Assembly (NCBI GenBank): GCA_947384955.1
Contig: CANDJC010000040.1
Span: 1-36,947, forward strand
DNA: 36,947 nucleotides
Source of the DNA: an uncultured Eubacterium sp.
GTDB lineage: Bacteria; Bacillota; Clostridia; Lachnospirales; Lachnospiraceae
Direction of reading: 5' to 3'
The notes beneath the pieces were generated by a model. That model had not been told where the DNA came from. It saw only the letters and a program-made list of their open reading frames with translations, and searched no databases. The position numbers and the translations under genes were made by a program. Shown in pieces: positions 1 to 36,947 of the stretch (position 1 is the first letter of the stretch; each line of letters opens with the position of its first letter).

Positions 1-122
1 CCAGGGCGAATAGGTGCCGCGTCCCGTCCGGGGCCACAGCGTAAATGCAGAATGCTTAGGGATTCTTAACATTCTGGAGCCGCCGCAGGAAGACCGTGCA
101 AATCCCCTCTCCCGGCGTCCGC
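1..122 (-). repeat. Palindromic repeat copy A (partial, cut by window start)
   Basis: This is the right part of the ~250-bp dispersed repeat also found at 10995-11248, 12510-12760 and 36801-36947, in the same orientation as the third copy. It contains part of the core (GGTGCCGC near 14-21), an inner arm (about 49-76) and one outer arm (82-116), and ends at GGCGTCCGC. The outer arm matches the right outer arm of the copy at 11205-11239 with one substitution (position 97), so it belongs to the same subtype. Its complementary partner lies outside the window. No coding capacity is seen. Confidence 0.9.
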
Positions 123-158
123 ACAGCCAGCAGTCTCCCCTTTTTTATAAATTTTCTA

Positions 159-187
159 TTGACACACTCTTTTTTTTATGTTAATCT
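159..187 (+). promoter_or_regulatory. Promoter of the GntR/ABC operon
   Basis: A TTGACA -35 at 159-164 is followed after 17 nt by TAATCT (182-187), a weak -10. An inverted repeat overlaps its downstream edge, which fits an autorepressed promoter. The -35 is convincing. The -10 choice is an inference. Confidence 0.55.
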
Positions 188-207
188 GTATTAGTACAAA
201 TAATACA
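187..207 (+). promoter_or_regulatory. Likely GntR (YtrA-type) operator
   Basis: This is a perfect inverted repeat, TGTATTA / TAATACA, with a 7-nt spacer, lying at the presumed transcription start. YtrA-subfamily GntR regulators are commonly encoded first in the ABC operon they repress and bind such palindromes. The site sits 160 bp upstream of a YtrA-like gene, so autoregulation is the simplest reading. Binding itself is inferred. Confidence 0.6.
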
Positions 208-250
208 CACGGTACACACAGTACAACATACACACATCACACACTCTCAT

Positions 251-303
251 GCAGCAGGATGATAAGGATGTATCAGCACAGAGATTTTGTTTCATCCTGC
301 TGT
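251..303 (+). promoter_or_regulatory. Long-stem hairpin in the operon leader
   Basis: CAGCAGGATGA (252-262) pairs perfectly with 292-302, giving an 11-bp stem with a 29-nt loop, in the untranslated leader of the GntR operon. No U-tract follows, so it is not an ordinary terminator. It may stabilise the leader or act in attenuation. Its function is unknown. Confidence 0.5.
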
Positions 304-365
304 AACACACAATTACATTTAAAATGAGGAATGCAGCATATTTGACAGGAAGGAGGAAATGATAA

Positions 366-881
366 ATGCTGGAGTTAAATTATAGAGATGCAAGACCGAT
401 TTATGAACAGATTAAAGACGGCTTGCGTAAATTAGTTCTCTCCAATGTCATACGGCAGGACGAAAAGCTTCCGAGCGTGCGGGAATTAGCAAGCCAGCTG
501 GCGATAAATCCCAATACCATTCAGAAAGCTTACCGTGAATTAGAGCAGGAAGGTTTTATTTATACGGTGTCCGGCAGAGGCAGCTTCGCTGCTCCGTTAA
601 GCGAAGTTCAGGCACAAAGGCAGACGGAGCTGTTCGGACAGTTTGATGAAATAGTGACAGAGCTTTTATATCTGAGAAAAGAACCGGAACAACTAAAAAA
701 CCGGATTGACAGCCTGTATCAGCATCAGATTTCAGGAAAGAGAGGCGTGAATCAGCATCCGGCAGCTGAATCAGGAAAGCAGGCCGCCAGAAAGCATTCA
801 GAAGCAGAAGCAGCGGGCAGACATCCGGAAGCAGGGGCAGAAGACTTGGAAAAGCAGGAACCGGGAGGTGAAGTAAAATGA
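366..881 (+). CDS. GntR-family transcriptional regulator, YtrA subfamily
   Basis: This 171-residue regulator has an N-terminal winged helix-turn-helix (about residues 10-75), including the family signature LPSVRELASQLAINPNTIQK and the wing ending GRGSF. There is no large effector domain, only a short helical tail, which is the YtrA arrangement. The last ~45 residues are low-complexity (Ala, Glu, Gly, His rich) and longer than usual for the subfamily. The ATG lies 9 nt after AGGAGG (351-356). Its stop overlaps the next start (ATGA), so it is translationally coupled to an ABC ATPase. It probably represses this operon through the palindrome at 187-207 and responds to a signal handled by the transporter, often envelope stress in relatives. 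The ligand is unknown. Confidence 0.93.
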   Translation: MLELNYRDARPIYEQIKDGLRKLVLSNVIRQDEKLPSVRELASQLAINPNTIQKAYRELEQEGFIYTVSGRGSFAAPLSEVQAQRQTELFGQFDEIVTELLYLRKEPEQLKNRIDSLYQHQISGKRGVNQHPAAESGKQAARKHSEAEAAGRHPEAGAEDLEKQEPGGEVK

Positions 882-1780
882 TAGAGGTTATTAATGTAAC
901 AAAAAAGTTTGATGAATTTACGGCATTAGACCAGGTTCATATGCATGTAAAAAAAGGAGCAATTTACGGACTGGTCGGGCCGAACGGTGCAGGCAAGTCA
1001 ACAATCATCCGGCATATTACCGGGGCTTACCGCCAGGATGAAGGGGAAATCCGCGTCGACGGACAGACTGTTTATGAAAATGCAGCGGTAAAAGGGGAAA
1101 TTGCCTATATTCCGGACGATATTTTCTATTTTAACCAGGCCAGCCTGAAGGATATGAGAAAGTTTTACAAAGACATGTATCCGTCGTTTGACGAGGGGCT
1201 GTTTGAGAGGCTTCAGGAGTGTTTTCCTTCTATTAATAAGAAACGTGCAATTCGCAGGCTTTCGAAAGGAATGCAGAAGCAGGCGGCATTCTGGCTTGCA
1301 ATCTGCTGCCGTCCGAAGCTGCTGATACTGGATGAGCCGGTGGATGGCTTAGACCCGGTTATGAGAAGACAGATATGGAGCCTGTTAATGTCTGATGTGG
1401 CAGAGCATGGCACGACTGTGCTCGTATCATCCCATAATCTGCGTGAGTTAGAGGATGTCTGCGACCATGTAGGCATCATGCATCACGGGAAAGTGATTAT
1501 GGAAAAATCACTGGATGATTTGCAGGGCAGCGTATCGAAGATACAGGCAGCCTTTGAGGAGCCGGAGCTTCCGGTACTGCCGGATGGTATGGAAATTCTG
1601 CATAAATCACAGGCGGGAAGGGTGCATACGCTGATTATCCGCGGGGAGCAGAATCTGATTCGTTCGCAGATTGCGTCGCTTTCTCCGATTCTGCTGGATG
1701 TCCTGCCGCTGACGCTGGAGGAAATATTTATTTATGAGCTGGGAGGTGCCGATTATGAAGTCAAAGACATCCTTATTTAA
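878..1780 (+). CDS. ABC transporter ATP-binding protein (YtrB-like)
   Basis: This is a 300-residue cytoplasmic ATPase. Walker A GPNGAGKST is at residues 34-42, the signature LSKGMQKQ at 128-135 (a K replaces the usual second G of LSGGQ), and Walker B LLILDEP at 148-154, followed by a switch histidine in SSHNL. The region after residue ~215 is a typical C-terminal extension of the ABC-2 export ATPases. It overlaps the regulator gene by 4 nt and the following membrane gene by 26 nt, so the three form one translationally coupled operon. It should energise the membrane partner at 1755-3581. The substrate is not predictable. YtrB-type systems are implicated in cell-wall antibiotic stress and competence in Bacillus, which is only a family precedent. 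Confidence 0.93.
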   Translation: MIEVINVTKKFDEFTALDQVHMHVKKGAIYGLVGPNGAGKSTIIRHITGAYRQDEGEIRVDGQTVYENAAVKGEIAYIPDDIFYFNQASLKDMRKFYKDMYPSFDEGLFERLQECFPSINKKRAIRRLSKGMQKQAAFWLAICCRPKLLILDEPVDGLDPVMRRQIWSLLMSDVAEHGTTVLVSSHNLRELEDVCDHVGIMHHGKVIMEKSLDDLQGSVSKIQAAFEEPELPVLPDGMEILHKSQAGRVHTLIIRGEQNLIRSQIASLSPILLDVLPLTLEEIFIYELGGADYEVKDILI

Positions 1781-3581
1781 TAAAGCAGTATTCAGACATA
1801 ACCTGACAGGATGTTTTGGCCTGTGGGCAGGACTTTTTTTAGTGAATCTGGTTTTTTTGCCAGTAAGGTTTTACGGCGGTCTTGCAGAGATAGAAAGATA
1901 TGCAGAAAGAGAGCATCTGGCAGCTGCCCGCATAAGCAGTATGCCGAGCATAATCTGGGGCTCTGACTGGGCCGTTGCGCTTGCGTTTGCGGGAGCGCTG
2001 GCAGCTGCGATGTTCTTATTTTCTTACTTATTTACAGCAAGGAATTCGAATATGATGCATACGTATCCGGTTAACCGGTGCAGTCTGTTTGCCACGAACT
2101 ATGTTACAGGGCTGCTGTTTTTGTTAGTGCCTCTGACGGTGTCAGTGCTTCTGGCGCTTCTTGTAAGCGCATCCTGCGGGGCTGTGACAGGTGAAATCGC
2201 GGCGAGCTTATTTATCTGGCTGGGCGTGACTGTGGCAGAGAATATATTTTTCTTCAGCATGGCTGTATGTGTGCTGATGTTTGTAGGAAATATGATTGCG
2301 GTTGTGCCTTTGTATATTATTTTGAATTTCCTGTATATGGGAATGATAAGGATTGCAGAATGGATGGTCAATGCTGTCTGCTACGGGGTTGAGACATTCA
2401 GCCTCTCTTCTGAAGTCAGGCGTGTTCTGACACCGTTTTACTATTTTATAACGCTGGATGTATACCGGGGCAGCGGGGAAGACGGACAGCTGTGGTATTC
2501 TTTTGGTGAAGCAAAGGTATTGTTTGTCTATCTGGCGGCTGCAGCTGTGTTTACCGCGATTGCACTGGCTGCCTACTTAAAAAAGCATATCGAAACCGCA
2601 GGGGATGTGATTACGGTAAACTGGTTAAAGCCGATTTTCCGGTGGGGTGTGGCAGTCTGTACTTCTTCACTCGGGGCAGCTGCGGTCAGTATGCTGCTGT
2701 TTCAGAAATCTTTTGCTGTCATTTTAGCAGGTGTCATTATAATAGGGGCCGTGGTATTTTTTATTGCGCAGATGCTGTTAGAGCGCAGCGTTCATGTATT
2801 TAAGAAAAAAAGAGCTCTGGAATGCCTGGTCTATACGGTACTGATTTGTCTGGTTTATATCGGGCTGGATGCGGATATCTTAGGGCTGGAGAGGAAAATC
2901 CCTGAAATATCTGAGGTAAAAGAGGTTTACATGAATGGCGGGATTGAGCTGTATGCGGCAGACAGCGGGGAAATCGCATGGGCAGAAGATATCCACAGAC
3001 AGATTATTGATTCAAAAAAGGAATTTGAACGGGCTGGAAACAGGGATGCAGCAAGTGATTTCGATTCTTATTTCTATATCAGCTTTGATTACTGGCTGAA
3101 AGACGGTTCGAGAATGCGAAGAAATTACCAGATACCAAGAAATGACGCTGCAGGCAGTGTATCCAGTCAGATTGAAGAATATGCGGACCGGCCGGAGGTG
3201 ATTTTGAAGCGGTATTTTGGAACACATTATCCGGATGTAGAAGTGTTCGGCGGACACTGGGAGGATGCCACCGCTGCGGGAGAGCCCTCCGTACGGGTTT
3301 CGGAAGCGGATGCGGTTAAGATATACCGGGCATTTGAAGAGGATGTCCGGGCTGGAAGGCTGGAGGCAGAAGAAGGGGAAGAGAATGATGTCTTATATTA
3401 TGGGTGTCTGCAGCTGAACATTCGGGATGAAGCCGGATTTAGAAGTCCGACCTATCACTGGAGTGACCCGGATTTAGAGGGAAGAGCAGAAATTTATATT
3501 GAGTCCCAGATGACAAGTCTTGTGAAGACAATGAAAGAACTTGGCTATATTTCGGATACGGATAGGAAAGATACTGATTAA
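1755..3581 (+). CDS. Large ABC-2-like membrane protein of a GntR-controlled ABC transporter
   Basis: This 608-residue protein is probably the permease for the upstream ATPase. About eight or nine hydrophobic segments fill the first ~380 residues, and a hydrophilic C-terminal domain of ~220 residues follows, presumably outside the membrane. This layout resembles permeases annotated in Clostridia with a DUF6449-type C-terminal domain, a family assignment made from memory. The frame is open from an ATG at 1734, but the ATG at 1755 (MKSKTSLF) is preferred because GGGAGGTG lies just 6 nt before it. It overlaps the ATPase gene by 26 nt and is followed at once by a strong terminator at 3601-3641. 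No catalytic motif was found in the C-terminal domain. Confidence 0.85.
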   Translation: MKSKTSLFNKAVFRHNLTGCFGLWAGLFLVNLVFLPVRFYGGLAEIERYAEREHLAAARISSMPSIIWGSDWAVALAFAGALAAAMFLFSYLFTARNSNMMHTYPVNRCSLFATNYVTGLLFLLVPLTVSVLLALLVSASCGAVTGEIAASLFIWLGVTVAENIFFFSMAVCVLMFVGNMIAVVPLYIILNFLYMGMIRIAEWMVNAVCYGVETFSLSSEVRRVLTPFYYFITLDVYRGSGEDGQLWYSFGEAKVLFVYLAAAAVFTAIALAAYLKKHIETAGDVITVNWLKPIFRWGVAVCTSSLGAAAVSMLLFQKSFAVILAGVIIIGAVVFFIAQMLLERSVHVFKKKRALECLVYTVLICLVYIGLDADILGLERKIPEISEVKEVYMNGGIELYAADSGEIAWAEDIHRQIIDSKKEFERAGNRDAASDFDSYFYISFDYWLKDGSRMRRNYQIPRNDAAGSVSSQIEEYADRPEVILKRYFGTHYPDVEVFGGHWEDATAAGEPSVRVSEADAVKIYRAFEEDVRAGRLEAEEGEENDVLYYGCLQLNIRDEAGFRSPTYHWSDPDLEGRAEIYIESQMTSLVKTMKELGYISDTDRKDTD

Positions 3582-3600
3582 AAAAGGAGAGATTTTGATA

Positions 3601-3641
3601 AAAAGAAGGCGCCCTGCAGATTTGCTGCGGGGTGCCTTTTG
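3601..3641 (+). terminator. Intrinsic terminator of the GntR/ABC operon (direct-repeat copy 1)
   Basis: A strong GC-rich hairpin (AAGGCGCCC-TGCAG / GCTGC-GGGGTGCCTTTT) is preceded by A's and followed by T's, starting about 20 nt after the stop. The identical 41-nt sequence occurs again at 4107-4147. Confidence 0.9.
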
Positions 3642-3672
3642 CTGGCAGATAAATAGGACTTTGACAATTTCA

Positions 3673-3701
3673 TAGACTTTATACTCTGGATGTGGTATAC
3701 T
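3673..3701 (+). promoter_or_regulatory. Extended -10 promoter of the coiled-coil gene
   Basis: TGGTATACT at 3693-3701 is an extended -10, with a weak TAGACT 17 nt upstream. A TTGACA at 3661-3666 is also present but is only 13 nt from the nearest TATACT (3680-3685), so that pair is not favoured. Confidence 0.5.
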
Positions 3702-3741
3702 GTGGATAACAGCATATGAGACAAAGAAGGAGCGTGATAAA

Positions 3742-4053
3742 ATGACTGACAATGAACTGCTGCTTGCCATATCAAATATGATTGAACCTATGAGAGAGGA
3801 TATCCGCGAAATAAAAGGCAGAATCAGGACAATCGAAAATAAAGTGGAAAGCATGGATAACAGAGTTAAAAATATAGAACTGACTCAGGAAAATAAAGTG
3901 ATATCCCGTTTAAATAACATAGAATCCTGCTACACTTCTACCTTTTACAGATATAAAGACAGTGTTGAGGACTATGAAGCCATGAAACAGGATATAGCTG
4001 TTATGAAAAAGGTTATAACAGAGCACAGTGAAAAATTACAGAAAATCTCGTAA
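3742..4053 (+). CDS. Small coiled-coil protein of unknown function
   Basis: This 103-residue hydrophilic protein is made almost entirely of heptad-like repeats (EDIREIKGRIRTIENKVESM and following), predicting one long coiled coil. There is no signal peptide and no membrane segment. The C-terminal part, with the CYTSTFYRYKDSVEDYEAMKQDI region, is a pattern I recognise from many uncharacterised Lachnospiraceae proteins with a variable number of N-terminal heptads. AAGGAG (3727-3732) lies 9 nt before the ATG. The gene is monocistronic, with its own promoter, and sits exactly between two identical terminators. No function is known and none is proposed. Confidence 0.85.
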   Translation: MTDNELLLAISNMIEPMREDIREIKGRIRTIENKVESMDNRVKNIELTQENKVISRLNNIESCYTSTFYRYKDSVEDYEAMKQDIAVMKKVITEHSEKLQKIS

Positions 4054-4106
4054 ATCGGGCAGAATGTATGTCTGACGGCTTTTTAATTCTTGTTGAAGGC
4101 GATAAA

Positions 4107-4147
4107 AAAAGAAGGCGCCCTGCAGATTTGCTGCGGGGTGCCTTTTG
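4107..4147. terminator. Bidirectional terminator (direct-repeat copy 2)
   Basis: This is identical over 41 nt to 3601-3641. It lies between two convergent genes: T's follow the hairpin on the plus strand, and a T-rich run follows it on the minus strand next to the permease stop at 4148. It should therefore terminate both. Confidence 0.88.
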
Positions 4148-4945
4148 TTAGGAAAAATTTTTGAATATCCGTTCCAAACGGTCTAACATCAGGTATAGTC
4201 CCATGGCGATGATACATAAAATGAGTATAGATAAAATGACCCAGTCCATTTTAAATACCTGGCTTCCATAAATAATAAGATACCCAAGACCCTGCCTTGC
4301 GGCGATAAATTCCCCGATAATCACTCCTACCAGGCATAATCCGATATTTACTTTCATAATGCTGAAAAGATTCGGAATATTGGCTGGCAGGATTACTTTG
4401 CAGAGCGCATCGCGTTTTGTGCCGCCGAGTGTATAAATCAGCTTGATTTTTTCGCGGTCTGTTTCGATAAATCCGGTATACAGATTCATGATGGAGCCGA
4501 AAACTGCCACGGAGATGCCGGTTAATATAATTGTCTTATAATTTGCACCGAGCCATACGATTAAAAGCGGAGCCAGGGCGGATTTTGGAAGACTGTTTAA
4601 CATGACCATGTAAGGCTCTAAAATCCTGGAAAGAGTACGGCTGTTCCAAAGCAGCACAGCAAGAATCAGGCTGATTAGAATGACCAGTGCAAAACTGGCA
4701 AGCGTTTCAAATAAAGTAATCCCGATGTGTCCGGCCAGATTCTGGTTTAGCAGCAGGTCTTTCAGGCACCGTGCCAGCTTGGACGGACTGCTGAAGATAA
4801 AAGAATTTATCAGCTCACGCTGCGCACAGAATTCCCAGGCCGCAATAAACAGGATGCATAGAAAAATGCGCCAGAACCGGACTTTGCCATTGGTGCGTTT
4901 TACAGATTTAAGATACAGCTCCTGAGCAGAAAGAGCTTTCTTCAT
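4148..4945 (-). CDS. ABC transporter permease, NitT/TauT/SsuC family
   Basis: This 265-residue inner-membrane permease has about six transmembrane helices and the binding-protein-dependent transport domain in its C-terminal two thirds. The coupling-loop segment is seen in GGTKRDALCKVILPANIPNLF, matching the EAA-like motif of SsuC, TauC, ThiX and related importers. The start has AAGGAG at a good distance inside the end of the ATPase gene, and the two overlap by 38 nt, so they are co-translated. The substrates of this family are small anions, alkanesulfonates, pyrimidine precursors or similar. None can be chosen because no substrate-binding protein lies next to the pair. It ends at a bidirectional terminator. 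Confidence 0.92.
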   Translation of the reverse strand: MKKALSAQELYLKSVKRTNGKVRFWRIFLCILFIAAWEFCAQRELINSFIFSSPSKLARCLKDLLLNQNLAGHIGITLFETLASFALVILISLILAVLLWNSRTLSRILEPYMVMLNSLPKSALAPLLIVWLGANYKTIILTGISVAVFGSIMNLYTGFIETDREKIKLIYTLGGTKRDALCKVILPANIPNLFSIMKVNIGLCLVGVIIGEFIAARQGLGYLIIYGSQVFKMDWVILSILILCIIAMGLYLMLDRLERIFKNFS

Positions 4946-5705
4946 CTTCGTTCATCTCCTTCCACAGCATGTTAAAATAGTCTCTGAATTCATTGGTATT
5001 CCTGCGCTCTAAGGCGGTCAGGTTTTTCGGAAACGAAGCGGCAATCACCTGTTTCAGATGTCCGGGACGCGGAGTGAGAACTAAAATCCGGTCGGCAAGG
5101 CTTACCGCTTCTGACAAATCGTGCGTAACGAGAATCGCGCTTTTCTGCTCTTCCCGGATAATGGACGCGATGTCATTGGAAGTGTTGAGCCTTGTCTGAT
5201 AGTCAAGAGCCGAAAATGGCTCATCTAATAATAAAAGCTCCGGCTTTAGCACAAGTGTCCGGATTAATGCGGCCCGCTGACGCATGCCGCCGGATAATTC
5301 AGACGGTTTTTTGTGCCTGAAATCATAAAGGCCGTATTTCTGCAGCAGGTATGCAGCGTATGCCTTTGTCTGCAGGGAAAGTTTTTTCTGAATCTCCAGC
5401 CCGAGATAAATGTTTTTTTCAATGCTGCGCCAGTCAAACAGATGGTCTTTCTGCAGCATGTAGCCGATAGAACGTACGGACTGTTTATCAGGCAGCTTTC
5501 CGTGATAAAAAATACTGCCCTGCTCAGGTACTGCCAGCTGGCAGATAAGATTCAGCAGTGTAGACTTGCCGCAGCCGCTGGGACCGACAATGGCAATAAA
5601 TTCACCGGGGTTCATAGAAAAGCTGATATCGGATAAAGCAAGCGTTTCCCCTCTGGCAGAGTGGTAGGAATACGATACATGCTGAAATTCCAGCAGATGA
5701 TTCAT
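4908..5705 (-). CDS. ABC transporter ATP-binding protein, NitT/TauT/SsuB family
   Basis: This 265-residue cytoplasmic ATPase has Walker A GPSGCGKST at residues 41-49, the signature LSGGMRQR, Walker B LLLLDEPF, and a switch histidine in VTHDLSEAVSLADR, the form typical of SsuB, TauB and NrtD importer ATPases. The ATG follows GGAGG by 7 nt. It is the first gene of a two-gene minus-strand operon with the permease at 4148-4945. The region upstream carries neither a recognisable riboswitch nor a lipoprotein gene, so the binding component must lie elsewhere or be missing. Confidence 0.93.
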   Translation of the reverse strand: MNHLLEFQHVSYSYHSARGETLALSDISFSMNPGEFIAIVGPSGCGKSTLLNLICQLAVPEQGSIFYHGKLPDKQSVRSIGYMLQKDHLFDWRSIEKNIYLGLEIQKKLSLQTKAYAAYLLQKYGLYDFRHKKPSELSGGMRQRAALIRTLVLKPELLLLDEPFSALDYQTRLNTSNDIASIIREEQKSAILVTHDLSEAVSLADRILVLTPRPGHLKQVIAASFPKNLTALERRNTNEFRDYFNMLWKEMNEDEESSFCSGAVS

Positions 5706-5912
5706 ATTTCATTCCTCCATAATTAAAATATGCAGACAGCTGATGCATGCAGGATGCCGGATGCTGTGCGGCTTTTCTTTTATTATATGGGCAGACAGGA
5801 AACTGGTGCGTCCATTCATTCCACTTCTGTGAACGATTGCAAATTCCCTGCCGATATAACATGTATAAAACTGGATGCTGTAAAAAGGCATCGTGTAAGA
5901 AAAGGGGAAGAT

Positions 5913-6602
5913 ATGATGAATACTACATTTGATGTCAGTTACAGGACGAAATCCATGCGCACGTTTTTGAAGGCTTATGACGTAAAAAGCAGCCAGAACC
6001 CGGATCAGGCATTTTTGCGGAAAATGGCGGAAATTGCCGCTAAAGCGAACGAAGCACAAGCAGACGGAACAGAGAAAGCGGGAGAGCCTGTGCGCATTCT
6101 TTCAAAGGACATGAGCATGGAAGAATATAAGAAGTATCTTTATGACCGGATTTCCCAGATTCCAGTGCATCCTTCCAATATGCAGGACTATGTATCTGTC
6201 CAGATTTCCGAATCCGGCCTGGAAGCGATGAAAAATGATGCAGAGTATGAGCAGTGGGTTCTGGATTCCATAAAATCAAACTTCATGGCCCGCGACCCAT
6301 ACAGCGGCATGTGCGGCGGCAAATATGTGGTACTGTATTTTGGCGATTCGAAGGAGCAGAGCCGTTTTGAAAGCTGGCGGGCAGGATTTCCGAACGGGAG
6401 CGGGGATAAACTGCCTGGGCAGAAACCGGAAAGCAGTTTCTGGGAGCGCAGAATGCGGCGCAGAAAAGAACTGCGGGAGCAGTATGAGAAAATACTGGAA
6501 ATCAAAGAGCTGAACAAAGACCTGAGCCAGGGGTTTTATTATGGAGAACTGGCGATTCTGTCAGCATTAAAGCCGCAGTCCGACGGTTCACAGAAAGGCT
6601 GA
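5913..6602 (+). CDS. Hypothetical protein, DUF6033-like
   Basis: This is a soluble, charged protein of 229 residues with no signal peptide. Conserved-looking parts are EEYKKYLYDRISQIPVHPS (an amphipathic helix and loop), VSIQ-like VSVQISESGLEAM, the segment DPYSGMCGGKYVVLYFG, and a strongly basic helix FWERRMRRRKELREQYEK. I associate this combination with DUF6033-type proteins of gut Clostridia, from memory only. The ATG pair at 5913/5916 follows AAGGGGAAG. An in-frame extension to 5730 is open but lacks a ribosome site and reads as non-coding. The gene is divergent from the ABC pair and stands alone before the feo promoter. Function is unknown. Confidence 0.8.
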   Translation: MMNTTFDVSYRTKSMRTFLKAYDVKSSQNPDQAFLRKMAEIAAKANEAQADGTEKAGEPVRILSKDMSMEEYKKYLYDRISQIPVHPSNMQDYVSVQISESGLEAMKNDAEYEQWVLDSIKSNFMARDPYSGMCGGKYVVLYFGDSKEQSRFESWRAGFPNGSGDKLPGQKPESSFWERRMRRRKELREQYEKILEIKELNKDLSQGFYYGELAILSALKPQSDGSQKG

Positions 6603-6699
6603 AGCATACCCTTAAAAAGATATCTGTGCGTCTATAAGTCTCCCTGATTTGAACAGTAACCTGTATTTCATAAATGTCAGTCTTTCGGTCAAAATGTTC

Positions 6700-6728
6700 T
6701 TGACAGCTTACAAAAGTTAGGTTATACT
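6700..6728 (+). promoter_or_regulatory. Promoter of the feo operon
   Basis: This is a near-consensus sigma-A promoter: TTGACA at 6700-6705, a spacer of exactly 17 nt, and TATACT at 6723-6728. Transcription would start near 6735, about 70 nt before the first feoA. Confidence 0.88.
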
Positions 6729-6735
6729 AACATCA
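6717..6735 (+). promoter_or_regulatory. DtxR/IdeR-like iron box over the feo -10
   Basis: TTAGGTTATACTAACATCA matches 15 of 19 positions of the DtxR/IdeR consensus (TTAGGTTAGCCTAACCTAA) and fully covers the -10 box. An iron-loaded DtxR-family repressor bound here would block the polymerase, which suits a ferrous-iron uptake operon. The match is seen directly. The regulator is not in the window. Confidence 0.7.
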
Positions 6736-6805
6736 GTAAGCACAGATAAAGTGTTCCGTCTGCATCATTCATGAACACAGCCATAAAAGAAAAGAGGGTG
6801 AATAT

Positions 6806-7015
6806 ATGCCATTATCAATGATTCAGAGAGGGGAACCCGGCATCATTAAAAAAGTCGGCGGGAAAGAGGAGACGCGCAGATTTCTGGCGAACCTTGGATT
6901 TGTAACAGGAGCGGCTGTAACGGTTATTTCTGACATCGGCGGCAATGTAATTGTCAATGTCAAAGATTCCCGTGTAGCTATCGGAAAAGACATGGCAAAT
7001 AAAATTTTGATTTAA
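6806..7015 (+). CDS. feoA: FeoA-type ferrous iron transport accessory protein (first copy)
   Basis: This 69-residue, single-domain SH3-like FeoA protein carries the family pattern of a Gly-rich first strand (GEPGIIKKVGG), a helix (RRFLANLGFVTGAAVTVI) and a final strand ending VAIGKDMANKILI. FeoA proteins bind FeoB and are needed for Fe(II) uptake. The ribosome site is AGAGGGTG. It is the first gene downstream of the iron-box promoter and is followed 13 nt later by a second feoA, so two FeoA proteins are made here. Confidence 0.9.
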   Translation: MPLSMIQRGEPGIIKKVGGKEETRRFLANLGFVTGAAVTVISDIGGNVIVNVKDSRVAIGKDMANKILI

Positions 7016-7028
7016 GGAGTGAGAAATT

Positions 7029-7247
7029 ATGACATTAAAAGAAGCAGGAATCGGCCAGACAGTTACCGTTACCAGGCTGACAGGGGAAGGCCCGGTGAAA
7101 AGGCGGATTATGGATATGGGCATTACAAAGGGAGTGTCCGTTTATGTGAGGAAAATGGCACCGCTTGGAGACCCGGTGGAAGTGACTGTACGCGGGTATG
7201 AGCTGTCATTAAGAAAAGCGGATGCGGAAATGATAGAGGTTCAATAA
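7029..7247 (+). CDS. feoA: FeoA-type ferrous iron transport accessory protein (second copy)
   Basis: This is a 72-residue FeoA-domain protein with the same SH3-like layout: GQTVTVTRLTGEGPVKRRIMDMGITKGVSV, then DPVEVTVRGYELSLRKADAEMIEV. The RRRLMDMG-like segment (RRIMDMG) is the most conserved part of the family. It differs clearly from the upstream copy, so this is not a recent duplication. The start has AAGGAGTGAG at a suitable distance. It is separated from feoB by an AT-rich 228-nt gap that may carry an internal promoter. Confidence 0.92.
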   Translation: MTLKEAGIGQTVTVTRLTGEGPVKRRIMDMGITKGVSVYVRKMAPLGDPVEVTVRGYELSLRKADAEMIEVQ

Positions 7248-7475
7248 GCGGCTATTTTTTTGCACGATGGTTAGTTTGTGCTAATAATAAATAGTTAAGA
7301 CGAATGTGTAGAATTTTACTATGGGTAAAGGTGTAATAAAGGAATCTGACGGATGTTTTGACAAGAGAGTAATTCAGTATATAGAGTTGTTATATTTTGA
7401 TAAATTGTTTGTATAAGCAGTATTAAGAAAAAATGAAATTTAGTTATAATTTTATTAAATGAAGGGAGATAGAAT
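7248..7475 (+). promoter_or_regulatory. AT-rich feoA-feoB gap with possible second promoter and iron half-box
   Basis: TTGACA at 7358-7363, then 16 nt, then TATAGA (7380-7385) form a plausible second promoter for feoB. TTAGTTTGTGCTAA at 7271-7284 shares the TTAG...CTAA frame and ten of fourteen positions with the core of the iron box at 6717-6730. The region is far more AT-rich than its flanks and encodes nothing convincing. The regulatory reading is tentative. Confidence 0.4.
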
Positions 7476-9635
7476 ATGGCAGTTAAAATTGCGCTGGCAG
7501 GAAATCCAAACTGCGGGAAGACGACGCTGTTTAATGCGCTGACGGGGTCGAATCAGTTTGTCGGCAACTGGCCGGGTGTGACTGTGGAGAAAAAAGAAGG
7601 GAGGCTGAAAGGATATCAGGATACGGTGGTCATGGATTTGCCGGGCATTTATTCCCTTTCACCTTATACGTTAGAAGAAGTGGTGGCAAGGAACTATCTG
7701 ACAGGGGAAAAGCCGGATGTGATTTTAAACATCGTAGACGGAACGAATATGGAACGCAATCTGTATCTGTCTACGCAGCTGATGGAGCTTGGCATTCCGC
7801 TTCTGATGGCTGTAAATATGACGGACATTCTAAAGAAAACAGGAGATAAAATACATATTGATAAATTAAGCAGAAAGCTCGGCTGTGAAGTGGTGGAGAT
7901 TTCCGCATTAAAGGGAACCGGTGTCGAAGAAGCAGCAAAAAAAGCGGTTCTGCTCGCACAGCAAAAAAACGCGGCCGTACCGGTGCATGAATTTTCACCG
8001 CAGGCAGAACGTGTCATAAAGGCGGTGGAAGACAAACTGGGGAATGATGTGCCAAAGGAGCAGAAACGGTTTTTTGCGATAAAGCTGCTGGAAAAGGATG
8101 ATAAAATCGGGGCCGGACTTCGAAATATACCGGATGTGTCCGAAGAGATTCAGGCATTGGAGGATGCATTTGATGATGATGCAGAAAGCATTATTACGAA
8201 TGAGCGGTATGTTTATATTTCTTCTATGATAGGGGAATGCTGTTCGAAAAAAAGCAGTACGGATAAGATGACGCTTTCGGATAAAATTGACCGGTTTGTG
8301 ACAAATAAGTGGCTGGCACTGCCGATTTTTGCGGCGGTTATGTTTGTAGTATACTATGTTTCCGTATCGACGGCGGGGGATTTGCTGACAGGCTTTACGA
8401 ATGATACGCTGTTTGGCGAATGGATTGTGCCGGGAGTGACGGGTGCTTTGGAAGCAGCCGGCTGTGCAGACTGGCTGACGAGCCTGATTGCGGACGGAAT
8501 TATCGGAGGGGTCGGAGCGGTGCTTGGATTTGTGCCGCAGATGCTTGTACTGTTTTTGTTTCTTGCTTTTTTGGAAGCGTGCGGATATATGGCGCGGGTG
8601 GCATTTATTATGGACCGGATTTTCCGTAAATTCGGCTTATCCGGCAAGTCATTTATTCCGATGCTGATTGGAAGCGGCTGCGGGGTGCCGGGAATTATGG
8701 CGTCGCGTACGATAGAAAATGACAGGGACCGCAAAATGACCGTTATGACAACGACGTTTATTCCCTGCGGGGCGAAGCTGCCGATTATCGGGCTGATTGC
8801 GGGCGCATTTTTTGACAATGCAGGATGGGTTTCCTGGAGTGCTTATTTTACAGGAATTGCGGCGATTATCTGTTCCGGCATTATTTTGAAGAAAACGAAA
8901 ATGTTTGCGGGAGACCCGGCGCCGTTTGTAATGGAGCTTCCTTCCTACCATATGCCGACAGTGAGCAATGTGCTCCGCAGTATGTGGGAGAGGGGCTGGT
9001 CTTTTATTAAAAAAGCTGGTACAATTATTCTGCTGTCCACGATTGTGCTCTGGTTTTTGCAGGGCTTTGGATGGGCAGACGGAAAGTTTGGAATGCTGGA
9101 GGAAGGTCAGCTGGATTACAGTATTCTGGCAGCAATCGGAGGCGTGTTAGCTCCGGTTTTTGCACCGCTTGGATGGGGCGACTGGAAGATGGCGGTAGCA
9201 GCGGTAACCGGACTGATTGCAAAAGAAAATGTGGTATCGACATTTGGCATCCTGTTTGGATTTGCGGAAGTAGCAGAAAACGGCGACGAAATCTGGAGCC
9301 AGCTGGGCGCTTCCATGACAGGTGCGGCAGCGTATTCCTTTCTTATATTTAATCTTTTGTGTGCGCCCTGCTTTGCGGCAATGGGTGCGATAAAACGGGA
9401 AATGAACAATGCGAAATGGTTCTGGTCTGCGATTGGCTATCAGTGCGGGCTGGCGTATGCAGTATCGCTGTGCATTTACCAGATTGGCTCGCTGTTTACA
9501 GCCGGACGGTTTGGAATCGGGACGGCGGCAGCTGTTATCATAGTGGCAGCATTCGTATATCTGCTGCTTCGGCCTTACAAAGAGAGCAGGACACTGGATG
9601 TAAATCTGAATCATATAGCAGGGGCAAAATCATAA
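7476..9635 (+). CDS. feoB: Ferrous iron transport protein B, FeoB
   Basis: This 719-residue membrane protein imports Fe(II). The N-terminal G domain shows G1 GNPNCGKT (residues 9-16), G3 DLPG (54-57) and G4 NMTD, followed by a helical GDI-like region to about residue 260. The membrane part has the two Gate-type (nucleoside-recognition) halves with conserved LFLFLAFLEACGYMAR and the GSGCGVPGIMASR motif; GAKLPI and NLLCAPCFAAMGAI carry the conserved core residues. Length is normal. AAGGGAGAT precedes the ATG. It works with the two upstream FeoA proteins and the small Cys-rich protein at 9657. Expression is probably iron-repressed. Confidence 0.97.
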   Translation: MAVKIALAGNPNCGKTTLFNALTGSNQFVGNWPGVTVEKKEGRLKGYQDTVVMDLPGIYSLSPYTLEEVVARNYLTGEKPDVILNIVDGTNMERNLYLSTQLMELGIPLLMAVNMTDILKKTGDKIHIDKLSRKLGCEVVEISALKGTGVEEAAKKAVLLAQQKNAAVPVHEFSPQAERVIKAVEDKLGNDVPKEQKRFFAIKLLEKDDKIGAGLRNIPDVSEEIQALEDAFDDDAESIITNERYVYISSMIGECCSKKSSTDKMTLSDKIDRFVTNKWLALPIFAAVMFVVYYVSVSTAGDLLTGFTNDTLFGEWIVPGVTGALEAAGCADWLTSLIADGIIGGVGAVLGFVPQMLVLFLFLAFLEACGYMARVAFIMDRIFRKFGLSGKSFIPMLIGSGCGVPGIMASRTIENDRDRKMTVMTTTFIPCGAKLPIIGLIAGAFFDNAGWVSWSAYFTGIAAIICSGIILKKTKMFAGDPAPFVMELPSYHMPTVSNVLRSMWERGWSFIKKAGTIILLSTIVLWFLQGFGWADGKFGMLEEGQLDYSILAAIGGVLAPVFAPLGWGDWKMAVAAVTGLIAKENVVSTFGILFGFAEVAENGDEIWSQLGASMTGAAAYSFLIFNLLCAPCFAAMGAIKREMNNAKWFWSAIGYQCGLAYAVSLCIYQIGSLFTAGRFGIGTAAAVIIVAAFVYLLLRPYKESRTLDVNLNHIAGAKS

Positions 9636-9656
9636 ATAAAAAGCAGGAGGTGAACA

Positions 9657-9788
9657 ATGGGGACTTTTCTTGTATCAGGAGCTTTAGCGGCTGCCGTATG
9701 CCTGATTATCCGCAGTATGGTGAGGGACAAAAGACAGGGAAAATCAGGATGCGGCGGAGACTGCAGCAAATGCAGGGGATGCCATTGA
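9657..9788 (+). CDS. FeoB-associated Cys-rich membrane protein
   Basis: This 43-residue protein starts 21 nt after feoB with an excellent AGGAGGTG site. It has one N-terminal transmembrane helix (about residues 3-20) and a short cytoplasmic tail with the Cys cluster CGGDCSKCRGCH, the hallmark of small proteins encoded after feoB in Firmicutes. The cysteines may bind or hand over Fe(II), or an iron-sulfur cluster; this is inference from the family. It is the last gene of the feo operon, ahead of the terminator at 9806-9830. Confidence 0.9.
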   Translation: MGTFLVSGALAAAVCLIIRSMVRDKRQGKSGCGGDCSKCRGCH

Positions 9789-9805
9789 TAATCCATGTGT
9801 GTTTA

Positions 9806-9830
9806 GGGCGCTGAGGTTTCAGCGCCTTTT
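9806..9830 (+). terminator. feo operon terminator
   Basis: The perfect stem GGCGCTGA/TCAGCGCC with a GGTT loop is followed by TTTT, 18 nt after the last feo gene. Confidence 0.9.
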
Positions 9831-9947
9831 GCTAAATCTGTATAAGGGCATTGCAATGTTCGCCTGGCAAAACACTGGCAGTAGTACCGCTGAAAAAGTG
9901 ACGAAATAGTTTTTAAAGCAGCCATGCTTTATTTCTTCAAAAATAAG

Positions 9948-9976
9948 TTGAGCTTTTTGGCATCTCAGTATATAAT
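9948..9976 (+). promoter_or_regulatory. Promoter of the small membrane-protein gene at 10027
   Basis: TTGAGC at 9948-9953, a 17-nt spacer and a perfect TATAAT at 9971-9976, about 45 nt ahead of the start codon. Confidence 0.7.
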
Positions 9977-10026
9977 ATATCCGGGCATATCAGTATGCGA
10001 AATCTGGAGAAGCAGGATGTGAAAAA

Positions 10027-10437
10027 ATGAGCGGTTTAAAGCGTAAGGAAGAAGAAATCGGCCTTGTTGAGCTGGACGCAGATACGACAGAGGAAACTGC
10101 GGGCAGAAAAGAGCGTGAATTTTTAAGAAAGAAAAGGGCGTACAAAAAAAGGAATGTAAGAATGGCACTGGCCTGTATTGTTGCAGGAAGCCTGATTTTA
10201 ATTCTGCTTGGCACGCTGCTGTTTCAGATACCGTTAATAGCAGTGGGGATTGTAGTAGTATTAGAGGCGGGAATTGCGGCTGCTTTAAATAATTCTGAGT
10301 TCTGGCTGCATATTGCGGTTATGGCGGCGCAGGCTGTAATCGGAATTTTGTGCGGACAGGCTCTGTTAATGATTCTGGCTGCGGGGTATTATTTTATACT
10401 GTTAATAGCGCTCAAGCTGATGGAGCTGGACGGATAG
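10027..10437 (+). CDS. Small membrane protein of unknown function
   Basis: This is a 136-residue protein. A charged N-terminal half (residues 1-45, rich in Lys, Arg and Glu, likely cytoplasmic) precedes three or four hydrophobic segments (roughly 47-66, 68-85, 93-112 and 114-132). No catalytic or binding motif is visible and I do not recognise the family. The ribosome site is weak (AGGA about 10 nt before the ATG). It has its own promoter and a terminator at 10465-10506, so it is monocistronic. It converges with the gene at 10510-10914. Confidence 0.75.
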   Translation: MSGLKRKEEEIGLVELDADTTEETAGRKEREFLRKKRAYKKRNVRMALACIVAGSLILILLGTLLFQIPLIAVGIVVVLEAGIAAALNNSEFWLHIAVMAAQAVIGILCGQALLMILAAGYYFILLIALKLMELDG

Positions 10438-10464
10438 ATATTTTCAAGCATCTGTCACAAATAG

Positions 10465-10506
10465 AAATCTGACCGTAAGATATATGTCTTATGGCCAGAT
10501 TTTTTC
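10465..10506. terminator. Terminator between convergent genes
   Basis: The long hairpin AAATCTGaCCgTAAGA / TCTTAtGGcCAGATTT with a short AT loop is followed by TTTTTT on the plus strand. The minus-strand tail is less U-rich but may also terminate the convergent gene. Confidence 0.8.
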
Positions 10507-10509
10507 ATA

Positions 10510-10914
10510 TCATACCTGTGTGGGATTGGCAGCCGCCAGTATTTTTTCAAATGCCAGGCCTGCAAACATCCAAAGCGGCGCGTAATCCAGCCGTATCAGG
10601 CCGTTGATATTTGCTTTTGCTTTGCTGTAATCCCAGGGGCACATCTGGTGCTTTTTTAAAAAACTGCCGCTTACATATTCGCCGGTAAAGATTCCGACGC
10701 TGTAAATGGCGCCGCGAAGAAGCAGCGGGCAGCTTGTCAGATGACGGGATACGGGGGAAATCACTGCCGCCATGCCGTAAATTGGGAACATCCATAAGGA
10801 GGTCTGGCCCATCAGGCGTTTGTCACGTTTGCGGATGCAGCCTGCGGAAGTAAATAAAATTTCCATGCACCAGCCGGTCAGGCCGCAGATAAAAAAGTTT
10901 TGTAATCGTTTCAT
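10510..10914 (-). CDS. Small membrane protein, CmpB/PF06541-like (putative ABC-transporter type IV)
   Basis: This 134-residue membrane protein has about three or four hydrophobic segments. FFICGLTGWCMEILFTS at the N-terminus and WMFPIYGMAA with WDYS (in CPWDYSKAKANINGLIRLDYAPLW) are motifs I associate with the PF06541 membrane family (CmpB-like, putative ABC-transporter type IV). The frame stays open upstream to 11103, but that extension runs through the palindromic repeat and reads as non-coding. ATG 10914 (MKRLQNFF) is chosen although no clear ribosome site precedes it, so its own upstream region may have been altered by the repeat that begins 80 nt away. Its role is unknown. Confidence 0.72.
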   Translation of the reverse strand: MKRLQNFFICGLTGWCMEILFTSAGCIRKRDKRLMGQTSLWMFPIYGMAAVISPVSRHLTSCPLLLRGAIYSVGIFTGEYVSGSFLKKHQMCPWDYSKAKANINGLIRLDYAPLWMFAGLAFEKILAAANPTQV

Positions 10915-10994
10915 GGGGATAGGGTGTGCAGAAATTGCGGGAATTATGCGGGAGGAATGGAAAGAGTTTTTTATAGGGGAGGGGGTGTGGCTTC

Positions 10995-11248
10995 GCGGAC
11001 GCCGGGAGAGGGGATTTGCGCGGTCTTCCTGCGGCTGCTCCAGAATGTTAAGAATCCCTAAGTATTCTGCATTTACGCTGTGGCCCCGGACGGGACGCGG
11101 CACCTATTCGCCCTGGCCTGCAGCCAGCAGCTACCGGTGCCGCTTCGGCTTCGCCGCCTGGTTTTTGTGGCAGAATGCTAAGGGATTCTAAACATTCTTC
11201 CGATGCCGCAGGAAGACCGCGCAAATCCCCTCTCCCGGCTGGGTTTCG
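10995..11248 (+). repeat. Palindromic repeat copy B (complete)
   Basis: This is a complete ~254-bp copy running from GCGGACGCC to CTGGGTTTC. The outer arms 11001-11035 and 11205-11239 are perfectly complementary over 35 nt. The inner arms 11042-11070 and 11170-11198 match at 26 of 29, and each is itself a hairpin (AGAATGTTA...TAAGTATTCT type). The core holds GCGGCACC (11097-11104) / GGTGCCGC (11136-11143), enclosing CTGGC-CTGCA-GCCAG. There is no open frame of its own. G-runs (about 10977-10989) flank the left end. It lies between the 5' ends of the genes at 10914 (minus) and 11260 (plus). Confidence 0.95.
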
Positions 11249-11259
11249 AAGAGTGTTAC

Positions 11260-12234
11260 ATGGGAATACAATACTGCGAAGACTTCTCTGGAAATGGCGC
11301 AGCGGCCGGTGCGGTTGTAGCGCTGGCGGCGAGCGGCTCCCTTCCTATTGTAACAGGAGGGCTAAGCATTGCGGGTTCGGCTCTGTCTTTTGGGGCTGCC
11401 ATGACACCGCTTGCCGCAGCTGCAGCACCCGTTCTGTTCTTTACAGCGCTGTCAGCCAGCATGAAGGCAGATGAAAATCTGGAAAAAGCACAGACGATGT
11501 ATGCGCAGGCAGAAGCTGCATCCGAAAAAATGAAAGTGTCTGAGACATTATGTGCCGGAATATCGGAAAGGTCAGAAATGTTTTATGATGTTTTGCATGA
11601 GCTGGACGGAATGTTTTTAGAATGTGTGATGCTTCTGCATGGAGTTGTGTGTAAAAAAGAGGGACGCATATTTAAGAAAAAACTGAAAGCAGAACATTTC
11701 ACAGACGAGGAAATCAGACTGATGGCAGTTACCAGGGCGCTTGCCGGAGCAGTAAAGGCTGTCATTGATACGCCGATTTTATCATCAGACGGCACGCTCT
11801 CATTCGAATCAAAAGATGTCTATGAGCAGACCGTCTGCAGCCTTCCCGACCTGAGCAGAGCAGCAGAAGAAGTAAAGGCCGCGGACTATCAGGCCAGACC
11901 GGCGGCGCTGGATGTAAAACAAAAACCATCCATTACAGGGAAAAATGCGAAAGCAGATGTACGCACAGCATATAAACCGTCTCTGCCAGTAAAGGCTGTT
12001 CTGTGGTTTTGTACCGTGATGCTTGTCCTGTGCGGCGTTTCGCTTTTGTATGTATCCGAAATCATTGCGGGCAGTTTATGGATAATCGGGGGATTGATGA
12101 TGTGTCCCAAAATCAGCAGCTCAATGAAATTTCTGCCAAGGCTGGGCAGAATGTTTCTGCTTGTGCTGCCAGGCTGTTTTTTATGTGATGAAATGAAAAA
12201 TCAGAATATGAGGGATAACGATGTTTCACTGTGA
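11260..12234 (+). CDS. Membrane protein of unknown function, 5' end next to the repeat (possibly truncated)
   Basis: About 324 residues follow ATG 11260; the frame is open from ATG 11203, which lies inside the repeat. Residues ~12-65 are Gly/Ala-rich and hydrophobic (a glycine-zipper-like stretch). A helical, charged middle part follows (about 65-240), and two C-terminal transmembrane segments lie around 245-285. I do not recognise the family. There is no ribosome site before either start, and the repeat ends only 12 nt before ATG 11260, so the true N-terminus may have been lost to the repeat. The 3' end is intact and overlaps the next start by 14 nt, showing an ancestral two-gene operon. Confidence 0.6.
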   Translation: MGIQYCEDFSGNGAAAGAVVALAASGSLPIVTGGLSIAGSALSFGAAMTPLAAAAAPVLFFTALSASMKADENLEKAQTMYAQAEAASEKMKVSETLCAGISERSEMFYDVLHELDGMFLECVMLLHGVVCKKEGRIFKKKLKAEHFTDEEIRLMAVTRALAGAVKAVIDTPILSSDGTLSFESKDVYEQTVCSLPDLSRAAEEVKAADYQARPAALDVKQKPSITGKNAKADVRTAYKPSLPVKAVLWFCTVMLVLCGVSLLYVSEIIAGSLWIIGGLMMCPKISSSMKFLPRLGRMFLLVLPGCFLCDEMKNQNMRDNDVSL

Positions 12235-12424
12235 GAAATGCGGTCTGTGCTGCATGCATATCGGGAAAGTTTCTCTGTATAAGGGATTAGACCGGGGAGA
12301 CGGGGTGTGCAGATTTCCGGCCCTGCATCCACTTTTTCATTCTCATCTTTTTGTACGGAATAACAGAGTCTTCCATATTTATTGTGTATCTTTACAATTT
12401 ATTGTGTATCTTTGCAATACATAA
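12221..12424 (+). pseudogene. Truncated YkgJ-type Cys-cluster protein
   Basis: The first ~32 residues match the start of YkgJ-family zinc/iron-chelating proteins: C4, C7, C10 and C11 in CEKCGLCC, then LDRGDGVCRF. Normal members continue for another 60 to 200 residues with more cysteines. Here the frame passes into unrelated sequence (PALHPLFHSHLF...) and stops at residue 67. The start is intact: GAGGGATAACG precedes the ATG, and it overlaps the previous gene by 14 nt. The break lies near 12320, about 190 nt before the repeat copy at 12510, so a deletion or rearrangement removed the 3' part. It is probably non-functional. Confidence 0.7.
12377..12416 (+). repeat. 20-bp tandem duplication
   Basis: Two adjacent 20-bp units (ATTTATTGTGTATCTTT plus ACA or GCA) differ at one base. 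They lie in the non-homologous tail of the truncated YkgJ-type gene and look like a slippage duplication in decaying DNA. Confidence 0.85.
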
Positions 12425-12509
12425 ACAATCTGCCAGGCAGCCCGACATCTGCTTACAACAATAAAAATTTAAAACAGTAACCGCAGTTACTCACTGTAAC
12501 GCCAGCCAG

Positions 12510-12760
12510 AAACCAGCCGGGTGACGGGAAGATGCCCTGGCTTCCTGTGACATCGGAGGAATGTTTAGAATCCCTTAGTATTCTGCTAAAAAACCAGGCG
12601 GCGAAGCCGAAGCGGCACCTTTAGCTGCTGGCTGCAGGCCAGGGCGAACTAGGTGCCGCGACCGTCCGGTGCCACAGCGTAAATGCAGAATACTTAGGGA
12701 TTCTTAACATTCCGGAGCCGTCACAGGAAGCCAGGGCATCTTCCCGTCACCCGGCGTCCG
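12510..12760 (-). repeat. Palindromic repeat copy C (complete, opposite orientation)
   Basis: This is a complete ~251-bp copy, inverted relative to the one at 10995-11248. Outer arms 12516-12551 and 12720-12755 are perfectly complementary over 36 nt, but their sequence differs from the other full copy at many positions, including one length change. The inner-arm hairpins and the GCGGCACC (12612-12619) / GGTGCCGC (12652-12659) core stem are retained. Ends are GAAACCAGCCGG on the left and CCGGCGTCCG on the right. Confidence 0.95.
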
Positions 12761-12767
12761 AGAGGCC

Positions 12768-12838
12768 CAAAACCCCCTCCCCCCAGCATCCGCACATCCA
12801 TCCCGTCCCACTCCCGGTCAGAATCATCCCCCTCCCAA
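12768..12838 (-). other. C-rich tract (G-runs on the minus strand)
   Basis: Many C runs occur here, including CCCCCTCCCCCC. Read on the minus strand they are closely spaced G-runs of three or more that could form a G-quadruplex. It starts 7 nt from the end of repeat copy C. Shorter G-runs flank the corresponding ends of the other copies. Confidence 0.5.
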
Positions 12839-12857
12839 AAATTAATTCAGGATACCC

Positions 12858-12886
12858 TTGTGATTCCATCAGGAAATTTGTATAAT
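12858..12886 (+). promoter_or_regulatory. Promoter of murE
   Basis: TTGTGA at 12858-12863, a 17-nt spacer and a perfect TATAAT at 12881-12886, giving a leader of about 130 nt. Confidence 0.7.
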
Positions 12887-12929
12887 AGAGTACAAATTGC
12901 AAAAATTCTGCATGACAGCCCCCTTAGAT

Positions 12930-12970
12930 GAATAAACAGGAATAAACAGGAAGAAACAGAAATAATACAG
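12930..12970 (+). repeat. Imperfect 10-bp tandem repeat in the murE leader
   Basis: GAATAAACAG occurs twice exactly, then as GAAGAAACAG and a degenerate fourth unit. This makes a purine-rich, C-poor, unstructured leader segment upstream of the murE ribosome site. Confidence 0.7.
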
Positions 12971-13021
12971 AAAGAAACCAAAGTAAGCAAAAAGAACCCA
13001 ATAGGAACGGAGGTATGGGAA

Positions 13022-14506
13022 ATGACGACACAGGAACGCACACTCAGCAAGCTTGCAGAAGGCATAGAATATACACTTCTCACACAAAATCCAAAAGAAA
13101 CCCTGAACCAGGAAATATCTGCCCTGGTATATGATTCCAGAAAAATTGTACCAGGCTGTCTGTTCGTCTGCATCAAAGGAGCAGCTTTCGACGGCCACAC
13201 CTGTATCGGGCAGGCCGCGCAGTCGAAAGCCGCCGCGGTCGTAATCGAAAAAGACATCGAAATCCCAGAAGGCCTGACAGCCTTAAGAGTGCCGGACACC
13301 AGGCTTGCACTCGCCATGCTCTCAGCGGCGTGGTTCGGTCATCCGGCCAGGGAGCTTCAGACAATCGGCATAACCGGGACAAAAGGAAAAACAACGACCA
13401 CGTACATGATAAAATCCATCCTGGAAAATGCGGGGCGAAAGACCGGGCTGATAGGAACGATTGAGACAGTCATCGGCGATAAAAGGATACCTTCGGCAAA
13501 TACAACGCCGGAATCGTATCTGGTGCAGCAGTATTTTAGGGAAATGGCAGATGCCGGATGCGATACCTGCGTGATGGAAGTATCCTCCCAGGGGCTTATG
13601 ATGCACCGCACGGCCGGATTTTTATTTGACATCGGCATTTTTACGAATATCGAGCCGGACCATATCGGGCCGAACGAGCATGCTTCTTTTGAAGAATATC
13701 AGGCATGTAAAAGCATGCTGTTTCGTCAGTGTAAAACAGGCATTATCAATGCGGACGACGCGCATGCAAAAGATGTTATCAAAGGCCATGCCTGCAGCAT
13801 AGAGACTTTCGGGCTTTCTAAGGACGCGGACCTTCGGGCGGAGCATTTACAATTCATCCATCGGCCGGGATATCTTGGCGTGGCTTACAGAGCGGAGGGG
13901 CTTAGCAGCTTTGATGTGGAAATCGATGTGCCTGGAAAGTTTAGTGTATACAATTCGCTGTCAGCCATTGCAGTATGCAGACATTTTCAGATACCGGAAG
14001 AAATTATGAAGCAGGCTCTGAAAGATGCAAAGGTCAAAGGGCGTATCGAAATGGTAAAGGTATCGGATGAATTTACGCTTATGATTGATTATGCGCACAA
14101 TGCAATGAGCCTTAAGAGCCTTTTAGGCACGCTGCGGGAATATGAGCCGGGCAGGCTGGTATGCCTGTTTGGCTGCGGCGGAAACCGGAGCAGGCTGCGC
14201 CGTTATGAGATGGGCGAGGTGTCAGGCAGACTGGCGGATTTAACGATTATTACTTCGGACAATCCAAGAGATGAAGAGCCGCAGGCGATTATTGACGATA
14301 TTAAAAAAGGAATTGCAAAGACGGATGGAAAGTATGTGGAAATCGCTGACCGTAAAGAGGCTATCCGCTATGCGATTCAAAACGGAAGGCCGGGAGATGT
14401 CATTGTACTGGCGGGAAAAGGCCATGAGGATTATCAGGAAATCAAAGGGGTGAAATATCCGATGGATGAACGGGTACTGATTGCGGAGATTCTGGGGCAG
14501 AAATAA
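13022..14506 (+). CDS. murE: UDP-MurNAc-L-Ala-D-Glu:meso-diaminopimelate ligase (MurE)
   Basis: This 494-residue cytoplasmic Mur ligase adds the third stem-peptide residue in peptidoglycan synthesis, using ATP. The N-terminal UDP-binding domain has the VYDSRKI pattern, the central ATPase domain has GTKGKTTT near residue 120, and the C-terminal domain carries DNPR (in TSDNPRDEEP), the motif of meso-diaminopimelate-specific MurE enzymes. It also has a conserved DYAHN. Length is typical. GGAGG (13009-13013) lies 8 nt before the ATG. It has its own promoter and is followed 56 nt later by priA without a visible terminator, so readthrough is likely. Confidence 0.96.
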   Translation: MTTQERTLSKLAEGIEYTLLTQNPKETLNQEISALVYDSRKIVPGCLFVCIKGAAFDGHTCIGQAAQSKAAAVVIEKDIEIPEGLTALRVPDTRLALAMLSAAWFGHPARELQTIGITGTKGKTTTTYMIKSILENAGRKTGLIGTIETVIGDKRIPSANTTPESYLVQQYFREMADAGCDTCVMEVSSQGLMMHRTAGFLFDIGIFTNIEPDHIGPNEHASFEEYQACKSMLFRQCKTGIINADDAHAKDVIKGHACSIETFGLSKDADLRAEHLQFIHRPGYLGVAYRAEGLSSFDVEIDVPGKFSVYNSLSAIAVCRHFQIPEEIMKQALKDAKVKGRIEMVKVSDEFTLMIDYAHNAMSLKSLLGTLREYEPGRLVCLFGCGGNRSRLRRYEMGEVSGRLADLTIITSDNPRDEEPQAIIDDIKKGIAKTDGKYVEIADRKEAIRYAIQNGRPGDVIVLAGKGHEDYQEIKGVKYPMDERVLIAEILGQK

Positions 14507-14562
14507 CTGCTGCCTCCATCCTGCGTCTGGCCATTCAGTTTATATTAGAAAAGGAATCCAAT

Positions 14563-16803
14563 TTGTACGCAAATATTATCGTAGACATTTCAAGTGAAAA
14601 ATTAGATAAAACCTTCCAGTACCTGGTTCCGCCGGAGCTGGAGGATAAGATAACAGAAGGAATGCGTGTAGCAGTTCCCTTCGGCAGCCGCAGAATCACC
14701 GGCTATGTGACAGCGCTGACGGATACGCCGGAATACGATGTTTCCAAAATCAGGCCTGTTCTTTCTATTATAAAGGAATCCTTTGCCATTGAATCACAGC
14801 TGATTGCACTGGCAGCATGGATGCGGAAAAATTACGGCGGTACGATGAATCAGGCATTAAAAACAGTCCTTCCGGTTAAGAGCCAGGCAAAGCATAAGGA
14901 GAAAAAGCAGGTCAGCCTTGCGGTGTCTTTAGAAGAAGCAAAAAGTATGTATGCACAGGCGAAGAAGAAGCATTATACGGCACAGGAGAAGCTGCTGGCG
15001 GAATTTATGGAATGTCCGTCGCAGCCGTATCTGCATCTGACGAAGGACCTCGGCATCGCAGCCGGTGTGATTCAGAATCTGGTAAAAAAAGGCATTGTAA
15101 GCATACAAACGGATACGTATTACCGAAATCCTGTTGCACAGACTGCCAGACGGGGTTACCATGTACAATTGAATCAGGCGCAGCAGGACGCTGTGAATGA
15201 GGTGATAAAAGATTTTGACGCGGGAAAGCCGCATACGTATCTGCTGCACGGGGTTACCGGAAGCGGGAAGACGGAAGTGTATATGGAGCTGATTGCCCAT
15301 GCGGTGGCTGCGGGCAGGCAGTGCATTGTGCTGATACCGGAAATCGCGCTGACATTTCAGACGGTGCAGCGTTTTTATGAGCGGTTTGGCGCCCGGGTGT
15401 CGATACTGCATTCCAGACTGTCTCAGGGAGAGCGCTCTGACCAGCTGGAACGGGCGAAAAACGGGGATATTGATATTATAATCGGGCCAAGGTCCGCACT
15501 GTTTACGCCTTTTTTAAACCTGGGATTTATTATTATCGACGAGGAGCATGAGAGCAGTTATAAAAGCGAAACGGTACCGAAATACCACGCAAGGGAGGTG
15601 GCTGTCAAAAGGGCGCAGATGGCGGGGGCCAGCGTGATTCTTGGCTCCGCGACGCCCTCTGTGGACAGCTTTTACCGGGCCAGCCTTGGGGAGTACCGCC
15701 TTTTGCGCCTTTTAAGCCGTGCGGGGGAAAGAGCGATGCCAGCGTGCGAAATCATTGACCTGCGCGCAGAGCTGCGGGCCGGAAACCGTTCGATTTTAAG
15801 CAGGCGCCTGCAGGAGCTGATAGAAGAGCGGCTGGCGAAAAAGGAGCAGGTGATGCTGTTTTTAAACCGCAGGGGTATTGCCGGGTTTGTATCGTGCCGT
15901 GCCTGCGGAAGTGTGCTGCGCTGCCCGCACTGCGATGTTTCGTTAAGCCAGCATAACAATGCCAGGCTTATCTGTCATTACTGCGGCTACGAAATCCCTA
16001 TGGTGGAAAAATGCCCGTCCTGCGGCTCTTCCTATATCGGGGGATTTAAGGCCGGCACGCAGAAGATTCAGGAGCTGACGGCAAAACGGTTCCCAAATGC
16101 GCGGATTCTGCGTATGGATTATGATACGACCCGTACGAAGGATTCTTATGAAAAAATACTGTCAGCCTTTTTAAGGCAGGAAGCGGATATTTTAATCGGA
16201 ACCCAGATGATTGTCAAAGGGCATGACTTTGGGAATGTCACACTGGCGGGGGTGCTTGCGGCGGATATGTCTTTAAATGTCAGCGATTACCGGGCGGCAG
16301 AGCGCACGTTTCAGCTGGTGACGCAGGCAGCAGGCCGGGCCGGACGGGGCGCAGGGCAGGGCACCGCCATTATACAGACTTACCAGCCGGACCATTTCTG
16401 TATCCAGGCAGCGAAGGCGCAGGATTATCAGGCATTTTATGAGGAGGAGATTTTATACCGCAGGCTGATGCGCTATCCTCCGGTGTGGAATATGCTTCTC
16501 ATACTGGCTGCGTCGAAAAGCCGGCAGGAGGCCGTATCCTGCATGGAAGAGATTGCCGGGCAGATACAGTCGGAGCTGAAAAAGGCGGGAACGGATGAAG
16601 TCTGGAAACATTTTCAGGTCATCGGCCCGTCAGACGCAGCGGTTGCAAAAATTAATGATGTTTACCGGCGCGTGCTCTATATCAGGCACCCGGATTACCG
16701 TATTTTAGTAAAAGTGAAGGATTTTTTGGGAAAAAAGCTCAAGGATGCGTCAGAATGGAGAAAAGTCAGCATACAGTTTGACTTTAATCCATGGAACAGT
16801 TAA
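14563..16803 (+). CDS. priA: Primosomal protein N' (PriA replication restart helicase)
   Basis: This 746-residue superfamily 2 helicase recognises stalled forks and reloads the replisome. The N-terminal 3'-end-binding domain (about 1-105) is followed by a winged helix, then Walker A GVTGSGKT (230-237) and DEEH (326-329). A zinc insertion of paired cysteines follows (CRACGSVLRCPHC, CHYCG, CPSC), and later come helicase motifs IGTQMIVKGHDF and QAAGRAGRG. The start is TTG at 14563, with AAGGA 7 nt upstream; TYR-ALA-ASN follows as in other PriA proteins, and no ATG fits. It overlaps the non-coding 5' part of the def region only. It leads the priA-def-fmt-rsmB cluster. Confidence 0.96.
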   Translation: MYANIIVDISSEKLDKTFQYLVPPELEDKITEGMRVAVPFGSRRITGYVTALTDTPEYDVSKIRPVLSIIKESFAIESQLIALAAWMRKNYGGTMNQALKTVLPVKSQAKHKEKKQVSLAVSLEEAKSMYAQAKKKHYTAQEKLLAEFMECPSQPYLHLTKDLGIAAGVIQNLVKKGIVSIQTDTYYRNPVAQTARRGYHVQLNQAQQDAVNEVIKDFDAGKPHTYLLHGVTGSGKTEVYMELIAHAVAAGRQCIVLIPEIALTFQTVQRFYERFGARVSILHSRLSQGERSDQLERAKNGDIDIIIGPRSALFTPFLNLGFIIIDEEHESSYKSETVPKYHAREVAVKRAQMAGASVILGSATPSVDSFYRASLGEYRLLRLLSRAGERAMPACEIIDLRAELRAGNRSILSRRLQELIEERLAKKEQVMLFLNRRGIAGFVSCRACGSVLRCPHCDVSLSQHNNARLICHYCGYEIPMVEKCPSCGSSYIGGFKAGTQKIQELTAKRFPNARILRMDYDTTRTKDSYEKILSAFLRQEADILIGTQMIVKGHDFGNVTLAGVLAADMSLNVSDYRAAERTFQLVTQAAGRAGRGAGQGTAIIQTYQPDHFCIQAAKAQDYQAFYEEEILYRRLMRYPPVWNMLLILAASKSRQEAVSCMEEIAGQIQSELKKAGTDEVWKHFQVIGPSDAAVAKINDVYRRVLYIRHPDYRILVKVKDFLGKKLKDASEWRKVSIQFDFNPWNS

Positions 16804-16868
16804 TATATTGTTACAGAAAAAAGGCAGCAGCCAGATTAGGAAAGAATACGAGGAGGAATCAGCATAAA

Positions 16869-17339
16869 ATGGCAATCAGACAGATTCGGATTGCGGGAGA
16901 CCCAATCTTAAACAAAGTGTGCAAAGAGGTAAAAGAGGTAACGCCGATGATTAAGACATTAATCGACGATATGCTTGATACGATGTATGAAGCAAACGGC
17001 GTAGGTCTTGCCGCTCCGCAGGTGGGCATTTTAAGGAGAATCGCAGTGATTGATATCGGCGACGGGCCGATTGTTCTGGTAAACCCTGAAATTATCGAGC
17101 AGGAAGGGGAGCAGACCGGGGATGAAGCATGCCTGAGTCTGCCGGGAAAAGCAGGAGAGGTAAAACGGCCAAATCATGTGGTAATCCATGCTTATGACGA
17201 AACGATGACAGAATATGAAATGGAAGCCGACGAGCTGTTAGCAAGGGCATTCTGCCATGAAATCGAACACTTAGACGGGCATATGTATATGGAACACGTA
17301 ATCGGTGATATTCATGACGCACAGATGGACGACGAATAG
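16869..17339 (+). CDS. def: Peptide deformylase
   Basis: This 156-residue metalloenzyme removes the formyl group from new proteins. All three motifs are present: GVGLAAPQVG (44-53), EACLS with metal-binding C88, and HEIEHLDG with H130 and H134. The frame is open from 16791, overlapping priA, but the ATG at 16869 (MAIRQIRIAGDPIL) gives the normal length and sits after AGGAGG (16851-16856), at a rather long 12-nt spacing. It is followed by fmt, which makes the formyl group its product removes. Confidence 0.96.
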   Translation: MAIRQIRIAGDPILNKVCKEVKEVTPMIKTLIDDMLDTMYEANGVGLAAPQVGILRRIAVIDIGDGPIVLVNPEIIEQEGEQTGDEACLSLPGKAGEVKRPNHVVIHAYDETMTEYEMEADELLARAFCHEIEHLDGHMYMEHVIGDIHDAQMDDE

Positions 17340-17407
17340 CAAAAGCAGTGCAGGTGAACGGCAGGCCGATGCAGAAGGATGACAGACAGAAAGTGCAGGT
17401 GGTTTAT

Positions 17408-18361
17408 ATGAAAATCATATTTATGGGAACGCCGGATTTTGCGGCAGGAACCTTAGAAGCGCTGATTGCGGCGGGACACGATGTAGTATTAGCGGTCACG
17501 CAGCCGGATAAGCCGAAGGGCAGGGGAAAATCTGTGCAGTTTTCGGCAGTAAAATCGGCCGCACTGGCACATAATATAGAAGTATACCAGCCAAAGCGCA
17601 TCCGCGAGCCGGAATGCGCGGCGTATTTAAAAACATTCGAGCCGGATATTATGGTTGTAGCGGCGTTCGGGCAGATACTGACGGAGGAGATTTTAAATAT
17701 TCCCCGGCATGGATGTGTCAATGTCCATGCCTCCCTGCTGCCGAAATACAGGGGAGCGGCGCCGATTCAGCAGGCAGTCATAAACGGGGATGAAAAGACA
17801 GGCGTTACGACGATGCAGATGGATGCCGGAATCGATACCGGGGATATTCTGGAAACGACAGAGATTATGCTCGCAGAGGATGAAACAGGCGGCAGCCTGT
17901 TTGAAAAGCTCAAGACAGCGGGCGCTGCATTATGCGTGCAGACGCTTGCCCATATCGAAGACGGAACCGTAACGCGTACTAAACAGGATGAATCCCAGGC
18001 TGTTTATGCGGGCATGATAAAAAAGAGCATGGGCGTGATTGACTGGACCAAGCCGGCGGCAGAAACAGAGCGCCTGATTCGCGGCCTGAATCCGTGGCCG
18101 AGCGCATTTACGTATCTGGATGGAAAGACGCTGAAGATATGGAAAGCTCAGGTGCAGGAAGGAGGAGACGCCTTGCAGGCGGGCACGGTTATCTTAGCGG
18201 ATAAACAGCAGCTCGTGGTTCAGACGGGCGACGGGCAGCTGTCTTTAAAGGAAGTCCAGCTCGAAGGAAAAAAACGCATGCCGGCGGAAGCGTTTCTGCG
18301 CGGATATCCTGTCAGAGCAGGCACGGTTTTCGCGCAGGATGCATGCCAGAAAGGGCACTGA
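17408..18361 (+). CDS. fmt: Methionyl-tRNA formyltransferase
   Basis: This 317-residue cytoplasmic enzyme transfers formyl from 10-formyl-tetrahydrofolate to initiator Met-tRNA. The N-terminal Rossmann domain starts MKIIFMGTPDFAAGTLE, the catalytic region has NVHASLLPKYRGAAPIQ, and the C-terminal OB-fold tRNA-binding domain covers about the last 100 residues. The frame is open from 17348, but the ATG at 17408 gives the canonical N-terminus and follows CAGGTGG. It is 68 nt from def and 15 nt from the zinc peptidase gene, all in one operon. Confidence 0.96.
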   Translation: MKIIFMGTPDFAAGTLEALIAAGHDVVLAVTQPDKPKGRGKSVQFSAVKSAALAHNIEVYQPKRIREPECAAYLKTFEPDIMVVAAFGQILTEEILNIPRHGCVNVHASLLPKYRGAAPIQQAVINGDEKTGVTTMQMDAGIDTGDILETTEIMLAEDETGGSLFEKLKTAGAALCVQTLAHIEDGTVTRTKQDESQAVYAGMIKKSMGVIDWTKPAAETERLIRGLNPWPSAFTYLDGKTLKIWKAQVQEGGDALQAGTVILADKQQLVVQTGDGQLSLKEVQLEGKKRMPAEAFLRGYPVRAGTVFAQDACQKGH

Positions 18362-18376
18362 GAGGAGGAATGTCTT

Positions 18377-19084
18377 ATGCCTTACAGATATGGGTATTAT
18401 TTTGACCCGACGTATGTACTTGTATTAATCGGAGCAGTGATTTCTATGATTGCTTCCGCACGCGTGAAATCAACTTACAGTAAATATTCCAGAATGCGCA
18501 GCAGGACCAATATGACCGGAGCGCAGGCGGCGCAGCGTGTCTTAAGCAGCGCGGGCATTTATGATGTCAGAATCCAGCATGTAGCCGGAAACCTGACAGA
18601 CCATTACGACCCGCGCAATAAAACGCTGAATCTGTCGGATTCGGTATACGGCTCCGCATCGGTGGCCGCCATAGGCGTAGCGGCGCATGAGTGCGGACAT
18701 GCCATTCAGCACCAGCAGGGATATTCCCCGTTAAGCATCCGCAGCGCACTTGTGCCGGCGGCGAATTTCGGCTCCGCAGCCGCATGGCCGCTGATTATAC
18801 TCGGAATTATTTTCGGCGGCGCCGGAAGTGTGATGTGCCAGATTGGAATCGTATTATTCAGCGCCGCAGTTTTGTTTCAGCTGGTCACGCTGCCGGTCGA
18901 ATTTAACGCATCCAGACGTGCCGTGCGCATTTTAGGCGATACCGGAATCCTGAGCGAACAGGAGCTGCCTTATACAAGGAAGGTATTAAAAGCCGCAGCG
19001 CTTACCTATGTGGCAGGAGCCGCAGCGGCAATCTTGCAGCTGCTGCGCCTGGTCATCCTGTTTGGCGGAAGAGACCGCGATTAG
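18377..19084 (+). CDS. Membrane zinc metallopeptidase, YugP family
   Basis: This 235-residue membrane protein has a zincin motif HECGH at 104-108 (HECGHAIQHQ). Hydrophobic segments lie near residues 12-28, 135-180 and 205-228, the layout of the YugP/PF04298 neutral zinc metallopeptidases. Its substrates are unknown. AGAGGAGGAATG gives a strong start. Its position between fmt and rsmB is a common clostridial arrangement, with no evident functional link to translation. Confidence 0.93.
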   Translation: MPYRYGYYFDPTYVLVLIGAVISMIASARVKSTYSKYSRMRSRTNMTGAQAAQRVLSSAGIYDVRIQHVAGNLTDHYDPRNKTLNLSDSVYGSASVAAIGVAAHECGHAIQHQQGYSPLSIRSALVPAANFGSAAAWPLIILGIIFGGAGSVMCQIGIVLFSAAVLFQLVTLPVEFNASRRAVRILGDTGILSEQELPYTRKVLKAAALTYVAGAAAAILQLLRLVILFGGRDRD

Positions 19085-19125
19085 GATAAAGACCGCAGGG
19101 AAACGCGGTCAGGAAGGAAATGATT

Positions 19126-20454
19126 ATGGAAATGGTCAGCACAAGGGGACTGGTACTTGATATTTTACTGGATATCAGCAGGAACGGAACCTACAGCCAT
19201 ACAGCGGCCAGCGATGTTTTAGACAAATACGGGTATCTGGATAAAAAAGACCGTTCCTTTATCACACGCATGGTACAGGGCACGCTGGAATATCAGCTTC
19301 AGTTAGATTATATTATCGGCATGTTTTCCAAAGTTCCGGTCCGTAAAATGAAGCCGGTCATCCGCTGCATCATCCGAAGCGCCGTTTACCAGATATTTTA
19401 TATGGAATCGGTGCCGGACAGCGCAGCCTGCAATGAAGCCGTGCGACTGGCTAAAAAAAGAGGGTTTCAAAGTCTGAGCGGATTTGTCAACGGCGTACTG
19501 CGAAACATCATAAGGAATAAAGACAAAGCGCTTGTATGGCCTGACCGAAAGACGGAGCCGGTTCGTTATCTGTCCGTGCGGTATTCTGTCCCGGAGTGGA
19601 TGATACAGATGTGGAAAGAGGAATTTCATTTATCATGGGAAAGGGATGCGGATGTTCAGGAAATGGAACAGCTGCTCGCAGCATTTCTGACCCCGGCGCC
19701 TGTTACTGTCCGTACGGATACCGTCCGCTGCACGCCCGAAAAATTAAAGCAGCTGCTGGAAGCAGAAGGCATCCGGGCATCGGTATCCGCCGTGCTTCCT
19801 TATGCGGTGCACATATCCGGCTTTGATTCTGTAAGGACGCTTCCGGGCTATGAAGAAGGGCTGTTTTATGTCCAGGATGTAAGCTCTATGCTGGCTGCCG
19901 AGGCGGCCCGTCCGAAGGAAGATGACTTTATTATAGACGTCTGCGCGGCGCCGGGCGGCAAAGCCATTCAGTTAGCGCAGATGCTGAATCAGACCGGACA
20001 GGTGCTTGCAAGGGACTTAACAGAGCAGAAAGTAAACCGGATGCGCGAGAATATCAGACGCTGCCAGGTAACCAATATCAGGGCTGAAGTCTGGGACGCC
20101 AGAATCTTTGACCAGTCGCTTGCAGAAAAAGCAGATATCGTAATCGCCGACCTTCCATGCTCCGGGCTCGGGGTCATGCGCCGCAAAAAAGATATCCGTT
20201 ACCGCATGACGCCGGAGCAAATCAAAGAACTGGCCATGCTGCAGAAGGAAATCTTAGGCACGGTATGCAGATACGTAAAGCCCGGCGGCAAGATGGTTTA
20301 CAGTACCTGTACGATTAGCAGGCGGGAAAACGAAAAAAATGTGCAGTGGTTTTTAGAAGAGAATCGTCAGTTTGAACTGACAGAAAAAAGACAGATACTG
20401 CCGCAGGAAAACGGCGGGGACGGATTTTTTATCGCACAGTTTGTAAGAAGATAA
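19126..20454 (+). CDS. rsmB: 16S rRNA (cytosine-967-C5) methyltransferase RsmB
   Basis: This is an S-adenosylmethionine-dependent rRNA methyltransferase of about 442 residues. An N-terminal NusB-like RNA-binding domain (about 1-135) precedes the methyltransferase domain with the SAM motif DVCAAPGGKA, DLPCSGLG carrying one catalytic Cys, and YSTCTISRRENEKN with the second. Three in-frame ATG codons lie close together (19120, 19126, 19132). The middle one is best placed, 6 nt after AAGGAA. rlmN follows 21 nt downstream, so the two rRNA modification genes are co-transcribed. Confidence 0.94.
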   Translation: MEMVSTRGLVLDILLDISRNGTYSHTAASDVLDKYGYLDKKDRSFITRMVQGTLEYQLQLDYIIGMFSKVPVRKMKPVIRCIIRSAVYQIFYMESVPDSAACNEAVRLAKKRGFQSLSGFVNGVLRNIIRNKDKALVWPDRKTEPVRYLSVRYSVPEWMIQMWKEEFHLSWERDADVQEMEQLLAAFLTPAPVTVRTDTVRCTPEKLKQLLEAEGIRASVSAVLPYAVHISGFDSVRTLPGYEEGLFYVQDVSSMLAAEAARPKEDDFIIDVCAAPGGKAIQLAQMLNQTGQVLARDLTEQKVNRMRENIRRCQVTNIRAEVWDARIFDQSLAEKADIVIADLPCSGLGVMRRKKDIRYRMTPEQIKELAMLQKEILGTVCRYVKPGGKMVYSTCTISRRENEKNVQWFLEENRQFELTEKRQILPQENGGDGFFIAQFVRR

Positions 20455-20475
20455 TATAATAGAAAAGGAATTCAA

Positions 20476-21528
20476 ATGGAAAAATCAAACAGCACGCTCC
20501 AGGCATTCCCGGAAATCAATTCCATGAACAGCCAGGAGCTGACGGCTTTTTTAACGGGAATAGGAGAAAAACCGTTCCGCGCAAAACAGATTTATGCCTG
20601 GCTGCATCAAAGGCAGGCGGCGGATTTTGACGAAATGACAGATTTGTCAAAAGCTCTGCGCAGCCGTCTGAAGGAAACCAGCTGCTTTACCGTATTAAAG
20701 CCGGTGCAGATTCAGACCTCAAAACAGGACGGCACAAAAAAATATCTGTATCAGCTTGCGGACGGGAACAGGATAGAGACTGTATTTATGAAATATAAGC
20801 ACGGAAATTCGGTCTGCATTTCTTCTCAGGCGGGCTGCAGGATGGGATGCCGTTTCTGCGCGTCTGCCATTGGCGGGCTTGTAAGGAATCTGACACCGGC
20901 TGAAATGCTAGAGCAGGTCTACCGGACAGAGCAGGAATCCGGGGAGCGTATTTCGAATGTCGTAGTGATGGGAATCGGGGAGCCGCTTGATAATTATGAA
21001 AATCTGCTGAAATTCATCGAGCTGATAACGGATGAGCAGGGCCGTAATCTCAGCCAGCGCAGCATTACCGTATCTACCTGCGGAATTGTGCCGCGCATCA
21101 GGGAGCTTGCGGATAAAAAGCTGCAGATTACCCTGGCGCTGTCGCTGCACGCGCCTTCCCAGGAAAAGCGCAGGATGCTGATGCCGGTAGCAGAAAAATA
21201 CGATTTGATGGAAGTGTTAAAAGCCTGCGATGACTATTTTGCAAAAACCGGGCGGCGCATTACATATGAATACAGCCTGATTCGGGGAGAAAATGATTCT
21301 GTGAAGGATGCGCAGCAGCTTGGCATGCTGTTAAAAGGAAAAAACTGCCATGTCAATTTAATCCCGGTCAATCCGGTAAAAGAGCGTTCTTTTAAGCAGC
21401 CGGACGAAGAAACGGCGGCGGCTTTTAAAAATAAACTTGAAAAAAACAGAATAAATGTTACTATTAGAAGAGAAATGGGCCGCGATATTGATGGTGCGTG
21501 CGGCCAGCTGAGAAAGAAATACCTGTAA
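20476..21528 (+). CDS. rlmN: Dual-specificity 23S rRNA/tRNA adenine-C2 methyltransferase RlmN
   Basis: This 350-residue radical-SAM enzyme methylates A2503 of 23S rRNA and A37 of some tRNAs. The [4Fe-4S] cluster cysteines are C121, C125 and C128 in CRMGCRFC. GIGEPLDN and the C-terminal GACGQL segment with the second catalytic cysteine are present. Length is normal. The start follows AAAAGGAATTCAA. No Cfr-type divergence is evident. Confidence 0.96.
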   Translation: MEKSNSTLQAFPEINSMNSQELTAFLTGIGEKPFRAKQIYAWLHQRQAADFDEMTDLSKALRSRLKETSCFTVLKPVQIQTSKQDGTKKYLYQLADGNRIETVFMKYKHGNSVCISSQAGCRMGCRFCASAIGGLVRNLTPAEMLEQVYRTEQESGERISNVVVMGIGEPLDNYENLLKFIELITDEQGRNLSQRSITVSTCGIVPRIRELADKKLQITLALSLHAPSQEKRRMLMPVAEKYDLMEVLKACDDYFAKTGRRITYEYSLIRGENDSVKDAQQLGMLLKGKNCHVNLIPVNPVKERSFKQPDEETAAAFKNKLEKNRINVTIRREMGRDIDGACGQLRKKYL

Positions 21529-21599
21529 AAGCAGCAATCCAGTTACTGGAACAGTTACATTAAGGCGTGCATAAACTGTGTGAAAGGAAGGCATAAAAG

Positions 21600-22343
21600 A
21601 TGAAGACATTTTCCATGACAGATATCGGAAGACGCCGGGGAATGAATCAGGACTATATTTATACATCTGACACCCCGGTCGGGAACCTTCCGAATCTTTA
21701 TATCGTTGCAGATGGGATGGGCGGTCATAATGCAGGTGATTTTGCTTCCAGATATACAGTCGAATATGTAGTAAAAGCAATCGCATCCAGCGGACTGACA
21801 GAGCCGGTTTCCCTGCTTGGGGAGGCTTTGCGGGAGGTCAATGCAAAGCTTTTAAAGCTGGCGGATACGAATCCGCAGCTGAGCGGAATGGGGACGACAT
21901 TTGTGGGAGCTACGATTGCGGGGGACTGCCTGAGTGTCGCAAATGTAGGAGACAGCCGTCTTTATCTGGTCAGTCAGGAAATTACCCAGGTGACAAGGGA
22001 CCATTCGCTGGTACAGGAAATGGTGCGCATGGGTGAGATGAACGCGGACCAGGCGAGGGTGCATCCTGATAAAAACATTATCACAAGAGCTGTCGGCGCG
22101 TTTAAAGAAATCGAGGCGGATTTTTTTGAGGTGAATTTAAGACAGGGGGACCGCGTTTTATTATGTTCTGACGGGCTTACCAATATGCTCGAGGACAGTG
22201 AGATACGTAAGATTATATGCAGCCAGGAAGATATTGCGCAGAGTGTAAAGCGTCTGGTAGCGGCTGCCAATGAGAACGGCGGGAGAGATAATATATCAGT
22301 GATCATCATAGATCCGTTTTCTGATGAGGTGAAAAGATGTTAG
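21600..22343 (+). CDS. PP2C-family protein phosphatase (Stp/PrpC)
   Basis: This 247-residue cytoplasmic metal-dependent Ser/Thr phosphatase shows the metal motifs VADGMGGHNAGDFAS, GMGTTFVG, NVGDSRLYL, SDGLTNML and GGRDNISVIII. The start follows GAAAGGAAGG. It overlaps the kinase gene by 7 nt, the classic phosphatase-kinase pair in which it reverses phosphorylation by PrkC. Confidence 0.95.
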   Translation: MKTFSMTDIGRRRGMNQDYIYTSDTPVGNLPNLYIVADGMGGHNAGDFASRYTVEYVVKAIASSGLTEPVSLLGEALREVNAKLLKLADTNPQLSGMGTTFVGATIAGDCLSVANVGDSRLYLVSQEITQVTRDHSLVQEMVRMGEMNADQARVHPDKNIITRAVGAFKEIEADFFEVNLRQGDRVLLCSDGLTNMLEDSEIRKIICSQEDIAQSVKRLVAAANENGGRDNISVIIIDPFSDEVKRC

Positions 22344-24463
22344 AAGAAGGTAAATTTATAGCAGACCGGTATGAAATACTCGCCAAAGCAGGTGCGGGCG
22401 GCATGTCTGACGTCTATAAGGCAAAAGACCATGTCCTTGGAAGATTTGTGGCCATAAAAGTGCTCAAGCAGGAATTTGCAGAAGATGTCAGCTTTGTAAC
22501 AAAATTCCGCACAGAAGCCCAGTCGGCAGCAGGATTAGAGCATCCGAATATTGTAAACATTTATGATGTAGGCAGTGAGGACGGATTTCATTATATTGTA
22601 ATGGAATATGTAGAAGGCATCACGCTGAAGACGTATATCGAAAAAAAGCAGCAGCTGTCTTATAAAGAAGCCATCAGCATTGCCATTCAGGTCGGGCGCG
22701 GCATTGAAGCTGCCCACAACAAAAATATTGTACACCGGGATATTAAGCCGCAGAATATCATGATATCTACAGAAGGCAAGGTCAAGGTAACCGATTTTGG
22801 CATTGCCCGGGCGGCTACGAGCAATACGATTCACTCGGATGTGATGGGCTCGGTGCATTATTCTTCCCCGGAACAGGCAAGAAACGGCTTTGTAGACGGC
22901 AAAAGCGATATTTATTCCTTAGGAATCGTGATGTATGAAATGGTTACGGGCAGGGTTCCGTTTGACGGGGATACTACGGTTGCCATTGCGATTCAGCATT
23001 TGCAGGAGGAAATGGAGTCGCCGCGCAATTTTGTGCCGGACCTTCCGGTCAGCCTGGAGAAAATTATACTGAAATGTACGCAGAAAAGTGCGGACCGCAG
23101 ATATGCATCCATGGGTGAGCTGTTAGAGGATTTAAGACATGCCCTGGTAAATCCGGATGAAGATTTTGTTGTGATGGCGCCTTCTTTTATTCAGGATAAG
23201 ACGCGCATGCTCTCTTCCGATGAAGTGAATCAGATTCGGGAGGAAACTTCCCATATTCATGTGAATCAGAGGGAAGTGCCAAAGGAAACGCCTGCGTGCC
23301 GGTATCAGGATGAGGAGGCAGACGACGGCGAGGACGACGACGGAGGCGGCTTTTTGAATCCGAAAATGGAAAAGGCAATGACCATTATGGGCATTGTGGC
23401 GGCGGTGATTATCGTGATGATTATCGTTTATCTTGCCGGCAGCATGTTAGGGTGGTTCAAATTTTCACCGGATAAAAAAGGAAATGACAAACAGGAAGAA
23501 ACCACATTCCCGGACCTGGATGTACCGGATTCCGATACACTGGCAGGCGGGGAAGACGATACGCAGACAGACACAGATACGGATGCAAAGGAAAGCGTGC
23601 AGATGATAAGCCTTGCCGGAAAAGAACTGGATGAAGCACGCAAAGAATTAAAGGATATGGGGCTGGAGTTAAGAAGGCTCGGAACGATTGCTTCGGATGA
23701 ATATGAGGAAGGGCTGATTGTGGAACAGGATGTGGAAGAAGGCGAATCTGTAGAAAAAGGGACGGTCATACAGGTAACTGTCAGCAGCGGCCCGGCTGAT
23801 TTTGACGTGCCGAATGTAGTCGGCAATCCGGCGGCGACAGCCAGGGACATGTTAGAGACCAGAGGGCTTAAGGTAAATCCGAACTCCGCCTATGAGTTTG
23901 CAGAAGCGCCGGAGGGCACAGTCATCCGCCAGTCGCCGGGAGCGGGAGCAAAAGTAAAAAAAGGCGATACGGTGACGCTGACCATCAGCAAGGGTGTCGA
24001 GCAGGTGCAGGTGCCGGATATCCGCAAGATTTCAGAGGCTGAGGCATTAGAGCGTCTGAACGCGCACCGTCTCGAAGGCAGCGCGACGTCAGAATACGAC
24101 GACGAAGTGCCGGAGGGCAGCGTTATCAGCCAGACGCCGCAGGCTGGAAGCAGCGTAAATGCGGGCAGCCGTGTGGATTATGTCGTAAGCCTTGGCAAAA
24201 AAGAGATTATTTACCGGATGGAAGACCGCAGAATCGAAGAGCCGCAGGGCAGCGAAATGGTCGTTTCGGCAAACATCAGCCTGTTAGACGCAAACGGAAC
24301 GGAAATTGCAAGATGGGACGGAATCCCGATTTCATCCTTCCCGTATGTGATTTCTACCAAGAAGGATATTACAACGAGTACCGGAACCATCGCAATCGAA
24401 TGGGTATTAGACGACGGGGAATCCCAGACTCAGGATGAATCCATAAGGTTTGTGCAGAAATAA
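22337..24463 (+). CDS. prkC: PASTA-domain Ser/Thr protein kinase (PrkC/PknB family)
   Basis: This 708-residue membrane kinase senses cell-wall fragments or lipid II. The cytoplasmic kinase domain (about 1-275) has the glycine loop AGAGGMSDVYKA, HRDIKPQNI, DFGIARA and SSPEQA. An acidic linker (EADDGEDDDGGG) precedes one transmembrane helix near 350-375. Three extracellular PASTA repeats follow (about 425-630: GKELDEARKEL..., VVGNPAATARDML..., IRKISEAEALERL...), and a C-terminal ~75-residue beta-rich tail follows the last PASTA repeat. It is co-translated with its phosphatase and followed by rsgA, as in most Clostridia. Confidence 0.95.
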   Translation: MLEEGKFIADRYEILAKAGAGGMSDVYKAKDHVLGRFVAIKVLKQEFAEDVSFVTKFRTEAQSAAGLEHPNIVNIYDVGSEDGFHYIVMEYVEGITLKTYIEKKQQLSYKEAISIAIQVGRGIEAAHNKNIVHRDIKPQNIMISTEGKVKVTDFGIARAATSNTIHSDVMGSVHYSSPEQARNGFVDGKSDIYSLGIVMYEMVTGRVPFDGDTTVAIAIQHLQEEMESPRNFVPDLPVSLEKIILKCTQKSADRRYASMGELLEDLRHALVNPDEDFVVMAPSFIQDKTRMLSSDEVNQIREETSHIHVNQREVPKETPACRYQDEEADDGEDDDGGGFLNPKMEKAMTIMGIVAAVIIVMIIVYLAGSMLGWFKFSPDKKGNDKQEETTFPDLDVPDSDTLAGGEDDTQTDTDTDAKESVQMISLAGKELDEARKELKDMGLELRRLGTIASDEYEEGLIVEQDVEEGESVEKGTVIQVTVSSGPADFDVPNVVGNPAATARDMLETRGLKVNPNSAYEFAEAPEGTVIRQSPGAGAKVKKGDTVTLTISKGVEQVQVPDIRKISEAEALERLNAHRLEGSATSEYDDEVPEGSVISQTPQAGSSVNAGSRVDYVVSLGKKEIIYRMEDRRIEEPQGSEMVVSANISLLDANGTEIARWDGIPISSFPYVISTKKDITTSTGTIAIEWVLDDGESQTQDESIRFVQK

Positions 24464-24481
24464 AGCGGTCAGGAAGGAACG

Positions 24482-25360
24482 ATGCAGGGAAAGATTGTAA
24501 AAGGTATTTCCGGATTCTACTACGTACATGCAGCAGAATCCGGAATTTATGAATGTAAGGCAAAAGGCTTATTCCGCCTTTTGAAAATGAAACCGCTGAC
24601 CGGGGACAGCGTAGAAATCGCGGTCATCGACGAACAGGAAAAAACAGGAAATATCGAAAAAATCCTCCCAAGGAAAAACGAACTGCTGCGTCCGGCAGTC
24701 GCCAATATCGATATGGCGCTGGTTGTTTTTGCAGTCGCAAGCCCGCAGCCGAATCTGAACCTGTTAGACCGCTATCTGATTTTTATGCAGTCCGCACAGG
24801 TTCCGGTTACCATCTGTTTTAATAAAATGGAGCTGGCAGACAGCGGGGAGCAGACGCGTCTTGCGCAGATTTACAGCCAGTGCGGATGTCCGGTATTATT
24901 TACAAGTGTAAAGCAGCAGAAAGGAATCTGTGAACTGCGCCGGGCGCTGGCCGAAAAAACAACGGCAGTATCCGGGCCGTCCGGCGTAGGAAAATCGTCG
25001 CTGATTAATCTGCTGCAGCCGCAGGCCGGAATGGAAACCGGGGAAATCAGCCGCAAAATAGAGCGCGGAAAGCAGACGACACGCCATACGCAGCTGATTT
25101 ATCTGGATGGGAGCGCGTATATTATGGACACGCCGGGGTTCAGCTCGCTGTATCTGCCGCAGATGGAAAAAGAAGAGCTGAAACAATTCTACCCGGAGTT
25201 TGCGCCGTATGAAAACGAATGCAGATTTTTAGGCTGCAGCCATATCAGCGAGCCGGACTGCGGGGTAAAGCGGGCGGCATCGCAAGGCGTGATTCATGCG
25301 GTGCGGTATGAAAATTACAGGCAGCTGTATGAAGAGTTAAAAGAGAGGAAGAAATACTGA
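24482..25360 (+). CDS. rsgA: Ribosome small subunit GTPase RsgA
   Basis: This 292-residue circularly permuted GTPase assists 30S maturation. The OB-fold (about 1-70) is followed by the G domain in permuted order: FNKMEL (G4), then GPSGVGKSSL (G1), RHTQ (G2) and DTPGFSS (G3). A C-terminal zinc finger follows: CRFLGCSHISEPDC. Length and order are canonical. AGGAAGGAACG precedes the ATG, 18 nt after prkC. Confidence 0.96.
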   Translation: MQGKIVKGISGFYYVHAAESGIYECKAKGLFRLLKMKPLTGDSVEIAVIDEQEKTGNIEKILPRKNELLRPAVANIDMALVVFAVASPQPNLNLLDRYLIFMQSAQVPVTICFNKMELADSGEQTRLAQIYSQCGCPVLFTSVKQQKGICELRRALAEKTTAVSGPSGVGKSSLINLLQPQAGMETGEISRKIERGKQTTRHTQLIYLDGSAYIMDTPGFSSLYLPQMEKEELKQFYPEFAPYENECRFLGCSHISEPDCGVKRAASQGVIHAVRYENYRQLYEELKERKKY

Positions 25361-25381
25361 GGTATTTTCGTTGAACAGGTG

Positions 25382-26035
25382 ATGAACAGGAAAACATTGA
25401 TTGTAACAGGCGGCACGCTGAATCATGCGTTCGCGCTTTCTTATCTGAAACAGCATAAATTCGATTATTTCATTGCGGCAGATTCCGGCATCCGTTTTTT
25501 CGCGGAACAAGATATCCGGCCGGACGAGGTTTTGGGAGACTTTGACTCCGCAGACCCGGCGCAGCTGCAGCAGCTTTCTTTGGATGAAAAGACTGTGTTT
25601 CATAAGTACCGGCCTGAAAAAGATGCTGTGGATACAGAGCTTGCGCTGCAGCTGGCCATAGAGCGCGGCAGCAGTGAGATTCATATTCTGGGCGGCACCG
25701 GAACAAGGCTTGATCATGTGCTTGGGACAGTGCGGCTTCTCGGCTTTGCCATGGAACGCGGGATTTTGTGCTTTCTGGCAGATACGCATAACAGAGTCCG
25801 GCTGATACAGAAAAGAACGGTTCTGAAAAAAGAGCAGCAGTACGGGAAATATGTTTCGCTCATTCCGCTTACAACAGAGGTTACCGGCGTGACGCTGACG
25901 GGATTTAAGTATCCGCTTACGGAACATACGCTGGGCGGGTTTGCGTCGCTGGCGGTCAGCAACGAGATTGCGGAGGAAGAGGCTGTGATTGATTTTCGAA
26001 GCGGGATACTGATTCTGGTGGAATCGATGGATTGA
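25382..26035 (+). CDS. thiN: Thiamine pyrophosphokinase
   Basis: This ~217-residue cytoplasmic enzyme converts thiamine to thiamine diphosphate. Motifs are AADSGIRF, LGDFDSADP and DAVDTELAL (metal and ATP site), with GGTGTRLDHVLG in the middle. The start may be GTG 25379 or ATG 25382; ATG is preferred although AGGTG overlaps it closely, so the ribosome site is weak. In many Clostridia rpe lies between rsgA and thiN. Here the two are adjacent, 21 nt apart. Confidence 0.93.
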   Translation: MNRKTLIVTGGTLNHAFALSYLKQHKFDYFIAADSGIRFFAEQDIRPDEVLGDFDSADPAQLQQLSLDEKTVFHKYRPEKDAVDTELALQLAIERGSSEIHILGGTGTRLDHVLGTVRLLGFAMERGILCFLADTHNRVRLIQKRTVLKKEQQYGKYVSLIPLTTEVTGVTLTGFKYPLTEHTLGGFASLAVSNEIAEEEAVIDFRSGILILVESMD

Positions 26036-26071
26036 AAAAAGATGAAGGCCAAAGGCCTTGCACCTTTTTAT
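26035..26071. terminator. Bidirectional terminator after thiN
   Basis: A17-nt imperfect stem (AAAAAAGATGAAGGCC / GGCCTTGCACCTTTTT) with an AAA loop has A's on one side and T's on the other, starting at the thiN stop. It also serves the minus-strand small gene ending at 26096. Confidence 0.85.
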
Positions 26072-26095
26072 TCGCTGGCTGCTGATATAGAATGG

Positions 26096-26260
26096 TTAAT
26101 ATTCAAGCTCAGAATAATCAATTCCAAAATTCTGCAATACAATTTTTGCTATTTTGATTTGATATTCAAGTTCCTTATTTTCGCCTGTTTCATGAGCTTT
26201 GATTCTCATTAAATTAACATATGTGAGAATAGCGGCCTGACTTTGTTCTTCTAATGTCAT
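26096..26260 (-). CDS. Small protein of unknown function
   Basis: This is a 54-residue, mostly helical, soluble protein (MTLEEQSQAAILTYVNLMRI ... GIDYSELEY). The ATG at 26260 follows AGGGTG at a 7-nt spacing. A longer frame to 26311 lacks a ribosome site. No motif is visible. It sits alone between convergent thiN and divergent ychF, with a shared terminator downstream. The codon pattern and the ribosome site support a real gene, but I cannot assign a role. Confidence 0.6.
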   Translation of the reverse strand: MTLEEQSQAAILTYVNLMRIKAHETGENKELEYQIKIAKIVLQNFGIDYSELEY

Positions 26261-26411
26261 ACAGTCACCCTGCTTTCTTTGAATCTGTGCTGATTGCTGC
26301 AGCTTCATCATAACAGATTATGCAAAAGATGTAAAGGCTTATCAGTCAGGGATGGTTCTGAGTTGAAAAAATCGGTGTAGTAACTGGTGTAATAAAAATA
26401 TAGAGAAAGGG

Positions 26412-26437
26412 AAAAAGCCTTGATTTTCAAGGTTTTT
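26412..26437 (+). terminator. Terminator-like hairpin in the ychF leader
   Basis: AAAAAGCCTTGA-TTT-TCAAGGTTTTT forms a stem followed by a U-run, ending only 20 nt before the ychF start codon. It may be an attenuator of ychF or the end of transcription entering from upstream. Confidence 0.5.
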
Positions 26438-26456
26438 GAGATAGGTATACAAAAAA

Positions 26457-27557
26457 ATGAAACTAGGCATTGTCGGACTGCCAAACGTAGGCAAAAGTAC
26501 ATTATTTAATTCACTCACAAAAGCGGGAGCAGAATCTGCCAATTACCCGTTTTGCACCATAGACCCGAACGTAGGCATTGTATCGGTGCCGGACGAGCGT
26601 ATTGACAGGCTGGGAGAGCTGTATCATTCGAAAAAAATTGTCCCGGCGGTGATTGAATTTGTAGACATTGCCGGGCTGGTGAAAGGCGCCAGCAAGGGAG
26701 AAGGGCTGGGCAACCAGTTTCTTGCAAATATCCGTGAAGTGGATGCGATTGTCCATGTGGTCAGATGCTTTGAGGATGAAAATATTGTCCATGTAGACGG
26801 AAGCATTGACCCGGCAAGGGATATTGAGACGATTAATTTAGAGCTTATTTTTTCGGATATAGAAATCTTAGAGCGCCGGATTTCGAAAATCGCTAAACAG
26901 GCCAGAATGGACAAGACACTGGCGAAAGAATTAAAGCTGGCAGAGGCGGTGAAAGCGCATCTTGAGGACGGACGCATGGCAAAGACGTTTGAACTGGGCG
27001 AAGATGAAGACGAACAGGCATGGTTTAAGACCTATAATCTGTTAACGGCAAAACCTGTTATTTACGCGGCAAATGTGCTGGAAGACGACCTGGCAGACGA
27101 CGGGGCATCGAATCCGCATGTAGCGGGCGTAAGAAAAATGGCTGCGGAAGAAAGCAGTGAGGTATTCTGCGTCTGCGCGCAGATAGAACAGGAAATCGCG
27201 GAGCTGGATGACGAGGAGCGTTCCATGTTTTTAGAAGAGCTGGGGCTTAAGGAATCCGGCCTGGACAAGCTGATTAAGGCAAGCTACCGGCTGCTCGGGC
27301 TGATTAGCTTTCTGACTTCCGGGGAAGATGAAACAAGGGCATGGACGATTAAAGAAGGCACGAAAGCGCCTGCCGCGGCCGGCAAAATTCATACGGACTT
27401 TGAACGCGGCTTTATCCGTGCGGAGGTTGTGGCATACGAAGACCTGATTGCAGGGGGCAGTATCGCGGCAGTCAGAGAAAAAGGGCTGGTGCGCCTGGAA
27501 GGGAAAGATTATGTCGTAAAAGACGGAGATGTTATTGTCTTTCGTTTTAATGTATAA
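26457..27557 (+). CDS. ychF: Redox-regulated ATPase YchF (Obg-family, OLA1-like)
   Basis: This 366-residue cytoplasmic P-loop protein prefers ATP over GTP and associates with ribosomes. G1 GLPNVGKST is at residues 5-13, G3 is DIAGLV, the NxxE-like substitution of the G4 motif sits in YAANVLEDDL, and a coiled-coil segment and C-terminal TGS domain (about 280-365, ending VVKDGDVIVFRFNV) are present. Length is exact for the family. The ribosome site is poor (GATAGG), and an attenuator-like hairpin lies just upstream. Confidence 0.96.
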   Translation: MKLGIVGLPNVGKSTLFNSLTKAGAESANYPFCTIDPNVGIVSVPDERIDRLGELYHSKKIVPAVIEFVDIAGLVKGASKGEGLGNQFLANIREVDAIVHVVRCFEDENIVHVDGSIDPARDIETINLELIFSDIEILERRISKIAKQARMDKTLAKELKLAEAVKAHLEDGRMAKTFELGEDEDEQAWFKTYNLLTAKPVIYAANVLEDDLADDGASNPHVAGVRKMAAEESSEVFCVCAQIEQEIAELDDEERSMFLEELGLKESGLDKLIKASYRLLGLISFLTSGEDETRAWTIKEGTKAPAAAGKIHTDFERGFIRAEVVAYEDLIAGGSIAAVREKGLVRLEGKDYVVKDGDVIVFRFNV

Positions 27558-27608
27558 CCGTAACGCAGTATCCGGTGCAGAAATTCTGCATATACTAAGA
27601 AAAAACGG

Positions 27609-27875
27609 ATGTCTGAGCTTATGCGTCTGCGAGAATTACAGGAAAAAAGCGTGATTAACATGAAAAACTGCAAATGCCTCGGCAATGTCATTGACCTTGA
27701 TATCGATGAAAAGGAAGGATGCATCCGCGCACTGATTCTTCCCGGCCCGGGGCATTTTTTTGGTATTTTCTGCCGGGAGTATGAACTGTTTATCCCATGG
27801 TGCGATGTGAAGAAAATCGGACCGGAAATCATTCTGGTGGATGTGGATGAAAAAGAGGCAACTCACAAATTATAA
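27609..27875 (+). CDS. YlmC/YmxH-family PRC-barrel protein
   Basis: This 88-residue protein consists of a single PRC-barrel-like domain (LRELQEKSVINMKNCKCLGNVIDLDIDEKEG ... FIPWCDVKKIGPEIILVDV), the pattern of the YlmC/YmxH sporulation-linked family common in endospore-forming Clostridia. Most relatives begin with the MRxxELQ segment, so ATG 27621 is an alternative start; neither has a strong ribosome site. Its molecular role is unknown. It lies between ychF and nrdR. Confidence 0.85.
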   Translation: MSELMRLRELQEKSVINMKNCKCLGNVIDLDIDEKEGCIRALILPGPGHFFGIFCREYELFIPWCDVKKIGPEIILVDVDEKEATHKL

Positions 27876-27896
27876 TGCGAAAAATGGAAAAACCCG

Positions 27897-27925
27897 TTGA
27901 CAGTCATCGCGTGAAAGGGTAAACT
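27897..27925 (+). promoter_or_regulatory. Promoter of nrdR
   Basis: TTGACA at 27897-27902, a 17-nt spacer, then TAAACT at 27920-27925, about 40 nt before the nrdR start. Confidence 0.75.
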
Positions 27926-27928
27926 GAG

Positions 27929-27943
27929 CGTATACCTTATACG
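27929..27943 (+). promoter_or_regulatory. Palindrome at the nrdR transcription start
   Basis: CGTATA-CCT-TATACG is a perfect inverted repeat placed where transcription should begin. It may be an operator. It does not match the NrdR-box consensus as I know it, so the regulator is unknown. Confidence 0.45.
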
Positions 27944-27964
27944 AAGGCAGAGGGGAGAAACAGC

Positions 27965-28417
27965 ATGAAATGTCCATTTTGCAGCAGTGATAATACAAGG
28001 GTTATTGATTCAAGGCCAGCGGATGACAATAATTCGATACGCCGCCGCAGACTGTGTGATGCATGTAAAAAACGTTTTACGACATATGAAAAGGTAGAGA
28101 CGATTCCTTTAATCGTCATTAAAAAAGATAATAACAGGGAACAGTTTGACCGCTCCAAGATAGAGGCAGGGATTCTGCGTGCGTGTCATAAGCGGCCGAT
28201 TTCGGTAAATGAGATTAATAAACTGGTAGATGATATCGAAACTGAAATATTTAACAAAGAAGAAAAAGAAATTCCAAGCACGGTGATTGGCGAGATTGTA
28301 ATGGATAAGCTGAAAGATTTAGAAGCAGTGGCGTATGTGCGGTTTGCCTCAGTTTACCGGGAGTTTAAGGATATCAATACGTTTATGGACGAACTGAAAA
28401 AAATACTGGATAAATAG
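27965..28417 (+). CDS. nrdR: Transcriptional repressor NrdR
   Basis: This 150-residue repressor of ribonucleotide reductase genes has a zinc ribbon with C3, C6, C31 and C34, ending in the conserved KRFTTYE, followed by an ATP-cone domain (about 49-139: [16 protein letters not shown]...). It senses ATP/dATP. GAGGGGAG precedes the ATG. The next gene, a YqeG-like phosphatase, follows 31 nt later and is probably co-transcribed. Confidence 0.96.
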
Positions 28418-28448
28418 AAGATATTAGAAAGCGACAGGAGTGCGGAGT

Positions 28449-28967
28449 ATGTTACAGACTTTTTATCCGGGTGAATATCTGGATTCTGTTTATCAGATTG
28501 ATTTTGATAAGCTGTATCACGAAGGTTACCGGGGCGTGATTTTTGATATTGATAATACGTTAGTTCCTCACGGCGCTGCTGCGGATGCGAAGGCAGAGCG
28601 TCTGTTTGCGCATTTAAAAAGCCTGGGCTTTCACTGCTGTCTGCTGTCAAATAACAAAGAGCCGCGTGTGAAAATGTTTAATCAAAATATCAAAGCTTAT
28701 TCTATTTTTGACGCGCATAAGCCGGGAACGGCGGGATACAAAAAGGCAATGCGGCTGATGAAAACAGATGCGGGCAGCACGCTGTTTGTCGGGGATCAGA
28801 TTTTTACGGATATATGGGGGGCAAACCGTGCGGGAATCCGTACGATTCTTGTAAAACCGGTTCATCCAAAAGAAGAAATCCAGATTGTGCTAAAGCGGAT
28901 TCCAGAGAAACTGGTGCTGCATTTTTACGCCAGGTCGAAAGCTGCAAAGGCAGGAAAACAGAATTGA
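28449..28967 (+). CDS. YqeG-family HAD-IIIA phosphatase
   Basis: This 172-residue cytoplasmic HAD phosphatase has motif I FDIDNTLV, motif II LLSNN, and motif III/IV KPGTAGYKKAM with VGDQIFTDIWGANRAG. The sequence fits the YqeG family, whose relatives include phosphatidylglycerophosphate phosphatases, but the substrate is not known. The frame reaches GTG 28440, but ATG 28449 has AGGAG 8 nt upstream and gives the normal N-terminus. rpiB follows 13 nt later. Confidence 0.92.
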   Translation: MLQTFYPGEYLDSVYQIDFDKLYHEGYRGVIFDIDNTLVPHGAAADAKAERLFAHLKSLGFHCCLLSNNKEPRVKMFNQNIKAYSIFDAHKPGTAGYKKAMRLMKTDAGSTLFVGDQIFTDIWGANRAGIRTILVKPVHPKEEIQIVLKRIPEKLVLHFYARSKAAKAGKQN

Positions 28968-28980
28968 AGGAGAATGCATT

Positions 28981-29421
28981 ATGAAAATTATTATTGGAAA
29001 TGACCATGCGTCGCCGGATATGAAAAAAGAGATTGTAAAATATCTGGAAGGGTTAGGACATGAAGTGATTAATTTTGGCGTGGATACGTCAGAAAGCTGC
29101 AATTACCCGGAAATCGGCGCGAAAGTCGGACGTGCGGTTGCCGCCGGGGAAGCGGACTGCGGGGTATTAATCTGCGGCACAGGAGTAGGGATTTCTCTGG
29201 CAGCGAATAAAATAAAAGGAATCCGCGCGGCAGTATGCTCGGAAACCACAACGGCCCGTTTTGTAAAACAGCATAACAATGCGAATATCATTGCCTTTGG
29301 TTCCAGAATTGTAGGAATCGAAACGGCAAAGGATATCGTAAAAGCCTATCTGGAAGCAGAATTTGAAGGCGGAAGGCATCAGACGAGAATCGATATGATT
29401 CACGAGCTGGAAAACGAATGA
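28981..29421 (+). CDS. rpiB: Ribose-5-phosphate isomerase B
   Basis: This 146-residue enzyme interconverts ribose-5-phosphate and ribulose-5-phosphate. GNDHAS near the N-terminus, catalytic C65 in LICGTGVGISLAANK and RAAVCSE are conserved. AAGGAGAATGC precedes the ATG. A homologous lactose or allose catabolic isomerase is possible in principle, but the isolated context favours the pentose pathway. No other sugar gene is nearby. Confidence 0.93.
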   Translation: MKIIIGNDHASPDMKKEIVKYLEGLGHEVINFGVDTSESCNYPEIGAKVGRAVAAGEADCGVLICGTGVGISLAANKIKGIRAAVCSETTTARFVKQHNNANIIAFGSRIVGIETAKDIVKAYLEAEFEGGRHQTRIDMIHELENE

Positions 29422-29463
29422 TAAATTCTATCGCGAAGCAGAAGAAGAATTCTAAAAAAACAG

Positions 29464-29492
29464 TTGAAATATGCGCGTATTTATTATATGAT
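29464..29492 (+). promoter_or_regulatory. Promoter of efp
   Basis: TTGAAA at 29464-29469, a 17-nt spacer, then TATGAT at 29487-29492, about 48 nt before the efp start. Confidence 0.75.
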
Positions 29493-29539
29493 AGGAAAAG
29501 TGAGTGCAAGACTCAGACAGTTTTAAGGAGGAAATTCGA

Positions 29540-30097
29540 ATGATTTCAGCAGGAGATTTTAGAAACGGCATTACGATTGAGTTTGAAGGAAATATTTATC
29601 AGATTATTGAGTTTCAGCATGTAAAGCCAGGAAAAGGCGCTGCCTTTGTAAGGACAAAGTTAAAAAATATCAAGAGCGGCGGCGTTGTGGAAAAGACATT
29701 CCGTCCGGTAGATAAATGTCCGCAGGCAAGAATTGACCGCAAGGACATGCAGTACTTATATTCTGACGGAGATTTATTCTATTTTATGGACGTAGAAACT
29801 TACGACCAGATTCCAATCAGCACGGCTACCATCGGCGATGCTTTAAAATTCGTAAAAGAGAACGAAATGGTGAAAATCTGTTCTTATAACGGAGAGGTAT
29901 TTGCAGTAGAACCGCCGTTATTCGTAGAACTGGAGATTTCAGAAACAGAACCAGGCGTAAAAGGCGATACAGCAACCGGCGCAACCAAACCGGCTACCGT
30001 AGAAACCGGCGCTACGGTATATGTTCCGTTATTCGTGAATCAGGGTGATACCATTAAAATTGATACAAGAACAGGGGAATATTTATCAAGAGTATAG
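29540..30097 (+). CDS. efp: Translation elongation factor P
   Basis: This 185-residue ribosome-binding factor relieves stalling at proline runs. It has an N-terminal KOW-like domain and two OB domains. The tip loop is [10 protein letters not shown], with K32 at the usual modification site. The frame extends to 29504, but ATG 29540 is preceded by AAGGAGG and gives the canonical [10 protein letters not shown] start. No EF-P modification gene is in the window. Confidence 0.97.
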
Positions 30098-30113
30098 TCT
30101 GTAAGATTTATGT

Positions 30114-30180
30114 GCGGGCAGGAAGCTGATTCTAAGCCGGCGGGGCTGTATGCCGGTGTCATAGAACATTTCCTGCCTGC
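30114..30180 (+). ncRNA. Structured leader or small RNA between efp and the thioesterase gene
   Basis: A three-part stem is visible: 30114-30124 pairs with 30170-30180 (11 bp, one G-U), TTCTA 30130-30134 with TAGAA 30162-30166, and CCGGC 30137-30141 with GCCGG 30152-30156. No U-tract follows, so a plain terminator is unlikely. It may be a leader element of the downstream gene. I recognise no riboswitch class. Confidence 0.4.
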
Positions 30181-30229
30181 CATTCTGTATGATGGAATAT
30201 GTCTTGCTGTGATGTAAGGGGAGAATGTT

Positions 30230-30619
30230 ATGCTGACAGTTGGAATCAGTAACGAAATATACAGAGAAGTAACCAAAGACAATACGGCGGCTGCGATAGG
30301 CAGCGGAATGCTGGAAGTATTCGCGACACCTGCAATGGCAGCTCTGATGGAAGAAACATGCATGAAAAGCGTACAGGATGAGCTGGAGGAAGGCTGCGGT
30401 ACGGTCGGTACGGGCCTTACGATTCATCATTTATCGGCGACACCGGTAGGAATGCAGGTACGCTGTGTCAGCAAGCTGGTAGAGGCTGACGGCCGTAAGC
30501 TGGTGTTTGATGTGCAAGCATTTGATGAAGCGGGACTCATCGGCCAGGGAATGCACGAGCGTTTTATTATTGAAAACAAAAAGTTTTTCAGCAAAGCACA
30601 AAAAAAACTGAAAAAATAG
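30230..30619 (+). CDS. Hotdog-fold thioesterase, FlK-like
   Basis: This 129-residue hotdog thioesterase shows FATPAMAALMEETC, GTGLTIHHLSATPVG and GQGMHERFII as the strand and helix signatures. T33, E41 and H67 keep the exact spacing of the FlK fluoroacetyl-CoA thioesterase triad (8 and 26 residues), which I cite from memory. Broad acyl-CoA housekeeping activity is more likely than fluoroacetate resistance, since such genes are common in anaerobes. AAGGGGAG precedes the ATG. It is followed by a strong bidirectional terminator. Confidence 0.9.
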   Translation: MLTVGISNEIYREVTKDNTAAAIGSGMLEVFATPAMAALMEETCMKSVQDELEEGCGTVGTGLTIHHLSATPVGMQVRCVSKLVEADGRKLVFDVQAFDEAGLIGQGMHERFIIENKKFFSKAQKKLKK

Positions 30620-30661
30620 AAAAGATTCAATGCTGCAAACAATAAATAGAGAAAATATTGT

Positions 30662-30708
30662 ACATAAAACAGGCATCCAGATACTGAATTCAGATGCCTG
30701 TTTTATGT
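30662..30708. terminator. Bidirectional terminator
   Basis: A perfect 16-bp stem (30662-30677 with 30693-30708) has AAAA on one arm and TTTT on the other. It lies between the convergent thioesterase and S1-domain genes. Confidence 0.88.
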
Positions 30709-30728
30709 GCATAAATGTGCATAAGGGA

Positions 30729-30747
30729 GTGTCAGAAATTCTGACAC
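30729..30747. repeat. Perfect 19-bp palindrome
   Basis: GTGTCAGAA-A-TTCTGACAC has 9-bp arms and a single central base, too tight for an RNA hairpin loop but typical of a protein-binding site. It lies 16 nt past the stop of the S1-domain gene on the minus strand. Confidence 0.55.
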
Positions 30748-30763
30748 GTTCCGGTGCCGTGCT

Positions 30764-31684
30764 TTATTTCAGGTTTAATTTTGCAATTAAATCTCCAAGA
30801 GAAGTAGAAGCAGATTCGTGAGAACTGTATTCTTCTGCCTGAGCAGATGCTTCTTCGGAATTTTCTTCTGTGATTTCTTCCAAAGCCCGCATGCTCAGGG
30901 CAATCCGGTTATCATTTGTATTGAGTATTTTCGCACGTACGGTCTGTCCGGTTTTCAGCACTTCGGACGGCTTGCGTATCCGGCGGCTGGATATCTGGGA
31001 AATATGGACAAGCCCGGTCAGGCCGTTTCCGATATTGACAAAAGCGCCGTAATTTGTCAGGCTTTCTACCGTACCTTCTACAACCGTGCCAGGTACAAGC
31101 ATGGAAATGCGGTGATTTCTTTCTTCTTCTTCCTGCTCGCGCAGTACGGTTTTTGCAGACAGCACCAGTTTATCCTTCTGCGGGTCTGCCGTAATAACGC
31201 GCACCTGTAAATCCTTTCCGACAAATGCGGAGGTATCTTCTACATAATCAAGGCTTAGCTGGGAAGCCGGAATAAAGGCACGCAGCCCTTCTGCGTATGC
31301 AATGACTCCGGCATTGACAGCTTCTTTTACATGTACGGTCAGAATCGTTTCATTTTCCATGGCAGCTTTCAGCCGGTCCCATCCGAGCATCTGACTGGCT
31401 TCTTTTTTGGATAACAGAATATTTCCTTCCCCGTCGTCGAGGCGGATAACGGTTGCTTCAATGACGTCGCCGGGATGCAGCTGTTCTATCATAGAGCAGT
31501 CTGGGTCGTCACTGAAATCAGCGGCTTTGATGATTCCGGGCGCATAGTATTTTAAGTCCAGGGCGGCTTCTTCTTCTGTTACGCTGATGACGGTGGCGGT
31601 CAGAATGTCTCCCTCGCTGATGCGGCGGAAGGATGCTTCCAGCTCTTCTTTATAATCTTCCATGGTTTCGATGTGTTCCTGCAT
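30764..31684 (-). CDS. S1-domain RNA-binding protein (ribosomal protein S1-like)
   Basis: This ~306-residue cytoplasmic protein has three to four S1/OB repeats, the clearest being GDILTATVISVTEEEAALDL, GDVIEATVIRLDDGEGNILLS and GTVVEGTVESLTNYGAFVNIGNGLTGLVHISQIS, followed by an acidic Ser/Glu tail. It resembles the short S1 homologues of Firmicutes rather than six-domain S1. The frame is open to 31915, but that extension overlaps the end of the upstream permease gene. ATG 31684 fits best, with GGAAAGGA upstream. An extended -10 promoter lies at 31788-31796. Confidence 0.87.
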   Translation of the reverse strand: MQEHIETMEDYKEELEASFRRISEGDILTATVISVTEEEAALDLKYYAPGIIKAADFSDDPDCSMIEQLHPGDVIEATVIRLDDGEGNILLSKKEASQMLGWDRLKAAMENETILTVHVKEAVNAGVIAYAEGLRAFIPASQLSLDYVEDTSAFVGKDLQVRVITADPQKDKLVLSAKTVLREQEEEERNHRISMLVPGTVVEGTVESLTNYGAFVNIGNGLTGLVHISQISSRRIRKPSEVLKTGQTVRAKILNTNDNRIALSMRALEEITEENSEEASAQAEEYSSHESASTSLGDLIAKLNLK

Positions 31685-31787
31685 TGTTTCTTTGTCCTTT
31701 CCTGTTTTTACTGGCAGGATAGTGCTTTTTGTACCTGCCTTTGTGCTGTAAGTTTCCTGTGTAGGGACTGCAGCAATGTATGTGGTT

Positions 31788-31816
31788 ATTATAACATTTG
31801 GAAAGGAGTTTGAACA
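31788..31816 (-). promoter_or_regulatory. Extended -10 promoter of the S1-domain gene
   Basis: On the minus strand TGTTATAAT (31796 down to 31788) is a perfect extended -10, with a weak TGTTCA at about 31816-31811. It lies in the 164-nt gap between the permease stop and the S1-domain start. Confidence 0.65.
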
Positions 31817-31848
31817 GAGGGAGTTTGCGCCCCGCCAGTCATTCAGTA

Positions 31849-34089
31849 TCACTTCCTCCCGCCAGGTATCCCAATCGAATACCCCAAAAGCATCCATGTA
31901 CTGATAAAGTAACAAATCAGCAGCGCACCAAGAATCCCCGCAGTAAATCCCGTCTGCTGCAGCAGAGCGGTAAATCCGATATATGCTGAAATTTCTTTGG
32001 ACACAGTCTGCACAAAATACACAGTAACAGCCGCCGCAGCCGCGATGGAAACGGTGACAGGCAGTCCGAACCAGACGCCCAGCTGTTTTAGCACCAGTTT
32101 TTTAATATTCCTCTCCTCAGCGCCGAGCTTTCGAAGCACGCCAAAGCGGTATCTGTAGCAGTCTGCATCTAAAAGCTGCTGCAGGGAAAGTACAGTCAGG
32201 CAGATGACCATGAGTACGACGGCTCCATAGAGCATAGAAGACTGCAAAACAAACATATCCGTTTTTGTACTGTTCTTTTGAAGCGTGCGAAGGCGGATAT
32301 CGTAGCTGACACCTTCGGCTGTCATCTGTGGATATTTGGATACAAATGCCTGTTCCAGCCGGCTGGCGGTATCGTAGGAGAGCGGCCGGGCGGTTTTTAT
32401 ATAGCGGTTTTGAATGACGGGAAGCAGGTTTTTGCAGACGTTATCCGGAAACACAAACAGGACGTTCGTATAAACATTATACATGGTTTGGCCCATTCTT
32501 TCCAGATGGTATGCCTGGCTGGAACAGATAAGGCTTCCGCAGTCAGTTTCAGCTGATGTATGTTCTTTTAAAAATTCGTTTCGCTCATCCTCAGTGGCCA
32601 CAGCCTTCCAATGGGTTGTGAATTCATTGTCCTTTAGCGTGATTTGTTCCAGTCCCAGCATGGTTCTGATGGTGTTATAATCGCTCAGTGAAATGGCCGC
32701 GATGGGAAAATCGTATTTCATCCGGTTATGAAAATCCTCTTTTTTGGGCAGATACAGATGAAACGTGCAGTCATATTCCGTTTTTATCTGCTCGTCTGCG
32801 AGAAATTCTGTTACGATTTCGTAAGCTTCATCGGGTAAATACTGTTCCTGGTATATCTGTCTGTATCCTGAATAAATCTGCACATCGTACATGGAGCGGG
32901 CATCTAAATAGCCGTTTGCCCATCCGGTTAAAATCGGCGCGGACAGAAACAAAAATACGGCAAGCATAAGAGTGATGCTGGTAAGGGTCATAGTTTTGCT
33001 GGCTGTCTGCAGCTTGGAGATAATCTGTCCGAAAAAGAAAAGGTTTTCATTTTGATATTTATGTTCCGGCGATTTTTCTTTCCAGGCGAGAATCAGGCTG
33101 GCAGCAAGATAGATGATGCAGCATATGAAAAACAGCAAATCTGTCAGAATAAAGAACAGATACAGTCTGACAGTCCCGTCTCCGAGCGGCAGATAATATT
33201 TAGCAGTCAGGGACGGCACGCTTGCTGCGGTGACAGCATTCAGGACGGAGCATGGGAGCAGACTTAAAAGCAGTGTCTGAAAGCTGCGTTTCTTTTTAAG
33301 AAATAGATTTTGAAACAGCCACAGGAGCGGCAGGAGCAGAGCCGCGGCAGGACTCAGGATATTTCCCAGGAACATAAGCTCAACAGGCAGTGCGTAACGG
33401 CTGTCGTAATAAAAATAAAATTTCCTGATGCCGGATACCAGCATGACAGTTACCAGCAGCTCAAAGAGAATAGTTACCGCATAAATCCAGCGGCTTTTTC
33501 TTAAATCCGGCTCATTTTCTTTTTCTGCCAAAAGCATATCGATGATTTTGGTTTTCCGAATCGTACGGATGTTAAAAATACCTGCCACAGAGAAGCTTAT
33601 GACAAAAAAGACGACGGTAAGAAGCGCCGTATCCGGGAACAGCGTCCATGAAAGCCGGAAACGCTTCCCATAGGAGGTCAGCAGCATTGCCGTAATAAAC
33701 TGCGAACAGAAGATACCAAGGAAAATGCCGGTTCCAATCGAGAAAAGTCCCATGATAAGGGTTTCTGCAAAGAAAAGCCGTCCAATGGTTTTTTGTTCCA
33801 TTCCCATAATGGACTGGACCGCAAATTCTTTCTGTCTGCGCAGGAGCATATAGCGGTTTACGAAACGTATTAAAAACAGCAAAAGCAGGGTGACTACGCA
33901 GATGGAAAGCTTCATGCTGCTGCCAAGTATCGTTAAATCATACGCATTTCCGATATCCGGCTGATAATAGCGGCTGGAAACGGACAGAAATGAGTAAAAT
34001 AAAGTGACGCATATGGTTAATGTCACAATATAAATCAGATAATCTTTGAATGAGCGTTTTGCGTTTTTGATTACAAGCTTAGCATACAT
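31849..34089 (-). CDS. Bce-type ABC transporter permease (FtsX family)
   Basis: This 746-residue membrane protein has about ten transmembrane helices and one large extracellular domain (about residues 395-590) between helices 7 and 8. That is the diagnostic layout of BceB/VraG-type permeases, which sense and remove cell-wall-directed peptide antibiotics such as bacitracin or lantibiotics. The N-terminal FtsX-like part includes RRQKEFAVQSIMGMEQKTIGRLF. It overlaps the ATPase gene by 11 nt, with GGAAGGAATC before the ATG. It should form a sensory complex with the kinase at 35015-36028. The peptide recognised cannot be predicted. Confidence 0.93.
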   Translation of the reverse strand: MYAKLVIKNAKRSFKDYLIYIVTLTICVTLFYSFLSVSSRYYQPDIGNAYDLTILGSSMKLSICVVTLLLLFLIRFVNRYMLLRRQKEFAVQSIMGMEQKTIGRLFFAETLIMGLFSIGTGIFLGIFCSQFITAMLLTSYGKRFRLSWTLFPDTALLTVVFFVISFSVAGIFNIRTIRKTKIIDMLLAEKENEPDLRKSRWIYAVTILFELLVTVMLVSGIRKFYFYYDSRYALPVELMFLGNILSPAAALLLPLLWLFQNLFLKKKRSFQTLLLSLLPCSVLNAVTAASVPSLTAKYYLPLGDGTVRLYLFFILTDLLFFICCIIYLAASLILAWKEKSPEHKYQNENLFFFGQIISKLQTASKTMTLTSITLMLAVFLFLSAPILTGWANGYLDARSMYDVQIYSGYRQIYQEQYLPDEAYEIVTEFLADEQIKTEYDCTFHLYLPKKEDFHNRMKYDFPIAAISLSDYNTIRTMLGLEQITLKDNEFTTHWKAVATEDERNEFLKEHTSAETDCGSLICSSQAYHLERMGQTMYNVYTNVLFVFPDNVCKNLLPVIQNRYIKTARPLSYDTASRLEQAFVSKYPQMTAEGVSYDIRLRTLQKNSTKTDMFVLQSSMLYGAVVLMVICLTVLSLQQLLDADCYRYRFGVLRKLGAEERNIKKLVLKQLGVWFGLPVTVSIAAAAAVTVYFVQTVSKEISAYIGFTALLQQTGFTAGILGALLICYFISTWMLLGYSIGIPGGRK

Positions 34090-34846
34090 GATTCCTTCCG
34101 CCTCCCATCATTGTCAGTACATTTAATATTTTTTGAAAGAAAACAGACCTGCTCAGACTGCCCCGGAGCAGCTCCGTGAAAATTTCCCCGTCCTGTAAGA
34201 ATAAAATACGGCTGGCATAGCTGGCAGAAAAAGCGTCGTGCGTCACCATTAAAACGGCCGTGCCAAGCTGTTCATTGATACTGGTAATGGCTGAAAGCAG
34301 CATCTGTGAGGAACAGCTGTCAAGCGCTCCGGTCGGCTCATCGGCTAACAGGAGCTTCGGACGGGTGACAACCGCCCGTGCACAGGCACAGCGCTGCTTT
34401 TGTCCTCCCGATACCTGGTAAGGATATTTATTTAAAATGTCACTGATATTCAGCTGCTCTGCAATCTCTAAAATCCGCGGCTCAGCCTCTCTTGCGGGCA
34501 CCCTGCTGACTGCTAAGGCAAGCGCAATGTTTTCCGAAATCGTCAGGGTATCCAGCAGGTTAAAATCCTGAAAGATAAAACCTAAATTCTCCCGGCGGAA
34601 TCTGGCGAGAGATTTCGGACTGATTTCTGTGACATCGGTTCCTTCCAGATAAATGTGCCCCGCACTTACCGTATCAATGGTAGAAATGCAGTTAAGAAGC
34701 GTCGTTTTTCCCGAACCGGAAGTCCCCATAATTCCAAGAAATTCGCCGTTTTCTACAGAAAAACTGATATCTTTCACAGCCTTTGTAATATTTCCTTCAC
34801 TGCCGTAATATTTCTGGATATGCTCCAGCTTTAAAATAGTATGCAT
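34079..34846 (-). CDS. Bce-type ABC transporter ATP-binding protein
   Basis: This 255-residue MacB/BceA-type ATPase has Walker A GTSGSGKTT at 41-49, Q-loop FQDFNLL, signature VSGGQKQR, Walker B LLLADEPTGALD and a switch His in VTHD. It pairs with the overlapping BceB-like permease gene. AAGGAG precedes the ATG closely. A separate promoter region (34940-35004) lies between it and the kinase gene, the usual Bce arrangement in which the response regulator activates the transporter genes. Confidence 0.95.
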   Translation of the reverse strand: MHTILKLEHIQKYYGSEGNITKAVKDISFSVENGEFLGIMGTSGSGKTTLLNCISTIDTVSAGHIYLEGTDVTEISPKSLARFRRENLGFIFQDFNLLDTLTISENIALALAVSRVPAREAEPRILEIAEQLNISDILNKYPYQVSGGQKQRCACARAVVTRPKLLLADEPTGALDSCSSQMLLSAITSINEQLGTAVLMVTHDAFSASYASRILFLQDGEIFTELLRGSLSRSVFFQKILNVLTMMGGGRNHVC

Positions 34847-34939
34847 AATTTCTCCTTCCTGGTTTCCTGCTGTTTTTTCATCCCGTGTCTGACCGTACAG
34901 CGCACAGCAGGAATATGCGGCTGAATACGGTATGCCTGT

Positions 34940-35004
34940 ATTGTAAATCCTGCGGCAGAGTTTTTGTATCAGGTTTTCTTACAAATATCTTACAAGAATG
35001 TAAG
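34940..35004 (-). promoter_or_regulatory. Likely response-regulator-activated promoter of the bceAB-like genes
   Basis: On the minus strand, CTTACA-TTCT-TGTAAG (35004-34989) is a perfect inverted repeat and a further TGTAAG follows at 34983-34978, 11 bp on, one helical turn. About 35 bp downstream lies TACAAT (34945-34940), a good -10 with no recognisable -35, as expected for an activated promoter. The sites are seen. The binding protein, most simply the OmpR-type regulator at 36025-36705, is inferred. Confidence 0.6.
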
Positions 35005-35014
35005 AAGTACAGTA

Positions 35015-36028
35015 TCAGGCCTGTATCCCGGTAATAAAATCGCTGACATGGAAGGAAAGTGTGACGGAGGTTCTGCCGTTATTCGAACAGGCATCCAGCC
35101 CGATGCCCAGTTTTTCGCAGAGGCGTTTGCAAAGATACAGTCCGATGCCGGTAGAATTTTGAATCGCGCGGCCGTTTTGTCCGGTAAAGCCTTTCTCAAA
35201 AATACGGGGCAGGTCGCCTGGTGAAATGCCGATGCCGTAATCCGTAACGGTCAGACAGACCTGATTTTCGCTTTCTGCGGTATCAAAGTGCAGTACCGGC
35301 TGTCCGGCGCGGTATTTTACAGCATTGCTGATTAACTGGTTCAAAATAAAGCGTACCCATTTTTCATCCGTGTAAACCGTGTGTACCGTTTCGCTTACGG
35401 TTATTACGGCATGATGCCGGCGCAGCAGATATTTATTATCAGAGATGGCCGCATGTACGGTATCCTGAAGGCTGATTTTGCGGATACAGTAATCTTTTTC
35501 AGGATGTTCGCTGCGGGCATAATAAAGCGCCTGCTGTGTAAAACGTTCTATCTTTTCTAATTCCGCAGAAAGTTCTCTTGTGAAGGAGGAGCGGTTATTT
35601 TCGCACAGCAGATTTATGGCTGTTATGGGTGTTTTGACTTCATGAATCCACTGTTCAATATATTCTTTATATTCTTTCCGTTCTCTTTGAATCTGTCCTG
35701 TTTTTTCTAACATGGACTTTTCAGCCATTTTCAGAATCTGATAAAAAACCTGGTCGTCGGCCCTTTGCGGAAACGCCATGACTTCTGGTATCAGATACCG
35801 CTCGTCTAACTGTCTTGTCAGAGCCAGTAATCTGTCCAGGTACTTTTTCCGCTTCAGACAGAATGCGGTGAGGCATAACAGGAGCGTCATCAGCCACACA
35901 AAGGAAATAAAAAGAATGCTGTGGGCCGGGCTGCCGTCAGCGGTCAGAAATAAGGCAAGTGCAAGCATGCCCAGAAGATGGAGGAACAGAACCGGAACCT
36001 GGCTTTTCAAATACTGTTTTATGCTCAT
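35015..36028 (-). CDS. Bce-type (intramembrane-sensing) sensor histidine kinase
   Basis: This 337-residue kinase has two N-terminal transmembrane helices (about 11-30 and 36-57) with almost no extracellular loop, the intramembrane-sensing type that depends on a BceAB transporter. Phosphorylated His is H129 in WIHEVKTPI. The N box is NQLISNAVKYR, and G boxes are DYGIGI and GTGIGLYLCKRL. The frame is open upstream, but ATG 36028 overlaps the response-regulator stop by 4 nt (ATGA) and is preceded by AGGGG. It is co-translated with the regulator. Confidence 0.94.
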   Translation of the reverse strand: MSIKQYLKSQVPVLFLHLLGMLALALFLTADGSPAHSILFISFVWLMTLLLCLTAFCLKRKKYLDRLLALTRQLDERYLIPEVMAFPQRADDQVFYQILKMAEKSMLEKTGQIQRERKEYKEYIEQWIHEVKTPITAINLLCENNRSSFTRELSAELEKIERFTQQALYYARSEHPEKDYCIRKISLQDTVHAAISDNKYLLRRHHAVITVSETVHTVYTDEKWVRFILNQLISNAVKYRAGQPVLHFDTAESENQVCLTVTDYGIGISPGDLPRIFEKGFTGQNGRAIQNSTGIGLYLCKRLCEKLGIGLDACSNNGRTSVTLSFHVSDFITGIQA

Positions 36029-36705
36029 ATGAGATACCCCTGTCTGTGTTTTGTCTGAATAAAGTCCGTCAGGCCGATGCCGGAAAGCTTTTCCCGGATA
36101 CGGGTGATGTTTACGCTGAGCGCATTGTCGTCCACATAAAGCTGGCAGTCCCATAAAAAATCCACAATATCTGAGCGCGGGCAGATTTTTCCGGCATTTT
36201 TAAACAGATAATAAAGGATTTTTACTTCGTTTCGGGTTAATTCGGCTTTTTTGCCGCCGTATGTAATCCTGCTGCTTTCTAAGTGCAGCACGGCGCCGTT
36301 CCATGTGAAAATTTCTGCCTGTTCGATAGTATAGGCGCGCTTGATAAGCGAAGCAGTTTTAGCCAGGAGTATCGCGGTATGATAAGGCTTTGTAATAAAA
36401 GCGTCGCCTCCGAGCATAATGCTGTTTAACTCGTCCATGTCTGTACTGCAGCCTGTTACAAATACAATGGGCATGTTGGAAAAGGCGCGGATTTGCGAGC
36501 ATATTTCAAATCCGCTGCTTTCGGGCAGACAGATATCTAAAAGAACCAGGTGCGGAGCGAACTGCTTTACCGTTTTTATGGTATCTGCAAAATCGGTTAT
36601 GGCGGCGGCTTCGTATCCGTTTCCGGTTAGAAGGGTTATCAGCTGTGTCCGGATGGTTAAATCATCTTCTATGATGAGGATTTTATGCTTTGCAGGGTGT
36701 GTCAT
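36025..36705 (-). CDS. OmpR-family response regulator of the Bce-type module
   Basis: This 226-residue regulator has a receiver domain (about 8-120) with acidic pocket EDD at 13-15, phospho-acceptor D57 in LLDICLP, and FITKPY with the conserved Lys. The C-terminal winged helix (about 130-226) has LTRNEVKILYYL and DNALSVNITRIREKL. It should activate the transporter promoter at 34940-35004. AAGGAG lies 9 nt before the ATG, and the promoter at 36750-36778 drives regulator and kinase. Confidence 0.95.
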   Translation of the reverse strand: MTHPAKHKILIIEDDLTIRTQLITLLTGNGYEAAAITDFADTIKTVKQFAPHLVLLDICLPESSGFEICSQIRAFSNMPIVFVTGCSTDMDELNSIMLGGDAFITKPYHTAILLAKTASLIKRAYTIEQAEIFTWNGAVLHLESSRITYGGKKAELTRNEVKILYYLFKNAGKICPRSDIVDFLWDCQLYVDDNALSVNITRIREKLSGIGLTDFIQTKHRQGYLI

Positions 36706-36749
36706 AAGAAGGGGCTCCTTTCCTGGAAATGGGATTGTTTTCTAGTCTG

Positions 36750-36778
36750 GTTATACTCTTTTTGGAAGGGAAAGTCAA
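36750..36778 (-). promoter_or_regulatory. Promoter of the response regulator-kinase operon
   Basis: On the minus strand, TTGACT (36778-36773), a 17-nt spacer and TATAAC (36755-36750) form a near-consensus promoter about 45 nt before the regulator start. The repeat copy at 36801 begins 23 nt upstream of the -35. Confidence 0.8.
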
Positions 36779-36800
36779 GATGGGGGGTGATTATGGCGGC

Positions 36801-36947
36801 GCGGACGCCGGGTGACGGGAAGATGCACCGGCTTCCTGTGACGGCTCCGGAATGTTAAGAATCCCTAAGCATTCTGCATTTACGCTGTGGCTGCGGACGG
36901 GACGCGGCACCTATTCGCCCTGGCTTTCTGCCAGCAGCTACCGGTGC
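36801..36947 (+). repeat. Palindromic repeat copy D (partial, cut by window end)
   Basis: This copy has the same orientation as that at 10995. It starts GCGGACGCC, has a left outer arm at 36807-36842 of the same subtype as copy C (two differences), then the inner-arm hairpin and the core up to GGTGC, where the window ends. G-runs (36782-36787) flank its left end. Confidence 0.92.

Follow-up and report, generated by a model that had tools for sequence, protein, structure and literature searches.

A family of intergenic repeat units with convergent, usually unlike palindromic ends in genomes of uncultured Eubacterium

The locus and its repeat copies

The window analysed here is a whole contig (C40, 36,947 nucleotides) of a 5.06 Mb genome in 271 contigs from an uncultured Eubacterium sp. 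(G000, hereafter the own genome). A unit of two inverted ends around an interior (Table 1) sits between a CmpB-like gene on the minus strand, with a probable start at 10914, and murE (13022). The first-pass annotation of this DNA had reported four copies of a repeat, two of them complete, and a profile search confirmed all four, the incomplete ones being cut by the start and the end of the contig. The pairing of the outer arms that it described within each complete copy is likewise as stated, both in an inverted-repeat search and in the sequence. The observation is real and was understated, in that the copy on which it centred is one end of a two-ended unit and the second complete copy is the other. 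What the earlier reader missed is that two convergent ends, unlike in most cases, flank a variable interior and together make up the unit. The open reading frame that starts inside end 1 has no Pfam or NCBIfam match, and its first ATG lying wholly in the interior gives 277 aa. Elsewhere in the window, two identical 42-nt terminator-like hairpins (3600-3641 and 4106-4147) lie ~500 bp apart.

Table 1. Features of the repeat unit and of the cut copies, in coordinates of the window.
Feature	Position	Strand	Basis
Copy cut by contig start, outer half present	1..142	-	profile match
End 1, arm type 1, with G-rich outer edge, arms of the palindrome, core and inner edge	10975..11270	+	profile match, positions 4-301 of 308
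End 1, outer left arm, pairs with 11205-11239	11001..11035	+	inverted repeat; compensatory pairs of the family
End 1, inner left arm; partner in the long palindrome is 11173-11197	11043..11067	+	half-site pattern; compensatory pairs
End 1, core with nearly invariant GCGGCACC/GGTGCCGC stem	11068..11172	+	sequence; alignment of copies
End 1, inner right arm	11173..11197	-	half-site pattern
End 1, outer right arm	11205..11239	+	inverted repeat in sequence
343-aa open reading frame, start inside end 1	11203..12234	+	ORF list, family searches
Interior separating both ends, 1215 bp	11271..12485	.	profile match edges
End 2, arm type 2, in inverse orientation to end 1	12486..12781	-	profile match, positions 4-300 of 308
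End 2, arm, pairs with 12720-12755	12516..12551	+	inverted repeat in sequence
End 2, arm, pairs with 12516-12551	12720..12755	+	inverted repeat in sequence
Copy cut by contig end, outer half present	36781..36947	+	profile match

A pattern for the half-site, taken from the inner arm, occurs 524 times in the own genome (267 forward, 257 reverse), and the reversed control pattern does not occur at all. Each complete end has two half-sites, which puts the number of ends in this genome at ~260 (524/2). Many of the contigs examined stop inside a copy and therefore the repeat is probably one cause of the fragmented assembly.

Anatomy of one end and covariation

Each end is a quasi-palindrome of ~300 bp. 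On the outside it has a G-rich edge and TGGC.C.CGGAC. Further inward follow an outer arm (~35 bp), an internal loop that is asymmetric, an inner arm (28 bp), a core (~100 bp), the arms complementary to the first two and, lastly, an inner edge around TTTACATGAAA. The consensus folds into a single long hairpin. Covariation along the long palindrome was scored in 100 of the 105 complete own-genome copies. Two-sided compensation is found in 40 of 64 pairs (653 cells) and 97.6% of cells are paired, values that were reached by none of 500 shuffles. If the partner is slid by 1-3 columns in the same alignment, pairing falls to 34-48%. Moreover, each of the 16 pairs ranked highest by mutual information belongs to the palindrome. 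As had been claimed for the window, sequence changes and pairing is maintained, both in the own genome and in three congeners.

The first-pass annotation had also described the inner arms as hairpins in their own right. They can fold alone, but as separate local hairpins they show two-sided change in none of 14 pairs, which rules them out as conserved structure; the left inner arm set against the right inner arm shows such change in 12 of 26 pairs. The structure supported by covariation is one long quasi-palindrome. Two A.A mismatches within it are kept in 99/100 and 100/100 own copies. The core contains invariant stretches, and the GCGGCACC/GGTGCCGC sequences, which were said to be kept there, are nearly invariant in 100 aligned copies. 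By eye, the central core hairpin of one congener (G005) is swapped for a different hairpin at the same place.

Within a copy, the left and right arms differ by 1.1% (105 complete own-genome copies). Aligning the left arm to the reverse complement of the right gave perfect arms in 115 of the 171 copies measured, out of 174 complete ones. Perfect arms were likewise found in 23 of 34 measured copies of G003 and in 13 of 19 of G002, where 19 of the 21 complete copies were measurable. Between copies, arms are diverse, with distinct arm sequences in 103 of the 105 own-genome copies. They fall into two types that differ by one base in length. Across 100 of the 105 own copies, left arms are 15.7% different within a type and 31.7% between types, the corresponding values being 5.3% and 7.7% for the inner arm and 11.8% and 12.1% for the core. 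Compared within type, the arms are only moderately more variable than the core (15.7% vs 11.8%). The rarity of half-compensated arms (1.1%), given a divergence of 16-32%, is easier to account for if one arm is copied from the other than if selection acts slowly, pair by pair.

Paired, usually unlike ends

Among the recognised copies of the first 80 loci and the window, close neighbours are convergent in 24/24 pairs. With partial copies admitted, 63 of 70 neighbours less than 3 kb apart are convergent (37/38 in the own genome, 12/18 in G005 and 14/14 in the named loci). Convergent neighbours were also counted in G003 (14/15) and G002 (5/5), an analysis that the group of named loci overlaps, since most of these belong to the genomes also sampled as G002, G003 and G005. 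A convergent partner or fragment lies within 3 kb of 138 of the 174 complete copies; a further 11 have too little flank, and 25 have none in at least 1.4 kb. Sixteen of these 25 were traced further. Two proved to be each other's partner across an interior of 2406 bp (L203), one is accompanied by no more than a weak fragment of 47 bp and 13 are still without a partner within 3 kb. Single ends exist. A partner or fragment is present for 32/34 complete copies in G003 and for 10/21 in G002.

The two arm subtypes that the first-pass annotation distinguished are real, but they are not separate kinds of element, being mostly the two ends of one unit. Type 1 is combined with type 2 in 42 of 44 own-genome pairs, in both orders (26 and 16), and the two types are about equally common in that genome (63 and 64 arms). 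Arm identity within own-genome pairs is 0.654, vs 0.736 with shuffled partners, and none of 300 shuffles was as low. G003 and G002 have different arm sequences, and there too the arms within pairs are less alike than shuffled ones (22/500 and 16/500 as low, respectively); by eye, 10/14 pairs of G003 are unlike and 4/14 are of like ends, whilst the G002 sample is of 5 pairs only. In G005 the shuffle test for unlike arms was not significant (145/300 as low), and a post hoc count by eye found that all 9 of 9 pairs with one recognisable arm variant carry another variant opposite.

The cores of 24 own-genome units are more alike within units (0.927) than after shuffling (0.883, with 0/300 as high), and the same is true of the inner arms of a unit's two ends. 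In this genome, therefore, the two ends of a unit exchange their cores and not their arms. Shared cores were not significant among 14 units of G005 (55/300 as high), where the inner right arms of pairs are less alike than shuffled ones (13/300).

Interiors, edges and an empty site

Across 71 units from several genomes the interior is between 35 and 2406 bp long and differs from one unit to the next, with a mean G+C of 0.39 vs 0.47 for the window. Interiors are not homologous between units beyond short stretches, which is evidence against recent copying in the manner of a transposon. Seven have a common diffuse AT-rich stretch, in both orientations. Cross-validated flank profiles matched 9 (sense) and 10 (antisense) among 88 inner flanks, and 1 and 1 among 108 outer flanks; with so few matches, a common interior can be rejected, as nothing outside the ends is lastingly conserved. 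In most of the 71 interiors there is no reading frame of 70 aa. A few frames resemble, by eye, acetyltransferases (L069, L080), an HTH antitoxin (L027) and a toxin with an IS fragment (L203). Among the frames of at least 70 aa in the 71 interiors no transposase that could mark an autonomous parent was recognised, save the IS-like fragment in L203, again by eye. Some interiors contain tandem inner-end fragments (profile ~216-303) at a spacing near 105 bp, for example L003 (1911-2686) and L031 (1789-2276).

The gap between the CmpB-like gene and murE is 2107 bp in the window, vs ~140-150 bp in G006 and ~170 bp in G001, and the window's locus is thus an empty site in these two congeners. Both carry the family elsewhere, with 11 (G006) and 2 (G001) covariance-model matches. 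In other congeners the two genes are not adjacent, or have other genes between them. Upstream of murE in G010 lies a shrunken pair, the ends of which are like short arms without a core (L143).

Terminal inverted repeats, by which MITEs and cut-and-paste elements are known, are present in the form of the convergent ends. No target-site duplication was detected, as the outer flanks of 44 units have no excess of shared k-mers over shuffled partners, and the edges are fuzzy G-runs. In the outer flanks of L046, L056 and L066, tandem repeats of the outer edge lie beyond the element. In some own-genome copies (for example L010, L019 and L063) a motif like AACAGTTCGGAC is found just beyond the G-run, which might mark a preferred site or be the actual outer edge. 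The outer edge in G005 (for example at L177, L117 and L186) extends to a common sequence near CTAGAGCGAACAAATTTG, on both sides in some units, possibly a terminal repeat with CTAG at its edge.

Distribution of the family

Of the 13 genomes of the genus, 8 contain the half-site pattern; 28 others lack it. A covariance model, the check that the first-pass annotation had proposed, was made from the inner arms and core and recovered the family in 11 of the 13 genus genomes at E 1e-5 or better, with at least 150 matches in each of three and 2 in each of two. Under stricter filters, applied to a sample of 150 Lachnospiraceae genomes, it matched the own genome and none of the 149 others, 1 of which belongs to the genus. 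The carriers among the matches listed come from gut metagenomes, their assemblies bearing the labels uncultured Eubacterium sp. and Eubacteriaceae bacterium B36. Four of 54 named loci, from other phyla, match by chance and lack the element, and a search of viral contigs returned one 16-base match, the element being absent there. Rfam has no match at gathering score in the whole window, and 10900-12900 gives six matches far below gathering scores, which bears out the earlier remark that no matching family was known. Among the open-access papers listed, none deals with this repeat family.

Arm mismatches: DNA or RNA

Strong covariation and a core with invariant stretches are what a structured RNA family might be expected to have, and a structured RNA was one of two readings offered by the first-pass annotation, the other being a fold-back element. 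On that explanation each end is transcribed into a long hairpin with a conserved core, and the arms covary since the RNA must pair. The in-place replacement of the central core hairpin in G005, seen by eye, suits it as well. However, selection on an RNA of the core strand should give a clear excess of G.U, and the arms have none. In a copy-by-copy alignment of 171 copies, where each arm is scored from its first six matched bases onward and any earlier mismatch goes uncounted, there are 34 A.C/C.A vs 17 G.T/T.G mismatches on the core strand. Counted by column, the figures in 100 own copies are 20 A.C-type vs 7 G.T-type. G003 and G002 have 5 vs 3. Counting 36 outer pairs by column in 136 copies does give 97 G.T/T.G cells vs 46 A.C/C.A cells, although 67 of the 97 come from one internal-loop position (66/233) and 12 from one further pair (33/266). 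At positions 31-59 of these 136 copies the two types are about level (19 G.T-type vs 25 A.C-type). The bias, if anything, fits the opposite strand. Therefore, a DNA-level process is favoured or, weakly, an RNA of the opposite strand.

Rfam, moreover, holds no match, and the ~260 ends per genome stand in convergent unlike pairs; to our knowledge RNA families are not arranged as hundreds of such pairs per genome. Taken together, these data do not support structured RNA as the first choice and make it an unlikely explanation. The fold-back reading, which the first-pass annotation had also put forward, fits the pairs, the dispersal and the empty site.

A proposed non-autonomous element and its relatives

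We tentatively favour a non-autonomous, REPIN- or foldback-like element, dispersed in intergenic DNA, that has two usually unlike DNA palindromes as its ends. We infer that the unit is or was mobile, from the one locus with an empty site and from the differences in copy number between species. The ends would act as DNA, in the form of long hairpins when single-stranded, or of cruciforms. A putative enzyme supplied in trans would recognise them and would need one of each kind, and the core together with the conserved mismatches would be what it reads. Recognition of each end is suggested because copying alone does not explain the kept A.A mismatches or the unlike ends. The arms may stay symmetric through fold-back (template-switch) synthesis, one arm being copied from the other, and arms that are unlike would prevent full-length pairing between the ends of one unit and leave each free to fold alone. 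A broader proposal, which we put forward with considerable doubt, is that of a new class of bacterial mobile elements whose ends, each a long hairpin, are recognised by DNA shape. In such a class the arms would be free to change if they stay palindromic, the unit would work only with unlike arms, and arm identity would turn over between species while the rule is kept.

Y1/RAYT proteins are not supported as the mobiliser, as Y1 counts do not follow the element across genomes. G002 has 159 half-sites and no Y1 (PF01797), and G004 has 54 Y1 matches, yet no half-site and 2 covariance-model matches. One of 25 Y1 loci examined (L162, G003:C131) has a cut pair of ends directly before a Y1 frame. That frame (134 aa) is IS200/IS605-like and is followed by a frame of 406 aa, an arrangement known from IS605-type elements.

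REPINs are doublets of REP units and are thought to be moved by RAYT (PMC3116915), the REP units being ~20-40 bp in length (PMC3733652). The dispersed unit of two inverted palindromic repeats plus a spacer is common to REPINs and the element. So are palindromic ends that are conserved and inverted, a spacer that varies, a large number of copies, the lack of a transposase of its own and compensatory changes across a hairpin (PMC3116915). The element differs in that its ends are ~300 bp, against tens of bp for REPs, and in that its compensation lies inside each end, the two ends usually being of unlike types. A further difference is that Y1 genes, the RAYT association of REPINs, do not track it. 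What is new here is a variant among the non-autonomous palindromic repeats of bacteria, one that works most like REPINs and fails two of their defining features.

The eukaryotic Foldback (FB/TU) transposons have long inverted ends with internal structure, tandem sub-repeats and a variable or missing middle. The element resembles them in its long, internally structured inverted ends, its tandem sub-repeats and its variable middle, but it is bacterial, each of its ends is itself a palindrome and the two ends differ in their arms.

Other explanations

A structural or regulatory repeat of the REP/BIME kind would consist of intergenic paired palindromes bound by host factors, with effects on termination, mRNA stability or supercoiling, and would have spread by an unrelated or lost mechanism. 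E. coli BIMEs are inverted pairs of palindrome types in intergenic DNA, and the units recall them in this arrangement, although the units are far longer and have covarying arms and a conserved core. Of the 41 nearest outer frames that run towards the element, 34 end 13-131 bp from it, as might be expected of such a role. However, there is no single gene orientation. The nearest outer frames of 106 copies (mechanical frames of at least 90 aa) point away in 62 cases and towards the element in 41, with none in 3, which does not support a general role as leader RNA or terminator. We consider this explanation improbable.

The repeats may instead be dead and now without function. Their symmetric arms and shared cores would then be no more than by-products of two processes, quasi-palindrome correction and gene conversion between inverted copies. 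Correction by template switching makes imperfect inverted repeats more perfect (PMC7202029), and correction alone can yield near-perfect arms. The homogenised cores within a unit and the interiors, with nothing lasting in common, agree with this. However, the A.A mismatches, present in 99 and 100 of 100 copies, are what correction should have erased, and unlike ends persist in three genomes with different arms by the shuffle test, and in a fourth by eye only. Template-switch correction is a mutational process and not an element, and alone it does not explain the copy number, the kept mismatches or the unlike ends. Dead repeats are, on this evidence, a distinctly unlikely account.

An integron-like cassette system, in which the ends would be attC-like, structure-recognised recombination sites and the interiors cassettes, is highly improbable: the palindromes are variable in sequence and conserved in structure, as in attC sites, where the substrate is a folded single strand, and a few interiors have small acetyltransferase-like and toxin-antitoxin-like genes by eye, but the units are dispersed, the sites are inverted, most of the 71 interiors lack a 70-aa frame, and an integron integrase is not supported as mobiliser, with none over the TIGR02249 curated cut-off in the 13 genus genomes.

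If the non-autonomous element with unlike palindromic ends is the right reading, covariation, the usual hallmark of functional RNA, can arise at large scale in a DNA element, and this would be a warning for covariance-based RNA discovery. The ~260 palindromes in one genome would, moreover, form a natural set for measuring gene conversion as well as fold-back correction. That the two ends tend to differ would then set a testable limit on models of structured ends, and could lead to the enzyme.
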